Shown: positions 1-64,000 of the stretch, piece by piece
How positions within the stretch are numbered: the stretch's first letter is position 1
How the letters are laid out: each line of letters begins with the position of its first letter
Assembly (NCBI RefSeq): GCF_017876575.1
Contig: NZ_JAGIOE010000001.1
Span: 4,010,443 to 4,074,442, forward strand
DNA: 64,000 nt
Source of the DNA: Paeniglutamicibacter psychrophenolicus
Lineage (GTDB): Bacteria; Actinomycetota; Actinomycetes; Actinomycetales; Micrococcaceae
Direction of reading: 5' to 3'
Position numbers and translations under genes: made by a program
Notes under the pieces: generated by a model
Told to the model about the DNA's origin: nothing
What the model saw: the letters and a program-made list of their open reading frames with translations, nothing else
Databases searched by the model: none

Positions 1-873
1 GCGCTCCGGGTCCACCACATCGGCAGGTTCCGGTTCCCAGGTCCCGGTGACATCGACGGCCTCGAGCCGCGGGACCGAGGAGAGCAGTTTCTGCGTGTAC
101 GGGTGCACCGGGTGGTTGAGCACCTGGTCCACGGTGCCGGTTTCCACCAGCGAGCCACGGAACATCACCGCGACGCGGTCGGCCAGGTCGGCCACCACGC
201 CCATGTTGTGGGTGATCAGCAGGATGCCGGTGTTCAGCTTGTCCTTGAGCTCGCGCAGCAGATCCAGGATCTCGGCCTGCACCGTCACATCCAGCGCGGT
301 GGTCGGCTCGTCGGCGATGATGACCTTCGGGTCGCAGGAGATCGCCATGGCGATCACGATGCGCTGGCGCTGGCCGCCGGAGAACTGGTGCGGGTACTGC
401 TTGATGCGCTTGCGCGGGTCGGGTATCCCGACCATTTCCAGCAGCTCGATGGCGCGTGCCGTCGCCTCCTTGCCGTAGGCCAGCCCGTGCAGCTCGAGGG
501 ACTCGGTGAGCTGGCGCTCGATGGTCAGCACCGGGTTCAGCGCGGTCATGGGCTCCTGGAAGACCATGGCGATGTCCGTGGCGCGCATCTTGCGCATCTT
601 GCTCTCGGCAAGGCCGACCACGTTGACGCCGCCCACCATGGCCTTGCCGGTGATGTAGGCATTGGGCGGCAGCAGGCCGATGGCGGCGGTGGAGGTCACC
701 GATTTCCCGGAACCCGATTCGCCCACCAGGGCCACGACCTCCCCCGGGTACACCTCCAGGGACAGGCCCTTGACCGCGTGCACGTCGGAGAACTCGGTCT
801 CGAAGGAAACGGAAAGGTTCTGGAAGCTCAGGGCCGTTGCGGTTTCGCCGGCATGTGCCGTGGGGATGCTCAT
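1..873 (-). CDS. Peptide/oligopeptide ABC transporter ATP-binding protein (DppD/OppD type), 3' end outside window
   Basis: This is a cytoplasmic ATPase energising uptake of di- or oligopeptides. 291 residues are visible, and the C-terminus runs off the left edge. Walker A is GESGSGKS at residues 51-58, followed by the signature FSGGQRQR, Walker B VIIADEP and the ALDVTVQ D-loop. The motif HPYTQKLL marks the start of the C-terminal region found in Opp/Dpp ATPases. The ATG overlaps the stop of the upstream permease gene as ATGA, so the two are translationally coupled. It is the fourth gene of an operon with a binding protein and two permeases. A second ATPase gene probably follows outside the window, because this one has a single cassette, unlike the fused paralogue at 5848-7548. 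The substrate is inferred only at family level. Confidence 0.93.
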   Translation of the reverse strand, partial: MSIPTAHAGETATALSFQNLSVSFETEFSDVHAVKGLSLEVYPGEVVALVGESGSGKSVTSTAAIGLLPPNAYITGKAMVGGVNVVGLAESKMRKMRATDIAMVFQEPMTALNPVLTIERQLTESLELHGLAYGKEATARAIELLEMVGIPDPRKRIKQYPHQFSGGQRQRIVIAMAISCDPKVIIADEPTTALDVTVQAEILDLLRELKDKLNTGILLITHNMGVVADLADRVAVMFRGSLVETGTVDQVLNHPVHPYTQKLLSSVPRLEAVDVTGTWEPEPADVVDPER

Positions 874-1958
874 TCGGATACCTCTTCCTTCTTCGTGCGG
901 CGCCGGGTCTTCTTGGTCTGGCGCGGGTCAAAGGCGTCGCGCAGCCCGTCGCCCAGGAAGTTCACGCTCAACGCGATGGCCACGATCAACATGCCCGGCC
1001 ACCAGAACAGCCAGGGGCGGTTGGTGAATGCGTTTTGGTACTGGCTGATGAGCAGGCCCAGGGAGGACTCGGGGGCCTTGACCCCGAAGCCCAGGAAGGA
1101 CAGCGAGGTTTCCAGCAGGATCGCCCCGGCGATCGCGAAGGTCGCGTTGACCACGATCACCCCGATCGTGTTGGGCAAAAGGTGCTTGAAGATCACCCGG
1201 GAGGTCTTCGAGCCCATGGCCTGGGCCGCGGCGACGTATTCGCGCTCGCGCAACGAGAGGATCTCGCCGCGCACCAGGCGTGCCAGTCCGGTCCAGGTCA
1301 GCATGCCCAGCACCAGGGCCAGGGCGAAGATGGAACCACCCAGCTTGGAGCCGGCCAGCTGGCCCAGCACTGCGGCAAGCACCAGCAGCGGGATGACGAT
1401 GAACAGGTCGGTCAACCGCATCAGGACCTCGTCGACCCAGCCGCGGAAGTATCCGGCTACGGCGCCGATGATCGCGCCGATGAAGGTTGACAGCGCGCCG
1501 ACGGTCACCGCGATGATGATGGATTTCTGCGTTCCGCGCATCACCAGGGCGAAGTAGTCCTTGCCGGTGTTGTCCTGCCCGAAGGGGTGGTCCCCGATGG
1601 CGAAGCCGGGCCCGCCGAGCCAGGCGGGCCACAGGCTCAGCGTGGGTGCCCCGCCGTTGACCACGATGGAGGACTTCAGGTAGCTCTGGCCCCACCAACC
1701 CGGTATGCCGGCAAATCCGATGGAGGTGAATGCCGTGAGCGTGATGACCACCAGCACCAGGGTGGAGATCATGGCTGCCTTGTGGTTCAGGAAACGCCGG
1801 CGGACCAGTTGGCCCTGGCTCTTGGATTGGCTGGACTTGCGGGCCAGTTCCGCGTCCTCGACCTCAACCAGTGAGACGAGCTCTTGCTCGCCGGGTTCGA
1901 TGTCAGATTTCATGCTCGATGGACCTCGTAGCTCCTCGTTGTCCTTGATCTCGCTCAT
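870..1958 (-). CDS. Peptide ABC transporter permease (DppC/OppC family)
   Basis: This is an inner-membrane permease subunit of 362 residues. It has a long charged cytoplasmic N-terminus (about 55 residues, starting MSEIKDNEE), then a first membrane helix around residues 58-80 and a periplasmic loop. The C-terminal BPD-transport domain carries the EAA loop YVAAAQAMGSKTSRVIFKHL, which docks on the ATPase. This is the usual OppC/DppC layout and length, slightly extended at the N-terminus. It overlaps both neighbours by 4 bases (ATGA), so it lies in one tight operon with the DppB-like permease before it and the ATPase after it. The C-terminal tail is strongly basic then acidic (KKTRRRTKKEEVSE). 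Confidence 0.93.
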   Translation of the reverse strand: MSEIKDNEELRGPSSMKSDIEPGEQELVSLVEVEDAELARKSSQSKSQGQLVRRRFLNHKAAMISTLVLVVITLTAFTSIGFAGIPGWWGQSYLKSSIVVNGGAPTLSLWPAWLGGPGFAIGDHPFGQDNTGKDYFALVMRGTQKSIIIAVTVGALSTFIGAIIGAVAGYFRGWVDEVLMRLTDLFIVIPLLVLAAVLGQLAGSKLGGSIFALALVLGMLTWTGLARLVRGEILSLREREYVAAAQAMGSKTSRVIFKHLLPNTIGVIVVNATFAIAGAILLETSLSFLGFGVKAPESSLGLLISQYQNAFTNRPWLFWWPGMLIVAIALSVNFLGDGLRDAFDPRQTKKTRRRTKKEEVSE

Positions 1959-3472
1959 ACCCGGATCCTCGGGTCGAGCAACGCGTAGAAGATGTCGGCC
2001 AGCATGTTGAACAGGACCGCTGCTGTTCCGGTGACCAGGAAGAACGCCATGACCGGCGCGGGGTCCACGGCATGCAGCCCGGTGGTGAACATTTGGCCCA
2101 TGCCCTTCCAGCCGAACACCGTCTCGGTGATCACCGCGCCGCCGATCAGCCCGGCGAAGTCGAATGCCGCGATGGTGGCGATGGGGATCAGCGCGTTGCG
2201 GAAGGCGTGGCGGAAGATCACGGTGCGTTCGGAAAGGCCCTTGGAGCGGGCGGTTCGGATGTAGTCCTGCTGCCCGACCTCGAGCATCGAGGCACGCGTG
2301 TAGCGCGAGTACGACGCGAGGGAAATGATTGCCAGCAGCAGCGTGGGCAGCAGCAGCTGCGCGCCGCGGTCCAGGAAGGTCTCCCAGAAGTCCCCGGTGA
2401 AGTTCGGGGTCTGGGAACCGATGGTGCCGATGGGCCGGGGCTTCAGGGCCAGGAACCCGGGCCAGGCGCGGAAGATGTGGTCAATGACCGTCAACCCGCC
2501 GAAGACCAGCCCGGTCAGTGCGCTGACGGTCATCGCCGTCTTGCGCAGGCGCCCGCCCATGAAGTGGCCGATGGCACCGGGTACCGCCACACAGAGGATG
2601 CCCCCGACGATCAGCACCAAGGTGTTGGGTTCGGTGAGCAGCGAGAAGGTCGCGTAGTACATGACCAGGCCCAGGGCCACGGTGACCAGCGCCGGGTAGA
2701 GGACCAGCTTGTTGCGGATGCCCACCGACATCGCGGTCCCGCTCAGCGCCACGGCCAGGGACAGGACCACGATGGCGGCCGGGCCCAGCTGGGGGTAGCG
2801 GAAGAAGTTCAGCCACAGCAGGTATGGGATCACCACGGCGACGAAGGCCGCCGAGACCGCGAAGGTGGCCAGCCGTCGGCGCATGCTCCCGGCGAGGAAC
2901 ACCTGCATCAGGAAGCCGAAGAACAGGGCGATCAGCACGATCTGGACCGTGGAGAACGCGGGGTCCTTCATCCAGTCGTTGTAGCCGATGGCCATGTATT
3001 CCTTGAGCATCACCGCCGCCCAGAAGACCGGCAGGGAGAAGAAGAGGAAGGTCAGGAAGGTGACCCCGTAGTCGAGGCCGGAGTATTGGCGGATGGCCGA
3101 CAGGACGCCGATGGCGATGCCGGCGATGGCTGCCAGCACGGTGGCCAGCACGACCAGGCGCAACGTGGAGGACGCCGCGGCGCCCAGCAGACCGGTGACC
3201 TCGATGCCCTGGATGTTGGTTCCCAGGTCGCATTTTAGGGCGAAGCATCCGCCCACGCCCACGAGCCAGGTCCAGTAGCGCTGGAACCAGGGCATGTCCA
3301 GGTTCATGTAGTCGCTGCGTTGCTGCATCAGGTAGTCGCGGTTGTCGGCGATCGATTCGCGGAGGTCCGACAGCGGGTCCCCGGAGTTGATCACCAGCAC
3401 GTACAGGAGGAAGGATGCGGCAAACAGGATGCCGATGGAGGCTCCCAGCCTCTTGAGGATAAATTTCAGCAC
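1955..3472 (-). CDS. Peptide ABC transporter permease (DppB/OppB family), enlarged
   Basis: This is the inner-membrane partner of the DppC-like subunit. At 505 residues it is far longer than the usual 305-350 of the family. The N-terminus (residues 1-30, LKRLGASIGILFAASFLLYV) and the C-terminal transport domain, with EAA loop DYIRTARSKGLSERTVIFRH, are typical. Between them, roughly residues 175-360, lies an inserted block of hydrophobic segments with several predicted membrane helices. The paralogous permease at 8559-9485 lacks this block. The gene follows the binding-protein gene after a strong hairpin, and its stop overlaps the next start by 4 bases. I see no frameshift, so the insertion looks genuine. 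Confidence 0.92.
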   Translation of the reverse strand: MLKFILKRLGASIGILFAASFLLYVLVINSGDPLSDLRESIADNRDYLMQQRSDYMNLDMPWFQRYWTWLVGVGGCFALKCDLGTNIQGIEVTGLLGAAASSTLRLVVLATVLAAIAGIAIGVLSAIRQYSGLDYGVTFLTFLFFSLPVFWAAVMLKEYMAIGYNDWMKDPAFSTVQIVLIALFFGFLMQVFLAGSMRRRLATFAVSAAFVAVVIPYLLWLNFFRYPQLGPAAIVVLSLAVALSGTAMSVGIRNKLVLYPALVTVALGLVMYYATFSLLTEPNTLVLIVGGILCVAVPGAIGHFMGGRLRKTAMTVSALTGLVFGGLTVIDHIFRAWPGFLALKPRPIGTIGSQTPNFTGDFWETFLDRGAQLLLPTLLLAIISLASYSRYTRASMLEVGQQDYIRTARSKGLSERTVIFRHAFRNALIPIATIAAFDFAGLIGGAVITETVFGWKGMGQMFTTGLHAVDPAPVMAFFLVTGTAAVLFNMLADIFYALLDPRIRV

Positions 3473-3529
3473 TGCGCGGTTCTTGCCTTTCCGTCTTGAG
3501 TGCCCTCGAAAGGGTTGCTAACAAGGGCG

Positions 3530-3563
3530 TGTGGGGTCCGGCTGGTATGCCGGACCCCACACT
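3530..3563 (-). terminator. Intra-operon hairpin between binding-protein and permease genes
   Basis: A perfect 14-base inverted repeat (GTGTGGGGTCCGGC and its complement) with a 6-base loop lies 27 bases after the stop of the binding-protein gene and 58 bases before the permease start. No run of T follows, so it is more likely a partial terminator or 3'-end stabiliser than a full stop. Such hairpins commonly let the binding protein be made in excess over the membrane subunits. Confidence 0.6.
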
Positions 3564-3589
3564 AAGACGCTGATATTGCCGGTGGGCAA

Positions 3590-5398
3590 TTACTCAGCGC
3601 GTACCCACTGTTCTGCGTTCCAGACGATCTGCGACTGGGTTGCGGTGTGGCGCACGTTCTTGATGTCAGCCGAGGAGGCGGACAGTCCCGGGTGTGCGAA
3701 CACCGGGATGCCGAAGAGGTTGTCCCACAGCAGCTTCTCGATGTTCTTGGTCTCGGCCAGGTGCACGGCCGGGTCCATCGAGGTTGCCAGGCGCTCCCAC
3801 GCGGCGTCGACGTCCTTGTTGGAGAACTCGGTGTAGTTCTGCGGCTTGCCCGTGGCGTAGATGTTCTGGCCCGAGGTGATCTGGCCGGAACCTGCCCAGG
3901 CGAACAGTGCTACGTCGTAGTCGCCGCGTTCCTGGGTGCCGCCGGGTGCGAAGAACTTCGGGTCGCCGGCGTCGACGACCTCGAAGCCAGCGTCCTTGCA
4001 GGAGGACTGGATCATGGCGACTTCGTCGGTGCGGCGCGGGTTCGGTGCCGAGTAGCCGATGCGCACCTTGGTGCCCACGGCGTTCTGCTCCTCGAGGATC
4101 TTCTTGGCGCCCTCGATGTCGACCTTGTCGTAGCGTCCGTCGTAGGAAGCAGAGACGACCTCGTCGTAGGTGTCCTGGAACGGGAAGACCTCGCGTGCAT
4201 TGAGCACCTTGGCCTCCGGGTTCAGCGGCTTGATCAGGTTGTCAACGATTTCCTGGCGCGGAACGCACATGGCGAACGCCTGGCGCAGTTCCAGGGAATC
4301 CTTGAAGGCTGCCTTGTCGCGGAAGTTGAAGTCCAGGTGCTCCCAGGTCAGGGTGTCGCCCTGCTGGATGTTCACCTCGTCGCCCAGTGCCTTCAGCTGT
4401 GCCAGCGTGTCAACGGTTGGCTGCGGGGCAATGACGTCGAGGTCCTTGTTCTGCAGGGCCTGGACCATCGCTCCGTCATCGATGAAGCGGAAGGTCAGCG
4501 TCTTGGTGGCCGCCGGGGTGCCGTAGTAGTTCTCGTTGGCTTCGAGGGTCACCGACTGTCCGGCGTTCCAGCTCTTGAGCTTGTACGGGCCCGAGGACGG
4601 AATCAGTTCCGCGTCCGGCAGGGTTCCGGGCTTGGTGGTCCAGCCGGTGTTCCAGAACTCGGCGGCCTTGGTGATCGCCTTGGCGTCGCCGGCGCGGACC
4701 GCGTCAACGAACTCCGCGGTGGACATGCCGCCCTGCTTGGCCACGACGTGGGCCGGGGCACCCATCCAGCTCTGGATCTGCCAGTCCGGATCGGGGTTCT
4801 TGAAGGTGACGGTGAATTCCTTGGAATCCGCTGCGCCCTCGGGGCCCTTGGGGACGGTGTCGCCCAGGTCGGCGGAGACCGAGTCAAAGAGCTGCTTGCC
4901 CTTGGCGTTCTTCATGTTCGCGTTCTGCGTGGCCCAGGCCAGGACTGCGTCCGCGGTGGTGATCTGGGTTCCGTCGGACCACTTGGCGTCCGGGTTGATC
5001 GTGTACTTGATGGTCAGCGGATCGTCGCTGGTCTTCTCGTAGGAGACCAGTTCCTTGTTGGGGTAGATCGCCCCGTCGGTGCCGAAGTAGGAGAAGCCGG
5101 CGAGCACCCGGTCCACGATGGCGGAGTTGTAGGTGGAGTAGGTTTGTGGGGTGTTGGTGTTGTAGCCAATGAATTCCGGGGCACCGACGGTGACCTTGAT
5201 TTCACCGTCCTTGGTCGTGATGTCGCCAAGATCGGCGAGACCCGAGTTTGCCGGTTCGACGGTGTTGGTCCCGCTGCTGGATGCCGACGTCGTTGCCGAT
5301 TCGCTGGGGGCGTTTCCGCCGCCCGGCGCGCACGCAGTCAGTGCCAGCGCGAGCGCAGCACCAACTGCAACAGCCTTGGAAATACGCTGAACACGCAT
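3590..5398 (-). CDS. Peptide-binding lipoprotein of ABC transporter (SBP family 5)
   Basis: This is an extracytoplasmic solute-binding protein of 602 residues, anchored as a lipoprotein. The signal peptide begins MRVQRISKAV and the lipobox LALTAC places the lipidated Cys at residue 23, followed by a Ser/Thr-rich linker to about residue 45. The rest fits the family-5 fold that binds peptides or other solutes (for example KTSDDPLTIKYTINPDAKWSDG). The start is firm: AGGAGG lies 5 bases before the ATG. It is the first gene of the operon running left to the ATPase at position 1. Its closest relative in the window is the binding protein at 9653-11293. Ligand specificity cannot be read from the sequence. 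Confidence 0.93.
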   Translation of the reverse strand: MRVQRISKAVAVGAALALALTACAPGGGNAPSESATTSASSSGTNTVEPANSGLADLGDITTKDGEIKVTVGAPEFIGYNTNTPQTYSTYNSAIVDRVLAGFSYFGTDGAIYPNKELVSYEKTSDDPLTIKYTINPDAKWSDGTQITTADAVLAWATQNANMKNAKGKQLFDSVSADLGDTVPKGPEGAADSKEFTVTFKNPDPDWQIQSWMGAPAHVVAKQGGMSTAEFVDAVRAGDAKAITKAAEFWNTGWTTKPGTLPDAELIPSSGPYKLKSWNAGQSVTLEANENYYGTPAATKTLTFRFIDDGAMVQALQNKDLDVIAPQPTVDTLAQLKALGDEVNIQQGDTLTWEHLDFNFRDKAAFKDSLELRQAFAMCVPRQEIVDNLIKPLNPEAKVLNAREVFPFQDTYDEVVSASYDGRYDKVDIEGAKKILEEQNAVGTKVRIGYSAPNPRRTDEVAMIQSSCKDAGFEVVDAGDPKFFAPGGTQERGDYDVALFAWAGSGQITSGQNIYATGKPQNYTEFSNKDVDAAWERLATSMDPAVHLAETKNIEKLLWDNLFGIPVFAHPGLSASSADIKNVRHTATQSQIVWNAEQWVRAE

Positions 5399-5768
5399 TT
5401 CTCCTCCTAATTAGCTTGAGCTTCATGTAACCGAGCTTTCGCTCGAATGCGGTCCATGCAGTGTGCGATGCCCCACAATCTAGAACCATAGCCGCGATTC
5501 CTCCGGTTGGATATAAAAACACCGCTTCATATTTGGTGCCCCATCCGGCCCGCGGCGCAGTGACTCGCATCACGCGATGGGCGCGATTCAACGTGATGGG
5601 CGCTACAGCCGCGAAAACTCAAGGATCTGCTTCACATTGAACTTCGCCAATTACTACTCGCAAGTAGCCCAGCACGGTGCGGCGGGATTTATAACAGTTT
5701 GGAAACATCACCCAACATGACGTTCGGCCCGGTACTGATTGCCTTCCGCTAAAGCCTTTGTGATAAGC
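5399..5768 (-). promoter_or_regulatory. Leader/promoter region of peptide operon 1, with CRP/GlxR-like site
   Basis: No gene is seen here. The segment holds the strong ribosome-binding site at 5403-5412 (AGGAGG on the minus strand) and a perfect GTGA-N6-TCAC dyad at 5560-5573, the core of cAMP-receptor/GlxR-type operators in actinobacteria. The dyad is about 160 bases upstream of the binding-protein start. I cannot point to a convincing -35/-10 pair. About one such dyad is expected by chance in a window this size, so the assignment is tentative. Confidence 0.35.
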
Positions 5769-5806
5769 AAGTGGAGGGGCAAGCCTTGCGGCTTGCCCCT
5801 CCACTT
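5769..5806 (-). terminator. Terminator hairpin after peptide operon 2
   Basis: A perfect 17-base stem (AAGTGGAGGGGCAAGCC and its complement) closes a 4-base loop 41 bases downstream of the stop of the fused ATPase gene. It separates the two tandem peptide-transport operons. A short T stretch follows on the plus strand, and only mixed T-rich sequence on the minus strand. Confidence 0.7.
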
Positions 5807-5847
5807 TTCCATATCAATTCCCAATTGCCATTGGGATCAAACTATTC

Positions 5848-7548
5848 CTAAAGCATCAACGTGGCTCCGGGAATCGCCCGAAGCAGGTTCTTGGTGTACT
5901 CGCTCTGGGGATTGTTGAAGACCTCATCGGTCGTCGAATGCTCCACGATCCGTCCATGCTCCATGACGCAGACATCGTCCGCGATCTGGCGCACCACCGC
6001 CAGGTCGTGGGTGATGAACAGGTACGTCAGGTTCAGCTCTTCCTGCAAGTTGTTAAGAAGGTTCAGGATCTGTGCCTGCACCAACACATCCAGGGCGGAA
6101 ACCGCCTCGTCGCAAATGATCACCTCGGGCTTGAGCGCCAACGCGCGGGCAATGGCAATGCGTTGGCGTTGCCCGCCCGAGAGCTCGTTCGGGAACCTGT
6201 GCATCGTGGAGGAAGGCATCGCGACGTGCTCGAGCAATTCCTTGACCCGGGTCTGCCGGGACTTTGCATCCCCGATGCCGTGGATGCGCAGCGGCTCCTC
6301 GATGGTGCGGTAGATGCTGTACATCGGGTCCAGGGATCCATAGGGGTCCTGGAAGATCGGCTGCACGCGGCGGCGGAACTTGAACAGCTGGTTCTCGCTG
6401 CGGTCGGTCATCACCTGTCCATCGAACGTGATGAATCCGCTGGTGGGCTTGAGCAGGCTCAAGACCATCTGGGCGACAGTCGACTTGCCGGACCCGGACT
6501 CCCCCACGATGGCCGTGGTGGTGCCGCGCTTGACCGAGAAGGACACGTTGTCCACCGCGGTGAAGTCGTCGCTGCGGCCCAGGCCCCGGCGGATCTTGAA
6601 GACCTTGGTCAGGTCCTTGACCTGCAGGATGTCGTCGCCTGCAACCACATGCTCCGTCCTGACCACCGTGTTGATGTCCTCAGCGACTTCGGTCGGCTGT
6701 GACTGCAGCCGTTTGGAGGCCAAGGAAGGCGCCGCGGCGACGAGCCGCTGGGTGTAGGGGTGGACCGGGTTGCGCAGGATCTCCAGCGCCGGGCCGGATT
6801 CCACGACCTGGCCCTTGTACATCACCACGATCTTCTCGGCGCGCTCGGCGGCAAGGCCGAGGTCGTGGGTGATCAGCACCACCGCGGTGCCCAGTTCGCT
6901 GGTCATGGTGTCCAGGTGGTCCAGGATCTGCTGCTGCACGGTGACGTCCAAGGCACTGGTGGGCTCGTCTGCGATGAGCAGGCGCGGCCGACAGGCCAGG
7001 CCGATGGCAATGAGCGCACGCTGGCGCATGCCGCCGGAGAACTCGTGCGGGTACTGCCCGGCACGTGTAGCCGCATCCGGAAGCCCCGCCTCGGCCAGGA
7101 CCTGGGCGACGCGTTCCTTGGAGTTGTTTCCCGCCAGGCCGTTGGCCTTCAGCGTCTCCTTGACCTGGAACCCGATCTTCCACACCGGATTGAGGTTCGA
7201 CATGGGATCCTGCGGAACCATGCCGATGGAGCTGCCGCGCAGGGCGACGATCCGCTCCTCGGTGGGATGGGTGATGTCTTCGCCGTCAAAGATGATCTGC
7301 CCACCGGTGACCTTGCCGTTGCCCGGCAGCAGTCCGATGGCGGCAAGCGCCGTGGTGGACTTTCCGGAACCCGACTCCCCCACGATCGCCACGGTTTCCC
7401 CGGGCATCACGGTCAGCCGGCCGTTGCGCACCGCATGGATCGGCCCCTCGGGGGTGGAAAAAGTGATGGCCAGGTCCCTGATCTCAAGCAGCGGACGGTC
7501 TTCAGCGGACGAACCGTTCACTTCGGATCCCTTCAATAGTTGGCTCAT
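5848..7548 (-). CDS. Fused dual ATP-binding protein of peptide ABC transporter (DppD-DppF type)
   Basis: This cytoplasmic ATPase of 566 residues joins two complete nucleotide-binding cassettes. Cassette 1 has Walker A GESGSGKST near residue 57, signature FSGGMRQRALIAIGLA and Walker B LLIADEPTSALD. Cassette 2 has Walker A GESGSGKST near residue 345, signature LSGGQRQRIAIARALA and Walker B VIICDEAVSALD. Each carries the HPYT/EYTK segment typical of Opp/Dpp ATPases. One chain thus replaces the usual DppD/DppF pair. It is the last gene of the second operon, starting 4 bases after the permease stop with AAGGG as ribosome-binding site, and is followed by a strong hairpin. In Walker B of cassette 2 the usual DEP is DEA. 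Confidence 0.93.
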   Translation of the reverse strand: MSQLLKGSEVNGSSAEDRPLLEIRDLAITFSTPEGPIHAVRNGRLTVMPGETVAIVGESGSGKSTTALAAIGLLPGNGKVTGGQIIFDGEDITHPTEERIVALRGSSIGMVPQDPMSNLNPVWKIGFQVKETLKANGLAGNNSKERVAQVLAEAGLPDAATRAGQYPHEFSGGMRQRALIAIGLACRPRLLIADEPTSALDVTVQQQILDHLDTMTSELGTAVVLITHDLGLAAERAEKIVVMYKGQVVESGPALEILRNPVHPYTQRLVAAAPSLASKRLQSQPTEVAEDINTVVRTEHVVAGDDILQVKDLTKVFKIRRGLGRSDDFTAVDNVSFSVKRGTTTAIVGESGSGKSTVAQMVLSLLKPTSGFITFDGQVMTDRSENQLFKFRRRVQPIFQDPYGSLDPMYSIYRTIEEPLRIHGIGDAKSRQTRVKELLEHVAMPSSTMHRFPNELSGGQRQRIAIARALALKPEVIICDEAVSALDVLVQAQILNLLNNLQEELNLTYLFITHDLAVVRQIADDVCVMEHGRIVEHSTTDEVFNNPQSEYTKNLLRAIPGATLML

Positions 7549-7552
7549 GGTG

Positions 7553-8566
7553 CTATCCCTTGCGTGACTTCGGATCGAGGGCGTCGCGCACCGCGTCGCC
7601 GAGCATGATAAAGCTCAGCACCGTGATGGACAGTGCCAGACCAGGCCACATCAAGATCTGCGGATCGTTGCGCAGCGAGATCTGTGCGTCGGAAATGTCA
7701 TTTCCCCAGCTCATCACGCCTTGGGGCAGGCCCAAGCCGAGGAACGAAAGCGTCGCTTCGGCCACGATATAGATGCCCAGCGAGATCGTGGCGATCACGA
7801 TGACCGGAGCCACCGAGTTCGGCACCACGTGCTTGACCAAGGTCTTGAACTTGGACAGGCCCAGCGAACGCGAGGCCATGACGTAGTCCGAGTTCTTGGC
7901 CTCGATGACCGCGCCGCGGGTAATGCGGGCCATTTGCGGCCAGCCGAAGATCGCCAGCGTGATGATCACCGTCCAGATGCTCTTGGAATCCCGGAACGCC
8001 GGAAGCTGCATGATGATGATGGCGCCGAGAATCAGCGGCAGGGCAAAGAAGATGTCGGTGATGCGGGCCAGGACGGCATCGAGCCATCCGCCGTAATAGC
8101 CGGCCAAAGCACCGAAAGTGCCGCCGATGATGACCACGGCAATCGTGGTGAATAGGCCCACAAGCACCGAGGCCTGGGCCCCGTAGACGACCCGCGCGTA
8201 GATGTCGCAGCCCTGGAAGGTGAACCCCAGCGGGTGCCCTTCCGAGGGCCCCTGCCGGGCGAACTGCAGGGAACAGGCCTGTGGATCGGTTTGGGTGAAC
8301 AGCCCGGGAAACGCCGCGACAACGACCACCAGGACAATGAGCAGTGCGGAAATAATGAACAACGGCTGCACGCGCAGTGAACGCCACGCCTGCGCCCACA
8401 TGCTCAGTGGCACGGCGGTCTCGTCGACCTTGTCCACGGACTGCAGCGGGGTTTCGGCCAGCGGGGCCACGTAGTGCTCGATGTGGCGGCTGGAAACCTT
8501 TCCGGAACGGATGCGCGGGGCGGGGACGTTCGGTTCAATGATTTCGGGAGTTGGGTTCTCAGACAA
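7553..8566 (-). CDS. Peptide ABC transporter permease (DppC/OppC family)
   Basis: This inner-membrane permease has 337 residues when started at the TTG at 8566. That start has AAGGA six bases upstream and lies inside the end of the preceding permease gene (8-base overlap). The next upstream ATG would add 22 residues entirely within the neighbouring gene. After a charged N-terminus come a membrane helix (PLFIISALLIVLVVVVAAF), a periplasmic loop with two Cys (QACSLQFARQG and GCDIYARV), and the transport domain with EAA loop YVMASRSLGLSKFKTLVKHV. It pairs with the DppB-like subunit at 8559-9485 and the fused ATPase. Confidence 0.9.
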   Translation of the reverse strand: MSENPTPEIIEPNVPAPRIRSGKVSSRHIEHYVAPLAETPLQSVDKVDETAVPLSMWAQAWRSLRVQPLFIISALLIVLVVVVAAFPGLFTQTDPQACSLQFARQGPSEGHPLGFTFQGCDIYARVVYGAQASVLVGLFTTIAVVIIGGTFGALAGYYGGWLDAVLARITDIFFALPLILGAIIIMQLPAFRDSKSIWTVIITLAIFGWPQMARITRGAVIEAKNSDYVMASRSLGLSKFKTLVKHVVPNSVAPVIVIATISLGIYIVAEATLSFLGLGLPQGVMSWGNDISDAQISLRNDPQILMWPGLALSITVLSFIMLGDAVRDALDPKSRKG

Positions 8567-9485
8567 GGCGGATCCTTGGGTCGAGCCACGCGTAGAGCAA
8601 ATCAACGACGAGGTTGGCGATAACAAATACAAGCACGAGCACGCTGACGACGGCCACCACGGTAGCGCTCTCGCCCTTCAGGATGGCTTGGTACAACAGG
8701 TTGCCGATTCCGGGGACGTTGAAGATGCCCTCGGTGACGATCGCGCCACCCATCAGCGAACCGAGGTCGGCGCCCAGGAAGGTGACCACGGGGATCAGCG
8801 AGTTGCGCAGGATGTGGACCACGACCACGCGGCGGCGGCTCAGGCCCTTCGCGGTTGCCGTGCGCACGTAGTCGGCACTCTTGTTCTCCATGATCGAAGT
8901 CCGAGTCAAACGGATCACGTAGGCCAGGGATACAAGCCCCAGCACCACGGCCGGAAGCAGCAGGTCGGTCCAGGGGGCGCCGGGACTCACGGTGGGTTTG
9001 GCCCAGGACAGTTTCACGCCGACCACGAACTGCAGCACGAAGCCCAACACAAAGGTGGGGACGGCGATGACCAGCAGCGAGGCGACCAGGACGGTCGAAT
9101 CGAAGAGCTTGCCCTTTTTCAGCCCGGCAAAGACGCCGAAGATGACGCCGAAGACGGCTTCGATGGCCAGTGCCATCACGGCCAGGCGTGCGGTCACCGG
9201 CATGGCCCGGGCAATGACATCCGATACGGGCTGGCCGGAGAACGTCTGTCCCAGGTCGAAGGAGACCAGGTTCTTCAGGTACAGGAAGTACTGCACCCAG
9301 AAGGGCTGGTCAAGGTTGTACTGGGCACGCAGGGCGGCTTCGACGGCCGGGCTCATGGGCTTGCCGCCGGACAGCGCAGCGATGGGGTCGCCCGGGGTGG
9401 CAAAGACCAGGAAGTAAACCAGCAGGGTGGCCCCGAAGAACACCGGGATCAGCTGAAGAATTCGTTTGAGGGTGAACGTGATCAT
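8559..9485 (-). CDS. Peptide ABC transporter permease (DppB/OppB family)
   Basis: This inner-membrane subunit of 308 residues has standard family length. I take the ATG at 9485, giving the canonical N-terminus MITFTLKRILQLIPVFFGAT. An in-frame ATG 36 codons upstream would add a non-family tail. It has the usual first helix, the periplasmic region ending near GQTFSGQPVSD, and the EAA loop DYVRTATAKGLSRRRVVVVH near the C-terminus (YAWLDPRIRL is the typical DppB end). It lies in the operon binding protein - DppB - DppC - fused ATPase, overlapping the next gene by 8 bases. Confidence 0.92.
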   Translation of the reverse strand: MITFTLKRILQLIPVFFGATLLVYFLVFATPGDPIAALSGGKPMSPAVEAALRAQYNLDQPFWVQYFLYLKNLVSFDLGQTFSGQPVSDVIARAMPVTARLAVMALAIEAVFGVIFGVFAGLKKGKLFDSTVLVASLLVIAVPTFVLGFVLQFVVGVKLSWAKPTVSPGAPWTDLLLPAVVLGLVSLAYVIRLTRTSIMENKSADYVRTATAKGLSRRRVVVVHILRNSLIPVVTFLGADLGSLMGGAIVTEGIFNVPGIGNLLYQAILKGESATVVAVVSVLVLVFVIANLVVDLLYAWLDPRIRLV

Positions 9486-9597
9486 GGAGCTGCCGCCACG
9501 GGTGCAGTGTGGGCGATCGGGTGGATCAAGGGATGACTCCTTGTAAGGAAGTGTATGAGAGAGAAGGGAACGGCGGATTTTCCGTCCACGCAAGTAA

Positions 9598-9620
9598 GGG
9601 GGACCCTAGCTGGGCCCCCC
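9598..9620 (-). terminator. GC-rich hairpin between binding protein 2 and its permease gene
   Basis: The inverted repeat GGGGGaCCC...GGGcCCCCC, with one mismatched pair, lies 33 bases after the stop of the binding-protein gene and 113 bases before the permease start. It sits where operon 1 has its own hairpin, and probably has the same role of lowering permease expression relative to the binding protein. No T-run follows. Confidence 0.45.
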
Positions 9621-9652
9621 TCGCTCGCGTGCTGGTCGGTTCCGGGGTTCGT

Positions 9653-11293
9653 CTACTTGCCGGTGATGGCGTGGTAGATCGGAACGTGGTTCCAGGCAAA
9701 CTCGACGTTGGTGACGTTCTCGCTCCAGCCGCCCTGGACCGCCTGGTACCACAACGGCACGACCGGCAGGTCCTTGAGCAGGATTTCCTGGGCCTCGTTG
9801 AAGATCTTGTTGCCTTCCTCGACGGAGGTGGCGGCAAGACCGTCTGCCAGCTTCTGGTCGAACGCGGGGTTCGAGTAGTCGCCGTCGTTGGAGCCGGCGC
9901 CGGTTCCGTAGAGCGGGCCAAGGAAGTTGTACAGCGACGGGTAGTCGGCCTGCCAGCCGGCACGCGAGGCACCGGTGAGCTTCTTCTCGCCGACCAGCGT
10001 ACGCATTTCCTTGAACGTCGGAATCGGGTCCAGCTCGGCCTTGATTCCCAAGGTGTTGGAAATCTGGTTTGCCATGGCCGTGATGTATTCCTTGTTGCCT
10101 GCGCCATCGATGTTCGAGGTGATGGTGAAGACCTTGTCTGCCGGCCACGGATCGATCTTGTCGGCCTGGGCCCAGAGTTCCTTGGCCTTGTCGGCGTTGA
10201 AGACCAGCACCTCGTTGCCCGGAAGGGAATCGGAGTAGCCGTCCAGGACCGGGGAGGTGAAGTCCTTGGCAACCTGCTTGGCACCGAAGAAGATGTTGTC
10301 GATGATCTGCTGGCGGTCGATCGCCATGGAGATCGCCTGGCGGCGCAGCTGGCCTGCCTCGCCCTTGAACTCCGGCAGGTAGCTCGGGATTGTCATTGTG
10401 GCGTTGCCCGCGTAGGCCTGGTTGACCCAGCGGTCGCCCAGGTCGGTCTGGTAGTTCTGCAGGGCGCTTGGCGGAACCTGATCAAGCACGTCCAAGTTGT
10501 TGGCCAGCAGGTCGGTGTAGGCGGCGTCGAAGTTGTTGTAGATCTTGAACGTTACTCCACCGTTGGCCGCCTTGCTCGGGCCGGAGTAGTCGGGGTTCGG
10601 GACGAGCTCGACCTGCACGTTGTGCTTCCAGCCGTCCTCGGCCAGCTTGTACGGGCCGTTGCCTGCGGGGTTCTCGCCGAATGCCTTCGGATCCTTGAAG
10701 GCGGCTTCCGGCAGCGGGTAGAAGGCGGTGTAGCCCAGGCGCAGCGGGAAGTCGGACTCCGGTCGGCTGAGTTCGACGGTGAAGGTGGTGTCGTCGACGA
10801 CCTTCAGGCCTTCCATCGTGTCCAGAGTGGATTTCTCCGCGCTGACCTTGTCGTAGCCCTTGATGGACTCGAAGAAGTACGAGTTCAGCTGCGCGTTCTT
10901 GGCCGCAGCACCGAAGTTCCAGGCATCCACGAAGGACTTGGCCGTGACGGGCTCGCCGTTGGTGAACTTCTGGCCGGACTTGATCTTGATGGTGTAGTTC
11001 TTGGCGTCGGTGGTCTCGATCGACTCCGCCAGCTCGTTGACCGGCTTGCCGGTGGCATCGTAGCTGACCAGACCGGTGAAGATCAGGTCCATCACCCGTC
11101 CGCCACCAACTTCGTTGGTGTTTGCCGGCAGCAGTCCGTTCTGCGGTTCGGTCGAGTTGGCGGTGATGACCTTCGACGCGTCTCCACCGGAGCTTGCGCT
11201 GGGGGTCTCTCCGCCGCCGCCGCCACAGGCAGTCAGGGTCAGGGCAAGAGCTGCGGAAAGCACAAGTGCCTTCGAGGTGCGGTTGTAACGCAT
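9653..11293 (-). CDS. Peptide-binding lipoprotein of ABC transporter (SBP family 5)
   Basis: This extracytoplasmic lipoprotein of 546 residues has a signal peptide starting MRYNRTSKAL and a lipobox LTLTAC with Cys at residue 23, followed by a Gly/Ser linker. The body is a family-5 peptide-binding protein (FTNGEPVTAKSFVDAWNFGA and DPKAFGENPAGNGPYKL are typical OppA/DppA segments). GAGGAG five bases before the ATG supports the start. It heads the second transporter operon. It resembles DppA/OppA of Gram-positives more closely than the first binding protein does, so the two operons probably differ in ligand range. Confidence 0.92.
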   Translation of the reverse strand: MRYNRTSKALVLSAALALTLTACGGGGGETPSASSGGDASKVITANSTEPQNGLLPANTNEVGGGRVMDLIFTGLVSYDATGKPVNELAESIETTDAKNYTIKIKSGQKFTNGEPVTAKSFVDAWNFGAAAKNAQLNSYFFESIKGYDKVSAEKSTLDTMEGLKVVDDTTFTVELSRPESDFPLRLGYTAFYPLPEAAFKDPKAFGENPAGNGPYKLAEDGWKHNVQVELVPNPDYSGPSKAANGGVTFKIYNNFDAAYTDLLANNLDVLDQVPPSALQNYQTDLGDRWVNQAYAGNATMTIPSYLPEFKGEAGQLRRQAISMAIDRQQIIDNIFFGAKQVAKDFTSPVLDGYSDSLPGNEVLVFNADKAKELWAQADKIDPWPADKVFTITSNIDGAGNKEYITAMANQISNTLGIKAELDPIPTFKEMRTLVGEKKLTGASRAGWQADYPSLYNFLGPLYGTGAGSNDGDYSNPAFDQKLADGLAATSVEEGNKIFNEAQEILLKDLPVVPLWYQAVQGGWSENVTNVEFAWNHVPIYHAITGK

Positions 11294-11495
11294 TCTTTCT
11301 CCTCAACGAGTTTGTTGGCCGGCGGGAACGGGTTTTGCAACCTCGCCGGACCATGGTGAGCCTCATCACTCATACGTGAGACTACTCATAAATCTCTGAA
11401 ACAACTAATGAACGACTGACCCTATGCAGAATCTTTATGAACCTGCAACTTATGACCAGACAACATTCAACATCGTTCATTGTCAACAAGCACAC
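11294..11495 (-). promoter_or_regulatory. Promoter region of peptide operon 2
   Basis: This AT-richer intergenic stretch contains a perfect -35 hexamer TTGACA on the minus strand at 11481-11486. At 17-base spacing the -10 candidate is only TTGTCT, so the promoter call is weak. A short dyad CTCA-N4-TGAG lies at 11369-11380, close to the gene. Confidence 0.3.
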
Positions 11496-11520
11496 GCGGA
11501 CCGGGAGTCTCCCGGTCCGC
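11496..11520 (-). terminator. Terminator of the 2-oxo-acid dehydrogenase operon
   Basis: An 11-base perfect stem (GCGGACCGGGA and its complement) with a 3-base loop starts only 5 bases after the stop codon of the E2 gene. On the minus strand it is followed by a GT-rich stretch rather than a clean T-run. Confidence 0.7.
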
Positions 11521-11525
11521 ATCAT

Positions 11526-12965
11526 TTAAGACAAACCCATGACCAAGGCCGGATCCTCAAGGATCGCTCCGACTTCCGAGAGGAACCTGGCGCCCTGTTC
11601 GCCGTCAACCAACCGATGGTCAAAGGACAGTGAAAGCACCATGACTTGCCGCAGTGCGATCTCGTCGAGGTGTTCCCACGGCATCTTCCGCACCTGGCCC
11701 ACGGCCAGGATTCCGGCTTGGCCCGGCGACAGGATCGGGGTTCCGCCATCGATGCCAAAGACACCCACGTTGCTGATGCTGAAGGTCCCGCCGCCCAGTT
11801 GGGCCGGGGTGATCGTCCCCTCGCGGGCCGCCCGGGTCAACTCCCCGGAGGCAGCGGCAAGCTGGGCCAGATCAAGGTCCTGGGCGTTGTGGATGACCGG
11901 GACCATCAACCCGCGCCCGGTGGCCGCTGCGATGCCGAGGTTCACGTGCCCGAACTCGACGATTTCGCCATGCTCCTCGTCCCAATGGGAGTTCAGCGTG
12001 CGGTGCTTGGCCAGGGCGAGGGTGACCACCTTGGCCACCAGGCTGGTCACGGTGATCTTCACGTCGGCAAAACGCCTCGAGGCACGCAGCCGCTCGAGCA
12101 GTGCCATGGTCTCCGTGACGTCCACGCTCAGGAACTCGGTGACGTGCGGGGCGGTGAAGGCGCTTGCGACCATGGCCGCGGCGGTGGCCTTGCGCACGCC
12201 CCTGATCGGGGTGCGCGTCTCCCCTGCGGCCGCTGCAGGCGGGACGGGTCCCTGCGGCAATGCCTCCGGGATCGCCGTTGCCTCGAGTGCTTGCACCACG
12301 TCCTGGCGGGTGATCAAGCCATTGGTGCCGGTGCCACGCAGCGAACGCAGGTCGATGTTGTGGTCCCGGGCTAGCTTGCGCACCGGAGGGGTGGCCCGCA
12401 GGTAGCCAATGCCTTGCGGGGCCGGGTCGTGCGGCTCGACCAGGCGCAGGCCCGGGCCGGAATCAGCGGAAACCGGGGCACCCGCCTGTGAATCCCGGCC
12501 GGCCGGCACCGGATCGGGTGCCGCCGCGGCCACGGGCGCCGGCGCTACGGGCACCGTAGCGCCCACGCGTGCCCGGCGGGCCGGACGTCCTCCGGGTTCC
12601 GCTGCAGCTCCGTAGCCGACCAGGGTCGGCTGGCGCTGGGCCGCGCCTCCGGATGGTTCCCGAGCCGCGCCCCCCGCAGGTTCCTTGGGGTCACCGGCGG
12701 TGGCACCGGAGTGATCCGGCACGTCAAAGGAAATCAGTGGGCTGCCGACATTCACCACGGCGCCCACCGGCTCGTAGAGCTTTTTCACCACGCCCGAAAA
12801 CGGGGAAGGAAGTTCCACGATGGCCTTGGCCGTCTCCACCTCGGCAATCACCTGGTTCAGCGCAACGGTGTCGCCCTCGGCCACGTGCCAGGACAGGATC
12901 TCGGATTCGGTCAGGCCCTCGCCGAGGTCCGGCAGGTTGAATAGTTTCTCCATGGTGTTGCTCAT
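11526..12965 (-). CDS. bkdC: 2-oxo-acid dehydrogenase E2 (dihydrolipoamide acyltransferase)
   Basis: This is the core subunit of a pyruvate or branched-chain 2-oxo-acid dehydrogenase complex. It transfers the acyl group from E1 via lipoate to CoA. The 479 residues comprise one lipoyl domain (residues 6-80, lipoyl Lys47 in EVETAKAIVELP), a long Ala/Pro/Gly linker, and an E1/E3-binding domain near 197-237 (ATPPVRKLARDHNIDLRSL). The catalytic acetyltransferase domain ends in SFDHRLVDGEQGARFL with the active-site His and Asp. Its start overlaps the E1 beta stop by 4 bases. No E3 gene is visible, so lipoamide dehydrogenase must come from elsewhere. The symbol assumes a branched-chain substrate, supported mainly by the adjacent Lrp regulator. 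Confidence 0.92.
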   Translation of the reverse strand: MSNTMEKLFNLPDLGEGLTESEILSWHVAEGDTVALNQVIAEVETAKAIVELPSPFSGVVKKLYEPVGAVVNVGSPLISFDVPDHSGATAGDPKEPAGGAAREPSGGAAQRQPTLVGYGAAAEPGGRPARRARVGATVPVAPAPVAAAAPDPVPAGRDSQAGAPVSADSGPGLRLVEPHDPAPQGIGYLRATPPVRKLARDHNIDLRSLRGTGTNGLITRQDVVQALEATAIPEALPQGPVPPAAAAGETRTPIRGVRKATAAAMVASAFTAPHVTEFLSVDVTETMALLERLRASRRFADVKITVTSLVAKVVTLALAKHRTLNSHWDEEHGEIVEFGHVNLGIAAATGRGLMVPVIHNAQDLDLAQLAAASGELTRAAREGTITPAQLGGGTFSISNVGVFGIDGGTPILSPGQAGILAVGQVRKMPWEHLDEIALRQVMVLSLSFDHRLVDGEQGARFLSEVGAILEDPALVMGLS

Positions 12966-13969
12966 CCGTCCTCTCCCAGCAGGGGCGCATTGCGCCGCAT
13001 GGCCCGGTCGACCCCGTCAAGGATCCGGTCAAGATCGGGCAGGTGGTGGTTCTCCAGCTTCGCCGGCGGGTAGGGGATGTCGAATCCCGTGACCCGCACC
13101 GGGGCGTGGTCCAGGTGGTCGAAGCAGCGCTCGGTGAGGCTTGCGGCAAGCTCGGCCCCGATGCCGGCGAATTTCCCGGCCTCGTGGGTGATGACCACCC
13201 GCCCGGTCTTGCGCACCGAGGTGCTCAGCGTGGCGAAGTCAACCGGTTCGATGCTGCGCAGGTCGATGACCTCGATGTCGATGCCCTCGTCCGCGGCGGC
13301 GTCGGCCGCATCCAGGGCGGTCTTCACCAGCGGTCCGTAGGCGATCAGGGTCAGGTCGGCACCCTCGCGCGCCACCTTGGCCCGGTAGAGGGAGCCGGGC
13401 TCCGGAACCAGGTCCGTGTCCACCTCCCCGCGCACGTGGTAGCGGCGCTTGGGCTCCAGGAAGATCACCGGGTCGTCGTCCGCGATGGCTTGCTGCAACA
13501 TCGTGTAGGCGTCCTGCGGGTTCGACGGGGAGACCACGCGCAAGCCGGCGGTGTGGGCGAAGTAGGCCTCCGGCGACTCGGAGTGGTGCTCCGGGGAGCC
13601 GATGCCCCCGCCGAAGGGGATGCGGATGGTCACCGGGAGCTTGACGTTGCCGCGGGAGCGGAAGTGCATCTTGGCCAGCTGCGAGACGATCTGGTCGAAG
13701 GCCGGGTAGACGAATCCGTCGAACTGGATCTCCACCACCGGGCGGTACCCGCGGAAGGCCAGCCCGATCGCTGCTCCCACGATGCCGGACTCCGCCAGCG
13801 GGGTGTCGATGACCCGGTGCTCGCCGAAGTCCTTTTGCAGCCCGTCGGTGATGCGGAAAACGCCGCCGAGCTTGCCGATGTCCTCGCCCATGAGCACGAC
13901 CTTCGCATCGTGTTCCATGGAATCGCGCAGCGAGGTGTTCAGGGCCTGGGAGAAGGTGAGGTTTTTCAT
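12962..13969 (-). CDS. bkdB: 2-oxo-acid dehydrogenase E1 component, beta subunit
   Basis: This 335-residue transketolase-like beta chain forms the alpha2beta2 E1 enzyme that decarboxylates the 2-oxo acid using thiamine diphosphate. Typical segments are MGEDIGKLGGVFRITDGL at the N-terminus, the conserved IRIPFGGGIGSPEHHSESPE loop, and a C-terminal transketolase domain (VVITHEAGKFAGIGAELA). Length matches the family. It overlaps the alpha-subunit stop and the E2 start by 4 bases each, forming a tightly coupled three-gene unit. Confidence 0.94.
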   Translation of the reverse strand: MKNLTFSQALNTSLRDSMEHDAKVVLMGEDIGKLGGVFRITDGLQKDFGEHRVIDTPLAESGIVGAAIGLAFRGYRPVVEIQFDGFVYPAFDQIVSQLAKMHFRSRGNVKLPVTIRIPFGGGIGSPEHHSESPEAYFAHTAGLRVVSPSNPQDAYTMLQQAIADDDPVIFLEPKRRYHVRGEVDTDLVPEPGSLYRAKVAREGADLTLIAYGPLVKTALDAADAAADEGIDIEVIDLRSIEPVDFATLSTSVRKTGRVVITHEAGKFAGIGAELAASLTERCFDHLDHAPVRVTGFDIPYPPAKLENHHLPDLDRILDGVDRAMRRNAPLLGEDG

Positions 13970-15087
13970 TTGGAGGCCTGCGCATTCTCGGCAAAGCCGG
14001 CAAGGTAGTTGGCGTAGTTCTCGCGTTGTTCCTCAAGCCAGGGATGCGGATGGCTGTACACGTGGGCGAAGAGGTCGTCGACCTCGGGGTCGGGCATCGT
14101 GGTGATGGCCTCGCGCAGCCCGGCGGCCATGTCGTCGGTGGCCTGCTTGGCCCGTTCCCTCAGTGCTGCGAGGTCGGCACCCAGGGTGTCCAGGTGCGCG
14201 GCAACCCGGTCCAGCGGGTCCTTCGCGGCCCATTCCTCGAGTTCCAGGGCGTCACGGTAGCGCGTGGGGTCGTCGGCCGTGGTGTGTGCGCCCATCCGGT
14301 AGGTGACGGCCTCGATGAATGCCGGGCCGCTGCCGGTGCGCACGTGGGCCAGGGCCGCACGGGTGGCGGCCAGCACGGCGACGACGTCGTTGCCGTCCAC
14401 CCGCCAGGTGGCCAGGCCGAAGCCCTTGGCCCGGTCGGCGATGTAGCCGGAGGTTTGCCGTGTCACCGGCTCGGAGATGGCCCAATGGTTGTTCTGGCAG
14501 AAGAACACCACCGGCGCCTGGTAGCTGGCGGCGAAGACCATCGCCTCGCTGACATCCCCCTGGCTGGTGGCCCCGTCGCCGAAGTAGGTGATGGCCGCCG
14601 CGGCCGAACCGTCGAATTTCAGTCCCATGGCGTATCCGGCGGCATGCAGGGTCTGGGCCCCGATGACGATCTGCTGGTTGGCCATGTTGACCTCGTAGGG
14701 GTTCCAGCCGCTGGGTGCCGCGCCGCGCCACATGCGCAGCAAATCGTGCGGGTCGATGCCGCGGCAATAGGCCACGCCGTGTTCGCGGTAGGAGGGGAAG
14801 ATGAAGTCGTCGTGTTCCAGCGCCCGGCCGGAGCCGATCTGTGCGGCTTCCTGCCCGAGCAGCGGTGCCCAGAGTCCCAGTTCGCCCTGGCGCTGCAGGG
14901 CGGTGCCCTCCGTGTCGAGGCGGCGGATGCAGGCCATGTCGATGTAGAGGTTTTCCAGGGCCGGGATATCGATCTCCTCCACCCAATGGTCAAGCTCGGG
15001 GCAGGGGTGGCGGGTGCCGTCGGGTGCCAATATCTGGAGGTAGTCCTCGGCGCCCTCGGGGGTCGAAGAGTCAAACGTGATGGACAC
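13966..15087 (-). CDS. bkdA: 2-oxo-acid dehydrogenase E1 component, alpha subunit
   Basis: This thiamine diphosphate-binding alpha chain has the cofactor motif GDGATSQGDVSEAM followed about 24 residues later by CQNNHWAIS (the GDG...NN motif), and the phosphorylation-loop region TYRMGAHTTADDPTRYR. I start it at the GTG at 15087 (373 residues) because AAAGGA lies exactly 8 bases upstream. The ATG at 15096 would place this site against the start, and the more distant ATG (15129) and GTG (15195) lack one. First gene of the operon, divergent from the Lrp-type regulator across roughly 190 bases that must hold both promoters. Confidence 0.92.
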   Translation of the reverse strand: MSITFDSSTPEGAEDYLQILAPDGTRHPCPELDHWVEEIDIPALENLYIDMACIRRLDTEGTALQRQGELGLWAPLLGQEAAQIGSGRALEHDDFIFPSYREHGVAYCRGIDPHDLLRMWRGAAPSGWNPYEVNMANQQIVIGAQTLHAAGYAMGLKFDGSAAAAITYFGDGATSQGDVSEAMVFAASYQAPVVFFCQNNHWAISEPVTRQTSGYIADRAKGFGLATWRVDGNDVVAVLAATRAALAHVRTGSGPAFIEAVTYRMGAHTTADDPTRYRDALELEEWAAKDPLDRVAAHLDTLGADLAALRERAKQATDDMAAGLREAITTMPDPEVDDLFAHVYSHPHPWLEEQRENYANYLAGFAENAQASK

Positions 15088-15280
15088 GGTCAGCATCCTT
15101 TGCGTCGATTGCGGATTCAGGTCCGGCATTCCGGTGGGACGTGCCGTGCCTGCGGGTGCGGCCTCATCGCCCCACCTACCTGTGATGCTACTCACTCAAT
15201 GCAGTGCGCACAATCCTTGGCCTGGAAACTGGGCAACTTGCACTATCCGGAGCGGGAGGACGGTGCTAATCTTGCGCATT

Positions 15281-15808
15281 ATGCAACAACTTGACGCGAC
15301 AGACCTGCGGATCCTCTCCGCACTGTGCCAACGCCCCAAGGCCAGCGCCGTGGCGCTGGCCACCGACCTGGGGCTGAGCCGCAACACGGTCCAGGCGCGC
15401 CTGGTCCGCCTGGAATCCAGCGGTGCGCTGCTGCCCTTCGAACAACGGGTGAACCCGGCCGCCCTGGGCTTCGGGCTGGTCAGCTTCGTGCACATCCACC
15501 TCCAGCAGCGGCTGCTGGGTCAGATCGTCGAGCAGCTCAAGGCGATCCCGGAGATCATCGAGGCGCACGGGGTGACCGGCTCCGCGGACATCCTCGCCCG
15601 CGTGGTCGCCGGCGGCGCCGAGGAACTCTTCCGGGTCAACGGGCAGATCCTGGCCATCGAGGGGGTCGAGCGTGCGGACACCTCGCTGTCGATGGCCGAG
15701 CTCATCCCGCACCGCACCACCTCGCTGATGGACCTGCGCCTGGCCAGTGGCCCAGGCAACGGTTCCAGGGCCACCGGCCCCGCGTCCGGATCCCCCGCGG
15801 CCGGCTGA
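15281..15808 (+). CDS. Lrp/AsnC family transcriptional regulator
   Basis: This 175-residue regulator has an N-terminal winged helix-turn-helix (residues 4-55, ATDLGLSRNTVQARLVRLES) and a C-terminal RAM ligand-binding domain (VTGSADILARVVA). The C-terminus is longer than the usual 150 residues, with a Gly/Ser/Pro tail. Divergence from the E1 alpha gene makes it the likely regulator of the bkd operon, as with BkdR in other bacteria. The start is uncertain. The ATG at 15281 fits the fold, but the GGAGGA at 15255-15260 is 20 bases away and would better serve a TTG at 15272. Confidence 0.9.
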   Translation: MQQLDATDLRILSALCQRPKASAVALATDLGLSRNTVQARLVRLESSGALLPFEQRVNPAALGFGLVSFVHIHLQQRLLGQIVEQLKAIPEIIEAHGVTGSADILARVVAGGAEELFRVNGQILAIEGVERADTSLSMAELIPHRTTSLMDLRLASGPGNGSRATGPASGSPAAG

Positions 15809-15868
15809 TCCTTCCCGACAAGGGAACGCCGGGCAGGTTTTCCCCGACGTGGCCCCCGGGCATGGCAA

Positions 15869-15907
15869 AGGCGGTGCCGCTTCCCCATCGGGGAAAGGAC
15901 ACCGCCT
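15869..15907. terminator. Bidirectional terminator between Lrp and symporter genes
   Basis: A compound hairpin has an outer stem AGGCGGTG/CACCGCCT and an inner stem TTCCCC/GGGGAA. It lies between two convergent stop codons (15808 and 15966), so it can serve both genes. Confidence 0.6.
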
Positions 15908-15965
15908 GCGCGGTTCGGCGGGGGCGGGCCGCTGCCCGCCCCCGCCAGGGGGGAATGCCTGCCTG

Positions 15966-17594
15966 CTAGTGGTCGACGGCCTTTTCGGCGCCGACACCGG
16001 TGAGCGAGCGTACTTCCATTTCCGCGGCCTTGACCGGGTCCTCGGTGTTCTTGTCCAGCACCGAACCCAACCAGCCCAGCGCGAAGGCCAGCGGGATCGA
16101 GACGATGCCGGGGTTGGCCAGCGGGAAGAGCGCGAAGTCGGCGCCCGGGATCATGGAGGTCGGAAGGCCCGACATGACCGGGGAGAAGACGATCAGCAAG
16201 ATTGCGGATCCGAGGCCGCCGACCATGGACCAGACGGCGCCCTGGGTGGTGAACTTCTTCCAGAACAGCGAGTACAGGATGGTCGGCAGGTTGGCCGAGG
16301 CGGCGACCGCGAAGGCCAGGGCCACCAGGAAGGCGACGTTCTGTCCCTGGGCGCCGATGCCGCCGACGATCGCGAAGATGCCGATGACGACCACCGTGCG
16401 GCGTGCCACCTTCATTTCCTTTTCCGGGGTGCTCTTGCCCTTGGCGATGACCGAGGAGTAGACGTCGTGGGCGAAGGATGCCGCCGCGGTGATGGTCAAT
16501 CCGGCAACCACCGCAAGGATGGTGGCGAAGGCGACAGCGGAGATCAATCCCAGCAGCAGCGGGCCGCCGAGTTCGAAGGCCAGCAGCGGGGCCGCGGAGT
16601 TCACGCCGCCCGGGGCGGCCTTGATCTTCTCGGCACCGATCATGGCACCCGCACCGTAGCCCAGCACCAGAGTGAAGAGGTAGAAGCCGCCGATGAGCCA
16701 GATCGCCCAAACCACGGACTTGCGGGCTTCCTTGGCGGTCGGGACGGTGTAGAAGCGCATCAACACGTGAGGCAGGCCGGCGGTGCCAAGCACCAGGGCC
16801 AGTGCCAGCGAGATGAAGTCGAGCTTGGACGTTCCGGACTTGCCGTACTGCAGTCCCGGGTTCAGGATCTCGGGGGTGCCCGCGGATTCAACCGCGGCAC
16901 CGAGCAGTGCGGAGAAATTGAAGCCGTAGGCGGCCAGCACCATGATGGTCATGACGAACGCGCCGGCGATCAGCAGGCAGGCCTTGATGATCTGCACCCA
17001 GGTGGTGCCCTTCATGCCGCCGATCAGCACGTAAACGATCATCAGCGCGCCGACCACGACGATGACCAGGGACTGGCCCAGCTTGCCGTCGATGCCCAAA
17101 AGCAGGGAAACCAACGCACCGGCGCCGGCCATCTGGGCCAGCAGGTAGAAGACACAGACCGCGAGGGTGGAGATTGCCGCGGCAATGCGCACCGGGCGCT
17201 GCTTGAGGCGGAAGGAAAGCACGTCCGCCATGGTGAACTTGCCGGTGTTGCGCAGCAGTTCGGCGACCAGCAGCAGGGCCACCAGCCAGGCGACAAGGAA
17301 GCCGATGGAGTAGAGGAAGCCGTCGTAGCCGTTGATGGCGATGGCCCCCACGATGCCGAGGAACGATGCGGCCGAAAGGTAGTCACCGGCAATTGCGGTG
17401 CCGTTCTGGGTTCCGGTGAAGGAACGCCCGCCGGCGTAGTAGTCCGCGGCGGTCTTGTTGTTGCTCGAGGCCTTGAGCACCACGATGAGCGTGATGCCCA
17501 CGAAGAGGCCGAAGATGCCGATGTTGACCCACGGGTTGCCGACCTTTGTCGCCTCGGGGGCCGCGGCGAGGATGGCTGTTGAAAGAACGTTCAT
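15966..17594 (-). CDS. actP: Cation/acetate symporter (sodium:solute symporter family, ActP-like)
   Basis: This inner-membrane symporter of 542 residues has about 13 hydrophobic helices. The family signature region AGDYLSAASFLGIVGAIAIN lies near residue 70, preceded by DYYAGGRSFTGTQNG, as in ActP and MctC-type monocarboxylate carriers. It follows a DUF485 gene by 3 bases, the standard partner order for acetate permeases. Expected substrates are acetate, propionate or pyruvate with Na+ or H+. A LytS-type kinase gene is divergent from the pair, suggesting two-component control. A second symporter lies at 22261-23745. Confidence 0.92.
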   Translation of the reverse strand: MNVLSTAILAAAPEATKVGNPWVNIGIFGLFVGITLIVVLKASSNNKTAADYYAGGRSFTGTQNGTAIAGDYLSAASFLGIVGAIAINGYDGFLYSIGFLVAWLVALLLVAELLRNTGKFTMADVLSFRLKQRPVRIAAAISTLAVCVFYLLAQMAGAGALVSLLLGIDGKLGQSLVIVVVGALMIVYVLIGGMKGTTWVQIIKACLLIAGAFVMTIMVLAAYGFNFSALLGAAVESAGTPEILNPGLQYGKSGTSKLDFISLALALVLGTAGLPHVLMRFYTVPTAKEARKSVVWAIWLIGGFYLFTLVLGYGAGAMIGAEKIKAAPGGVNSAAPLLAFELGGPLLLGLISAVAFATILAVVAGLTITAAASFAHDVYSSVIAKGKSTPEKEMKVARRTVVVIGIFAIVGGIGAQGQNVAFLVALAFAVAASANLPTILYSLFWKKFTTQGAVWSMVGGLGSAILLIVFSPVMSGLPTSMIPGADFALFPLANPGIVSIPLAFALGWLGSVLDKNTEDPVKAAEMEVRSLTGVGAEKAVDH

Positions 17595-17597
17595 GGC

Positions 17598-17942
17598 TTA
17601 CTCTCCTGCCTGGGCTTCGAGGCGCTTGCGGATGGCCGTGGCCTTCGGGTCAAGCTTCCTGTTGCTGTAGGACACGTATGCGGCGGTGATGCCGAAGGTG
17701 GAAACAAATTGCAGCAGGCCCAGCAGCAGGCCGACGTTGACGTTGCCCCACACCTTGATGGACATGAATTCGTGCGCGTAGTCGGCCAGCAAGACGTAGG
17801 CGAAGTACCACAACAGGAAAATGACGGCCATCGGGAACACGAAGCTGCGGTGCGTTTTGCGCAGCTCGGTAAACTCCTCCGAGTCCTGTTCCGCCGTGAA
17901 ATCAATGCCGGTTCCAAGATCCGACTCTTCGGTGGTGCTCAT
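17598..17942 (-). CDS. DUF485 membrane protein, partner of acetate symporter
   Basis: This 114-residue protein has two membrane helices (FVFPMAVIFLLWYFAYVLLA and VGLLLGLLQFVSTFGITAAY), the conserved DUF485 architecture, and an acidic cytoplasmic N-terminus. The gene lies directly upstream of the ActP-like gene (3-base gap), so the products are probably made together. How DUF485 proteins contribute to transport is not established. It is first in the operon; the promoter should lie in the 242-base gap before the divergent kinase gene. Confidence 0.9.
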   Translation of the reverse strand: MSTTEESDLGTGIDFTAEQDSEEFTELRKTHRSFVFPMAVIFLLWYFAYVLLADYAHEFMSIKVWGNVNVGLLLGLLQFVSTFGITAAYVSYSNRKLDPKATAIRKRLEAQAGE

Positions 17943-18037
17943 GATTCCTCCTTCTCAAGGGATTCAAGGCGCCAGGCGCGGAGCCTTCTGCTTAATGAAC
18001 CGGCTCATCCCGGCCTGCGAGGCGCGTCACCTGGCAT

Positions 18038-18053
18038 GGTGACTGAGATCACT
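18038..18053. promoter_or_regulatory. CRP/GlxR-like operator in the acetate-permease/kinase intergenic region
   Basis: GGTGACTGAGATCACT contains the perfect dyad GTGA-N6-TCAC (18039-18052) in the gap between the divergent DUF485/actP and kinase genes. It overlaps a second dyad, GTCACC-N6-GGTGAC at 18026-18043. In corynebacteria GlxR controls acetate and monocarboxylate uptake genes through such sites, so the position is sensible. No binding is proven. Confidence 0.5.
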
Positions 18054-18184
18054 GTGTGCCACGCAGGGGCCCGGCGGGAAGGGGGTTGGTTGGAACTACC
18101 GCCAAGCGGTCACCCGGGTGCGCCAAGCGGTGCCGCGCATCGACGAACGGCGTACCGGTTTCCGGCCCGCGTAGGCTATTGCCC

Positions 18185-19381
18185 ATGCTCTCCACCGCAC
18201 TGCAAATGACCCTGATTGTCGCCACCGTCGTGGTCGGCGCCGCCCTGGTGGGCTACCTGGGTTTCAAGATCGCCCGTTCCACCCGCGACCTGGGCACGGA
18301 TGCGGAAAAGGCCACCTTCGAGACGCTGCACCGGGTTTCGGTCGCGGCCCCGCACCTGGCCCAGGGACTGACCCCCGAGGGAGCGGCCAGCGCCTCCAAG
18401 CACCTGCGCGCGCTTCTGGCCGCCCAGGCGCTTCTCATCACCGACACCTCCGCGGTGCTCGCGCTGGACGGCACACTCCCGGCCACCGAGAAGCGCGGCA
18501 ACGCTGCGGCGCTGGAACTTGCCGCCGCGGCGCTGGCCGCCACCCGCACCCAGGTCAAGCGCTCCGAGGGATTCGACATGGTCTGCGCCCCGATCATGGT
18601 CGGGGACACCCCGGTGGGCACCGTGTGCGCGTACATCCCGCGGGCCGGTGCCGGATTCGTGCGCGCGGTGGCCGAGGTCGCCGCCTGGGTCGCGGCCCAG
18701 GTGGGCCTGGCGGAGCTGGATGCCTCCCGAGCGCTGCTCATGGAGGCCGAGGTCCGCGCGCTGCGCGCCCAGATCTCCCCGCATTTCATCTACAACTCGC
18801 TGAACGCCATCGCCTCGTTCATCATCACCGATCCGGCCCGGGCCCGGGAGCTGGTGGTGGAGTTCGCCGACTTCACCCGCTACTCCTTCCGCCGGCACGG
18901 GGACTTCACCACGCTGTCCGAGGAACTCACTGCCATCGACAGGTACCTGCTGCTGGAGAAGGCGCGCTTCGGTGAACGCATCAAGGTCTCCCTGGCCATT
19001 GCCCCGGAGGTGCTGTCCACCGCCATCCCGTTCCTGTCCCTGCAGCCGCTGGTGGAGAACGCCGTGCGCCACGGGCTGGAATCCAAGCCCGGCGGCGGGC
19101 GCATCACCATCAGCGCCTCCGATTCCGGGGAGTACGCGCTGATCACCGTGGAGGACGACGGGGTCGGCATCGACCCCGAGGCGCTCCAGTCGGTGCTGGC
19201 CGGGACGACCGAGTCGATCCACGTGGGGTTGCGCAACGTGGATGTGCGCTTGCGCCAGGTCTATGGGGACGCCCACGGGCTGGTCATCGACACCGCCCCG
19301 GGCGCCGGCACGCTGATCACCATGCGCATCCCCAAGTTCCGTCCCGGCGTGGAGCCCTCGGCGCCGGCCGCGGTCGGCTAG
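18185..19381 (+). CDS. LytS-type sensor histidine kinase
   Basis: This membrane-anchored kinase of 398 residues has one N-terminal helix (residues 5-25, TLIVATVVVGAALVGYLGF), a GAF-like sensory region, then the His_kinase domain ARALRAQISPHFIYN-type segment with phospho-accepting His200 (QISPHFIYNSLNAIASF). The C-terminal HATPase has PLVENAVRHGLE and VEDDGVGID. I start at the ATG at 18185; upstream codons are low-complexity. Its natural partner is the LytTR regulator at 21126-21842, but a toxin-antitoxin module lies between them. The neighbouring acetate symporters are the likely target genes. Confidence 0.92.
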   Translation: MLSTALQMTLIVATVVVGAALVGYLGFKIARSTRDLGTDAEKATFETLHRVSVAAPHLAQGLTPEGAASASKHLRALLAAQALLITDTSAVLALDGTLPATEKRGNAAALELAAAALAATRTQVKRSEGFDMVCAPIMVGDTPVGTVCAYIPRAGAGFVRAVAEVAAWVAAQVGLAELDASRALLMEAEVRALRAQISPHFIYNSLNAIASFIITDPARARELVVEFADFTRYSFRRHGDFTTLSEELTAIDRYLLLEKARFGERIKVSLAIAPEVLSTAIPFLSLQPLVENAVRHGLESKPGGGRITISASDSGEYALITVEDDGVGIDPEALQSVLAGTTESIHVGLRNVDVRLRQVYGDAHGLVIDTAPGAGTLITMRIPKFRPGVEPSAPAAVG

Positions 19382-19412
19382 TACTACCGTGCGCCAACCG
19401 GGGAAGGGAATG

Positions 19413-20309
19413 TCAGCGATCCGACAAGTACGTTGGTTCCGGCGTCGCGTACTCACCGAGTATCCGCTTGTATTCCTGCACCTTGGTCTCAGAATCATTA
19501 ACGGCAACCAACAACTTGATCTCGTCAAAGCCGGTGGCCTTCTCGTCCGTGAAAAATTCAACGGCGTTTCTGTTGCAGCAGCTGAATGCCTTCCCGTCCT
19601 GATACATCGACGTAATTGCGGCACGCGGCGTGAATCGTCCACCGCCAGTCGAGCGTCCTTCAATGGTCGAATTCCGGCCTTGTGCCCATCGGACATAAGC
19701 CTGTTCAAGTGCTATCGCCAGTTCGACTTCAACATCGAGAAGCGTGACCCTCTGATAGTCATGCAGTTCGAGCGCCTCCAGGAGATAGGGACCTCTACCT
19801 TCCCATGACAGCGTTCCCTCAATCACGACGTTTTCACCGGCCTCGAGACATCTCGTCATGATCCTATCGGCCAGGAACACACTTTCGTTGTGGACTAGCG
19901 AAGACAGCTCGTTGAGCATCATGGGGTACCCATCCGCCAACGTGGTCGACAACTGTGGGTCGAACCGCCCGGAATCATGTGCCTCTGCAAGCAACTTCAA
20001 TTTGATCCGGTCCGCATCAATTTTCCTCCAGCCTTTCTGGGCAAGTTTGAACTCGTCGATGCGGGTCGATTTTCCCGCGCCCGGAGGGCCTGCAGTAATG
20101 AGCACTGCAAGCTCGGCACCCTTTTCTATTTCGTCACCACCCTCCGAGAGAAACTCGTCGATCAGGCGGCGCTGAAACCTGATGCGTTCGGAGCTGACGG
20201 GTTGATTCGGTCGATAGGTAGCAAGCACCGAGTTCCTGTCGAATGCCGCCCCCGGTCTGGAGAGTTCGTTTAGTTCCTGTTCCACCAAGCGCAGCGCGTC
20301 CGATGCCAC
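19413..20309 (-). CDS. Zeta-toxin family kinase
   Basis: This 298-residue P-loop kinase has Walker A TAGPPGAGKST near residue 75. The layout follows zeta/UNAG-kinase toxins: a conserved aspartate region after the P-loop (DEFKLAQKGWRKIDADRIK), a lid segment, and an ENVVIEGTLSW strand. Zeta toxins phosphorylate UDP-N-acetylglucosamine or other sugars and poison wall synthesis. It starts with GTG one base after the antitoxin stop (TAACGTG), so the two genes are coupled. The module reads opposite to the genes on both sides, and its base composition looks less GC-rich than theirs. Toxicity is inferred, not shown. Confidence 0.85.
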   Translation of the reverse strand: MASDALRLVEQELNELSRPGAAFDRNSVLATYRPNQPVSSERIRFQRRLIDEFLSEGGDEIEKGAELAVLITAGPPGAGKSTRIDEFKLAQKGWRKIDADRIKLKLLAEAHDSGRFDPQLSTTLADGYPMMLNELSSLVHNESVFLADRIMTRCLEAGENVVIEGTLSWEGRGPYLLEALELHDYQRVTLLDVEVELAIALEQAYVRWAQGRNSTIEGRSTGGGRFTPRAAITSMYQDGKAFSCCNRNAVEFFTDEKATGFDEIKLLVAVNDSETKVQEYKRILGEYATPEPTYLSDR

Positions 20310-20310
20310 G

Positions 20311-20742
20311 TTATTCAGCCGTGCTTGTTACGACCCTGACGAGCTCTTCATAATCGTCAATATCAATCAGGTCCCTATGGAAGGCGTCAGTAATCTCGTC
20401 CCAGCTTCCGCGAGTCAGGACGCTTTCTGGATTACCGGTCTCAGCTTCCTCGCCAAATGTGAATGGCCATTGGCGAAGTGTCTGCATCATTTGCCCATGG
20501 CTGATCTTCTCTGCATGAAATTGCAGGATGACTACGCGCGGGGTCTCTTGCAACAGACTGGGAAAGTTGTTGATCTTGCGCAACATCCGATGCACCTCGG
20601 GCTGCGAGACACCTAGTCGCATAGCAATATCTGCTTGACCCAGCCCCTTTTCGCTTGCTTTGGCACAAGCGCGCAAACGGTCCATTCGATTCAGTTCCCC
20701 AATGGCGAAGACCTGCGCCAGCTCATCCTGGATCGTCAACAT
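20311..20742 (-). CDS. HTH-type antitoxin paired with zeta toxin
   Basis: This 143-residue protein starts at the ATG at 20742, with AAGGA seven bases upstream. Residues 20-60 form a helix-turn-helix (AKASEKGLGQADIAMRLGVS followed by QPEVHRMLRK). The C-terminal half, from about residue 75, is acidic and probably neutralises the toxin (ESVLTRGSWDEITDAFHRDL). It is first in the pair, as for most antitoxins. It is not the classical epsilon antitoxin; HTH antitoxins paired with zeta-like toxins occur in actinobacteria. The DNA-binding domain predicts autoregulation at the dyad just upstream. Confidence 0.75.
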   Translation of the reverse strand: MLTIQDELAQVFAIGELNRMDRLRACAKASEKGLGQADIAMRLGVSQPEVHRMLRKINNFPSLLQETPRVVILQFHAEKISHGQMMQTLRQWPFTFGEEAETGNPESVLTRGSWDEITDAFHRDLIDIDDYEELVRVVTSTAE

Positions 20743-20766
20743 CCGGTGTCCTTCCACGCCCTCCAG

Positions 20767-20779
20767 ATACATTATGTAT
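20767..20779 (-). promoter_or_regulatory. Candidate operator/promoter of the zeta toxin-antitoxin operon
   Basis: ATACATTATGTAT is a perfect 6-1-6 palindrome 24 bases upstream of the antitoxin start. On the minus strand it overlaps TATACAT, a plausible -10 element, so a repressor bound here would block transcription. The remaining 340 bases to the response-regulator start at 21126 contain nothing I recognise. Confidence 0.5.
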
Positions 20780-21125
20780 AAGTAGAACGATACTGCTCCT
20801 CGGCGTATTCCGACAGGGTGCTGTTGACCACCAGAAAAATTCATTGGGCAAAACGCGCGAGCACCACCGGGGCGGCACTCGTTCCCGTCCTTCCATCGGT
20901 TGACGCAACCAACAGCCGCCGGTGTCATGGTCCTCTTCCCCACCGATCTGGCAGACCGCCGATTCCTTGCGGGACAAGGGCAACTCCGCACTAAGGACTT
21001 CTGCCCAGGCTCGGCTTCTTGTGCCACGCCTACCCGCATGTGGCCAGGAGCGCGATGCTCCTGCCCAACCCGCAATAACGCGCCACCAGAGAACTTTGCC
21101 CACATGGCCGGGTAAAATGTCATCC

Positions 21126-21842
21126 ATGATTAATGTGGTCGTGGCCGACGACGAATTGCCTGCCGTTGCGGAGCTGGCGTATCTGCTGTCGCTCGACTCG
21201 AGGGTGGGCACCATCCACCGCGCAAACTCCGGGGCCGAGGCCCTGAAGGCGCTGGAGGAATTCGAGGTCGACGCGCTCTTCCTGGACATCCACATGCCCG
21301 CCCTGTCCGGGCTGGACATCGCCCGGGTCATCTCCCGCTTCACCCGTCCCCCGGCCGTCGTCTTCGTCACCGCCGACGAGGACCAGGCCCTGGAGGCGTT
21401 CGAGCTGGCCGCCCTGGACTACGTGCTCAAGCCCGTGCGCCCCGAACGCCTGGCCGAATCGATCCGCCGGATCTGCGAGCTGGTCGAGGAAGAAACCGCC
21501 AAGCCCGAGGTCGTCACCGTGGACCAGGGCGGGATCACCAAGATGATCCGCCGCGACGAGATCCGCTACGTGCAGGCCCAGGGCGACTACGCCCGGCTGC
21601 ACACCAAGGACGCCAGCTACCTGATCCGGGTCCCGCTCAACGACCTCGAACAGCAGTGGGCCTCGGCCGGATACGTCCGCATCCACCGTTCCTACCTGGT
21701 GGCCATGGACAAGATCGACACCGTGAAGCTGGCCACCGGCAAGGCCGCGGTGCTCATCGGCGGGATCGAGCTGCCGGTCTCCCGCCGCGCACTGCCCTAC
21801 CTGCGCGAGCGCCTGGCCGCGAACCGCGTCCGGCCGCTGTGA
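21126..21842 (+). CDS. LytTR-family response regulator
   Basis: This two-component regulator of 238 residues has an N-terminal receiver domain with acidic pair Asp8-Asp9, phospho-acceptor Asp54 (LFLDIHMPALSG) and conserved Thr (VFVTADEDQAL) and Lys (DYVLKPVRPERL). The C-terminal LytTR DNA-binding domain has the typical IRYVQAQGDYARLHTKDASY and VRIHRSYLV motifs. An alternative ATG at 21117 adds three residues. It should accept phosphate from the LytS-type kinase at 18185-19381. It is followed by a GTGA-overlapping small membrane gene and a symporter gene, which it may control. Confidence 0.92.
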   Translation: MINVVVADDELPAVAELAYLLSLDSRVGTIHRANSGAEALKALEEFEVDALFLDIHMPALSGLDIARVISRFTRPPAVVFVTADEDQALEAFELAALDYVLKPVRPERLAESIRRICELVEEETAKPEVVTVDQGGITKMIRRDEIRYVQAQGDYARLHTKDASYLIRVPLNDLEQQWASAGYVRIHRSYLVAMDKIDTVKLATGKAAVLIGGIELPVSRRALPYLRERLAANRVRPL

Positions 21843-22264
21843 CCTCGCCGGGCCCCGGCACCCCTCCCCCGCCAACCGGCGAACCGGTCCCGGCGCCGAT
21901 GGATGAGATGCTGCCCCCGCCCACCGGCACCCGCGTGCGGGTCAGCGCCCCGGCCGGGACCATGCTGAACATCGCCCGCCGCTCGGCACCCGATGCCGCC
22001 GACACCTTCTACGTCCAGTCGCTGATCCGCTCGCAATTGCGCCTGGCGGTCTCCGTGGCCATGGGCTTCCTGCTGCTGCTGGTCGGCCTGGCCGTGATGG
22101 TGTTCACCTGGCCCGAAATCAACAACATCCGCCTGGCCACCATCCCGCTTCCCTGGTGGATCCTGGGTGTGGGCGTCTACCCGCTGATCCTGATCTCGGC
22201 GTTCCTCTACAACAAGGCCGCTGCCCGCAACGAGGCCAAGTACCGGAGCATCGCCAAGCCATGA
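21839..22264 (+). CDS. Small two-helix membrane protein, DUF485-like transporter partner
   Basis: This 141-residue protein starts with GTG overlapping the response-regulator stop (GTGA). A Pro-rich cytoplasmic N-terminus of about 60 residues precedes two membrane helices (VAMGFLLLLVGLAVMVFTW and LGVGVYPLILISAFLYN) and a charged tail. Length after the Pro-rich part, helix spacing and position directly before a sodium:solute symporter (4-base ATGA overlap) match small subunits paired with acetate permeases. Homology to DUF485 is my inference from layout. Confidence 0.8.
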   Translation: MTSPGPGTPPPPTGEPVPAPMDEMLPPPTGTRVRVSAPAGTMLNIARRSAPDAADTFYVQSLIRSQLRLAVSVAMGFLLLLVGLAVMVFTWPEINNIRLATIPLPWWILGVGVYPLILISAFLYNKAAARNEAKYRSIAKP

Positions 22265-23745
22265 TCAACCCCGCCGTCGCCCTGCTCTCCGTGCTGCTCG
22301 TGTCGGTGGCCACCGTGCTCATCGCCGTCAACGGGCTGCGCCTGTCCCGGACCACCGGGGACTTCTACGTGGCCTCGCGCACCGTCAAGCCCTGGTGGAA
22401 CGCCAGTGCCATCGGCGGGGAATACCTCTCTGCCGCATCGTTCTTGGGCATAGCCGGGCTGATCGTGGTCTCCGGGCAGGACGGGCTCTGGTTCCCCATC
22501 GGGTACACGGCCGGGTACCTGATGCTGCTGCTCTTCGTGGCCGCCCCGCTGCGCCGCTCGCGCGCCTACACCATCCCCGACTTCGCGCAGATCCGCTTCG
22601 GCTCGATGAAGCTGCGCCGGCTCACCAGCTTCCTGGTGGTGGTCATCTGCTGGCTCTACATCGTCCCGCAGCTGCACGGCGCCTCGCTGACCCTGGGCAT
22701 CAGCACCGGGCTGCCTGGCTGGCTGGGCTCGGTGCTGGTCATGGGGATCGTGTGCCTCACGGTGCTGGCCGGCGGGATGCGCTCGATCACCTTCGTCCAG
22801 GCGTTCCAGTACTGGCTCAAGCTCGCCGCCCTGGCGATCCCGGCGGTCTTCCTGCTGCTGCACCTGGGGCTGAACGGGGAATCGGCAACCCTTGACGGGG
22901 CGATCTTCGATGCGGGCACCGACCCGTCCGCCAACCGGGGGCTGTACTACAACATCTCGCTCCTGGTGGCCCTGCTCTTTGGCACCCTTGGCCTGCCGCA
23001 CGTGCTGGTGCGTTTCTATACCAACCCCGACGGGCCCTCGGCCCGCAAGACCACCGCGATCGTGCTGGGCCTGCTGGCCCTGTTCTACCTTTTCCCCACG
23101 GTGCTGGGAATCCTGGGCCGGGCCTACACCCCGGAGCTGGCCACCAGCGGGAACGCCGATGCCACGGTGCTGCTGCTGCCCGGGCGGATCCTGGGCGGGA
23201 TGGCCGGGGACGCACTGACCGCGATCATCATCGGCGGGGCGTTCGCCGCGTTCCTCTCCACCTCCTCTGGCCTGGTGGTCTCGCTGGCCGGGACCATCTC
23301 CCAGGACCTGTTCCGCGGCACGGTGCGGGGCTTTCGGATCTCCACGCTGATCGCCACCGCTGTCCCGCTGCTGCTGGCCCTGGGCACCTCCAGCTTCGCC
23401 CTGGCCGGGGCCATCGGGTCGGTCTTCGCGTTCACCGCCTCGACCATCTGCCCGTTGCTGCTGCTGGGCATCTGGTGGCGCGGCCTCACGGTGGCCGGTG
23501 CGGTCTCCGGGATGCTGGCCGGGGCCCTGGCCTGCGGGTCGGCGCTGATGCTGGCGGCCGCACTGCCCAACGAGCCCGATTCCTTCCACGCCCTGGTCTC
23601 CCAGCCGGCCGCCTGGTGCGTGCCGCTGGCCTTCCTGGTGATGATCACGGTGTCCCTGTTCACCCGGCACCGGGCACCCGGGCGCATCGATGCGGTCATG
23701 GCCCGGCTGCATGTTCCCGAGGCGCTGGACGAACCGCATCCCTGA
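22261..23745 (+). CDS. Sodium:solute symporter (acetate permease-like)
   Basis: This inner-membrane symporter of 494 residues has about 13 helices and the family segment GGEYLSAASFLGIAGLIVVS near residue 55, preceded by DFYVASRTVKPWWN. It is shorter than, and clearly distinct from, the ActP-like paralogue at 15966-17594, lacking several loop segments. It is the third gene of the operon LytTR regulator - small membrane protein - symporter, with 4-base overlaps throughout. The substrate is probably a short-chain carboxylate, but the sequence does not prove it. Confidence 0.9.
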   Translation: MINPAVALLSVLLVSVATVLIAVNGLRLSRTTGDFYVASRTVKPWWNASAIGGEYLSAASFLGIAGLIVVSGQDGLWFPIGYTAGYLMLLLFVAAPLRRSRAYTIPDFAQIRFGSMKLRRLTSFLVVVICWLYIVPQLHGASLTLGISTGLPGWLGSVLVMGIVCLTVLAGGMRSITFVQAFQYWLKLAALAIPAVFLLLHLGLNGESATLDGAIFDAGTDPSANRGLYYNISLLVALLFGTLGLPHVLVRFYTNPDGPSARKTTAIVLGLLALFYLFPTVLGILGRAYTPELATSGNADATVLLLPGRILGGMAGDALTAIIIGGAFAAFLSTSSGLVVSLAGTISQDLFRGTVRGFRISTLIATAVPLLLALGTSSFALAGAIGSVFAFTASTICPLLLLGIWWRGLTVAGAVSGMLAGALACGSALMLAAALPNEPDSFHALVSQPAAWCVPLAFLVMITVSLFTRHRAPGRIDAVMARLHVPEALDEPHP

Positions 23746-23775
23746 GGCCCCCCACGGCCCAAACCAGCCACAAAA

Positions 23776-23819
23776 AATGCGGCCGGTTGCCGGGGAATCC
23801 CCTGGCAACCGGCCGCATT
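23776..23819. terminator. Strong bidirectional terminator
   Basis: A 19-base near-perfect stem (AATGCGGCCGGTTGCCGGGG... and its complement) lies between convergent genes ending at 23745 and 23858. AAAAAA precedes it and a T-rich stretch follows it, so it can work in both directions. Confidence 0.85.
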
Positions 23820-23857
23820 CTTGTCTCTTTTTGCCTGTGTCGGCGATCCCCAAGGGA

Positions 23858-24442
23858 TCAGTCGATGGAAGCCATCAGCTCCACGACGCGGTCCAGGAAC
23901 GCGTCGACCTGCGACTCCTCGTAGCCGTGCTCGCCCTCGGCGCGGCGGAATTCGGCGCGGCGCACCGCATCCACGCTCATCGGGACGTCCTTCTCGAAGT
24001 AGTCGATGAGCTGGCCGCACAGCTTGTCCACGTCCTGGACGTTGTAGCTCGAGGCGTTGGCGCGCGAGGGGCGGCGGAAGCGCTCGCCCGGGGAGCGGTG
24101 CAGCCGTCCGCGCAGGATCGCCGAGAGCCGCCCGACCTGCTGCAGCCAGGCTTCCTCGCCGTTGGTCTGGATCAGGGCGTCGCGTTCGCGCTGTGCGAAG
24201 ACGTCCTCGAGCCTGTCCAGGGCGCCGTCGACCTCGCGGGCGCTGTAGCCGCCGCGCTGGGCCGGGAAGACGGTGCGGCGCACCATGTGGCTGGTGACAA
24301 TCGAATCGTCGTCCCCGTCGCCGTTGAACGTGGCGCGGGCGCGGGCGAGGAACACATCCACCTGTTTGGTGTTGTAACCGAATTCCTTCTCCCCCACGCG
24401 CTCAAAAGGGGCGGGGACCGGCTGTGCCTTTTCCTGACTCAC
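23858..24442 (-). CDS. DivIVA-motif repeat protein
   Basis: This 194-residue cytoplasmic protein is built of four short repeats of the DivIVA/DivI1A motif: YNTKQVDVFLARA, YSAREVDGALDRL, YNVQDVDKLCGQL and YEESQVDAFLDRV, each roughly 45-50 residues apart. Such motifs recognise membrane curvature or polar growth sites in actinobacteria. I start at the GTG at 24442, which has AAGGA seven bases upstream; an upstream in-frame ATG at 24544 would add 34 residues of low-complexity sequence. It lies downstream of cdsA on the same strand, with about 130 bases between them. Confidence 0.82.
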   Translation of the reverse strand: MSQEKAQPVPAPFERVGEKEFGYNTKQVDVFLARARATFNGDGDDDSIVTSHMVRRTVFPAQRGGYSAREVDGALDRLEDVFAQRERDALIQTNGEEAWLQQVGRLSAILRGRLHRSPGERFRRPSRANASSYNVQDVDKLCGQLIDYFEKDVPMSVDAVRRAEFRRAEGEHGYEESQVDAFLDRVVELMASID

Positions 24443-24571
24443 AATTCTTTCCTTGATCTCGGTAATGCGTACCGGCGAACCGGCACTGTGGTGCTGCGGG
24501 TGGCGCGGGGCCCCGGACGGGGCGGCACCTTCCTGCACCTCCATCTTAGGGAGGCGCGGGCGGCCACGGGC

Positions 24572-25507
24572 CTAAAGCGCGCCGGGGATCAGCAAAATGG
24601 TGAGGATATACGTCACGGGGATCGCGAAGACCACCGAATCGAGCCGGTCCATGACCCCGCCGTGCCCCGGCAGGATGTTGCTCATGTCCTTGATGCCCAG
24701 TTCGCGCTTGACCATGGATTCGGCCAGGTCCCCCGCCGTGGCCGCGGCAACCGTGGCCACGGCCAGCGGGATCCCGACCCACCAGGGAAGATCCAGCAGG
24801 AACACCGCAGCTGCAACGCCCACGATCGTGGCACCTGCGACCGAGCCGGCGAAGCCCTCCCAGGACTTCTTCGGGCTGATCCGCGGTGCCATCGGGTGCT
24901 TGCCGAAGAGCACGCCCACCAGGTAGCCGAAGGTGTCGTTGGAGACCACCAGCAGCAGCATCGTGGTCACCAGCAGGTGCCCGCGCGGTTCGTTCAGCAG
25001 CAGCACCGCGAAGGAAAGCATCAGCGGAACCCAGGAGAGCACGAACAGGCTGCCGGTGATCGAGGCCACGGACTTGGCCGGGCCCTCGATGATCCGCCAG
25101 AGGAACACCAGCAGCGCACTGGCGGTGAATGCCATGCCCAGGGCCTCGAGCCCCCCGTAGTACGCGGAGAACGGCATGGCGATCCCGCCCACGGCCAGCG
25201 GCACCAGCGGGGTGTCGATGCCGGTGCCGTTCAGCGCACGGGAAACCTCCCAGCATCCCACGACGCCGAAGACCGCCACCGTGGCGACGAACGCCAGGGG
25301 CAGCCAGAACAGCCCGGTGAGCACCACGGCCAGCAGCAACAGGCCCACGACGATGGCCGCCGGGAGGTCCCGGCCGGCCCGCGAGGCCTTCTTGGTGGTG
25401 GTGGCCTTGCTGCTTCGCCGCGTCTTTGGTTCAAGCCCGCCGTTTTCCGGCGACGGCTCCGGAAGGGACCCTGCGGCTCCCTCGCTCGGCTCGGTGGGGT
25501 TGGACAT
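24572..25507 (-). CDS. cdsA: Phosphatidate cytidylyltransferase
   Basis: This membrane enzyme makes CDP-diacylglycerol from phosphatidate and CTP, the branch point of phospholipid synthesis. It has 311 residues, with a hydrophilic N-terminus of about 60 residues and then about eight helices. The CdsA signature is complete near the C-terminus: SMVKRELGIKDMSNILPGHG, then GVMDRLDS. The ATG overlaps the frr stop by one base (TAATG), so the genes are coupled, in the order frr-cdsA common in actinobacteria. Confidence 0.96.
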   Translation of the reverse strand: MSNPTEPSEGAAGSLPEPSPENGGLEPKTRRSSKATTTKKASRAGRDLPAAIVVGLLLLAVVLTGLFWLPLAFVATVAVFGVVGCWEVSRALNGTGIDTPLVPLAVGGIAMPFSAYYGGLEALGMAFTASALLVFLWRIIEGPAKSVASITGSLFVLSWVPLMLSFAVLLLNEPRGHLLVTTMLLLVVSNDTFGYLVGVLFGKHPMAPRISPKKSWEGFAGSVAGATIVGVAAAVFLLDLPWWVGIPLAVATVAAATAGDLAESMVKRELGIKDMSNILPGHGGVMDRLDSVVFAIPVTYILTILLIPGAL

Positions 25508-26064
25508 TAGACTTCCAGCAGCTCGGTTTCCTTGCGCTTGAGCAAGTCGTCGATGCCGTCGGTGTGGGACTTGGTCAGTGCGTCGAGTTCCTTCTCGGCG
25601 CGTGCGCCTTCGTCCTCGCCGATCTCGCCGTCCTTGACCAGCTTGTCAATGCCGTCCTTGGCGCGGCGGCGCACGTTGCGCAGCGCGACCTTGGCGTCCT
25701 CGCCCTTGGTACGGACGACCTTGACGTATTCCTTGCGGCGTTCCTGGGTCAGCACCGGCATGATCACGCGGATGGTCTTGCCGTCGTTGGACGGGTTGGC
25801 GCCGACCTCGGAGTCGCCCAGGGCCTTTTCGATGGCACGCAGCGCGGTGACGTCGTAGGGGTTGATCAAGATGGTGCGGGCGTCCGGCACCGCGAAGGAT
25901 GCCAGCTGCTGCAGCGGGGTTGGGGAACCGTAGTAGTCAACCATGACCTTGGCGTACATTCCGGGGTGGGCGCGGCCCGTGCGGATCGCGGAGAAATCTT
26001 CCTTCGCGTTCTCGACGGTGCTGTCCATCTTGTCGGCTGCCTCCATGAGGATTTCCTCAATCAC
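25507..26064 (-). CDS. frr: Ribosome recycling factor
   Basis: This 185-residue cytoplasmic factor, with EF-G, splits post-termination ribosomes. It has standard length and conserved segments: VENAKEDFSAIRTGRAHPGM near the N-terminus, PYDVTALRAIEKAL in the middle and AKDGIDKLVKDGEI in the three-helix bundle. It begins with GTG, preceded by AAGGAG at good spacing. The order pyrH-frr-cdsA is conserved. Confidence 0.96.
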   Translation of the reverse strand: MIEEILMEAADKMDSTVENAKEDFSAIRTGRAHPGMYAKVMVDYYGSPTPLQQLASFAVPDARTILINPYDVTALRAIEKALGDSEVGANPSNDGKTIRVIMPVLTQERRKEYVKVVRTKGEDAKVALRNVRRRAKDGIDKLVKDGEIGEDEGARAEKELDALTKSHTDGIDDLLKRKETELLEV

Positions 26065-26163
26065 GTTCTACTCCTTTGAGTTCGGCCAGGTACGCATACG
26101 GTGACCGGTAGTTTCTGGGCTTGTGAACAATCCTATGCCACGCGGGGAGGTGGCACGGGGCAC

Positions 26164-26907
26164 CTAGACGGTGACGCGGGTGCCGATCTTTTCGCCAAGG
26201 ATGGCGCGGGTGACGTTTCCGTCGCCCTCCATGCCGAAGACCATCATCTCCAGCTTGTTGTCCTTGCACATGGTCATCGCCGTCTGGTCCATCACGCGGA
26301 TGTCCTTGATGAGGGCCTCGTCGTAGGTGAGGTGCTCAAGCTTGGTGGCCGTGGGGTCCTTCTTCGGGTCCGCGGTGTACACGCCGTCGACACCGCTCTT
26401 GGCCATCAGCACCACGTCCGCGTCGACCTCGAGGGCGCGCTGGGCGGCCACGGTGTCGGTGGAGAAGTACGGCAGGCCGGCGCCGGCGCCGAAGATGACG
26501 ACGCGGTCCTTCTCCATGTGGCGGATGGCGCGGCGCGGGATGTAGGTTTCTGCAACCTGGGCCATGGAGATGGCTGACTGCACGCGGGTGTCGACGCCGG
26601 CCTGTTCCAGGAAGTCCTGCAGGGCCAGGCAGTTCATCACGGTGCCGAGCATGCCCATGTAGTCGGCACGCGAACGGTCCATGCCCGAGGCCGAGAGCTC
26701 GGCGCCGCGGAAGAAGTTGCCGCCGCCAACGACGATGGCGACCTCGACCTTGCCCACTGTGGCAGCGATCTGTTCGGCCACTCCGCGCACCGTGATGGGG
26801 TCGACGCCCAGCTTGCCGCCGCCGAAGACCTCTCCGGAAAGCTTCAGCAGGACCCGGCGGCGACGCGGGGCGTGGGTGTGTTCAATCGGTTCGAGAGTTG
26901 CGTCCAT
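26164..26907 (-). CDS. pyrH: UMP kinase
   Basis: This hexameric amino-acid-kinase-fold enzyme phosphorylates UMP to UDP for pyrimidine nucleotide supply. It has 247 residues from the ATG at 26907, with an N-terminal phosphate-binding segment [38 protein letters not shown] and the C-terminal [12 protein letters not shown] non-conserved tail of about 17 residues precedes the domain. Longer in-frame upstream starts run into the terminator region of tsf and are unlikely. Confidence 0.95.
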
Positions 26908-27005
26908 GGGGGTGTGATTCCTCCTGCGTGCGGGTCGGTGCTGGCCCACGTCGGTGCTGTTTGGGGGGCGGCCGTCGCGCGTGCGCGGGGCCTGGGGCTG
27001 GCAGG

Positions 27006-27042
27006 AAAAAGGGGCGGCCACCCTGAAGTGGCCACCCCCTTT
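27006..27042 (-). terminator. Terminator downstream of tsf
   Basis: A stem of about 14 pairs (GGGGGTGGCCAC against GTGGCCGCCCC with one mismatch), loop TTCAGG, is followed on the minus strand by TTTTT. It lies 70 bases after the tsf stop and 99 bases before the pyrH start, so pyrH probably has its own promoter. Confidence 0.8.
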
Positions 27043-27112
27043 ACCTTGGTGTGAAGCAATCGGTCATCGGAGCCTATGGCCCGGGAACCAATTTACCTGC
27101 TGTTGGAGCTAT

Positions 27113-27952
27113 TTATGCGCCAACGCGGAAGCGTGCGAAAGCAGTGGCGCTGACGCCTGCCTCTTCCAGCACCTTGCCCACGGTCTTCTTGGCATCCTTG
27201 GCGAATGCCTGGTCAACCAGCACCTGCTCCTTGAAGAAGCCGGTCAGGCGTCCTTCAACGATCTTGGTCAGTGCGGCTTCGGGCTTGCCCTCGGCAACGG
27301 CGGTCTCCATGGCGATGCGACGCTCGGACTCGACGGTCTCCGGGTCGATCTCGTCGCGGGACAGCACGGTCGGTGCCATGGCGGCGGTGTGCACTGCCAC
27401 GTCGTGCGCAACGGTGAAGGCACCGTCGCCGGCGCCGTCGACGGCCACGAGGACGCCAACCTGGGCCGGGAGGTCCTTGGAGGTCTTGTGCAGGTATGCA
27501 TCAACAGTTGCACCCTCGACACGGGACAGGCGGCGGACGATGACCTTCTCGCCCAGCACTGCGCCCTCTTCGGTGACGACGTCGGCAAGGGTCTTGCCGT
27601 TGACGTCGACGGCCAACAGGGTTTCCAGGTCGGCTGCGCCGGAGGAGACTGCAACGTCCAGGACCTGGGCGGCCAGGGCGATGAACTTCTCGTTCTTGGC
27701 TACGAAGTCGGTCTCGCAGGAAAGCTCGATCATGATGCCGACGGTGCCGTCGATGACCTTGGCGGCAACGAGGCCTTCCGAGGTCGAGCGGCCTTCGCGC
27801 TTGGTGGCGCCCTTGAGGCCCTTGATGCGGATGAGCTCCATGGCCTTGTCGGCGTCGCCGTTGGCTTCGTCGAGGGCGTTCTTGACGTCCATCATGCCAG
27901 CGCCGGTGCGCTCGCGCAGTGCCTTAATGTCAGCAGCGGTGTAGTTTGCCAC
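27113..27952 (-). CDS. tsf: Elongation factor Ts
   Basis: This guanine-nucleotide exchange factor for EF-Tu has 279 residues. The N-terminal UBA-like domain starts MANYTAADIKALRERTGAGM, then MDVKNALDEANGD; the core contains ELSCETDFVAKNEKF, the EF-Ts signature. I choose the GTG at 27952, which gives the conserved MANYTA start; an ATG four codons upstream is possible. It lies downstream of rpsB after a 137-base gap with two hairpins. Confidence 0.95.
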   Translation of the reverse strand: MANYTAADIKALRERTGAGMMDVKNALDEANGDADKAMELIRIKGLKGATKREGRSTSEGLVAAKVIDGTVGIMIELSCETDFVAKNEKFIALAAQVLDVAVSSGAADLETLLAVDVNGKTLADVVTEEGAVLGEKVIVRRLSRVEGATVDAYLHKTSKDLPAQVGVLVAVDGAGDGAFTVAHDVAVHTAAMAPTVLSRDEIDPETVESERRIAMETAVAEGKPEAALTKIVEGRLTGFFKEQVLVDQAFAKDAKKTVGKVLEEAGVSATAFARFRVGA

Positions 27953-27994
27953 GTGCAACCCCATTCATAAGTGGTTTTGAGCTTTTTCGCCGAA

Positions 27995-28066
27995 GGACGG
28001 GCCGAATGTGGCCCGTCCCGCGGTTTGTTCCCGAGGCCGGCGCTCCCCCGTGCGGGGAAACGCCGG
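27995..28066 (-). terminator. Two hairpins between rpsB and tsf
   Basis: On the minus strand a compound stem (28037-28066, CCGGCG closing an inner CCCCG/CGGGG pairing) is followed by a perfect 9-base stem (27995-28018, GGACGGGCC). They lie between the rpsB stop and the tsf start. The second is followed by GCGAAAAAGC rather than a T-run. They may attenuate read-through into tsf or stabilise the rpsB message. Confidence 0.5.
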
Positions 28067-28089
28067 CATCCGGAATCTTGGTTTTGTGA

Positions 28090-29007
28090 CTACTCGGCCG
28101 AAGCGGCCGGTGCCTCGTCTGCAGCCGGGGCTGCTTCAGCGGCAGGTGCCTCTTCGGCTGCCGGGGCAGCTTCAGCGACGGGTGCTTCTTCGGCTGCCGG
28201 AGCAGCTTCAACAGCAGCCTCGGCGGCAGGCGCCTCGGTCTTGGAGGCCTCGAGCAGTTCGCGCTCCCACTCGGCCAACGGCTCGGCCGGGGCTTCGGTG
28301 TTGCCGGCAGCCTTGTTGTTGCGGGCGATCAGGCCAGCAGCAACGGCGTCTGCAACAACGCGGGTGAGCAGGTTGACGGAGCGGATGGCGTCGTCGTTGC
28401 CCGGGATCGGGTACTGGACTTCGTCCGGGTCGCAGTTGGTGTCGAGGATGGCAACAACCGGGATGCCCAGCTTGTGTGCCTCGTCGATGGCCAAGTGCTC
28501 CTTCTTGGTGTCAACAACCCAGATGACCGAAGGGGTCTTGGTCAGGTTGCGGATGCCGCCAAGGTTGGTTTGCAGCTTGGTGAGCTCGCGCTTGAGCAGC
28601 AGCAGCTCCTTCTTGGTGTGGCCCGAACCGGCAACATCCTCGAAGTTGATCTCTTCCAGTTCCTTCATGCGCGAGATGCGCTTGGAAACGGTCTGGAAGT
28701 TGGTGAGCATGCCACCGAGCCAGCGCTGGTTGACGTACGGCTGGCCAACGCGGGTCGCCTGCTCGGAAATTGCTTCCTGGGCCTGCTTCTTGGTGCCGAC
28801 GAACAGAACGGAGCCGCCGTGGGCAACGGTCTGCTTGACGAACTCGTAGGCGCGGTCGATGTACGACAGCGACTGCTGCAAGTCAATGATGTAGATGCCG
28901 TTGCGCTCCGTGAAGATGAAACGCTTCATCTTCGGGTTCCAACGACGGGTCTGGTGTCCAAAGTGAACGCCGCTGTCGAGCAGCTGGCGCATGGTTACGA
29001 CTGGCAT
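28090..29007 (-). CDS. rpsB: 30S ribosomal protein S2
   Basis: This small-subunit ribosomal protein of 305 residues starts at the ATG at 29007, with AAGGAG seven bases upstream. Residues 1-245 are typical S2 ([58 protein letters not shown]-like [20 protein letters not shown]). From about residue 253 a 53-residue Ala/Glu/Pro tail repeats [16 protein letters not shown] units. This tail makes the protein about 40-50 residues longer than E. coli S2; such tails occur in related actinobacteria. Followed by tsf in the usual order. Confidence 0.96.
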
Positions 29008-29430
29008 GTCGCAACTCCTTCCGGCAGTAGCTGGCCGGCCCATTGCTGGACCGCGGTAACTGCCATTGTTATCGGTTGATGGTGCGCATCCGGAATTGGA
29101 GGCAACCCCTGGCATGAAAGCAACGGAAGAACCGTCATGCCAAACCTCAACCGAAGTGAATCGGACCGTGGGCCTGGCCATCGCACGCTGCCGTCCGCCA
29201 CAAACGTGTCGGTGATTGGCTGCATGGATCATTCATGCGCGAAGTCAGTTTCATGTGTTCCGCTTTTCGCGCAGGCGAGAAGAAGGCACAGAGAACCGCG
29301 TGTTCCAGTGTACTACAGGCCAAGGACCGGGAAATTGACCCATCCGCACAGAACCACGGGACGTGCATCACATCCCGCCGGCGCTCCACAGCCCGGCGGC
29401 AACCCGCCGCGGGGCGCGGGGTTCGGGCCC
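29008..29430. promoter_or_regulatory. Intergenic region between divergent rpsB and M23 peptidase genes
   Basis: No gene is recognisable in these 423 bases. The part nearest rpsB (29008-29110) should carry its leader, and the rpsB promoter is expected here. I see no clear -35/-10 pair and no conserved structure that I can name. Confidence 0.4.
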
Positions 29431-29964
29431 ATGCTCGTGGACATGAAAACCGTTTCCGCCATCTCAAGCCTGATCGTGGGCGCGGCCGTGCTGCTGGCCC
29501 CGGCCGCAGCCTCCCCGCTGTCCCCCGTCCCCGCAAACCCGGCCCGGGCAGCGTCCGGTTCCTGGAGCTGGCCGCTGCCGCCGGTGCCCGAGGTGGTTCG
29601 ATCCTTCGACGCGCCGGCCGAGCGCTGGCTCAGCGGACACCGCGGGGTCGATCTCGCCGGGTCCCCCGGGGACACCGTCAGCGCCCCGGCCGCGGGCATC
29701 GTTTCCTTCGTGGGGCGCATCGTGGATCGGCCGGTCATCGTCATCGACCACGGCTCGGGCCTGCTCACCAGCTTCGAGCCGGTGCGAAGCACCCTGGGGG
29801 TCGGCGCGATCGTCGGGATCGGCGACGAGATCGGGATGATCGCCACCGGCGCCCACTGCGATGCCCGCTGCCTGCACTGGGGCATGCGGCTGGACGGGGA
29901 GTACATCGACCCGCTGCTCACGATCCGCGACACCCGGCCCTCGATCCTGCTGCCGCTGGGTTAG
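29431..29964 (+). CDS. Secreted M23-type peptidase-like protein with altered catalytic site
   Basis: This exported protein of 177 residues has a signal peptide in about residues 1-41 (MKTVSAISSLIVGAAVLLAP, then AAA and an AARA-type end). The LytM/M23 fold follows: zinc-ligand motif HxxxD as His70-Arg-Gly-Val-Asp74, and IDHGSGLLTSF with His107. The usual HxH motif is Cys147-Leu-His149, so one catalytic His is replaced by Cys. The protein may therefore be a non-catalytic activator or a Cys variant acting at the wall. The alternative ATG at 29443 gives a tighter signal peptide. The gene is divergent from rpsB, as in other actinobacteria, and its stop overlaps the convergent glycosyltransferase by 4 bases. 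Confidence 0.85.
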   Translation: MLVDMKTVSAISSLIVGAAVLLAPAAASPLSPVPANPARAASGSWSWPLPPVPEVVRSFDAPAERWLSGHRGVDLAGSPGDTVSAPAAGIVSFVGRIVDRPVIVIDHGSGLLTSFEPVRSTLGVGAIVGIGDEIGMIATGAHCDARCLHWGMRLDGEYIDPLLTIRDTRPSILLPLG

Positions 29965-31181
29965 GTGCCTTCGCCGGGCCGGGCGCCCGGGCGGGACCCG
30001 GCGGCAAAGTCCGCGATGGCACCTTCGTAGACCGTGGCCATGAGCCGTGTTTGCCGGCTTTGCAGGAAGGATCCCGGGTCGAAGGATTCCGTCCGCGGTC
30101 CGCTGCCGTCCCGCACTTGGGCAACGCATCGGCCAAGGGCCCTGGCCAGTGCCTCGATCGAGTCGTCTTCCGTGAGCCAGTAGACGCCTTGGGGCAGGTC
30201 CTCGGCGATGGCCCGGTCGCTGAGCAGCGACGGGGTGCCCAGCGCGGCAGCCTCGTAGACCGTCATGCCCTGGGTCTCGAATCCCTGGGAGGTCTGGACC
30301 AGTGCGTCGGCTTGGCGCAGCTCGGCGAGCATTTGCCTGTAGGCGACCTTTCCGCGGATCAGCACGGTTGGCTTGTCCATGGCAGTGGCCTTGGCTTCGG
30401 CCTTGGCCCGGTCCGCGCCGTCCCCGAAGACATGGATCTCGGCGTCGATGTTGGCCAGGGCCACCGCGTCCAGGAAGGGAAGCAGGCGTTTTTCGGCGCT
30501 GAAGCGTCCCACCCACACCAGGCGCGGGCGCGGGTTGCGGGCGGCCGGCGGTTGGGCCAGGAGGTCGGCGGCGATCTGATCGTCCATCCCGTTGGGCACC
30601 ACGTCCACGGTGCCAAAGACGCCCTGAAGTTCCAGCAGCCGGGCGAAGTGGCTCGAGGGTGCGGTCACGCGCAGGGCATAGTCGGTGAAGCGTGCCAGAT
30701 ACGACCAGGCCGTGGCCGCCACGCCCCGGCCTGTGTGCAGGAAGGCCTTCTGGGCCAGCCCGAATCCGCGTTGGACCATCCCGGGGAACGGCATGGTGGC
30801 CGCGATCCCGACATCGAGGCGGTTGTGCATGGTGTGGACCACCGGCAGGTTCTGCTCCTTGGCGAAGCGGTAGCCGATAATTGCCTGCCAGAAATCGGCC
30901 TGGATGTGCACCACGTCCACCGGTCCGCGGCCGGCGATGGCCCGTGCCAGCGCCTTGTCGCTGTGCTTCCCGGGGATGCACAGCGAGTACTCCCCCGGCC
31001 CCAACGGAAGCGAGGGCAGTTCGATGACCGCCGGGTCGGATGCGTGCTTGCCGCGGTACCGCGGGGAGACGATGGTGACCCGGTGTCCTGCCAGTTCAAG
31101 GAAGCGCCGCTGCAGCCGCACGGAGGTTTGCATGCCCCCGAGGGTGTCGGGGTGTTGGTCGACGAAGATGACGCAATGCAT
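29961..31181 (-). CDS. Glycosyltransferase family 4 protein
   Basis: This cytoplasmic GT-B glycosyltransferase of 406 residues has an N-terminal acceptor domain beginning CVIFVDQHPDTLGGMQTSVR with the GGM/GGxxxh start, and a C-terminal donor domain with LVWVGRFSAEKRLLPFLDAV and the EX7E-type loop ETQGMTVYEAAALGTPSLL. These are family GT4 features (retaining, nucleotide-sugar donor). It probably acts on cell-envelope glycolipids or polysaccharide; donor and acceptor are not predictable. A second GT4 gene lies beyond a tRNA gene, but they share little besides the fold. Confidence 0.9.
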   Translation of the reverse strand: MHCVIFVDQHPDTLGGMQTSVRLQRRFLELAGHRVTIVSPRYRGKHASDPAVIELPSLPLGPGEYSLCIPGKHSDKALARAIAGRGPVDVVHIQADFWQAIIGYRFAKEQNLPVVHTMHNRLDVGIAATMPFPGMVQRGFGLAQKAFLHTGRGVAATAWSYLARFTDYALRVTAPSSHFARLLELQGVFGTVDVVPNGMDDQIAADLLAQPPAARNPRPRLVWVGRFSAEKRLLPFLDAVALANIDAEIHVFGDGADRAKAEAKATAMDKPTVLIRGKVAYRQMLAELRQADALVQTSQGFETQGMTVYEAAALGTPSLLSDRAIAEDLPQGVYWLTEDDSIEALARALGRCVAQVRDGSGPRTESFDPGSFLQSRQTRLMATVYEGAIADFAAGSRPGARPGEGT

Positions 31182-31417
31182 GGACCGGTCTCGTCCTTTC
31201 AGCGGTGATGCTTGGAGTTAAACGTGTTGCGGGCGCTGCTTGGGCGAAGTCGCTGCCTCGGGATCGATTCCCCAGGCCTTTCGAGCCTAACGGAGTCCGC
31301 AGCAGCCGCCGCGGAAGGGCACAGGGTGCGCCTCGTCCCGCTGGGTTGCCCAGGGCGGCTGGCTTCCGGGGGAAACTACCCTCAAAACTCCCCCCAAACG
31401 GCCCAAAAGCACGGAAA

Positions 31418-31463
31418 AAGGCCTAGTCAAAATCCCTGGCTGTAGGGTTTGACTAGGCCTTTC
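31418..31463 (-). terminator. Terminator of tRNA (CAU)
   Basis: AAAGGCCTAGTCAAA pairs with its complement across a loop. On the minus strand it ends in TTTTT, immediately downstream of the tRNA gene. The stretch 31182-31417 before the glycosyltransferase start holds nothing I recognise. Confidence 0.85.
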
Positions 31464-31468
31464 ATGTG

Positions 31469-31542
31469 TAGGGCGGGTGGGGCTTGAACCCACGACAAAA
31501 GGATTATGAGTCCTCTGCTCTGACCAACTGAGCTACCGCCCC
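31469..31542 (-). tRNA. tRNA with CAU anticodon (elongator Met, or Ile2)
   Basis: This 74-base cloverleaf has acceptor GGGGCGG paired with CCGCCCT (G1-U72 wobble), D arm TAGCTCAGTTGGTCAGAGCA, anticodon loop CTCATAA and T arm GTGGG-TTCAAGC-CCCAC, with discriminator A and no encoded CCA. CAU anticodons serve initiator Met, elongator Met or lysidine-modified Ile2. The initiator C1-A72 mismatch is absent. Choosing between Met and Ile2 needs a comparison with the other CAU genes in the genome. Confidence 0.93.
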
Positions 31543-31667
31543 AATACCGGGTGAACCAGCAATCTTTCCGCCAAGGACGGCGATCGCTGAAACATCCCCA
31601 GCCATCCTAATGGATTCCGGCGCAGGTTTTCATCTCCAACAACCAAAACCCGTGGCCATCGCCAAGA

Positions 31668-32855
31668 TCAGGGCAGGAAGTCCTCGGCGCTCGCGCCCCG
31701 ATAGATCGCCTCGAAGGTGTCCATGGTCTTGCTGTGGCTGTGCAGGGCGGCCTTGGCATGGCCTGCCTTGCCCATCACGGCCAGGTCCTCGGGTGCCATG
31801 GCCAGGATCGAGTCCAGCTTGCCGGCCAGGTCGACGCGGTCCCCCGGCTCGAACAGGTAGCCGTTGACGCCATCATCGACCAGGTGGGGCAGGGCCATGG
31901 CGTTGGCCAACACCACGGGCTTGGAAGCGGAGAGTGCCTCCAACGTCACCAGCGACTGCAGTTCCGCGGTGCCCGGCTGGCAGAAGACGTCGCAGCGCAG
32001 GTAGGCGCTGCGCAGTTCCTCGTCATCGACGTGCCCCAGGAAGTGCACGCGGTTGGCCACGCCTTTTTCGAGTGCCAGCTTTTCCAGCGGGCCCCGCTGT
32101 TCGCCGCCGCCGATGACCTCCAGGTGCGCGTCCGGGACATGCTTCATCAGTGTCAGGGCGTCAATGAGTTCGTTGACGTTCTTCTCCACCGCCAGCCTGC
32201 CCACAAACAGGATTGTGGGGTACGGGTTGCGGTCGATCAATTCGGCGGCCCCGAGCTCGTAGTTGCTGGAGTCGATGCCGTTGGACAGCGGGAGGACCTT
32301 GCCCAGTCGCGCGTACTTGGTCATGGCCCGGGCGGCCAGCGGAGTCGGGGTGGTGACAACATTTGCCCTGCCCATGATCTTGCCCATGTCACGCCACGAG
32401 TTGCGTGCAACAATCCGCTTGAACCACTTGGGGAACGGCAGGAACGGGTCCAGGTTTTCCGGCATGAAGTGGTTGGTGGCCACGGTGCGGATGCCCTGCT
32501 TGCCCGCGTAGGCCAAGGCTCCCTGGCCGATCATGTAGTGGCACTGGGCGTGGACGACGTCCGGCTTGATCTCGTTGAGCAGCGCCTTGATTTCCGGGTT
32601 GACCTCCCAGGGGAAGCAAATGCGGAAGTATTCGTGCGTTGCCACGGCATGGGATCGCAGCCGGTGGACGGTGGCCTCGGGCAGGACCTCGGTGACCGTG
32701 GGTCCCTTGTCCGGGCGGGTGGCCATGACGTGCACCTGGTGCCCGCGCTCGGTCATGGCCGTGGCCAGGCGATAGCAAAAGACTGCGGCGCCGTTCACGT
32801 CCGGATGATAGGTATCGGCCGCAATCAGGATCTTCAATGGTTTCTCGCCCGTCAC
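31668..32855 (-). CDS. Glycosyltransferase family 4 protein
   Basis: This 395-residue GT-B enzyme has an N-terminal domain KILIADTYHPD-like (LIAADTYHPDVNGAAVFCYR) and VHAQCHYMIGQGAL. The donor domain contains ILFVGRLAVEKNVNELIDAL and the segment ELQSLVTLEALSASKPVVL, with the conserved Glu residues that hold the nucleotide sugar. This resembles actinobacterial PimB/PimC-like and other lipid glycosyltransferases. The GTG start at 32855 follows AAGGAG at wide spacing (13 bases). It is last in a same-strand run with a DMT transporter and a CDP-alcohol phosphatidyltransferase, which hints at glycolipid or phospholipid-linked sugar chemistry. Confidence 0.9.
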   Translation of the reverse strand: MTGEKPLKILIAADTYHPDVNGAAVFCYRLATAMTERGHQVHVMATRPDKGPTVTEVLPEATVHRLRSHAVATHEYFRICFPWEVNPEIKALLNEIKPDVVHAQCHYMIGQGALAYAGKQGIRTVATNHFMPENLDPFLPFPKWFKRIVARNSWRDMGKIMGRANVVTTPTPLAARAMTKYARLGKVLPLSNGIDSSNYELGAAELIDRNPYPTILFVGRLAVEKNVNELIDALTLMKHVPDAHLEVIGGGEQRGPLEKLALEKGVANRVHFLGHVDDEELRSAYLRCDVFCQPGTAELQSLVTLEALSASKPVVLANAMALPHLVDDGVNGYLFEPGDRVDLAGKLDSILAMAPEDLAVMGKAGHAKAALHSHSKTMDTFEAIYRGASAEDFLP

Positions 32856-32947
32856 GGGGTGTGTTCACTCCTTGACATGACCGCATTTCGAGGCCACGGT
32901 TGTCGTTTCATTGTCTTGGTTGGGCTGTCGCAGGAAATCGTTGCCAT

Positions 32948-33859
32948 CTACTTGCCGTCGGTGATCCTGGTTCGTCGCTTGGCTTCTGCCTTGCGTTCGA
33001 GCACGTCCGGATGGTGTCGGGACAAGGCGATCACCCCCACGATAGCAATGCATCCGGCACCGACCATGCTCAACGCCACGGCGGGTTGGACATTGGGATC
33101 GAGTTCACCAAATATCGCAATCCCGATGGAGATGCCGACGATCGGATCGATCACGGTCAAACCGGCAATCACCAGGTCGGGCGGTCCCTTGGAATACGCG
33201 TTCTGCACGAAATAGGAGCCCAGCAGCCCCGCGACGATCACGGCCAGAATCGAGTACCAGGAAACATTGGCGATGAATCGGCCGTTGGGGTCGAGCAGTG
33301 CCACCGAAATGGTCCTGACCAAGACCGCCACGAATCCGAAGAGGACCCCGGCCCCCAGGATGTAGAAGAACGCGCTGAGCCGGTGCGGGAACAGCACCAC
33401 GGCACCGCCGAAGACCGCCACGGCGATGGCCAGGATCATGATCGTGAGCAGCTCCTGGCCGCTGGTGATCAGGTGTTCCTTGGCGCTGACCTCGATGGCC
33501 AGGAACACAAATCCCGCGCTGCCCACCATGCAGGCGGTGATCGCCAGGATCGTGGGCCGGTTCATCTTGATGTGGTGCTCCCTGGCGTTGACCACCGTGG
33601 TGATAACCAACGCAATGGCGCCAATGGGCTGGACCACGGTCAAGGGTGCGCTTGCCAGGGCGTACACGTTCAGGCTCATGCCCATCCCCAGCAAGATCAA
33701 GCCGAACACCCAGCGGGGCGTCCGGAAAAGTCGCAGCAGCCCCAAACCCGTGACGTTCAACCCGCCGGCGCTCGCGCGCACCGCGCTGGATTGCCGTTGG
33801 GTGCCGAAGGCCAGAAAGAACGCCCCGGCGATCGCGGCGGTGACCGCTAGCCAGACCAT
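32948..33859 (-). CDS. DMT/EamA-like membrane transporter
   Basis: This inner-membrane protein of 303 residues has about ten helices and little hydrophilic sequence, with short basic loops (REHHIKMN, RLFRTPRW). It fits the drug/metabolite transporter superfamily (two five-helix halves, LTVVQPIGAIALVITTVV). Its start overlaps the end of the CDP-alcohol phosphatidyltransferase gene by 13 bases, so the two are co-translated. A role in exporting a metabolite or flipping a lipid-linked sugar fits the neighbours, but this is guesswork. Confidence 0.85.
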   Translation of the reverse strand: MVWLAVTAAIAGAFFLAFGTQRQSSAVRASAGGLNVTGLGLLRLFRTPRWVFGLILLGMGMSLNVYALASAPLTVVQPIGAIALVITTVVNAREHHIKMNRPTILAITACMVGSAGFVFLAIEVSAKEHLITSGQELLTIMILAIAVAVFGGAVVLFPHRLSAFFYILGAGVLFGFVAVLVRTISVALLDPNGRFIANVSWYSILAVIVAGLLGSYFVQNAYSKGPPDLVIAGLTVIDPIVGISIGIAIFGELDPNVQPAVALSMVGAGCIAIVGVIALSRHHPDVLERKAEAKRRTRITDGK

Positions 33860-34467
33860 TCAGTTCCCGACTTCAGCGCCTTGGCCTTGCGGTGGCCAAG
33901 TATGAAATAGTGGACCGCCGCAATGACATGCAGGACGCAGGCCAGGGCCAGGCTCCAGGTCGCGATGTCCCCCAGGATGGTTCCCTTGCCCCAATCGGTG
34001 CTTCCCATGAGCAACAACGGGGTTCCCACCAGCAGCAATGCGGTGCGGATCTTTCCAAGGTTGGTGACCGGGAGGTTGGGGTTGCCGCGGAAGAGCACCC
34101 ACGTGTTGGCGATCAGGGCGATATCGGGAATCACGATCGAGAACACCAGCCATGCCGGGGCGATGCCGGTGGCGACGAAGGTCGTGGCGATCACTATCAG
34201 GGCCACCCTGTCGGCGACCGGGTCCAGCCATTTGCCAACGGTGGATATCTGGTCCAGGCGGCGGGCCGCATAGCCGTCGATCCAGTCCGAGGACCCCAGG
34301 ATCACCAGGGTGAGCGTCGCCCAGCCGTAGTGCATGTCCAGGGTCTGCCAGACGAACAGCGGAACCAGCAGGAACCTGACAACGGTGATCAGGTTCGGGA
34401 CCGTCCAGAAGGTGGTGAGCAAGCGGTATTCGAAGTTGTCGCGTGTCCCCGCTCCAATGATGCGCAT
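33847..34467 (-). CDS. CDP-alcohol phosphatidyltransferase family protein
   Basis: This membrane enzyme of 206 residues swaps CMP of a CDP-alcohol for an alcohol acceptor (PgsA/cardiolipin synthase-like). The catalytic CDP-alcohol motif is seen as SSDWIDGYAARRLDQISTVG followed by KWLDPVADR (D-G-x2-A-R-x8-G-x3-D-x3-D). Helices lie on both sides. I start at the ATG at 34467, with GGAGG five bases upstream. The N-terminus WTVPNLITVVRFLLVPLFV is typical of PgsA-like enzymes. The alcohol is unknown. Confidence 0.92.
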   Translation of the reverse strand: MRIIGAGTRDNFEYRLLTTFWTVPNLITVVRFLLVPLFVWQTLDMHYGWATLTLVILGSSDWIDGYAARRLDQISTVGKWLDPVADRVALIVIATTFVATGIAPAWLVFSIVIPDIALIANTWVLFRGNPNLPVTNLGKIRTALLLVGTPLLLMGSTDWGKGTILGDIATWSLALACVLHVIAAVHYFILGHRKAKALKSGTEWSG

Positions 34468-34594
34468 GCTCGCCTCCTTCGTGGGTCTGCGTGGTCCTTG
34501 GACAGATTTGCCGGTTGTGGGGGTGGCCCGCCCTGCCCGCCGATTCCTGTCCACCGGGGTGGGTGTGAAACGGAATCGGCGGGCCGGGCGTTGG

Positions 34595-35470
34595 CTACTT
34601 GCGCAGCAGCTTGCGCAGGAAGACGACGAACATTGCCATCGAGCCGGCCATGATGGCCAACGGACGCCAGCGTTCACGCAGGGCCTCCTTGGCGTTCTCG
34701 CCTTCGAGGCCGCTGAGCGAAGCGAGCTTTTCCGTGGCCCGCTCCATGCCTTCGGTGACCTTTTCCGATGCGGTGTCCGCGAGGTGGCGGGCCTGGCCAG
34801 CGGCCTTGCTCACGGCTTCCCCGGCAGCCTGTCCGGCGTCGGAGATTTTCTCGCCCAGGTGCAGGGGAACTTCCAGCTTCTGTCCCAGCCCGTCGCGGTG
34901 CAAGGCAATTTCCTCGCGGCGCTCGCGGGTGCGGATGATCAGTTCGTTGTGGGTCGGCTTCGGGGCCTTGGGCTCGTTCTCCCCGGCCTGCTCGGCATCC
35001 TGCCCGTCCTTCTTCTTCGAAGGCCGTGGCTCGTCAAGCGTCGAGACGTCGAAGGCGCTGCCTTCCTTGACCACGCCGAGATCGTGCCGGAATCCGCGGA
35101 TTGCTTCCTCGGGCAGCAAAGGCATGGCCTTCTTGACCTGCAGGAACGCGAACAAGCCAAGGACGATAGCAAGGACCAGGAATCCCGCGGCCACCAGCAG
35201 CGCGGCAAGCCACGGCGCGATGACGGTGCCGATGCCCATGACCAGCGCGACGACCAGTGCGACCACCATGAGAGCAAGCAAGGCGAGGGCCAGGATTCCG
35301 GCGCCCGCGGCAATGCCGACGTTGATGCCCTTTGACTTCAGGACGTTGGCTGCTATGCGGGCTTCGTCGGCCAGTTGGTTCGGGATCAGGCGGCTCAGTC
35401 CGCCCACTTGTCCCTTTAAAGTTGTTGGCGCTGACTGGTACTGGCTTCCAGTCGATTCCGATCCAGACAT
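34595..35470 (-). CDS. Holin-X/DUF1469-like membrane protein
   Basis: This 291-residue protein has an N-terminal amphipathic stretch, two adjacent hydrophobic segments (about residues 50-80 and 83-110, the Actinobacterial Holin-X pattern), then a long charged region with Lys/Glu/Ala-rich helical repeats similar to apolipoprotein-like or LEA segments (DTASEKVTEGMERATEKLAS), and a third C-terminal helix (AIMAGSMAMFVVFLRKLL). Holin-X names a fold only; lysis is not implied. It lies upstream of the lipid/sugar gene run, separated by 127 bases. Confidence 0.8.
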   Translation of the reverse strand: MSGSESTGSQYQSAPTTLKGQVGGLSRLIPNQLADEARIAANVLKSKGINVGIAAGAGILALALLALMVVALVVALVMGIGTVIAPWLAALLVAAGFLVLAIVLGLFAFLQVKKAMPLLPEEAIRGFRHDLGVVKEGSAFDVSTLDEPRPSKKKDGQDAEQAGENEPKAPKPTHNELIIRTRERREEIALHRDGLGQKLEVPLHLGEKISDAGQAAGEAVSKAAGQARHLADTASEKVTEGMERATEKLASLSGLEGENAKEALRERWRPLAIMAGSMAMFVVFLRKLLRK

Positions 35471-35593
35471 GCTGTCTCCATTTCATGCGGCCCCGGCCCG
35501 GTCCGCTCAACCCAAAACTACCACCCGGACGTGCTTAAACGACTCAACCCGAAGGGGTACACCCAGGGTATGAGATTGCCCGGACACAAGAAA

Positions 35594-35620
35594 TCCCCGC
35601 CCTCCTGAGGAGGGCGGGGA
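35594..35620 (-). terminator. Terminator of first tRNA-Asn
   Basis: A perfect 12-base GC-rich stem (CCCCGCCCTCCT and its complement) lies directly downstream of the tRNA gene on the minus strand and is followed by ATTTCTTG, a weak T-rich tail. Confidence 0.75.
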
Positions 35621-35632
35621 ATCTGTATTGCG

Positions 35633-35705
35633 CTCCCCCGAATGGACTTGAACCAGTAACCTTCCGATTAACAGTCGGACGCTCTGCCAATTGAGCTACG
35701 GGGGA
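35633..35705 (-). tRNA. tRNA-Asn (GUU), copy 1
   Basis: This 73-base cloverleaf has acceptor TCCCCCG/CGGGGGA, D arm TAGCTCAATTGGCAGAGC, anticodon loop CTGTTAA (GTT), T loop TTCAAGT and discriminator G, with no encoded CCA. The T stem has one mismatch. Copy 2 at 39106-39178 differs only at acceptor position 4 (C to T, giving a G-U wobble). Confidence 0.96.
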
Positions 35706-35803
35706 ATGAAGCGAGTTATACGTTACCAGAGCACCAAATGGAACCCAAATCAGGGTCCGGATTTTCCGGCCGTGTCCTTGCGCACAGCCGGAAAACCACC
35801 CTC

Positions 35804-37486
35804 CTACCGGTCCCGCTGCACGCGGGTCTCGTCCCAAACGGGCTCCGTGGATTCGTAGACCTTCCCGTTGGAACCGAACACCAGGAAGCGGTCGAACGAC
35901 CTGGCGAACCACCGGTCGTGCGTCACCGCCAGCACGGTTCCCTCGAACGATTCGATGGCCCGTTCCAGCGCCTCCCCGGAGTGCAGGTCGAGGTTGTCGG
36001 TCGGTTCGTCGAGCAGCAGCAGCGTCGCACCGGAAAGCTGCAGCAGCAGGATCTGGAAACGCGCCTGCTGGCCGCCGGAGAGCGAATCGTACTTCTGCTC
36101 GGCCTGGCCGGCCAGGCCGTAGCCGTCCAGCGCTCCCGAGGCCGCCTCCCGGGCCAGGCCCGAGCGGTGGTCGTCGCCGCGGTGCAGGATGTCCAACAGG
36201 GGCCGGCCCATCAGGTCGGGGCGGCTGTGGGTCTGGGCAAAGAACCCGGGGCGGATGCGCGCACCGAGCTTCACGGTGCCGTTGTGCGGGACCTCGGCGA
36301 TCTCGAAGTCGGCCACCGGCTGGTGCTCGCGCTCGGGATCCGTGCCGCCGGAGGCCAGCAGGCGCAGGAAGTGGGACTTTCCCGAACCGTTCGAACCCAG
36401 GATCGCCACGCGGTCCCCGAACCAGATCTCGTTGCTGAAGGGCTTCATCAGCCCGGTGAGCTCGAGCTTCTCGGCGACAATGGCCCGCTTGGCGGTGCGT
36501 CCGCCCTTGAGCCGCATGTTGACGTTCTGCTCCAGCGGGATGGCCTGGGGCGGGCCGGCCTCGAGGAACTTGGCCAGGCGCGTCTGGGCCGCGTGGTAGC
36601 GGTTGGCCATGTCGGAGCGGAACGCCGCCTTGTTCTTGTACATGTTCACCAGCTCCTTGAGCTTGGCGTGCTCCTCGTCCCAGCGCTTGCGCAGTTCCTC
36701 GAAGCGTTCGTTGCGTTCCCGGCGCGCATCGACGTAGGAGCCGAATGCGCCGCCGTGGATCCATGCGGTGGCGCCCGAGAGCCCCGGCTCCAGGGTGACG
36801 ATGCGGTTGGCCGCGTTGTTGAGCAGTTCGCGGTCGTGGCTGATGAACAGGACGGTCTTGGGCGACTCGTTCAGCGTTGCCTCGAGCCACCGCTTGCCCG
36901 GGACATCGAGGTAGTTGTCCGGCTCATCGAGCAGCAACAGTTCGTCCGGGCCCTCGAAGAGCGCCTCGAGCACGAGGCGCTTCTGCTCGCCGCCCGAGAG
37001 CGTGGAGGCCAGGCGGTGGGATGCACGGTCGAAGGGAACCCCGAGGGCGGCCATGCAGACCTTGTCCCAGGCAGTTTCCAGCTCGTAGCCGCCGGCATCC
37101 CCCCAGTCGATGATGGCCTGCGCGTAGCGCATCTGGACCTTCTCGTCGTCGGATTCCATCATCAACAGCTCGGTCTCGTCGATGGCCTTGGCCGCCGCCG
37201 CCAGGTCGGCCGAGGCGGTGGAGACCAGCAGGTCGCGCACCGTGGACTCGTCTCGGACCTGGCCCACGAACTGGCGCATGATGCCCATGCCGCCGGAACG
37301 GGACACCACACCCTCATCGGATTTCAGGTCGCCGGCGATGATCTTGAACAGCGTCGTTTTCCCGGCGCCGTTGGGGCCGATCAATGCGGTCTTGCTGCCG
37401 CTGGTCACCTTGAAGGTGACACCGCCGAGCAATTGGGTGCCGTCGGAAAGGAAGTAATGGATGTCGGATACGTCGATATGAGCCAC
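35804..37486 (-). CDS. ABC-F family ATPase (ribosome-associated type)
   Basis: This soluble protein of 560 residues has two ABC cassettes and no membrane helices. Cassette 1 has GPNGAGKTT near residue 37, LSGGEQKRL and LLLLDEPDNYLD; cassette 2 has GSNGSGKSH, LSGGQQARF and LLLLDEPTDNLDL. The linker of about 80 charged residues (RRERNERFEELRKRWDEEHA) is the P-site tRNA-interaction motif region of ABC-F factors. Members bind the ribosomal E site, and some protect from antibiotics (ARE) or rescue stalls. Subtype cannot be assigned by eye. It lies between two tRNA-Asn genes. Confidence 0.92.
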   Translation of the reverse strand: MAHIDVSDIHYFLSDGTQLLGGVTFKVTSGSKTALIGPNGAGKTTLFKIIAGDLKSDEGVVSRSGGMGIMRQFVGQVRDESTVRDLLVSTASADLAAAAKAIDETELLMMESDDEKVQMRYAQAIIDWGDAGGYELETAWDKVCMAALGVPFDRASHRLASTLSGGEQKRLVLEALFEGPDELLLLDEPDNYLDVPGKRWLEATLNESPKTVLFISHDRELLNNAANRIVTLEPGLSGATAWIHGGAFGSYVDARRERNERFEELRKRWDEEHAKLKELVNMYKNKAAFRSDMANRYHAAQTRLAKFLEAGPPQAIPLEQNVNMRLKGGRTAKRAIVAEKLELTGLMKPFSNEIWFGDRVAILGSNGSGKSHFLRLLASGGTDPEREHQPVADFEIAEVPHNGTVKLGARIRPGFFAQTHSRPDLMGRPLLDILHRGDDHRSGLAREAASGALDGYGLAGQAEQKYDSLSGGQQARFQILLLQLSGATLLLLDEPTDNLDLHSGEALERAIESFEGTVLAVTHDRWFARSFDRFLVFGSNGKVYESTEPVWDETRVQRDR

Positions 37487-37573
37487 CGTCCCATCCTACT
37501 GACACACGGCCCGGCGGACCGCAGTCATCCCCCGTTCATCCGCTGCCGGTGCGCGCCCAGCGGCGGAGTCCGT

Positions 37574-38998
37574 TCATTGCCGTTCGACCGGACCGATCAC
37601 CAACCGGCGCCGGTCGCGCACCCACAGGGCCCCGGTGCTCCGGTGCTGGGCCGCGCTGGCAAAACGGTAGCGGTAGGTCAGCACGCGGATGAAGCGCGGT
37701 TTCCTGCCGGAGAACGGGTCGTGCCGCAAGAGCGCCAGGGTCCGGGCATCGGCCTCCAGCAGCCGGGCCAGCAGTGTGTAGAACCACCGCTGGTGGATCG
37801 AGCCCAGCGGCAGGAACCACATCATCCAATCCAGGCGCAGGTGGTAGGGCGCGAACTGGCGCGGCCGCCTGTCCACGTCCCCGGGTTTGCCCTTGAACCC
37901 GTATTCCTGCCAGGTCGCCCCGGTGGCAGATTCGTCCTCGGTGCCCTCGATGACGACCTCGATCCGCTCCCGGGTGACGGTGCCGAACGCACCGTAGGCG
38001 TTGCCAAGCTGCCACTTGTTGAACGCGGCATTCATGAGCTGGGCCGGGGTGAAGAGGTTCCGCAGGGCCGGGATGGAGAGCACCACCAGCAGCAGCGCTG
38101 CCGCCAGCACCAGCACGGTCCACCAGATCGGGGCCTCGGAGCGAACCCCGGCTTCGGGCGGCAGCCACGGCAGGATCTTCCGCAGCACCGGATCGCTGAT
38201 TCGGCAGGTGGCCAGCACGATGGTGAGCCAGTTCAGCCAGGCGAAGTTTCCGGTGAGCACCAGCCACAGCTGCGTGGCGATGACGAGACCGGCCGCGACG
38301 GAAGCGATCGGCTGGGGCGCAAAGAGCAGGAACGGGACCAGCAGCTGGGCACCGTGGTTGCCCGCCGCCTCGATGCGGTGCCACCATTTCGGCGCCAGGT
38401 GCGCCCGGCGGCTGAACGGTCCGGGCATCGGCTGGGTCTGGTGGTGGTAGTACATGGCGGTGAAGTTTCGCCAGGCCGGGTCCCTGCGCCACTTGATCAT
38501 TCCGGCACCGAATTCCAGCCGGAACACCAGCCAGGCGACCAGCAGCAGGATGGTTTGCGGTGGCGGGACCTGCCGGGAACCGAGCAGGCCCACGGTGAAC
38601 CCGGCCTCGAGCAGCAGCATTTCCCAGCCGAATCCGTAGAAGACCTGCCCCACGTTCACGATCGACATGTACAGGCCCCACAGGGCCAGGAAGGCGGCCA
38701 GCGGCAGCCACGGGGGCCCGGCCTGGGGAACCCCTGCGACCAACACCGCGGAGATTCCGATCCCGGCGGCGCACACGGCCACCAGTTTCCGGTCCGAGTA
38801 CCCGATCCGGCTGAACAGCGTAGGCCGCCGGGCGCCGGGCCCGGCAAGCAGCCTGGGCACCGGAAGCAACCCGTGCTCGCCGGCCAGGGCGGGGAATTGG
38901 TTCAGCGTGGAAATGAAGGCAATGAGGTAGATCAGCGCGACCCCGCGCTGCAGGATTTCCCGGGCCACCCCGTAGTCGTATGCCGCCAGCCACTCCAT
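37574..38998 (-). CDS. Lipase maturation factor family membrane protein
   Basis: This integral membrane protein of 474 residues has many helices in residues 1-370 and a soluble C-terminal domain (WQEYGFKGKPGDVDRRPRQF, then APYHLRLDWMMWFLPLG). These two segments, together with ELEFGAGMIKWRRDPAWRN-like (FRLEFGAGMIKWRRDPAW), identify the LMF1-like family, whose vertebrate member helps fold lipases; the bacterial role is unknown. It starts 111 bases after the convergent region of the second tRNA-Asn terminator and ends 87 bases before the ABC-F start. Confidence 0.88.
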   Translation of the reverse strand: MEWLAAYDYGVAREILQRGVALIYLIAFISTLNQFPALAGEHGLLPVPRLLAGPGARRPTLFSRIGYSDRKLVAVCAAGIGISAVLVAGVPQAGPPWLPLAAFLALWGLYMSIVNVGQVFYGFGWEMLLLEAGFTVGLLGSRQVPPPQTILLLVAWLVFRLEFGAGMIKWRRDPAWRNFTAMYYHHQTQPMPGPFSRRAHLAPKWWHRIEAAGNHGAQLLVPFLLFAPQPIASVAAGLVIATQLWLVLTGNFAWLNWLTIVLATCRISDPVLRKILPWLPPEAGVRSEAPIWWTVLVLAAALLLVVLSIPALRNLFTPAQLMNAAFNKWQLGNAYGAFGTVTRERIEVVIEGTEDESATGATWQEYGFKGKPGDVDRRPRQFAPYHLRLDWMMWFLPLGSIHQRWFYTLLARLLEADARTLALLRHDPFSGRKPRFIRVLTYRYRFASAAQHRSTGALWVRDRRRLVIGPVERQ

Positions 38999-39065
38999 GG
39001 CACCAGCGTAGATTCACGTGACGGTCCCGGCCATGCCTTGAACCGCGAAAACCCGTGTTAAACCA

Positions 39066-39097
39066 GGAAATCCCGGACCAATTGGTCCGGGATTTCC
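39066..39097 (-). terminator. Palindromic terminator of second tRNA-Asn
   Basis: A perfect 32-base palindrome (GGAAATCCCGGACCAA and its complement) lies 8 bases past the 3' end of the tRNA gene. The T-run is short (GGATTTCC). Confidence 0.7.
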
Positions 39098-39105
39098 TTC
39101 TCTGG

Positions 39106-39178
39106 CTCCCCCGAATGGACTTGAACCAGTAACCTTCCGATTAACAGTCGGACGCTCTGCCAATTGAGCTACGGAGGA
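39106..39178 (-). tRNA. tRNA-Asn (GUU), copy 2
   Basis: The sequence matches copy 1 except at acceptor position 4, where T pairs with G69. Anticodon loop CTGTTAA, T loop TTCAAGT, no encoded CCA. It lies 66 bases downstream of the dnaG stop on the same strand, so read-through from dnaG is possible. Confidence 0.96.
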
Positions 39179-39244
39179 ATGCAACGAGAAATACTCTACA
39201 CAAGGTTTCGGGAAAACAAAAATCGGTCCCGGCCCCGTTGGCTG

Positions 39245-41122
39245 CTACTCCTGGCGCAGCGCCCGGCGACGCAATTCCAGCTCCAAAAGCTCGCGGTTGA
39301 TGCGCTGGAACCCCTCGGGATCGCCTTCCGGATCCATGCGCTGGAGCTCACCCATCTTCTCCGCCTTCAGGTGCGTGATCTGCAGCTCGAAGAGGCGGTT
39401 GATGATGTCGTTGCAATAGCGCAACAGGGCGTCGGTGGTGCTCGCCGGCAACGGGGTGACTGCAAGCTCGGAGACGAACGAGCGCAGCGGCTCGGGAACT
39501 TCCTGCCGGATCGCCTCCACCCACTGCGAGGGGGTGGCCCCGGCCTGCCCGGCGGCACGCACGGCGTCGTGGACCGCGGCATGGGCGGGAGCCATGAACC
39601 GGGCGTCGTAGAACGCCTGCCATTGCTCGGGGGTCAGCTGTGCCGGCTGCTGCAGCACCACTTCCAGGGCCTCGCGTTCCATCCGGGACACCGGGTCGCG
39701 CGGGTCCGGGCGGGAGTAGACGGGTGCGGCGGGTTGCTCCTGTGCCGCATGGCCCGCGTTTCCGTGGAGGGGCTCGGCGCTCTTGGGCATCCGGTTGCGG
39801 CGCACCGAGGCGCCCACGGCGCGGTTCACGTCCTCCATGTCCATGCCGAGCCAGCCGGCCAGCTCGCGGGCGTAGGCCGGGCGGATGGCCGAGTCGCGGA
39901 TGCCGGCGACGATCGGTGCGCTGACACGCAGCGCCTGCACCCGGCCCTCGACGGTGTTGAGGTTGAAGTTCTTCAACCCCGCCTTGATGGCGAATTCGAA
40001 CAGCGGGCGCTTGGAGTCGATGAGCTCGCGCACGGCCTCGGGGCCGCGTCTCTGGCGCAGGTCGCACGGGTCGGCGCCCGTGGGCTCGACCGCGACGTAG
40101 GTCTGCGCGATGAACTTCTGGTCTTCCTCGAAGGCGCGCAGCGCTGCCTTCTGGCCGGCGGCGTCGCCGTCGAAGGTGAAGACCACCTCGCCGCCGGATC
40201 CGTCGTCGCGCAGCAGGCGGCGGGCGATCTTGATGTGGTCGGTGCCGAAGGCGGTGCCGCAGGTGGCCACGGCGGTGCCGATGCCCGAGAGGTGGCAGGC
40301 CATCACGTCGGTGTAGCCCTCGACCACGACCAGCTGGCGGGTCTTGGTGATCTCGCGCTTGGCCAGGTCGACCCCGTAGAGGACCTGGGACTTCTTGTAG
40401 AGCTGGGTCTCGGGGGTGTTCAGGTACTTCGGGCCTTGGTCGTCCTCGTAGAGCTTGCGCGCCCCGAAGCCGATGGTGGCCCCGGTGAGGTCGCGGATCG
40501 GCCAGATGAGCCGGCCGCGGAACCTGTCATAGATCCCGCGGTTGCCCTCGGAGAAGATGCCGGTGAGCTTGAGCTCCTCGTCCTGGAATCCGCGGCCGCG
40601 CAGATGCTTGAGCAATGCGTCCCAGCCCTGGGGTGCGTAGCCGACACCGAAATGTGCAGCGGCCTCGGCATCGAAGTCGCGCTCGGAGAGGAACTTCTGG
40701 CCGGCGGCCGCACCGGGGGTGGTCAGTTGTTCGCGGAAGAACTCCTCGGAGATCTTGTGGGCGTCAAGCAGGCGCTGGCGGCGGCCGGTCTCCTCGCGGC
40801 GCGGGCCGGTGCCACCGTCCTCGTAGTGCAGCTCGATGCCGACGCGGGCGGCCAGCTGCTCGACGGTCTCGGAGAAGGTGCCGTGGTTGATCTTCTGCAG
40901 GAAGGCGATCACATCGCCCGATTCCCCGCAGCCGAAGCAGTGGAAGGAACCGACCTGCGGGCGCACGTGGAAGGACGGGGAACGCTCGTCGTGGAAGGGG
41001 CACAGGCCCTTCCAGGAACCGACACCGGCGGATTTCAGCGTCACGTATCCGTCGATGACTTCCTTGATGTCCGTGCGGTTGCGGACTTCGTCGATATCTT
41101 CACGCTTAATCAGGCCTGCCAT
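39245..41122 (-). CDS. dnaG: DNA primase
   Basis: This replication primase makes RNA primers at the fork. It has 625 residues from the ATG at 41122 (MAGLIKREDIDEV, the usual N-terminus; an upstream ATG adds seven residues). The zinc-binding domain has CPFHDERSPSFHV and FHCFGCGESGDV (CHC2 type, residues ~40-65). The TOPRIM domain has VVVEGYTDVMACHLSG and VFTFDGDAAGQKAA with the catalytic Glu and Asp residues. The C-terminal helicase-binding region is divergent, as usual. It is the last of the run dusB-dgt-dnaG on the minus strand. Confidence 0.96.
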   Translation of the reverse strand: MAGLIKREDIDEVRNRTDIKEVIDGYVTLKSAGVGSWKGLCPFHDERSPSFHVRPQVGSFHCFGCGESGDVIAFLQKINHGTFSETVEQLAARVGIELHYEDGGTGPRREETGRRQRLLDAHKISEEFFREQLTTPGAAAGQKFLSERDFDAEAAAHFGVGYAPQGWDALLKHLRGRGFQDEELKLTGIFSEGNRGIYDRFRGRLIWPIRDLTGATIGFGARKLYEDDQGPKYLNTPETQLYKKSQVLYGVDLAKREITKTRQLVVVEGYTDVMACHLSGIGTAVATCGTAFGTDHIKIARRLLRDDGSGGEVVFTFDGDAAGQKAALRAFEEDQKFIAQTYVAVEPTGADPCDLRQRRGPEAVRELIDSKRPLFEFAIKAGLKNFNLNTVEGRVQALRVSAPIVAGIRDSAIRPAYARELAGWLGMDMEDVNRAVGASVRRNRMPKSAEPLHGNAGHAAQEQPAAPVYSRPDPRDPVSRMEREALEVVLQQPAQLTPEQWQAFYDARFMAPAHAAVHDAVRAAGQAGATPSQWVEAIRQEVPEPLRSFVSELAVTPLPASTTDALLRYCNDIINRLFELQITHLKAEKMGELQRMDPEGDPEGFQRINRELLELELRRRALRQE

Positions 41123-41196
41123 GCCCTCCAGTCTAGTGACCATTCACCGGTGGCAGGTGCCGCCGGGCCACGGGCTGTGGATCGGGCGGGGCGGGC

Positions 41197-42480
41197 CTAG
41201 AAGAGCCGCTCGGAAAAGCTCTTGCCCAGCACCAGGGTGGCATGCCATTCGATGGCCGAGGCGTCGGTGAGCGAGGCCACCTGGTCGATGACGGTGCGCA
41301 ACCGGTCGGCGTCGTCTGCGGCGTCGCGCCAGTCGGCGGCGAAGAGCGGTTCCAGGTACCTGTCCCCGGTCTCATGCAGCAGCGTCACCAGTTCCATGAG
41401 GGTTTCGCGCTGCCGCGCGTAGATGGGCTTGCGCTCGTCACTGGTCATCACGTATGCGGTGGCCAGGCCCTTCATGGCGGCGATCTCGTGCTCGGTGGAT
41501 TCGGGGACGATCAGCGCCGCGTTGAAGCGGGTCAGTTCCCCGTGGCCGAACTGCCCGCGGGTCGCATCGATCGCGGACTGGCAGAAGCGGCCGATGAACT
41601 GGCTGGTCATGTCCTTCAGCGCTGCCATGGAGCGGCGCGAGCCGTCGGTGTGCGGAACCCATTCCGCGGTGGCTTCCAGGCGCTTGAACGCGGCGTCGAT
41701 CACGGCGTCCTCGACGTGCGGCAGGTACCACTGGCGGGTGAAGGTGATGACGCGGGCGCGCTGGTCCGGGTCCTTGATCCAGCGCAGCTGGAATCGCCCG
41801 GCGTTGATGGCGTCCTCGACGTCGTGCACCGAGTAGGAGATGTCATCGGCCAGGTCCATGACCTGGGCCTCGATGCAGGTCTGCCGCGGCTGGGCGCCGG
41901 ACCCGGAGCGCAGCCAGTCGAAGACCGGGGCGTCGTCGGTGTAGACCCCGAACTTGGATGTCTTCTTCCCGTTCTTTTCCGGGGCGTCGGACCGCAACCA
42001 GGGGTACTTGCATGCGGCATCCAGCGAGGCGCGGGTGAGATTCAGCCCCGCCGAGGCGCCGTTGTGCCGGAAGGTCTTGGTCTCGATGCGGGTCAGCAGG
42101 CGCAGGGTCTGGGCGTTGCCCTCGAACCCGCCGATGTCGCGGGCCAACTCGTTCAGGGCGGTCTCGCCGTTGTGCCCGAAGGGCGGGTGGCCCAGGTCGT
42201 GGGACAGGCAGGCGGTGTCCACCACGTCCGGGTCGCAGCCCAGGGTGGCGCCCAGCTCGCGGCCCACCTGGGCGACCTCCAGGGAGTGGGTCAGCCGGGT
42301 GCGCACGAAGTCGTCCGAGGACGGGGCGACGACCTGGGTCTTGGCACCCAGTCGGCGCAACGCCGAGGAGTGCAGCACCCGGGCGCGGTCGCGTTCGAAC
42401 GCGGTGCGGTAGGCCTTCTTGGGCGGTTCGGGGGCCCAGCGTTCGGCATCCGCTTCGGTGTATCCGGGAATCTGCAACAT
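41197..42480 (-). CDS. dgt: Deoxyguanosinetriphosphate triphosphohydrolase-like protein (HD domain)
   Basis: This HD-superfamily dNTPase of 427 residues cleaves dGTP or other dNTPs to nucleoside and tripolyphosphate. Metal-binding motifs seen: RTRLTHSLEVAQVGRELGA, CLSHDLGHPPFGHNGETAL (HD pair) and MDLADDISYSVHDVEDA. Length and motif order match the bacterial dGTPase type-2/3 group. The dgt-dnaG neighbourhood is conserved in actinobacteria. It starts 8 bases after the dusB stop and ends 74 bases before dnaG. Confidence 0.94.
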   Translation of the reverse strand: MLQIPGYTEADAERWAPEPPKKAYRTAFERDRARVLHSSALRRLGAKTQVVAPSSDDFVRTRLTHSLEVAQVGRELGATLGCDPDVVDTACLSHDLGHPPFGHNGETALNELARDIGGFEGNAQTLRLLTRIETKTFRHNGASAGLNLTRASLDAACKYPWLRSDAPEKNGKKTSKFGVYTDDAPVFDWLRSGSGAQPRQTCIEAQVMDLADDISYSVHDVEDAINAGRFQLRWIKDPDQRARVITFTRQWYLPHVEDAVIDAAFKRLEATAEWVPHTDGSRRSMAALKDMTSQFIGRFCQSAIDATRGQFGHGELTRFNAALIVPESTEHEIAAMKGLATAYVMTSDERKPIYARQRETLMELVTLLHETGDRYLEPLFAADWRDAADDADRLRTVIDQVASLTDASAIEWHATLVLGKSFSERLF

Positions 42481-42488
42481 GGGGCTCC

Positions 42489-43685
42489 TTAGCCGCCGGA
42501 AATGTCTAGTTCGGCCGCGGCAATCATGGCCTTGTGGTTCTCGTTCATTTCACGGGTCGAAAGCCAGCCGTCGGGCAGGTGCGTCTTCTTCGGGGAGCCG
42601 GCGCGCCCGCGCTGGCCCTCGGCATCCTTGCCCGGGTAGGGCATGTCCAGGTCCAGCTGGGCCAGCAGTTCGCGCAAGACTTCCAGGGTGGGGACCTGGG
42701 CCAGGGCGGAGCGGATGTCCCCGCCGACCGGGTAGCCCTTGAAGTACCAGGCCATGTGCTTGCGGATATCGCGCAGGCCCTTGAATTCGTCCTCGAAGTA
42801 CTCGGTGAGCAGTTCCGCGTGGCGGTAGACGGTCTCGGCGACCTTGGCCAGGCCAGGCGTGTAGCGCTTGTCGGTCCCCTCGAAGGCTGCCTGCAGGTCC
42901 CCGAAAAGCCAGGGGCGGCCCATGCAGCCGCGCCCAACGACGATGCCGTCGACACCGGTCTGCTGGACCATGGCCACGGCGTCCTCGGCGCTCCAGATGT
43001 CCCCGTTGCCCAGCACCGGCATGTCCGGCAGGGCCTCGCGCAGGCGTGCGATCGAGTCCCAGTCGGCCTTGCCGGAGTAGTACTGGCTGGCGGTGCGCCC
43101 GTGCAGGGCGACCGCCGCAACGCCGTGGTCGCGGGCGATCTTGCCCGATTCGATATAGGTGAGGTGGTCCTCGTTGATGCCCTTGCGCATCTTGATGGTC
43201 AGGGGCACCTCCCCGCGGGCGGCCTCGGTGGTGGCGGCCTTGATGATGGCGGTGAACAGGTCGGTCTTCCAGGGAAGCGCCGCTCCCCCGCCCTTGCGGG
43301 TGACTTTGGGCACCGGGCAGCCGAAGTTCAAGTCGATGTGGTCGGCACGGTCTTCCTCGACGATCAGGCGCACGGCGGCTCCGACGGTCTTGGGATCCAC
43401 GCCGTAGAGCTGGATCGAGCGCAGTTCCTCGTCCGGGTCGTGGGAGATGATGCGCATCGATTCGGTGTTCCGTTCCACCAATGCCCGGGAGGTGACCATC
43501 TCGGTGACGTACACCCCGCCGCCGTATTCGCGGCACAGCCGGCGGAAGGCCTTGTTGGTGATGCCTGCCATGGGGGCAAGGATCACCGGGGTGTCAATGG
43601 TGTGCTTGCCCAGTTTCAGCGGGGGCAGCTCAAGCTTCGCCGGGGTGGGCGCGGCGTTTTCGGTTACATCGGCAATTGCAGTCAC
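42489..43685 (-). CDS. dusB: tRNA-dihydrouridine synthase
   Basis: This FMN enzyme reduces uridines in tRNA D-loops, with NADPH as reductant. It has 398 residues: a TIM barrel opening LGKHTIDTPVILAPMAGITN, the catalytic-Cys motif DLNFGCPVPKVTRKGGGAAL, KMRKGINEDHLTY, and FMN phosphate-binding segments GNGDIWSAEDA and VVGRGCMGRPWLF. These place it in the DusB group. First gene of the run dusB-dgt-dnaG, divergent from the LLM oxidoreductase gene across 129 bases. Confidence 0.95.
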   Translation of the reverse strand: MTAIADVTENAAPTPAKLELPPLKLGKHTIDTPVILAPMAGITNKAFRRLCREYGGGVYVTEMVTSRALVERNTESMRIISHDPDEELRSIQLYGVDPKTVGAAVRLIVEEDRADHIDLNFGCPVPKVTRKGGGAALPWKTDLFTAIIKAATTEAARGEVPLTIKMRKGINEDHLTYIESGKIARDHGVAAVALHGRTASQYYSGKADWDSIARLREALPDMPVLGNGDIWSAEDAVAMVQQTGVDGIVVGRGCMGRPWLFGDLQAAFEGTDKRYTPGLAKVAETVYRHAELLTEYFEDEFKGLRDIRKHMAWYFKGYPVGGDIRSALAQVPTLEVLRELLAQLDLDMPYPGKDAEGQRGRAGSPKKTHLPDGWLSTREMNENHKAMIAAAELDISGG

Positions 43686-43814
43686 TAACCCATTCTCTCA
43701 AATAGATGCAAATCCGTGTCACCGCGGGGCAGACTTGTGGATCACATCGGGAATATTCACGGGCGTCCCACCGCTGTAGCCGAAGTACATACGTTTGCAT
43801 GAAAAGGGTGAAGC

Positions 43815-44834
43815 GTGAAAAAGATAGGTTTCTTGACCTTTGGCCACTCGGGCGGCTCCAGCAATTCACCGGTGCCCACCGGGGCCGACGCAGTGCGCCA
43901 GATGGTGGACCTGGCCGTGGCGGCCGAGGAGTCCGGGTTCGACGGCGCCTGGATGAGGGTGCACCACTTCGGCAACTCGCTTTCCACGCCGTTCCCGCTG
44001 CTGGCGGCCATGGCGGCGAAGACCACGACGCTCGAGGTCGGCACCGGGGTGATCGACATGAGATATGAAAATCCCCTTTACATGGCGGAGCAGGCGGGCG
44101 CCGTGGATGCGATCAGCAGCGGCCGGCTGCAGCTGGGCGTCAGTCGCGGCTCGCCCGAGCCGGCCCGCGACGGGCAGCACCAGTTCGGCTACCACCTGGA
44201 ACCGGGCAACAGCTGGGCCAACGAGACGCGCGAACGCACGGCCCTGTTCCGCAAGGCGATCTCCGGGGCGGGCATCGCCCACCCGGAACCCGGCGGACAC
44301 CACCACCACGACCAGGACGAGCTGCTGCCGATCAACCCGATCTCCCCGGGCCTGGAAAACAGGATCTGGTGGGGAGCTGCAACCATCGGCTCGGGGCTTT
44401 GGACCGGCGAGGTGGGCATGAACCTGCTCTCCTCCACGCTGCTGCTGGAAGACGACGGGCGGCCCTTCCACGTGCTGCAGGCCGACCAGCTGCGCCGGTA
44501 CAAGGCTGCGTACGCCGCCAGCGGGCACACCACCGGCGGGATGACCGCGGTGACCCGCAGCGCGTTCCCGATCACCACCGACAAGGACGATATCTACTTC
44601 GGGCGCCGCGAACGCGGGGACTCGGTGGGGATCCTGGACGGCTCGGTGGCCCGCTCGGGACCCACCTATTCGGGCTCCCCGGAGGAGGTCGCACAGCAGT
44701 TCATGGCCGACGAGGCGATCGGCGAGGCCGACTACGTGCTCTTCGCCCTGCCAAACCAACTGGGTGTGGACTACAACGCGCACGTGATGACGGAGATCGC
44801 GAACATCGCCCGCGAAATCGGCTGGAAGAACTAG
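43815..44834 (+). CDS. LLM-class flavin-dependent oxidoreductase
   Basis: This luciferase-like monooxygenase fold protein of 339 residues probably uses FMNH2 or F420. Conserved features: MVDLAVAAEESGFDGAWMRV, the strand-4 GTGVIDMRYENPLYMAEQAG and the SSGRLQLGVSRGSPEPA region. An unusual His-rich insert PGGHHHHDQDE lies near residue 160. It starts with GTG, preceded by AAGGG at good spacing. It stands alone between two divergent or convergent neighbours, so the substrate is not predictable. Confidence 0.9.
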   Translation: MKKIGFLTFGHSGGSSNSPVPTGADAVRQMVDLAVAAEESGFDGAWMRVHHFGNSLSTPFPLLAAMAAKTTTLEVGTGVIDMRYENPLYMAEQAGAVDAISSGRLQLGVSRGSPEPARDGQHQFGYHLEPGNSWANETRERTALFRKAISGAGIAHPEPGGHHHHDQDELLPINPISPGLENRIWWGAATIGSGLWTGEVGMNLLSSTLLLEDDGRPFHVLQADQLRRYKAAYAASGHTTGGMTAVTRSAFPITTDKDDIYFGRRERGDSVGILDGSVARSGPTYSGSPEEVAQQFMADEAIGEADYVLFALPNQLGVDYNAHVMTEIANIAREIGWKN

Positions 44835-44846
44835 CTTTCCCTCATG

Positions 44847-44893
44847 CCGTTGGCGCCCCGTTCCCCCCACTCTTGGGGCCCGGGCGCCAACGG
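44847..44893. terminator. Bidirectional terminator between convergent genes
   Basis: A 12-base outer stem (CCGTTGGCGCCC and its complement) with an inner CCCC/GGGG pairing lies between stop codons at 44834 and 44913. Confidence 0.75.
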
Positions 44894-44912
44894 AATTGCT
44901 GTTCCTGGGCTC

Positions 44913-46157
44913 CTACCGGAAATCCGGGCCCGAGCCCTGCCGCTCCTCGTCCAAGGCCACCGCCACGGCAAGCTTTCGCGCCGCGACCAACTCAATGGCC
45001 GCGGCAAGGGCCAGCACCAGCATCAAGATGGCCAGGCCAGTGAACAGCAACCCGGCGACGTAGCTGTAGACGCCACTGAGCATCGTTTCGTGGTAGAAGA
45101 ATTCGGCGTTCTCCCCGGCCACGCGCACGTCGCCAGCGACGGTGAGCATCGCGCCGCCGGTGTGGATGGCCACCGGTGCCAGTGCCGCGAGCATGCCCGC
45201 ACCGGCAACGCCAGCCACGAATTTGGCTTTCAGCGTCCGGGCCAGGTCGTCGACCCCGAGCAGGCCCGAATCCACGGGTCGCGGCGCCCGGGCCAGCGAG
45301 CGCAGCAACAGCACGGCGACCACCAGGGCAAGCAACGCCACCGCGATCATGGGCACGCCGAAAAACCAGCCGTGGATATCGACCGATTGGGTCCCGGGAG
45401 TCAGCGGCAGCGCATATCCGACCGCCGGGTCACTCGTGGCCGTGTTGCGCACGACGACAAGCCGGGTGAAGCGCCCGTAAACGTCCTTGCTCGAGGCAAG
45501 GCCCGTGGCCACCAGCCATCCGCACAGCAACAAGGCGGCGACCGCGGGAATCACCAGGGCCCAGCGCGGTCCGAAGCTCAGGAATCCCCTGGGCTTCAGC
45601 TGCGCCGAAAGCACCGCGGCACCAGACTCCGCGGGGTTTTTCCGCCGGGCAACCAACAGGGCCAGCAAACCCAGGGTCACCGCCACCGCGACCAATGGCA
45701 CCAGCAGTCCCAGCAAAAGCGGCCACGCGTCGTTGGCCTGCGGCGGTGCCAAGGGCGAATCCCCCAAGGTTTGGTAGCACCTTTCCACGTCTTCCTGGGT
45801 GGCCCCCGGGCTCGACTCCGGCAGCAGCTGGCAGGCCATGAATCCCTGGAAGTGCGTGTCTGCTTCCACGTCGTACGGCGCATTCGCCGCCTGAACCACC
45901 GCACGGGCCCACCCTTCCATGGCCACGCGGAGCACTAGGTAGACGGCCACGCCGGCCGCCAGCGACCAGCTTGCAGCCGTGCCCCATCCGGCCAGCAACG
46001 TTGCCGCGGCACGCCGGGAAGGCGGATCGAGCAATGAGGTTTCAATCCTCAGTTTCCCGCGGGTGCGCGGCACCGCCCGGACCAGGACCCAGACAAGAGC
46101 CACCAGCAATATTGTTGCCGCGATCAGTAAAAGAACCGTCGTCGTTGAGAGTTCCAT
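44913..46157 (-). CDS. Membrane protein of unknown function, downstream of GntR-type regulator
   Basis: I recognise no named family. This 414-residue integral membrane protein has six hydrophobic segments in three groups: residues 8-28 and 57-75, 148-170 and 200-220, 275-295 then 320-345 and 370-395. A longer extracytoplasmic loop with two Cys (FQGFMACQLLPE and VERCYQTLG) lies between helices 2 and 3. It follows a small GntR/YtrA-type regulator by 125 bases on the same strand. YtrA-type repressors usually sit beside membrane-protein or ABC genes they control, so this is probably their target. Confidence 0.8.
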   Translation of the reverse strand: MELSTTTVLLLIAATILLVALVWVLVRAVPRTRGKLRIETSLLDPPSRRAAATLLAGWGTAASWSLAAGVAVYLVLRVAMEGWARAVVQAANAPYDVEADTHFQGFMACQLLPESSPGATQEDVERCYQTLGDSPLAPPQANDAWPLLLGLLVPLVAVAVTLGLLALLVARRKNPAESGAAVLSAQLKPRGFLSFGPRWALVIPAVAALLLCGWLVATGLASSKDVYGRFTRLVVVRNTATSDPAVGYALPLTPGTQSVDIHGWFFGVPMIAVALLALVVAVLLLRSLARAPRPVDSGLLGVDDLARTLKAKFVAGVAGAGMLAALAPVAIHTGGAMLTVAGDVRVAGENAEFFYHETMLSGVYSYVAGLLFTGLAILMLVLALAAAIELVAARKLAVAVALDEERQGSGPDFR

Positions 46158-46282
46158 CGTTCAGCCCACCTCGTGCCGGGACCCGCAGGGGTCCGCCATC
46201 CGCAGTCCTCGACACGATGTCGATGCCCCCGCCACCTGGCGTGCGGACGCCGGCAGGTGGTGGCGGAGATGATGCGCGACTC

Positions 46283-46717
46283 TCAGGTACCCGTGCGGTC
46301 CCACCCCACGGCCAGCAATCCCTGGGCTTGTTCGAGGTTCAGGCCCGCGGCCTGGGCAGCACGGGCAAAGACCTGGGCCTCGATCAGTGCCGGTTCAGCC
46401 AGGCCCCGGCCCGGATTGACCCGGGTCCCGGCGGCCCGGCCGGTGCGGACCAGCCCCGCGGCTTCCAGTTCCCTGTAGGCCTTGGCCACCGTGCCTGCGG
46501 CCAGGCGCAGGTCCCCGGCGAGCTGGCGCACGGTGGGCAGCTTGGCATTGGCCGGCAGCACACCGCCGTGTATCAGTGCGGCGAGCTGGCTGCGGACCTG
46601 TTCGGCGGGACCCGACGGGTGCACCGGGTCCACGATGATCGATCCGGCGCCCAGGGCTTCCGGTGTCGAGTGCGCGGGTGGGCGGGGAGAACCGCCGGAC
46701 GCCGTTGATGCGTTCAC
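46283..46717 (-). CDS. GntR-family (YtrA-type) transcriptional regulator
   Basis: This repressor of 144 residues starts with GTG at 46717, GGGGGA three bases upstream. The winged helix-turn-helix occupies about residues 30-100 (PAEQVRSQLAALIHGGVLPA; LPTVRQLAGDLRLAAGTVAK; AYRELEAAGLVRTGRAAGTR). The short C-terminal tail of about 35 residues is characteristic of the YtrA subgroup, which lacks an effector-binding domain. Two 24-base dyads cover its own promoter, so autoregulation is likely. It is first in a putative operon with the membrane protein downstream. Confidence 0.88.
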   Translation of the reverse strand: MNASTASGGSPRPPAHSTPEALGAGSIIVDPVHPSGPAEQVRSQLAALIHGGVLPANAKLPTVRQLAGDLRLAAGTVAKAYRELEAAGLVRTGRAAGTRVNPGRGLAEPALIEAQVFARAAQAAGLNLEQAQGLLAVGWDRTGT

Positions 46718-46734
46718 GAATCCCCCTTCCCCAA

Positions 46735-46758
46735 CTTGTATCAGTGCAACAATACAAG
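46735..46758 (-). promoter_or_regulatory. GntR operator 1, overlapping -10 element
   Basis: A 24-base dyad runs from CTTGTAT at one end to ATACAAG at the other. On the minus strand it covers TGTATT, the -10 candidate, 18 bases after the TTGACA at 46775-46780. It begins 18 bases upstream of the GTG start of the regulator gene. Confidence 0.75.
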
Positions 46759-46770
46759 CAGCACCGGAAC

Positions 46771-46794
46771 CTTGTGTCAATACGTTGATACAAG
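46771..46794 (-). promoter_or_regulatory. GntR operator 2, overlapping -35 element
   Basis: A 24-base dyad: CTTGTGTCAA-TACG-TTGATACAAG, one mismatch between arms. It covers a consensus -35 TTGACA (46775-46780, minus strand). Its centre lies 36 bases from that of operator 1, and the arms of both share CTTGTAT/ATACAAG, so they should bind the same dimeric repressor. Confidence 0.78.
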
Positions 46795-47211
46795 TTTGCG
46801 AAGCGCAAGCCGAGGGGCCCATTGGCGCCAATTGGCCAAGGACCATGTCAACCGGGCCGAGCAAGGCGGGCGAATCCGGTCACGGTACTCACAGTCCATG
46901 CCACAGGCAGGAGGCCAAACATTCCCCGCGCCAGCGCCCGGCACCAAAACCCATCGGGCGCGCCTGCCGCCGGGCGCGAGCGCGACCCGACCCCAAACGC
47001 TTGCGCCACGAGGTCGACCTGATGATATGGATCACAATTCGATGCCGAGTCACGAAGCTGGTGAGAAACATTGATTTCCAAAAAAGCTTTACCAGCGCAT
47101 GTGAATCGTGCCACACTGTGGTTGTTATCCATAACATGCCGTGCGGTTTGGCAACGCGTTGGGTGGGGACGTCGTGTGGGCTGGGGCCGCTCGCAACTGA
47201 TGAGGAGCAAG
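46795..47211 (+). promoter_or_regulatory. Upstream region of the GH101 gene
   Basis: No gene is seen. Near the GH101 start are TGTGA-N6-CCACA (47100-47115), one mismatch from the CRP/GlxR consensus, and a 6-2-6 dyad TGTTAT-CC-ATAACA (47123-47136), which resembles a repressor operator. The ribosome-binding site AGGAG lies at 47203-47207. I see no convincing -35/-10 pair. Confidence 0.4.
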
Positions 47212-50200
47212 ATGCGAAGTTCACCACGCAAGATTCGAAGGGCCGTCGGACTCGGTGCCGTCGGCGCCATCGCGGCCGCCGCGCTGGTCCCGCTGGGGAT
47301 CACCGGGGCCGCGGCAGTACCCGAGGCCACCGACACATCGGCGAGCACCATTTCCTCGCAAGCACTCAAGGTCACGGTCTCCCGCGACTTCCCGCAGGTT
47401 CTCAAGTACACCGAGGCCTCCACCTCCGCGACCCTCGACGGAGCAACCAAGCCCATCGATGCGATCACGATCAACGGCGAGATCCACAAGGTCGAGGTGA
47501 CCTCGAAGCCGGCCGGCGAATCGGCCATGGACTACCGGATCACCGTTCCGGAAATCCCGGGCGCCGTGATCGAGGCCCGGATCAGCGTCGAGGACTCCGT
47601 GATGACGTTCCGTGTCACGGACATCACCGACGGCGACTCCACCAAGATCCGCACGCTGGGCATCCCCGGAAACAACTTGGTCAGCGTGTCCTCGACCAGC
47701 TCCGGCGCCCAGGTCTCCACGGCCAACCTCTCGGTGGACCGCGCCAAGAGCGGTGACACCTTCACCCGGGTCACCGACTCCACGCCCCTGGACGCCAAGC
47801 CCCAGGAATCGGCCTTCGCCCTGGCAAACACCGATAAACTCGCCGCGGCGCTGGAATCCAATTCCCTGTACGACACATCCTCCGGCTCCGGATACCGGTC
47901 CCAGGGCCGCTTCCAGCGCCAGGCAGTGAAGGACGGCGAGCATGTGCGCGTGGGCATCTCCAGCGGCGACTGGCTCTACCGCGCCAAGGAATCCAACGAA
48001 ACCGAGGAACTGCCCTGGTCCAAGGTGAAGATCACCGCCGATGCCAACGCCGATGAGACCGTCGACTGGCAGGACGCCGCCATCGCGCTGCGCGACATTG
48101 CGGTGCTCCCGAACCGGGGCGGCGACGTCAAGGACAAGGTCGTCCAGCGCATCCCGTTCAACTTCGCGTCCCAGGCCACACACCCGTTCCTGCGCACGCT
48201 GGACGACACCAAGCGCATCGCGCTGGCCACCGACGGTCTCGGCCAGTCGGCCATCCTCAAGGGGTTCGGCAACGAGGGACACGACTCGGCCAACACCGAC
48301 TTCGCCGACAACTACAACACCCGCGCCGGCGGACTCGAGGACCTGAACCAGCTCCTGGAAGCCGGCAAGAAATGGAACGCCTCCTACGGCGTGCACATCA
48401 ACCAGACCGAGGCCTACCCGGAATCCAAGTTCTTCTCCGAGGACCTGGTCGATCCGAAGGCCAAGGGCTGGAGCTGGCTGGACCAGTCGTACTACATCAA
48501 CCAGCGCAAGGACATCCTCACCGGCAACCTGGCCGAGCGCATCAAGAAGTTCCGCGAGCAGACCGACGAGAACCTGGACATGGTCTACGTCGACGTCTAC
48601 TACCAGTACGGCTGGCTCGCCGAGCGCCTGCAGAAGGAACTGGTCAAGAACGGCTTCCGGGTCAGCTCCGAGTGGGCGCATTCGCTGGATAGGAACAACA
48701 CCTGGTCCCACTGGGCCACCGACGAGAATTACGGCGGCTCCAACAACAAGGGTATCAACTCGGACATCATCCGCTTCGCCCTGAACTCGCAGAAGGACAC
48801 CTGGAACCCGCACCCGCTGCTCGGAAACGCCAACATCGTCGAGTGGGAGGGCTGGACCGGGCAGAACGACTACAACGCCTTCTACCAGAACATCTGGAAG
48901 AAGAACCTGCCGGCGAAGTACCTGCAACAGCAGGAAATCGTCAGCTGGGAGAAGGAACGGATCGACCTCACCGGCGGCGTCTCCGTCACCGGAACCTCGG
49001 CCGAGGACCGGGTCATCACCGAGTCGGGCGCCGAGGTGCTGCGCGGGGACAGCTACCTGCTGCCCTGGGCAGCGGACGGCACCTTCGACGCCAGCGGCGA
49101 GGAGCCCACCAAGCTGTACCACTACAGCGCCAAGGGAGGCACCAGCACCTGGACGCTGCCCGAGCGCTTCCGCCAGAACGGCGAGTACAAGCTCTACAAG
49201 CTCACCGACACCGGCCGCGAACTGGTCGACCAGCCCAAGGCCAGCCAGGGCAAGATCACGCTGAGTGCCGAGGCCGGGCAGCCCTACGTGCTGGCGCACG
49301 ACGCCCGTCCCGCGCTGCCGCAGCAGGCGGACTTCGGCCAGGGAACCGGCGTCACCGACCCCGGCTTCAATTCCGGCACCCTGGAATCCTGGAACCCGAC
49401 CGGCTCGGCCGCCATCGAACGCAACGCCAAGGGCCACAGCTACGCGGTGCTGGGCGAAGGAACCTCCGCGATCTCGCAGAAGTTGGGCACGCTGGAACCG
49501 GGAACCTACTCGGTCAGCGCCTGGGTCGAGATGGAAAAGGGCAAGTCCCGGGAAACAACGCTGTCAGTGAAGGGCCAAGGCACCGAGTCGGCGTCCAACA
49601 CCATCCACAGCTCGCGGGCCACCAACTACGTCGCCGCCGACGAGAAGCACGGCACCAACTTCCAGCGCCTGCGCGTGGTCATCGACGTGGATGAATCGGC
49701 CACCCCGACGCTGCGGATCGCCGCCGGCGAGGGCGCGGCCAAGGTCCGCATCGACGACGTGCGCGTCGTGGCCACCTCAAAGGTCCCCACCACCGGCGTC
49801 ATCTCGGAGGACTTCGAGGACATCGACCAGGGGTGGGGCCCGTTCGTGAAGGGCAATGCCGGCGGATCCACCGATCCCCGCACCCATCTGGCCGAACTCA
49901 ACGCGCCGTACACGCAGTCCGGCTGGAACTCCAAGGCAACCGACGACGTCATCGACGGCAAGTGGTCGCTGAAGTCGCACGCCGAGAACAAGGGCCCGGG
50001 CGGCGGCCCGGGACTGGTGTACCGGACCTCCAACTACACCGTCCCGATGACCCCGGGCCACGAGTACCGGGTCAGCTTCGACTACCAGAACGTCCTCGCG
50101 GGCGAATACAACTGGGTCGGCGGCTACGCCTCGGCCAACGGCACGGTCAAGACCCAAAGCAAGGCGCTGCCGCGCCAGCTGGATACCGCCCGCTTCACCG

Positions 50201-51114
50201 ACACCATCGTGGCCGGCGGCTGCGGCGACACCTGGGTGGGACTCGAACGCGTCGGCGGTTCGGAGGCTGCCGACTTCTCGCTGGACAACCTGCTGATCGA
50301 GGACCTCGGCACGGCGGAAAGCATTCCCGCCTGCGGCCAGGTCTCCGTCGAGCTGGAGGGCGACGTGATCAAGCAGGAGCAGGACAACACGTTCACCACC
50401 ACGTTCACCAGCGACGAGCCGGCGGACATCAAGGACCTCGAGGTCGCACTCGAGCTTCCCGAGGGCTGGAGCGCCACGGCCAAGACCGCGAACACCGCCG
50501 CCACGCTGGCGGCCGGTGCGAAGTTGGAAACCACCTGGACCGTGGTGCCCCCGGCCTCCGCCGACGGCGACTACACGGTCGGGACCACCGCGTCCTACAC
50601 CACCACGGCCGATCCGGTGGGGACGCGCACGGTGTCCGACGACGTTGCCGTCTACACGCTGCCGGCTGCCCCCACCGGTAGCGTCTACGCCAGCGACCAC
50701 AAGTGGGTCAGCGCGGAGAACGGCTGGGGCCCTGTGGAACGTGACCGCGCCAACGGCGAGAACGGCGAGGGCGACGGCCCGGCCATCACCCTGAACGGCG
50801 TCGTCTTTGAGAAGGGCCTGGGTGCGCATGCGCCCAGCACCGTGCGCTACTTCACGGGCGGCAAGTGCAGCTCCTTCACGGCGCAGGTCGGCATCGACGA
50901 CGTCCAGAAGACCCTGGGCTCGGTCGGCTTCACAGTCCTGACCGACGGCAAGTCCGTCGCCAAGTCCCCGGTGATGCGTGCCAACAGTGAGACCTTCTCG
51001 CTGAGCGCAGACATCACCGGCGCCGAGTACGTCGACCTGGTGGTCGACGTCGCCGGGGACGGCAACGGCAACGACCACGCGGACTGGGCCGACGCCAAGT
51101 TCACCTGCAAGTAG
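47212..51114 (+). CDS. Secreted GH101 endo-alpha-N-acetylgalactosaminidase-like glycosidase
   Basis: This large exported enzyme of 1300 residues should release O-linked Gal-GalNAc (core-1) disaccharide from mucin-type glycans. Signal peptide about residues 1-35 (MRSSPRKIRRAVGLGAVGAI, ending GAAA). The GH101 catalytic domain covers roughly 260-660: nucleophile Asp461 in MVYVDVYYQYGW and acid/base Glu487 in VSSEWAHSLDR. Carbohydrate-binding-type modules lie near 720-850 and 863-1035, a NEW3-like beta-sandwich near 1043-1150, and an NPCBM-type domain to the end (EKGLGAHAPSTVRYF). There is no sortase or membrane anchor, so it is probably released. The start at 47212 has AGGAG upstream. Single gene, bounded by a GntR pair and a decayed toxin-antitoxin locus. 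Confidence 0.9.
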   Translation: MRSSPRKIRRAVGLGAVGAIAAAALVPLGITGAAAVPEATDTSASTISSQALKVTVSRDFPQVLKYTEASTSATLDGATKPIDAITINGEIHKVEVTSKPAGESAMDYRITVPEIPGAVIEARISVEDSVMTFRVTDITDGDSTKIRTLGIPGNNLVSVSSTSSGAQVSTANLSVDRAKSGDTFTRVTDSTPLDAKPQESAFALANTDKLAAALESNSLYDTSSGSGYRSQGRFQRQAVKDGEHVRVGISSGDWLYRAKESNETEELPWSKVKITADANADETVDWQDAAIALRDIAVLPNRGGDVKDKVVQRIPFNFASQATHPFLRTLDDTKRIALATDGLGQSAILKGFGNEGHDSANTDFADNYNTRAGGLEDLNQLLEAGKKWNASYGVHINQTEAYPESKFFSEDLVDPKAKGWSWLDQSYYINQRKDILTGNLAERIKKFREQTDENLDMVYVDVYYQYGWLAERLQKELVKNGFRVSSEWAHSLDRNNTWSHWATDENYGGSNNKGINSDIIRFALNSQKDTWNPHPLLGNANIVEWEGWTGQNDYNAFYQNIWKKNLPAKYLQQQEIVSWEKERIDLTGGVSVTGTSAEDRVITESGAEVLRGDSYLLPWAADGTFDASGEEPTKLYHYSAKGGTSTWTLPERFRQNGEYKLYKLTDTGRELVDQPKASQGKITLSAEAGQPYVLAHDARPALPQQADFGQGTGVTDPGFNSGTLESWNPTGSAAIERNAKGHSYAVLGEGTSAISQKLGTLEPGTYSVSAWVEMEKGKSRETTLSVKGQGTESASNTIHSSRATNYVAADEKHGTNFQRLRVVIDVDESATPTLRIAAGEGAAKVRIDDVRVVATSKVPTTGVISEDFEDIDQGWGPFVKGNAGGSTDPRTHLAELNAPYTQSGWNSKATDDVIDGKWSLKSHAENKGPGGGPGLVYRTSNYTVPMTPGHEYRVSFDYQNVLAGEYNWVGGYASANGTVKTQSKALPRQLDTARFTDTIVAGGCGDTWVGLERVGGSEAADFSLDNLLIEDLGTAESIPACGQVSVELEGDVIKQEQDNTFTTTFTSDEPADIKDLEVALELPEGWSATAKTANTAATLAAGAKLETTWTVVPPASADGDYTVGTTASYTTTADPVGTRTVSDDVAVYTLPAAPTGSVYASDHKWVSAENGWGPVERDRANGENGEGDGPAITLNGVVFEKGLGAHAPSTVRYFTGGKCSSFTAQVGIDDVQKTLGSVGFTVLTDGKSVAKSPVMRANSETFSLSADITGAEYVDLVVDVAGDGNGNDHADWADAKFTCK

Positions 51115-51131
51115 ATCATTATCTGATACAC

Positions 51132-51180
51132 CGATGGCGCCGGTTCACCACCTTTCGCGGGGAGTGGACCGGCGTCATCC
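51132..51180 (+). terminator. Probable terminator of the GH101 gene
   Basis: The arms GATGGCGCCGGTTCACC and GTGGACCGGCGTCATC pair with a few mismatches across a loop, 18 bases after the stop codon. No T-run follows. The rest of 51181-51373 holds nothing I recognise. Confidence 0.5.
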
Positions 51181-51373
51181 GATCAATCGGCGGGAATGCC
51201 ATGCGGGAGGCAGTCAACCGGCGATAGGGTTTTCGAAAGCATCTTGCCGGAAATCATCCGGAACGTGAAAACAATGGCCCGGCACACACTCTGGATGTGA
51301 ACGGGCCACTGGCTTGCGTCGACGGCTCGGCACGCTTTCGGCTTGGGATACGCCGCAACATATCGAGGGGGCA

Positions 51374-51673
51374 CTACGCGGCAATGCGAAGCGACCCGCC
51401 GAGAGCATGCGCGATCCTCGAGAGCATGACCCCACCAGGAGCTTGTGCACCATTCTCGATGGCTGAAATCACGGATTGACGGGTTCCGGCACGGCGGGCC
51501 AGCTCCGTCTGTGACAGGCAGGCTGCATTCCTGGCGTTCTACACGAGTTCTGCCAGTTCCAGCCGGGCCTCGGCTTCGATGGCAGCAGCATCGTATTCTT
51601 CACGCTCGCCGGCAGTCATGGCCGACAGCGAATCGTCGCGCACCTGTTCCCATGGGGTTGTGCTGGTCGTCAT
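51374..51673 (-). pseudogene. XRE-type (HigA-like) antitoxin interrupted by an in-frame amber codon
   Basis: The frame encodes a 99-residue antitoxin from the ATG at 51673 (MTTSTTPWEQVRDDSLSAM) to a TAG at 51374-51376. Codon 45 is TAG (51539-51541), splitting it. The part after the amber codon encodes a complete helix-turn-helix (SQTELARRAGTRQSVISAIE, then NGAQAPGGVMLSRIAHALGG). The residue expected here in intact relatives is probably Tyr (TAC/TAT), so one base change would explain the break. The product of the 5' part, 44 residues, lacks the DNA-binding domain. It lies downstream of a HigB-like toxin frame that is itself damaged. Confidence 0.78.
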
Positions 51674-52070
51674 TTTCTTTCCTGCCCTTCTTCGTAGCGT
51701 GGTGCTTGCCCGCGGCTCGTGCCCATTCAAGTGCGGACTGGGCACGTCTGGCCCGCAGAATCTCCGCCCGCTCGTTCGTCCGTTGCATGTGGAACGTCGT
51801 CAAAGTCACGGCCTGATGCTCCGGGCCAAGTACGTAAGTGATGCGACGAGCAACGTTCTCGGCAACAAACCGCAATTCGTGCAGTTCCTCAACCAACGGC
51901 TTCGAATGCGGCATCCGCAACAGATGTCCTTGAGTGGCCAAGCGATCAACGATCCGATCTGCGGCCGCCTTACCCGACTGGCTCAGTCCCACATACCATG
52001 CGCGAACATCGTCGGAAAATAGAACCGTCCACCTCGTATCGGAAACATACCAAGGACACGATATCCGGCA
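51600..52070 (-). pseudogene. HigB/RelE-like toxin, start codon lost or N-terminally truncated
   Basis: The conserved toxin frame reads from about 52034 (RWTVLFSDDVRAWYVGLSQS, then GKAAADRIVDRL) through VAENVARRITYVLGPEHQAV and LTTFHMQRTNERAEILRARR. Between the upstream stop at 52071-52073 and this domain no ATG, GTG or TTG exists in frame. The first is a GTG at 51992, about 15 residues into the domain. The C-terminus runs 74 bases into the antitoxin gene instead of stopping at its start. A remnant is more likely than a working toxin, though a shortened form from GTG cannot be excluded. Confidence 0.65.
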
Positions 52071-52073
52071 CTA

Positions 52074-52396
52074 GAGATATCAGGAGCATTGCTCCATGCC
52101 CCCGCGTTTCTGGGGCCGGATATCCCGGAAATTGGCGTGGGCCATTTCTCTCTGGCACAGGTCGCAGGCTCCAAGCCCATGAGCCCTAGGATTTGGCGTT
52201 GCTGGTCGGTGACCGCCGGCTCGAACACCCCGGGCCAGCTCGCGATTGCTAGGTTCGCCGCGCGTACTGAGATCGGTCGTGGTCTGCTAAATTCCGCCAT
52301 GAAACTCAAAGGCTCCTAAAGACGCGGCCGGCTAAATTCTCCTGGCGTTGGTCCGCCACAGGTCTCCTGGGCACCACAAAGAGAGATGCCATAGAA
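52074..52396. other. Non-coding/decayed stretch between toxin remnant and AAA ATPase gene
   Basis: Open frames here are short, have no family I know and no ribosome-binding sites. The base composition is more mixed than in the neighbours. It may be remains of an older insertion, but nothing identifiable is left. Confidence 0.4.
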
Positions 52397-52420
52397 TCTA
52401 AAGAGTCTAAAGAGTCTAAA
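52397..52420 (+). repeat. Tandem 9-base repeats upstream of AAA ATPase gene
   Basis: TCTAAAGAG occurs twice head to tail (52397-52405, 52406-52414) and is followed by a partial third copy TCTAAA (52415-52420). The array ends 16 bases before the ATG, directly ahead of the AAGGA ribosome-binding site, so it lies in the promoter or leader. Confidence 0.8.
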
Positions 52421-52436
52421 CAAGAAAAAGGATCCA

Positions 52437-53552
52437 ATGGCGAACCCCTTCAAGCCTACGGCCGGCGCGGAGCCACCCCACCTCATCGGACGCGAAGACG
52501 CTCTGGACTTGTTCGAGGAAGGTCTCGAGGATGGTGCCGGAGCCCCGGGCCTATTGAGCATTATTTCCGGGCCGCGTGGGATCGGCAAGACAGCCCTGCT
52601 TCACCGCGCGGAGAACGTAGCGCTTGAACACGGGTGGGCGCCGATTTCCGACACCGCCACACCTGGACTTCTCGAACGGCTCAAACACGGGGTCGAGATT
52701 CATCTGCGCGAATTCGGCCAGGCCGAATCCAAATGGCACATCACCGCCGTACAAGCGGCTTCCTTCGCCGTGACAAGGGAAATGACTCCAGCCGCCCAGG
52801 TCGGCCTTCGCGGCCGAATGACGGAACTGACGACCATCCTGCGCAAGCACGGCACAGGGCTGCTGATCACCGTCGATGAGATCCACTCAGTGGACCGGGC
52901 CGAGCTCGTCCAGCTATCGGCCACTGTCCAGCACTTGATCCGGGAGGGCCTCCCCATCGCGTTCGTGGTGGCGGGCATCCCCCATGCGGTCTCAAGCCTG
53001 CTGAACGACAAAGTCGCTACTTTCTTGCGCCGGGCAGACCCGATTGTGCTTGACAGCGTCGCCCTTGACGCGGTCCGGGATTCGCTGCGCCAAACCTTCA
53101 AGGACAGCAATGTGTCCATCAGCGAGGAGCACTTGGCAACGGCGGCAGAAGCGACGGGCGGCTATCCGTTCCTGGTGCAACTCGTTGGGTACCATGTCTG
53201 GCGACTCTCCAAGGTTTCCGGCGTCACGGACCAGACGCTGACCCGAGGCATTGAGGCGGCGCGCAAACGACTTGGGTCGATGGTCCTGGACACCGCGTTG
53301 GCCGATTTCTCGGACGTTGACCGCACTTTCCTGGTCAAGATGGCTGTCGACGACGGCCCATCACGCATGTCCAGCATCGCCGAAAGAATGGGCGAGAGCA
53401 TTAAGTACGTCGGCGTCTACCGGCACAGGCTCATTGACACTGGCATAATCCGGCCGGCAGGCCGCGGCCAGGTCGAATTTACGCTCCCCCATCTGGCCGA
53501 GCATCTCCGAAACCATGCCGTCCAGCTCCACAACCCTGGGCTGGGATCATGA
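52437..53552 (+). CDS. AAA/STAND-type ATPase with C-terminal winged helix
   Basis: This 371-residue P-loop ATPase has Walker A GPRGIGKT at residues 45-52, Walker B LLITVDEIHSVD with Asp147-Glu148, a sensor-1-like FVVAGIPHAV segment and a GGYPFLVQL sensor-2 region. The C-terminal third (from about residue 285, FSDVDRTFLVKMAVDDGPSR; SSIAERMGESIKYVGVYRHR) looks like a winged helix, as in ORC/Cdc6-like and archaeal-type ATPases. The gene overlaps the next one, a GNAT acetyltransferase, by ATGA. Role unknown. This family is scattered in actinobacterial accessory regions. Confidence 0.85.
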   Translation: MANPFKPTAGAEPPHLIGREDALDLFEEGLEDGAGAPGLLSIISGPRGIGKTALLHRAENVALEHGWAPISDTATPGLLERLKHGVEIHLREFGQAESKWHITAVQAASFAVTREMTPAAQVGLRGRMTELTTILRKHGTGLLITVDEIHSVDRAELVQLSATVQHLIREGLPIAFVVAGIPHAVSSLLNDKVATFLRRADPIVLDSVALDAVRDSLRQTFKDSNVSISEEHLATAAEATGGYPFLVQLVGYHVWRLSKVSGVTDQTLTRGIEAARKRLGSMVLDTALADFSDVDRTFLVKMAVDDGPSRMSSIAERMGESIKYVGVYRHRLIDTGIIRPAGRGQVEFTLPHLAEHLRNHAVQLHNPGLGS

Positions 53553-54112
53553 ACTTCGTGAAGGTACGCCCGGCCGTGCCTAGGGACCTTCCGCCAGTGC
53601 ACGAGATACTCACTCAGATGCCGGGTTGGGAAAACCCCCTGCGGTATGGGTTCAGGGACGAGAATTTGGTTGCCATCGACCACCGCGGACAGGTCATTGG
53701 ATGGCTCAATGGGAACCACGTTTCCGAGGCTTGGCGTGGAGTCCTCGGCTACGACATGCCAGAGAACTGGCGTTGCTCCTTCATCACTTGCTTGATCGTC
53801 GACGAAGTACACCGTTCAGCGGGGGTCGGCCGCATGCTGATGGAGACATTCGCTCGCGACTCGACCACCGCCGGAAGGGACACTATCGTCGCCTCGCCGC
53901 AGTCAGGCGACGACGAGCTGGCACTTTTGAGATTCTATTCCCGACAGGGCTACCGCCGGGCGGAATCCGGGCAGGTTCATAGGGGGCCTCATGGACCCCA
54001 GGACGATATCCCCTTGCCAATGCAGGAAGAGTGGGTGGAGGCTTCAACACCTGATCCGGAGAGCGAGGCAGCGATAAACGAGTACATGCGCAAGCTTGGA
54101 TACAAGGGCTGA
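53549..54112 (+). CDS. GNAT-family N-acetyltransferase
   Basis: This acetyl-CoA-dependent transferase of 187 residues has a core with SFITCLIVDEVHRSAGVGRM (acetyl-CoA pyrophosphate loop R/Q-x-x-G-x-G/A type) and a final FYSRQGYRRAESG strand. The C-terminal 40 residues are acidic. It overlaps the AAA ATPase gene by 4 bases and shares its transcript. A GNAT coupled to an ATPase suggests that the two act on the same macromolecule, but I have no direct hint of the acceptor. Confidence 0.85.
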   Translation: MNFVKVRPAVPRDLPPVHEILTQMPGWENPLRYGFRDENLVAIDHRGQVIGWLNGNHVSEAWRGVLGYDMPENWRCSFITCLIVDEVHRSAGVGRMLMETFARDSTTAGRDTIVASPQSGDDELALLRFYSRQGYRRAESGQVHRGPHGPQDDIPLPMQEEWVEASTPDPESEAAINEYMRKLGYKG

Positions 54113-54396
54113 CCGGAACCGGTTACCTCGATCGAGCGGCACACTCAATGTCGTCGACCCTGGAAAACGTGCGACCCGCAATGCGCCACTTCTTGCGAAG
54201 GCGGTGATGGTTTCCGTGGCGGAATTGACTCCTTGCATCCGATCCCTCGCCATCAAGAACCGGGCGATAGCCAAGCCAACGGGACTCGCGGCGCATTCCC
54301 GTTTCCGGCCACATGAATGCGGCCCACCTGGACCACTGAGCTTGAGGACCGGGCATAGGCCAGGTTCACCCGCTCGTGGGCAAGGCAACAAACCAC
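54113..54396. other. Intergenic stretch without recognisable gene
   Basis: Together with the following hairpin, 349 bases separate the two convergent GNAT genes. I find no coding frame with a ribosome-binding site and no repeats or RNA structure. Confidence 0.4.
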
Positions 54397-54444
54397 GATG
54401 GCGTCGGTCCACTCCCCCGCAGGGGGAAACGGACCGACGCCATC
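54397..54444 (-). terminator. Terminator of the glyS-GNAT operon
   Basis: A 14-base perfect outer stem (GATGGCGTCGGTCC and its complement) contains an inner TCCCCC/GGGGGA stem, 17 bases after the GNAT stop. Confidence 0.75.
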
Positions 54445-54461
54445 GGCGTTGCAGGCAAGAA

Positions 54462-55379
54462 CTACGCGGTCGCCACGATGTACGTGGTGGCGGTGACCGT
54501 GGCGTGCTTGGCCGCGACCAGCACGTCGATGAGCGAGGAGAGCACGACCATCGAGCCGTCGACCTCCAGCTTCACCGGGAACTGGTGCGCCAGCATGGCC
54601 AGCATCCCGCGGATCGGCTCGGCCGAATCGTCCTGGCCCAGTTCCGGGTTCCAGCCCAGCAGCACATCGGCGGGCGCATCGGCGCGCGCCGGGGTGTAGC
54701 TGACGGCAAAGGACAGGATCTTCCCGCCGCGGGCCTTGGGCTTGTCGCGGAACACGATCACTCCCTGGGCACCGGTGGCGTCATCGAGCAGCATCTTCTG
54801 CGCGCTGCCCAGGGTCATGTGCGCCGGATCCCACTCGTGGATCGAGTTGTAGAACTCGATGACCAGGCGGGTCAGCTCGACGCTGCCGGTTCCGATGTCC
54901 TCCAGGGTCAGCCCGTCGTCGTCGAAGAACGGCAGCGCCAGGCCGCCGGGCTCGACAACCACGTCGCGGGCCACCTGGATCTGCTGCATGCCCAGCGACG
55001 CGCAGAACCCCGCGGCCGCTGCGGCATCGGTTCCTGCTGTCACGGTGTAGCGGGCCTTCAGCTCGGTGCTTTGCCCGGCCGGCACCAACGCCCGCAGGCG
55101 CGCCACCAGCTCGGTCGCGACCCCGGTGCGGCGGTGCTCGCGTGCCACTTCCACATACAGCCAGAGCCGTTGCGGATGCAGCGTCGAGGCAAACACCACG
55201 CCCGCGGCCACCGCGATGCCCTGGTCGGTGGCCACCAGCGCGCGGCTGAAGGGCGCATCCGAATCCTTGCGGAACATCGTGCGGTCCTGGTGGGCGTGCG
55301 GGGAGGCCGGGTCGCCGAAGATCTCCAGCAACGCCAAATCGTCCCCGTCCGCCCAGGGCCGGTACTCGAGTGTCGACAT
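54462..55379 (-). CDS. Tandem-domain GNAT N-acetyltransferase
   Basis: This 305-residue protein has two GNAT-like halves. The first is complete with VEVAREHRRTGVATELVARL (acetyl-CoA loop). The second (about residues 150-305) lacks the clear loop and is probably degenerate. The N-terminus EYRPWADGDDLALLEIFGDP is typical of actinobacterial double-GNAT proteins. It starts 4 bases after the glyS stop, so the two genes are co-transcribed. The acceptor is unknown; the link with glycyl-tRNA synthetase need not be functional. Confidence 0.88.
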   Translation of the reverse strand: MSTLEYRPWADGDDLALLEIFGDPASPHAHQDRTMFRKDSDAPFSRALVATDQGIAVAAGVVFASTLHPQRLWLYVEVAREHRRTGVATELVARLRALVPAGQSTELKARYTVTAGTDAAAAAGFCASLGMQQIQVARDVVVEPGGLALPFFDDDGLTLEDIGTGSVELTRLVIEFYNSIHEWDPAHMTLGSAQKMLLDDATGAQGVIVFRDKPKARGGKILSFAVSYTPARADAPADVLLGWNPELGQDDSAEPIRGMLAMLAHQFPVKLEVDGSMVVLSSLIDVLVAAKHATVTATTYIVATA

Positions 55380-55383
55380 GGTC

Positions 55384-56769
55384 CTAGGCTCCGTTGAGGC
55401 GCTCGGACAGGTAGGTGCGCACCTTGTCCAGTGCCACGCGTTCCTGGGTCATGGTGTCGCGGTCGCGGATGGTCACGGCCTGGTCCTCGAGGGTGTCGAA
55501 GTCCACGGTGATGCAGAACGGCGTGCCGATCTCATCCTGGCGGCGGTAGCGGCGGCCGATGGCCCCGGCATCGTCGAAGTCGATGTTCCAGGTCTTGCGC
55601 AGCTCGGCGGCAAGGGCCTTGGCCTTCGGGGACAGGTCCTCGTTGCGCGAAAGCGGAAGCACCGCGGCCTTGACCGGGGCCAGGCGCGGGTCGAGCTTGA
55701 GCACGGTGCGCTTGTCCACCCCGCCCTTGGCGTTCGGGGCCTCGTCCTCAACGTAGGCGTCGACCAGGAACGCCATCATCGAACGGGTCAGGCCGAAGGA
55801 CGGCTCGATCACGTACGGGGTGAAACGCTCGCCGGTGGCCTGGTTGAAGTAGGACAGCTCGGTGCCCGAGGCCTTGGAGTGGGAAGACAGGTCGTAGTCG
55901 GTGCGGTTGGCGACGCCCATGAGCTCGCCCCACTCCGAACCCTGGAAGCCGAAGCGGTACTCGAAGTCGATGGTGGCCTCGGAGTAGTGGGCACGCTCGC
56001 CGTCCGGGACGTCGAAGCGGCGCAGGTTTTCCTCGTTGATGCCCAGGTCCAGGAACCAGGCCCAGCAGTCCTCGACCCACTTGTCGAAGAAGGCCGGGGC
56101 GTCCTCGGGTGCGGTGAAGAACTCGATTTCCATCTGCTCGAACTCGCGGGTGCGGAAGATGAAGTTGCCCGGCGTGATCTCGTTGCGGAAGGCCTTGCCG
56201 ATCTGGCCGATACCGAACGGCGGCTTCTTGCGGGACGCGGTGAGCACGTTGTTGAAGTTCACGAAGATGCCCTGGGCGGTTTCCGGGCGCATGTAGGCCA
56301 TGCCGGCGGCCGTGTCGACCGGGCCCAGGAAGGTCTTCATCAGCCCGGAGAACATCTGCGGTTCGGTGAACTGGCCCTTGGTGCCGCAGTCGGGGCAGGC
56401 GATTTCGCTCATGCCGTCGACCGGCTTGCGCTTCTTCTTGGCCTCAAAGGCCTCGAGGAGGTGGTCCGCGCGGTGGCGCTTGTGGCAGGAGGTGCACTCG
56501 ACCAGCGGGTCGGTGAACGTTGCAACGTGGCCGGAGGCCTCCCAGACTGCCTTGGGCAGGATGATGGAGGAGTCGAGGCCCACCATGTCCTCGCGTCCGC
56601 GGACAAAGGTCTGCCACCATTCGCGCTTGATGTTTTCCTTGAGCTCGGTGCCCAGGGGTCCGTAGTCCCATGCCGAGCGGGAGCCACCGTAGATTTCACC
56701 GGCCTGGAAGACGAAGCCGCGCCGTTTGGCGAGGGAGATGACTTGATCGAGCTTGGACTGAGGCGCCAT
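55384..56769 (-). CDS. glyS: Glycyl-tRNA synthetase (dimeric, class II)
   Basis: This enzyme charges tRNA-Gly with glycine. The 461 residues match the alpha2 single-chain type used by actinobacteria: N-terminus [20 protein letters not shown], motif 2 region [20 protein letters not shown], motif 3 [15 protein letters not shown], and a C-terminal anticodon-binding domain ([19 protein letters not shown]). A Zn-ribbon [12 protein letters not shown] and CPDCGTKG is present. First gene of a two-gene unit with a GNAT gene. Confidence 0.95.
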
Positions 56770-57035
56770 AACAACTCCAATGGTTCACGAGGCCGCTGGT
56801 TGCGGTCCGTTGGGCGAAAACATACTCGCCAAGCCTAACGCGTTTGCCATGTGAAGTCCGAGTTTCCGCCCCGGCCCCGGGGCATGATGCGCGGCACCCT
56901 GCATCCACGCCGCACCGGCGGCGTCCGAACCTCCAGATTGCTGCCTCGAGCAGGAGGTTTGTGCTTTGCCGGGCCCGTTTGGATTGTCGCCGGCGACGGG
57001 GAGGCCGCCGGGTTCGGACATCGATGATGTCATCG

Positions 57036-57407
57036 ACGGTGCGGCCAATCCCGGTGACATCATCCTGGTCCAATTCATTGGCCTGGTGGCCGCCGCGGTT
57101 TCCGGAGGCATCCGCGCTTCGCCTGGTCAAGGACACCTCGACCCCGCATGGCTTGGCCGTGGCCCCGGCGGTCATGAAACTGCCCGTCGGGGCCTTGACG
57201 GCCGTCGTGGGACTGATGCTCTTGCGCGGCGGCTTCATCCCCGGGCTGACCGCGTTGGACAACTCACCGCAGATCCTGGCGTGGGCCGTGATTTTCGGGG
57301 CCGCGCAACAACTGTTCACCGGTTTGGTGGACCGGCAGGCGCGAGACGTCCTGGACACTGTCGGGGGCGAACCACACAGCGCCGCCGAACGGCCGACCTC
57401 CGACTGA
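57036..57407 (+). pseudogene. Frameshifted C-terminal remnant of a small membrane protein
   Basis: One frame encodes GDIILVQFIGLVAAAVSGG up to about 57110. The next frame then continues ALRLVKDTSTPHGLAVAPAV, MKLPVGALTAVVGLMLLRGG, and a final helix plus FTGLVDRQARDVLDTVGG, ending at 57407. These read as three hydrophobic segments of one protein broken by a frameshift near 57110, with no start codon preserved. I have seen similar C-termini in Arthrobacter-type membrane proteins, but recall no name. Confidence 0.6.
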
Positions 57408-57464
57408 GTTCCCGGACCCGCGGCCCATGCGTACTGGAAGCCGGTGCCGGCTCGGCCGTGGTCC

Positions 57465-58190
57465 GGGCGGGCCTGCCAGTGGATGTCGGCGGCAGTGTCC
57501 GGGGGCATCCTGTCCCCCGGGGTCCGGGTAGCCGGGATGCCCGCGGTGTGCAGGTCGCCGGGGAAGTGATTCCGCGTGCGTGCCTCGAGTTCGGCCAGGG
57601 TGGCCTGGAAGTCCCGGAATTCGTCCAGGTCCGGGAGCGCCCGGAGCTGGACGAGGTCCTGGGTGGGCAGGAATGCGCGTGCCTTCGGGGTGCCGTAGTC
57701 GGTGAAGGCCACGAGTTTCCAGTATTCACGGGGCAGCGCGGCGCCGCGGTGGATGCGGTCATCCTCGTGGACGACGGACCCGCCGAAAACGCTGACGCGC
57801 AGGCCATCGACGGCGATGTCCTCGTGGAGTGCTACCTCGAGTCGTCCCCAGGGCCCGTCCCGGCTGCTTTGGTTGAAGTCGTCCATTTGCGGGGTGGTGT
57901 TGGTGTAGTAGAACGAGTCCCAGTTGGCCTGGTTCGCCTCGGGCAGCTGGCCCCAGAGCCGACCGGCACGGCGGGCGATGTGTCCGCGGTCCAGGCGGTT
58001 GCCGGCGTAGAGCTCATTGCCCGTCTGTGCGGCCTCGGGAAGCCGGGGATCCTTGGTGAAATTCATGCCCGAGCGGCTGAGCTTCTTGATGCTGCCGCCG
58101 TCGATGTTCCACGCGACCCAGCGGGCGAACCGCCGTGTCCGGCTGAGGGCGGGCGAGAAATGGTTAGAGGGGACTGTGTCGGCCCCTCCC
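57465..58190 (-). pseudogene. DNA/RNA non-specific endonuclease remnant
   Basis: The frame contains the nuclease core NELYAGNRLDRGHIARRAGR (catalytic His in DRGH), then EANQANWDSFYYTNTTPQMD and FGGSVVHEDDRIHRGAALPR, which is the NUC family. Toward the N-terminus it reads back through ARWVAWNIDGGSIKKLSRSG into sequence belonging to a transposase remnant, with no start codon of its own. At the C-terminus the conserved ADIHW, where relatives appear to end, is followed by CAG where a TAG would fit, so the frame runs on without family sequence. It is thus truncated at one end and open at the other. Confidence 0.65.
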
Positions 58191-58194
58191 GCAG

Positions 58195-58462
58195 GACCGC
58201 GTCCTCGACGGTGGCGGCATCACCAGGCGCGCAGTTTCCGGCCGACCAGGGAGTGGATCTTGGTGGCCAGCTCGCCGCGGGACTTGCCTACCGCGTGGTC
58301 AGGAGGCCTTTGGCGAAGATACTTGTCATTCGCCAGGTCGCCCTGTGCGGCGCAGGAAGTTTGTGCCTTGCCGGTGGTCACGGTGCACCGTGGAGTCCAC
58401 CGAATTCTCCCAGTCGATCAGGCCGGGCTGCTGGGCATTGGTGGCTCCAGCCGTCATGCCCG
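58195..58462 (-). pseudogene. IS5-family transposase remnant
   Basis: Two frames carry transposase-like segments. The first is NSVDSTVHRDHRQGTN near 58380-58450, ending in a stop. The second is NDKYLRQRPPDHAVGKSRGE, then LATKIHSLVGRKLRAW, ending at a TGA at 58229-58231. The D-S-T and GKSRGxLxTKIH motifs belong to the DDE core of IS5-like (IS427/IS1031-type) elements. Both ends of the element are missing and I see no terminal inverted repeats. Insertion of this element probably broke the adjacent endonuclease gene. Confidence 0.6.
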
Positions 58463-58488
58463 CGGAGAATCGCGTACGTCAGGAGCGT

Positions 58489-58680
58489 TCACAGGCGGGG
58501 ATCGAAGCTCTGTCCCCGATCAATGTTGCGTCGGGCTTCACGCAGCGCCCGCGCCGTTTCGGGGTCCTTCCCCTGTACGTCATTTGCGCGCTTGTCCAGG
58601 CTCCGGGTGAGCCCGAATATTGCGGACAACAGGCAGATCAGGACGATCCCTGCGATGATCACGATGGATAGCATGTCCAT
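58489..58680 (-). CDS. Small single-span membrane protein
   Basis: This 63-residue protein has one N-terminal helix (MLSIVIIAGIVLICLLSAIF) followed by a charged, Arg/Asp/Glu-rich tail (KDPETARALREARRNID). There is no strong ribosome-binding site, but composition and codon use are coding-like. It stands just beside the transposase remnant. Function unknown. Confidence 0.55.
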   Translation of the reverse strand: MDMLSIVIIAGIVLICLLSAIFGLTRSLDKRANDVQGKDPETARALREARRNIDRGQSFDPRL

Positions 58681-58954
58681 GCCTAGATCATAGCCTTGTT
58701 TGCACCTTTCAGGTGGTTCGGAGCAGGAAAAAACCGGTTAAATGCAATGCCGCACCGCGCACCATCCTGCGCTGCAGGCGCGCCCGGGTGCTGTCCGGTT
58801 CCTGCCTTGGCGTTCCGGCGACAGCCGTTGATCCGCCACGGGGGGGGAACACCGCCCAGACCGTTCCACCGCAGCATGCCCTCCGGGCACGGATGGCCGT
58901 CGGCCGATATGGCACCGGGCATGGCCAATCCGCAAGGAATCCCCAGCAGCCCTT
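58681..58954. other. Intergenic stretch with G8 homopolymer
   Basis: No gene recognised. Contains an eight-G run at 58840-58847. It separates the small membrane gene from the lipoprotein operon, and the terminator of that operon should lie here. Confidence 0.35.
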
Positions 58955-59569
58955 TCATCGCTCGTGCATGCCCCTGTGGGCGCGCATCTCCGAGGAAATG
59001 ATGCTCAGGTCGAACTCCACGTCCGGACTCGTCCAGATCTCCACCAGGGTGGAGGTGGCGTCCTCGGTGCCCCCGCCGCCCTCGGCGGCACGGCAAGGCT
59101 CCAAATCGTAGCGGGCCACCTCGGAACCACGGACGTTCAGCGACCGGATGGTCAGCGGCGCCTCGATCTCGCAGCCGGCCAGGATCCACAGCAGCGCGCC
59201 GGATCGTTGGGCCGGCAGCACGATCCTGGCCTCGCCCTTGCCGTGGAAGTGCATCAGGACCTTTTCGCTGCCGGGCAGGGCCCCGGGCAGCGGGCTCTTG
59301 CCTTCGGCAATGAGTTCGGCATGGGTCGGGCGCCTGGTGCCCACGCCGGGTTCTTGCGGGGACGGGGTCACGGGGAAGACCCGGGTTTCGGGGATGAAGG
59401 ACGGCCCGGTAACCGGCGGGCCGGGCTCGTCAGAGGGTATGGGCTCTACATTGAGCGGGGTGCACCCGGCGGCCAGGCACACCAAGCCAAGCAGGGCCGC
59501 CAGGGCCAGCGGATGAAGCCCGGCCCGGGTACGGCGGGTCGGGCCCGATGCGCGCGAGAATTCCTTCAT
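58955..59569 (-). CDS. Lipoprotein of unknown function, paralogue A
   Basis: This exported lipoprotein of 204 residues has a basic N-terminus, a hydrophobic stretch LALAALLGLVCLAAG and lipobox LAAGC, then a Pro-rich linker. The mature domain (about residues 75-204) has LPGALPGSEKVLMHFHGKGE, then ARIVLPAQRSGALLWILAGC, paired Cys residues and an acidic end. The same core is found in the gene directly upstream. The ribosome-binding site GAGGAACGG overlaps that gene's TGA (9-base gap), so the two are translationally coupled. I know no family name. Confidence 0.78.
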   Translation of the reverse strand: MKEFSRASGPTRRTRAGLHPLALAALLGLVCLAAGCTPLNVEPIPSDEPGPPVTGPSFIPETRVFPVTPSPQEPGVGTRRPTHAELIAEGKSPLPGALPGSEKVLMHFHGKGEARIVLPAQRSGALLWILAGCEIEAPLTIRSLNVRGSEVARYDLEPCRAAEGGGGTEDATSTLVEIWTSPDVEFDLSIISSEMRAHRGMHER

Positions 59570-59578
59570 GTCCGTTCC

Positions 59579-60184
59579 TCACCTCAGGAATTTTCGCGGC
59601 CAGCGGGTGCCTGCCCGGTCATCGGCGTTCGCGAGCTGGCCGGAGACCAGCGTGAAATGCATCGGGGAGCCGTTCGGGATGGTGAGGACGCCCCTGGTTT
59701 CCGTGGTGTCCAGCGGCCCGGCCACCAGGTCGGTCGCCGGGCAGTGGTCCGACGAGTACATGAGCGTGGTGCGGCCGGCGGCATCGAATGCCAGCAGCGA
59801 CAGCGGAACCGGCCGTCGGCACCGCACGGCGATCCACAGGTACACGCTCTTGGCCCGGGCCGGGAGGGCGAAGGAGAAGCCGCGGCTTCGCTCGACACTG
59901 AGCAGGACCTGCTCGGAACCCGGGACGGCACCGGCCAGCGGGTGTTCGCCGGAGCGCAGCAGCTCCTCGATGCTGCGCGATGCCTGTTGTGGGTCCGGCG
60001 CAGCCGACATGGTGGGGGTGGCGACGGCCGGCGGAAGCATGGCAACGGGTGGCCGGGGCGCGGGGCGGGACGACGGCTCGGTGGTGGCCACATCCACGTC
60101 ATCGACCACCGCGGTGCACCCCGAAAGGCTGGAGGCAAGTGTGATGGCGACCATGAGATCAAGCGCCCAGTGCTTCTTGTCCAA
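59579..60184 (-). CDS. Lipoprotein of unknown function, paralogue B
   Basis: This exported lipoprotein is a tandem paralogue of the gene that follows. Core LAGAVPGSEQVLLSVERSRG and FSFALPARAKSVYLWIAVRC aligns with the other core, including PGSExVL and the C after a W-containing strand. Lipobox LSGC lies about 30 residues after the start. The start is uncertain. I use TTG at 60184 (201 residues), which gives a basic-then-hydrophobic signal KKHWALDLMVAITLASSLSG; ATG at 60154 would lose the positive charges, and longer ATG/GTG starts add non-signal sequence. It lies 191 bases downstream of the small secreted-protein gene on the same strand. Confidence 0.68.
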   Translation of the reverse strand: MDKKHWALDLMVAITLASSLSGCTAVVDDVDVATTEPSSRPAPRPPVAMLPPAVATPTMSAAPDPQQASRSIEELLRSGEHPLAGAVPGSEQVLLSVERSRGFSFALPARAKSVYLWIAVRCRRPVPLSLLAFDAAGRTTLMYSSDHCPATDLVAGPLDTTETRGVLTIPNGSPMHFTLVSGQLANADDRAGTRWPRKFLR

Positions 60185-60375
60185 GGGGAAGAAACGTGTC
60201 GTGGTCGGCGCCAGATCGGGCCGGTCCACAAACGGGAATTCATTTGTGGGTGGGCTGGCCCGGTAGCAGGGGGGTTCACGTGGTCCGTCGAAAAGCGCTG
60301 TGCCCACGGGACCGCACGGAATGTACACCGGGCTCGGACGCCGCCACCCGGCAGATTCCCGCCCAAGGGACCGAG

Positions 60376-60678
60376 TCATTTCGGGGACACCAGGGTCTTT
60401 CCACCTTGGCCCGGAAGGACCGTGAAATGGGCCGGGCCCTGTTCAGGCTTACGCAGCCACGGCGGCGTACCGACCCCGTCACCGGCGGGACAGACGCAAC
60501 GAACCACTTGCCCCTCAACCCCTGGCAGCACGCAAAAGTACCTCGTTGTCTCTTGGATCGTCGTCACAGTCGGTTCCGGGTCTATCGTTGCCATCGCGGA
60601 TAGAGAGCCCAGACCCGTCAAAAACAGTGTGCTGGCAGCCAAGCCGATGACCCCGGACGCCTTGTGTGGGAAATACAT
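60376..60678 (-). CDS. Small secreted Cys-containing protein
   Basis: This 100-residue exported protein starts at the ATG at 60678, AAGGAGG four bases upstream. Signal peptide about residues 1-30 (HKASGVIGLAASTLFLTGLG, then SLSAMA). The mature part holds YFC-N10/11-RCVC, a DGVGTPPWL motif and a basic C-terminus, suggesting a disulfide-stabilised domain. It has no family I recognise. The frame at 63868-64000 ends in a similar C...C...GV..P.W pattern. First gene of the run leading to the two lipoproteins, divergent from the LuxR-type regulator across 154 bases. Confidence 0.75.
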   Translation of the reverse strand: MYFPHKASGVIGLAASTLFLTGLGSLSAMATIDPEPTVTTIQETTRYFCVLPGVEGQVVRCVCPAGDGVGTPPWLRKPEQGPAHFTVLPGQGGKTLVSPK

Positions 60679-60832
60679 GGTGCCTCCTTCCATATTTCCT
60701 GAATTCGATACCTCAACGCTGCTCTCGGACACCGTGTTCCGGCATCGGAACCTGACCCCCAGATCAGGAGGCCACCCCCTCAGATTCCGGGCGCTCTCGT
60801 TTGAGGGGTCCTGAGGTGCCACACTGGTCCAT

Positions 60833-63763
60833 ATGGCCCCCGATCGTGAATGGAGCGGCCCGGAACTCGTGGGTCGCTCCCTGGAACTGGATCTCATTGG
60901 CGACACGCTGCACAGCGCCGTCGCCCATACCGCGGACACCCTGGTGGTTTCCGGGGACCCGGGCGTTGGAAAGACGGCATTGGTCAGGCAGGCCTGCGCA
61001 AGGACGGATCCCGCGACATTGGTCCTGGTGGGCGAGGCCCTGCCCTTGGCGTCGGTAAACCTCCCCTTCCTCCCCCTGCGCACAGCATTCCGCGATGCCC
61101 GTCTCCAGGAAGGTTTCCCCCGGCCCGTATTCGGATCCGGCGGCCAGGCAACAAATGATTCCATTGCGGCCATCGACAACTGGCTGTCGGTGATCAGCCG
61201 GGCCCGACCGGTCGTGCTGGTGATCGATGACCTGCATTGGGCCGACGAGGCCACCCTCGACACCCTGCGGTATCTCATCGCGGGGCCCCGCGACAGGCCC
61301 CTGTCCATCCTCGCCACCGTGCGCAACGGCGCGGTCGGCGGCGAGCACCCGTTGCAGCGCTGGCTGGCGGATGTCCGAAGCATGCCACGTGTTTCCTGGC
61401 TGCCGCTGAGGCCACTGGACTACGCGGCGACGGGGGCCCAGCTGGCCCAGGCGCTGGGTGCGGAACCGCACCAGTCCTTGATCAGCGAGGTTTTTTCGCA
61501 CACGGCCGGGAACCCCTACCTGAACCGGCTGATGGTTTCCGGTCTGCCGGCGGACTCGCGGCACCTGCCCCCACGCCTACCGCCGGACCTGAGAGCGGCG
61601 GTCCTGCGATCCTGGCATTCGCTTTCGCCCCAGGCGCGCGAGCTCACCGAGGTGATGGCCGTCGGCGGGCATCCGATGCGCGCCGAGGACCTGGATGAGC
61701 TGGTACAGCAACCAGCGGCACGCGACGAGGCACCGGCGCTCTTGGACGAGGCGGCGGCCGCGGGAATCACCGACCGCCAACCCGGCGGAATCCTGTGGTG
61801 GTTCCACCATCCGCTCATCGCCGAGGTCCTCGAACAGCGACTCGAGGACGGACATCGACGGCGGTTGCACGCGGCATTCGCGGCACACGAGGCCAGGCTG
61901 CTGGATCGCGGGTCCCCCGCGGATTTCGAGACCCTGGCCGCCTTGGCCCACCACCATGATGCTGCCGGGAACACTGCCGACGCCTTCGCGTGGACCCTGC
62001 GCGCCGCAGCGGCCGCCACCGAAGCCGGCGGAATGGGCGGTGAAGTGCGCCTGCTGCGCCGCGCCCTGGAGCTCCAGGGCAGCCTCGGCCACGACCCGCA
62101 GGAACGTGAAGCGCTGCTCAAGTCCTTGCGCGCCGCCGCGGCAAACGCCGGGGCCATGGAAGACGAGCTGGAAGTCATCGAGGCCTTGATCGCGGAGACC
62201 GCCGCCGCACATCGGCCGCTTGAGCTGGCCGAATTGCTGGTGCGGGATGCCGAGCTGCGCTTCACCACCGGCCGGGAGTTCCTGGCACGTGCCCGGATGC
62301 AGCGCGCCGTCGAACTGGCCGGTGCGGATGTGGACAGCCGGCAATATGCCCTGGCCCTGGCCGGGCTTGCCGCCGCCGAGTTGTGGAACAACGAACCCCG
62401 CGGCGCCGCCCATGCATCCGAGGCCCTGGCCGCCGCCCGGCGGCCGGGCAATTCCCGGGCCCTGTCGTCCGCCCTGAGCGCCAACGCCATGGCCGCCATC
62501 GCCACCGGTGACCTGGCCCGGTGCCGCGAGCTGTCGGTGACGGCGGTGGAAGCAGCGGCACACACCCGGGATTTCTGGGCCTTGTTCAGCGCCATCATGT
62601 GGCAGGCAAGCGCCACGGAGGCCTGGGACAGCCAGCCCTATATCGATTGCCTCGAGGCCGGGCGCCAGACCCTGGCCGGGTTGGGGGCCCCGCACGTGTA
62701 CATCGCCACGATTTCCGGATACATGGCAAGCAGCTACATGGCCATTGGCCGGTGGAAGGAATGCGGCCTGGCGCTTCGCGTGGCCCTGGGATCGGACCCC
62801 GGGGTCATGGGAGACGCCGGGGTCCGGCTGACGGCCGCCCGGCTGGCGCTGTGGCAGGGCAGGCAACACGAGGCGGAAACACACCTGGCCCGCGCCGAGG
62901 AGATATCGGCGCAGAAGTCCGAGTTCATGAACCTTCCCTTTGATCCCGTCAGGGCCGAGGTCTTTCTGGCGGCGGGCAATCCCGGCGCGGCCTATGAGAT
63001 TGCCATGCGAAACGCCAACCCCGAACGCATGGGCCGGAACATGAACGAATGGAAGCTGCCGCTGGCCGCCCGCGCACTGGCCGACCTCATCGAAAGAGCC
63101 AAGGGCGAGGGCCGGCCCACAGAGGAGCTGTTGGCGCTCGCCGACGACCTGCTGCGGCGTTTCCCCAGCCTGCCGCACGAGGCCTTCGAATCCGAGCTGT
63201 ACACCCGGCAGCTGGAGGCCTTCACCCTGCTGTACCGGGCCGAGATCGGCCGTGCCCGTTCGGCCCCCGGGAACCCGGAAGAATGGGTAGTGGCCGCTGA
63301 CGCATTCCGGGACACATCGCTTTGCTGGGAGGAAGCCTATGCCTGTTGGCGGGCCGTGGAGGCCCTGCTGGTGCCTTCGGGCACCGATCGCGCCAAGGCC
63401 ACCGAATTCCTTCGCCGCGGACTTGGGCTGTCTCGGCAGCTCCAGGCGCTTCCGCTCCTCACCGCGCTGCAGGAAATTGCCGCCCAGGCCAGGATCGCCA
63501 CGCTCGGCCCGGTCCCGGGATCCCCTGCGGGCGGCTCGGTGCAATGGCCGGGCCTGACCGTGCGCGAACGGGAGCTGCTTGGCCATGTGGTCTCCGGTGC
63601 CACCTACGCCCAGATCGCCCGGGCGTTGGACATCAGCGAGAAGACCGTCAGCACGCACGTGTCGAGCATGCTGCGCAAGACGGGCACGGCAAACCGCAAG
63701 GAACTCTCCCGGCTGGTCACGGGCCAGGCAAACGCCCGGGCCCCCGGGCACGGCGGGCCCTGA
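60833..63763 (+). CDS. LuxR-type regulator with AAA/STAND ATPase and TPR-like region (LAL/MalT-like)
   Basis: This large transcription activator has 976 residues. An N-terminal ATPase has Walker A GDPGVGKT at residues 41-48 and Walker B VVLVIDDLHWAD near 128-138. A long helical region of TPR-like sequence spans about 330-890. The C-terminal LuxR HTH lies around 908-966 (LTVRERELLGHVVSGATYAQ; ARALDISEKTVSTHVSSMLR). Such LAL proteins bind an inducer and then activate nearby genes. It is divergent from the small secreted protein/lipoprotein operon, and a second secreted-protein-like gene ends 105 bases past its stop. The ribosome-binding site is weak. Confidence 0.9.
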   Translation: MAPDREWSGPELVGRSLELDLIGDTLHSAVAHTADTLVVSGDPGVGKTALVRQACARTDPATLVLVGEALPLASVNLPFLPLRTAFRDARLQEGFPRPVFGSGGQATNDSIAAIDNWLSVISRARPVVLVIDDLHWADEATLDTLRYLIAGPRDRPLSILATVRNGAVGGEHPLQRWLADVRSMPRVSWLPLRPLDYAATGAQLAQALGAEPHQSLISEVFSHTAGNPYLNRLMVSGLPADSRHLPPRLPPDLRAAVLRSWHSLSPQARELTEVMAVGGHPMRAEDLDELVQQPAARDEAPALLDEAAAAGITDRQPGGILWWFHHPLIAEVLEQRLEDGHRRRLHAAFAAHEARLLDRGSPADFETLAALAHHHDAAGNTADAFAWTLRAAAAATEAGGMGGEVRLLRRALELQGSLGHDPQEREALLKSLRAAAANAGAMEDELEVIEALIAETAAAHRPLELAELLVRDAELRFTTGREFLARARMQRAVELAGADVDSRQYALALAGLAAAELWNNEPRGAAHASEALAAARRPGNSRALSSALSANAMAAIATGDLARCRELSVTAVEAAAHTRDFWALFSAIMWQASATEAWDSQPYIDCLEAGRQTLAGLGAPHVYIATISGYMASSYMAIGRWKECGLALRVALGSDPGVMGDAGVRLTAARLALWQGRQHEAETHLARAEEISAQKSEFMNLPFDPVRAEVFLAAGNPGAAYEIAMRNANPERMGRNMNEWKLPLAARALADLIERAKGEGRPTEELLALADDLLRRFPSLPHEAFESELYTRQLEAFTLLYRAEIGRARSAPGNPEEWVVAADAFRDTSLCWEEAYACWRAVEALLVPSGTDRAKATEFLRRGLGLSRQLQALPLLTALQEIAAQARIATLGPVPGSPAGGSVQWPGLTVRERELLGHVVSGATYAQIARALDISEKTVSTHVSSMLRKTGTANRKELSRLVTGQANARAPGHGGP

Positions 63764-63817
63764 GCAGGCCACCGGCGGCAGGACACCGCGGTCCACGCGT
63801 GTCTTGGACCCGACATG

Positions 63818-63853
63818 GGCTTGCCGGCCGGGCCGAAGCCCGGCCGGCAAGCC
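63818..63853. terminator. Perfect hairpin between regulator and secreted-protein gene
   Basis: A 16-base perfect GC-rich stem (GGCTTGCCGGCCGGGC and its complement) with a 4-base loop lies between the two convergent stop codons (63763 and 63868). No T-run is visible on either side. Confidence 0.75.
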
Positions 63854-63867
63854 GGTGTCGTTGATGC

Positions 63868-64000
63868 CTAACGCTCGGGGACCCAGGACGGGGCCACGAC
63901 GCCGGCCCCGGTCAGGCTGTCGCAGTGGACCAGTTGCGTTCCGATCCGTGTCAGCGAACACGTGGAGGTATCCGTGGTGACGGTGCTGACCGTGGTTTGT
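63868..64000 (-). CDS. C-terminal part of a secreted-protein-like gene (start outside window)
   Basis: The last 43 codons read TTVSTVTTDTSTCSLTRIGT, then QLVHCDSLTGAGVVAPSWVP and ER before a TAG at 63868-63870. The pattern C-N10-C, followed by a GAGVxxPxW segment, resembles that of the small secreted protein at 60376-60678. The frame is open to the right edge of the window, so the start, and any signal peptide, lies beyond position 64000. Confidence 0.6.
   Translation of the reverse strand, partial: QTTVSTVTTDTSTCSLTRIGTQLVHCDSLTGAGVVAPSWVPER

Follow-up and report, generated by a model that had tools for sequence, protein, structure and literature searches.

A tandemly duplicated module of a secreted-type peptide and a MalT-type LAL regulator with a predicted direct-repeat operator in a Paeniglutamicibacter genome

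The DNA analysed here is a stretch of 64,000 nucleotides (G000:C1:4010443-4074442, hereafter the window) of a 4.9-Mb genome, whose nearest named relatives are Arthrobacter sp. C2, Paeniglutamicibacter psychrophenolicus CC174 and Arthrobacter sp. AQ5-05. At its right-hand end, the initial annotation had described a large LuxR-type regulator (LAL1) bracketed by two similar small secreted proteins, with two lipoprotein genes following the first of these, and LAL1, S1, the partial gene beginning at 63868 and both lipoprotein genes were indeed all found where it had placed them (Table 1). Extension of the sequence to the right, which had been proposed as a check, yielded the complete second small gene, S2, with a signal peptide visible by inspection and alignable with S1, and beyond it a second regulator, LAL2, 58% identical to LAL1. 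The gene order along the locus is S1 <- -> LAL1, S2 <- -> LAL2; as S2 is divergent from LAL2, the locus therefore consists of two tandem peptide/LAL modules, and the picture of LAL1 bracketed by two small proteins had to be abandoned. Judged from gene order and homology, a two-gene module, in which a secreted peptide and a MalT-type LuxR/LAL regulator diverge from a candidate operator, has been duplicated in tandem here. In a tree of the regulators, the LAL1/LAL2 duplication lies at the base of the genus clade, and the LAL1 stem is long (0.33 vs 0.078).

Table 1. Genes and elements at the locus, numbered from the first base of the window
Feature	Position	Strand	Description	Basis or remark
LP2	58955..59569	-	lipoprotein, lipobox LAAGC, LP1 paralogue	neighbour outside the module
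LP1	59579..60154	-	lipoprotein, lipobox LSGC	neighbour outside the module
S1	60376..60678	-	secreted-type Cys peptide, 100 aa; 20-aa C-terminal extension, diverged paralogue	peptide-family profile match, E 9.8e-28
Operator-like element	60743..60786	+	between S1 and LAL1; CATCGG-N7-ACCCCCAGAT ... CCCCCTCAGATT, two direct repeats 21 bp apart	conserved in aligned intergenic regions
LAL1	60833..63763	+	976 aa, MalT-type STAND regulator (AAA/NTPase, helical repeat region, GerE HTH)	domain and fold matches
S2, C-terminal part	63868..64000	-	MYSARKTTRFAGLVFASLAVALAASSPAYGQLDPGG...CSLTRIGTQLVHCDSLTGAGVVAPSWVPER	whole gene 84 aa, window-equivalent 63868-64122, runs past the window edge
LAL2	64270-67203 (window-equivalent)		second regulator, 977 aa	beyond the edge; divergent from S2

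Searches against Pfam detected in LAL1 an AAA_16 NTPase domain (residues 11-159, E 1.3e-21) and a C-terminal LuxR/GerE HTH (residues 908-961, E 1.6e-14), the latter also matching GerE in the PDB (E 4.4e-12). Both Walker A (GDPGVGKT) and Walker B (VLVIDD) are intact, and across the LAL proteins the Walker A glycines and lysine are invariant and an LVIDDLHWAD motif is present. The AlphaFold2 model of LAL1 (mean pLDDT 81.2) is laid out as NTPase, superhelix and HTH, with helical repeats at residues 361-884; Foldseek returned 6mfv, a STAND-TPR structure, as the top match to this model (E 1.8e-11), together with domain III of MalT (1hz4; TMt 0.69, E 9e-5). Pfam gave no TPR match for LAL1, the TPR-like fold being seen in the structure only, and no SARP/BTAD match. 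LAL1 thus displays the traits by which LAL proteins are recognised, namely a length in the region of 900 aa (~900 aa), an N-terminal NTPase with Walker A/B and a C-terminal GerE HTH, and its predicted model adds the trait of MalT-type STAND proteins, a TPR-like superhelical domain between NTPase and HTH; by sequence and predicted fold it is a MalT-type LAL. Moreover, the LAL HTH is 90-95% identical vs 62-71% for the helical region, which is in line with a conserved target site.

The resemblance between the two small proteins, initially judged by eye, proved to be homology: S1 and S2 can be aligned along their full length (29% identity, pairwise E 7e-4), and one family profile fits both (E 1e-27 to 1e-31, both being themselves members of the profile's alignment). 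The two cysteines, for which a spacing of 10-11 residues had been claimed, are 11 residues apart in both proteins, and S1 has a third. The S1 N-terminus looks Sec-type by inspection (K6, a hydrophobic stretch, AMA|T), as do the n, h and AxA-like regions of the intact aligned family members. In addition to this signal-peptide-like N-terminus, the family is built of a variable linker and a ~30-residue core, C-x3-RIGxQLxRCDxLTGAGxxAPxWIPE, which is nearly invariant across genera and families. Orthologues of S1 occur in three sister genomes (G005, G007 and G009), and when the four sister genomes are compared, pN in the S1 core is 0.025 vs a pS of 0.22; S1 is therefore a real gene under purifying selection. 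In partial genome samples, the family profile found matches in 36 of 395 Micrococcaceae genomes (E <= 1e-3; the four weakest are partial-profile matches and doubtful), an order-wide sample added families f3 and f4, and a class-wide sample one genome of f34. No significant match to the peptide family was found among Pfam, NCBIfam and PDB models, no match in plasmid and phage collections, and no report of the LAL/peptide pair in the open-access literature, from which most subscription papers are absent; on the strength of these searches, the peptide is an undescribed family. The AlphaFold2 peptide model, of low confidence (mean pLDDT 55.6), places two short strands between the two cysteines, as a hairpin. 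Both cysteines are replaced together (by A and G) in the G143 homologue, as expected if they are normally paired, and at least the first is lost in the G980 homologue; a disulfide is therefore not obligatory.

We then asked how consistently regulator and peptide accompany each other, co-occurrence in relatives having been named beforehand as a check. Within the genus, all LAL-clade genes (10/10) have a divergent peptide, as have all further Micrococcaceae clade members examined except G209, with a median peptide-LAL spacing of 148 bp (range 143-191, 28 loci). Families f3, f4 and f34 show the pairing too, with the two genes divergent (L135, L137, L138 and L139), on the same strand (L136) or tail-to-tail (L071/L100), and its persistence across differing orientations argues for a functional link and not a frozen promoter. 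Taken pairwise, LAL distances correlate with peptide distances (r 0.82, reached by 0 of 5000 permutations; shared species history contributes), the fast-evolving LAL1 has an equally fast-evolving type of partner in S1, and in three genomes (G068, G195 and G212) both genes are broken. Hence near-universal adjacency in the LAL clade bore out the suspicion that regulator and small secreted protein belong together as a genuine, conserved functional pair, and the comparison identifies what is, at the level of sequence, an undescribed two-gene regulator/peptide module carried by soil bacteria related to Arthrobacter. In G209, a LAL and a repeat pair are present with a different small secreted-type protein in the peptide's position. 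Some genomes have a peptide with an intact core and no LAL-clade gene, so that other controls must exist; in genus g10, the neighbours of such peptides are varied (a LuxR-HTH protein, ANTAR proteins, SRPBCC proteins), with no consistent partner among them.

The lipoproteins LP1 and LP2 are homologous to each other (E 4e-15), and the initial annotation had seen in them a surface receptor or immunity pair. They follow S1 in three of the four tandem-locus genomes, the homologues in the fourth (G009) lying on another contig; other Paeniglutamicibacter genomes that have no such LAL also contain relatives, a copy of LP1 with 89% identity sits elsewhere in the window's own genome (G000:C1:1942066), and neither LP1 nor LP2 was found beside the LAL/peptide pair in the Arthrobacter genomes examined. 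A receptor or immunity role was excluded on the grounds that they form a multi-copy genus family, occur in LAL-less genomes and stand apart in G009; by homology and distribution, LP1 and LP2 are unrelated neighbours outside the module. Carriage of the module as mobile-element cargo was also ruled out, given the lack of plasmid or phage matches and a locus that is syntenic within the genus.

Alignment of the ~148-bp intergenic regions revealed a common element, CATCSGG-N6-CCCTSAGAA-N12-CCCTSAGATT, in which two direct repeats are spaced by 21 bp. With a PWM of the element, held-out loci scored 22.6-57.9 vs a best score of -0.1 when both strands of 58 kb of the window were scanned, and the observed repeat score was reached by 0 to 7 of 200 dinucleotide shuffles in 25 of 28 loci and by 17-24 of 200 in the other three. 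At <=3 mismatches, the element occurs in the 4.9-Mb genome at the two module loci only, a reversed control pattern gave zero matches genome-wide under the same threshold, and the repeat pair alone at <=2 mismatches gave one further, weak site. Across genera the element accompanies the LAL, families f3 and f4 included. The non-divergent arrangement of G1086 (L136) also has it, placed upstream of the peptide at ~0.9 kb from the LAL start; it is absent from the peptides of LAL-less genomes (PWM at most 2.1). In G064, CATCGGGA is kept and the repeats have decayed; the two near-perfect repeats (CACCCTGAGAT) of the G209 locus are separated by about two helical turns; and the peptide of G711, whose LAL is 43% identical and tail-to-tail, yielded no operator. 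The LAL start, a GTG in most members, lies ~50 and ~70 bp downstream of the repeats and six bases after TGnGAAACT, i.e., an extended -10, suggesting a LAL transcript that looks leaderless.

Overall, we consider it reasonably probable that the LAL is a dedicated switch that binds the repeats and drives its own peptide, an output that would act outside the cell. Each copy would comprise a MalT-type (LAL/STAND) regulator and a small peptide transcribed divergently from a ~150-bp control region. A cue would be detected by the NTPase and helical sensor region of the LAL, which would then bind the two CCCTSAGA direct repeats, its predicted sites, probably as an oligomer, since their 21-bp spacing corresponds to two helical turns. 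Bound LAL may activate the peptide promoter and perhaps its own as well, and by analogy with MalT an activator is the most likely mode of action. The peptide would presumably be exported by Sec, probably as a disulfide-closed hairpin (C-x11-C) followed by the nearly invariant tail LTGAGxxAPxWIPE, and may act extracellularly on a conserved partner.

This arrangement shares features with known systems. MalT/LAL regulators such as TpdR of Rhodococcus jostii likewise have an N-terminal P-loop NTPase, a helical sensor region and a C-terminal GerE HTH, and the two direct-repeat sites that MalT is reported, and TpdR proposed, to bind ahead of the target promoter (PMC6099782) have a counterpart in the predicted sites of LAL1/LAL2. 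Unlike MalT and TpdR, the module has one local target, predicted to be a secreted peptide and not a catabolic or biosynthetic operon, and its repeat sequence is CCCTSAGA. SARP-LAL proteins, e.g., PimR, are likewise large NTPase regulators with one target and direct repeats; PimR has no C-terminal LuxR HTH and a direct-repeat period of 11 bp (PMC5930380), whereas LAL1 has no SARP domain and presumably binds DNA by its C-terminal LuxR HTH, and the period at the LAL element is 21 bp.

The initial annotation had left it open whether the regulator senses or controls the secreted factor. Control is the part that stood, as the most likely relation within a conserved pair; sensing is possible, and the evidence weighs against it. 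In its most explicit form, sensing would follow the RRNPP pheromones: after maturation, the propeptide would return into the cell and bind to the helical region of its cognate LAL, which would then activate the peptide gene in a positive feedback. As in PlcR-PapR and Rgg-SHP, genes for a small Sec-type propeptide and for an intracellular DNA-binding regulator with a helical-repeat (here TPR-like) superhelix adjoin. In addition, LAL and peptide divergence are correlated at the loci studied here, and the operator appears dedicated, no other targets having been found. RRNPP propeptides are defined by a length of 10-100 aa, direct adjacency and a Sec signal by SignalP, and their receptors by 250-500 aa with TPRs (PMC10075063); the peptides, of 84 and 100 aa, adjacent and at 143-191 bp from the LAL, fall within the propeptide definition for length and adjacency and have a Sec-type N-terminus by inspection, whereas LAL1, at 976 aa, lies outside the receptor range, being about twice the size and equipped with a STAND NTPase. 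Nor does the peptide look like the short, variable C-terminal signal of RRNPP systems, as it has a long conserved Cys core, nearly invariant across genera and families and retained intact where the LAL is absent. Pheromone receptors usually diversify together with their short C-terminal peptides. At this locus, LAL1 and its operator differ strongly among sister species with S1 little changed, and in G209 a LAL and operator accompany an unrelated secreted-type product. Altogether, we regard a pheromone circuit of this kind as unlikely, and the proposition that a MalT-type STAND regulator would be the intracellular receptor of its own secreted peptide, an Actinomycetota signalling system, as somewhat less likely still. 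As the peptide survives in LAL-less genomes, and S1 holds while LAL1 and its operator diverge, it is probably an output of the switch and not the LAL ligand.

The divergence of LAL1 is best seen in the four sister species, in which LAL1 and the operator come in two versions that are only 60-82% identical, with S1 ~90% identical, S2 and LAL2 mostly >90% and flanking genes nearly identical; LAL1 dS is 0.12 vs 0.83 where LAL2 dS is about 0.2. So strong a split of LAL1 and operator alleles among sister species was unexpected. It spans the interval from the S1 start codon to just beyond the LAL1 stop; variation therefore falls on the regulator and its site, and not on the peptide. The presence of two divergent alleles of the regulator at one fixed locus points to selection on the input that it senses; if the regulator were the receptor of the peptide, this extreme divergence would represent selection on signal recognition.

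Two other readings were considered. The peptide might be a bacteriocin-like antagonist induced by the LAL, being small, secreted-type and Cys-containing, with a dedicated regulator and a patchy distribution among the family genomes; we hold this to be improbable, as no conserved immunity gene or exporter adjoins the pair, plasmid and phage collections are devoid of matches, and the core is extremely conserved, unlike arms-race toxins. The element could also serve LAL autoregulation or repression instead, and its closeness to a leaderless-looking LAL start with an extended -10 would suit control of the LAL alone, with the peptide gene a mere neighbour, which we find more improbable still in view of adjacency kept in four families and three gene orientations, of the L136 element placed upstream of the peptide far from the LAL start, and of the joint decay of LAL and peptide.

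To our knowledge, most of the LAL regulators common in Actinomycetota have no known target or inducer. The LAL clade described here is a compact system: it has a single dedicated target, a predicted operator of 44 bp and a strongly conserved, hitherto undescribed family of secreted-type peptides, so that the cue of the regulator and the role of the peptide both lend themselves to direct tests.

Comparison of the regulator LAL1 and its predicted operator with the corresponding loci of three sister species (L103 in G009, L104 in G007 and L105 in G005) revealed two strongly divergent alleles, one carried by our genome (G000) and G007 and the other by G005 and G009, with 60-82% nucleotide identity between them. 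The flanks of this block are mostly >90% identical across the four genomes, the breakpoints being located at the start codon of the secreted peptide gene S1 and just beyond the LAL1 stop. Moreover, the allele grouping is discordant with the relationships given by the paralogous regulator LAL2 in the same genomes.

Peptide genes also occur in genus g10 (L089-L093, L097, L099), with the conserved core CPLERIGTQLVRCDNLTGxGxxAPxWIPEQK. At these genes the operator is absent and no LAL-clade gene lies nearby, nor anywhere in their genomes except that of G343; their surroundings vary, with a LuxR-HTH, ANTAR or SRPBCC protein close by. Genome G209 (L034) has a LAL-clade gene and, upstream of it, a near-perfect operator (CATCGGG and two CACCCTGAGAT repeats), while the divergent gene encodes a small secreted-type protein of another kind, which lacks the conserved peptide core.

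The paired lipoproteins LP1 and LP2 form a family, of which a second locus in G000 holds several copies in tandem. As LP1 is 89% identical to one of these, the pair next to S1 looks, by sequence, like a recent duplication or move.

Coordinates of the regions analyzed
Feature	Location	Coordinates
LAL1 allele comparison	window	60673-63806
LP1/LP2 pair	window	58955-60154
Second lipoprotein locus	G000:C1	1940855-1949457
Region upstream of LAL	G209, L034	~996-1420
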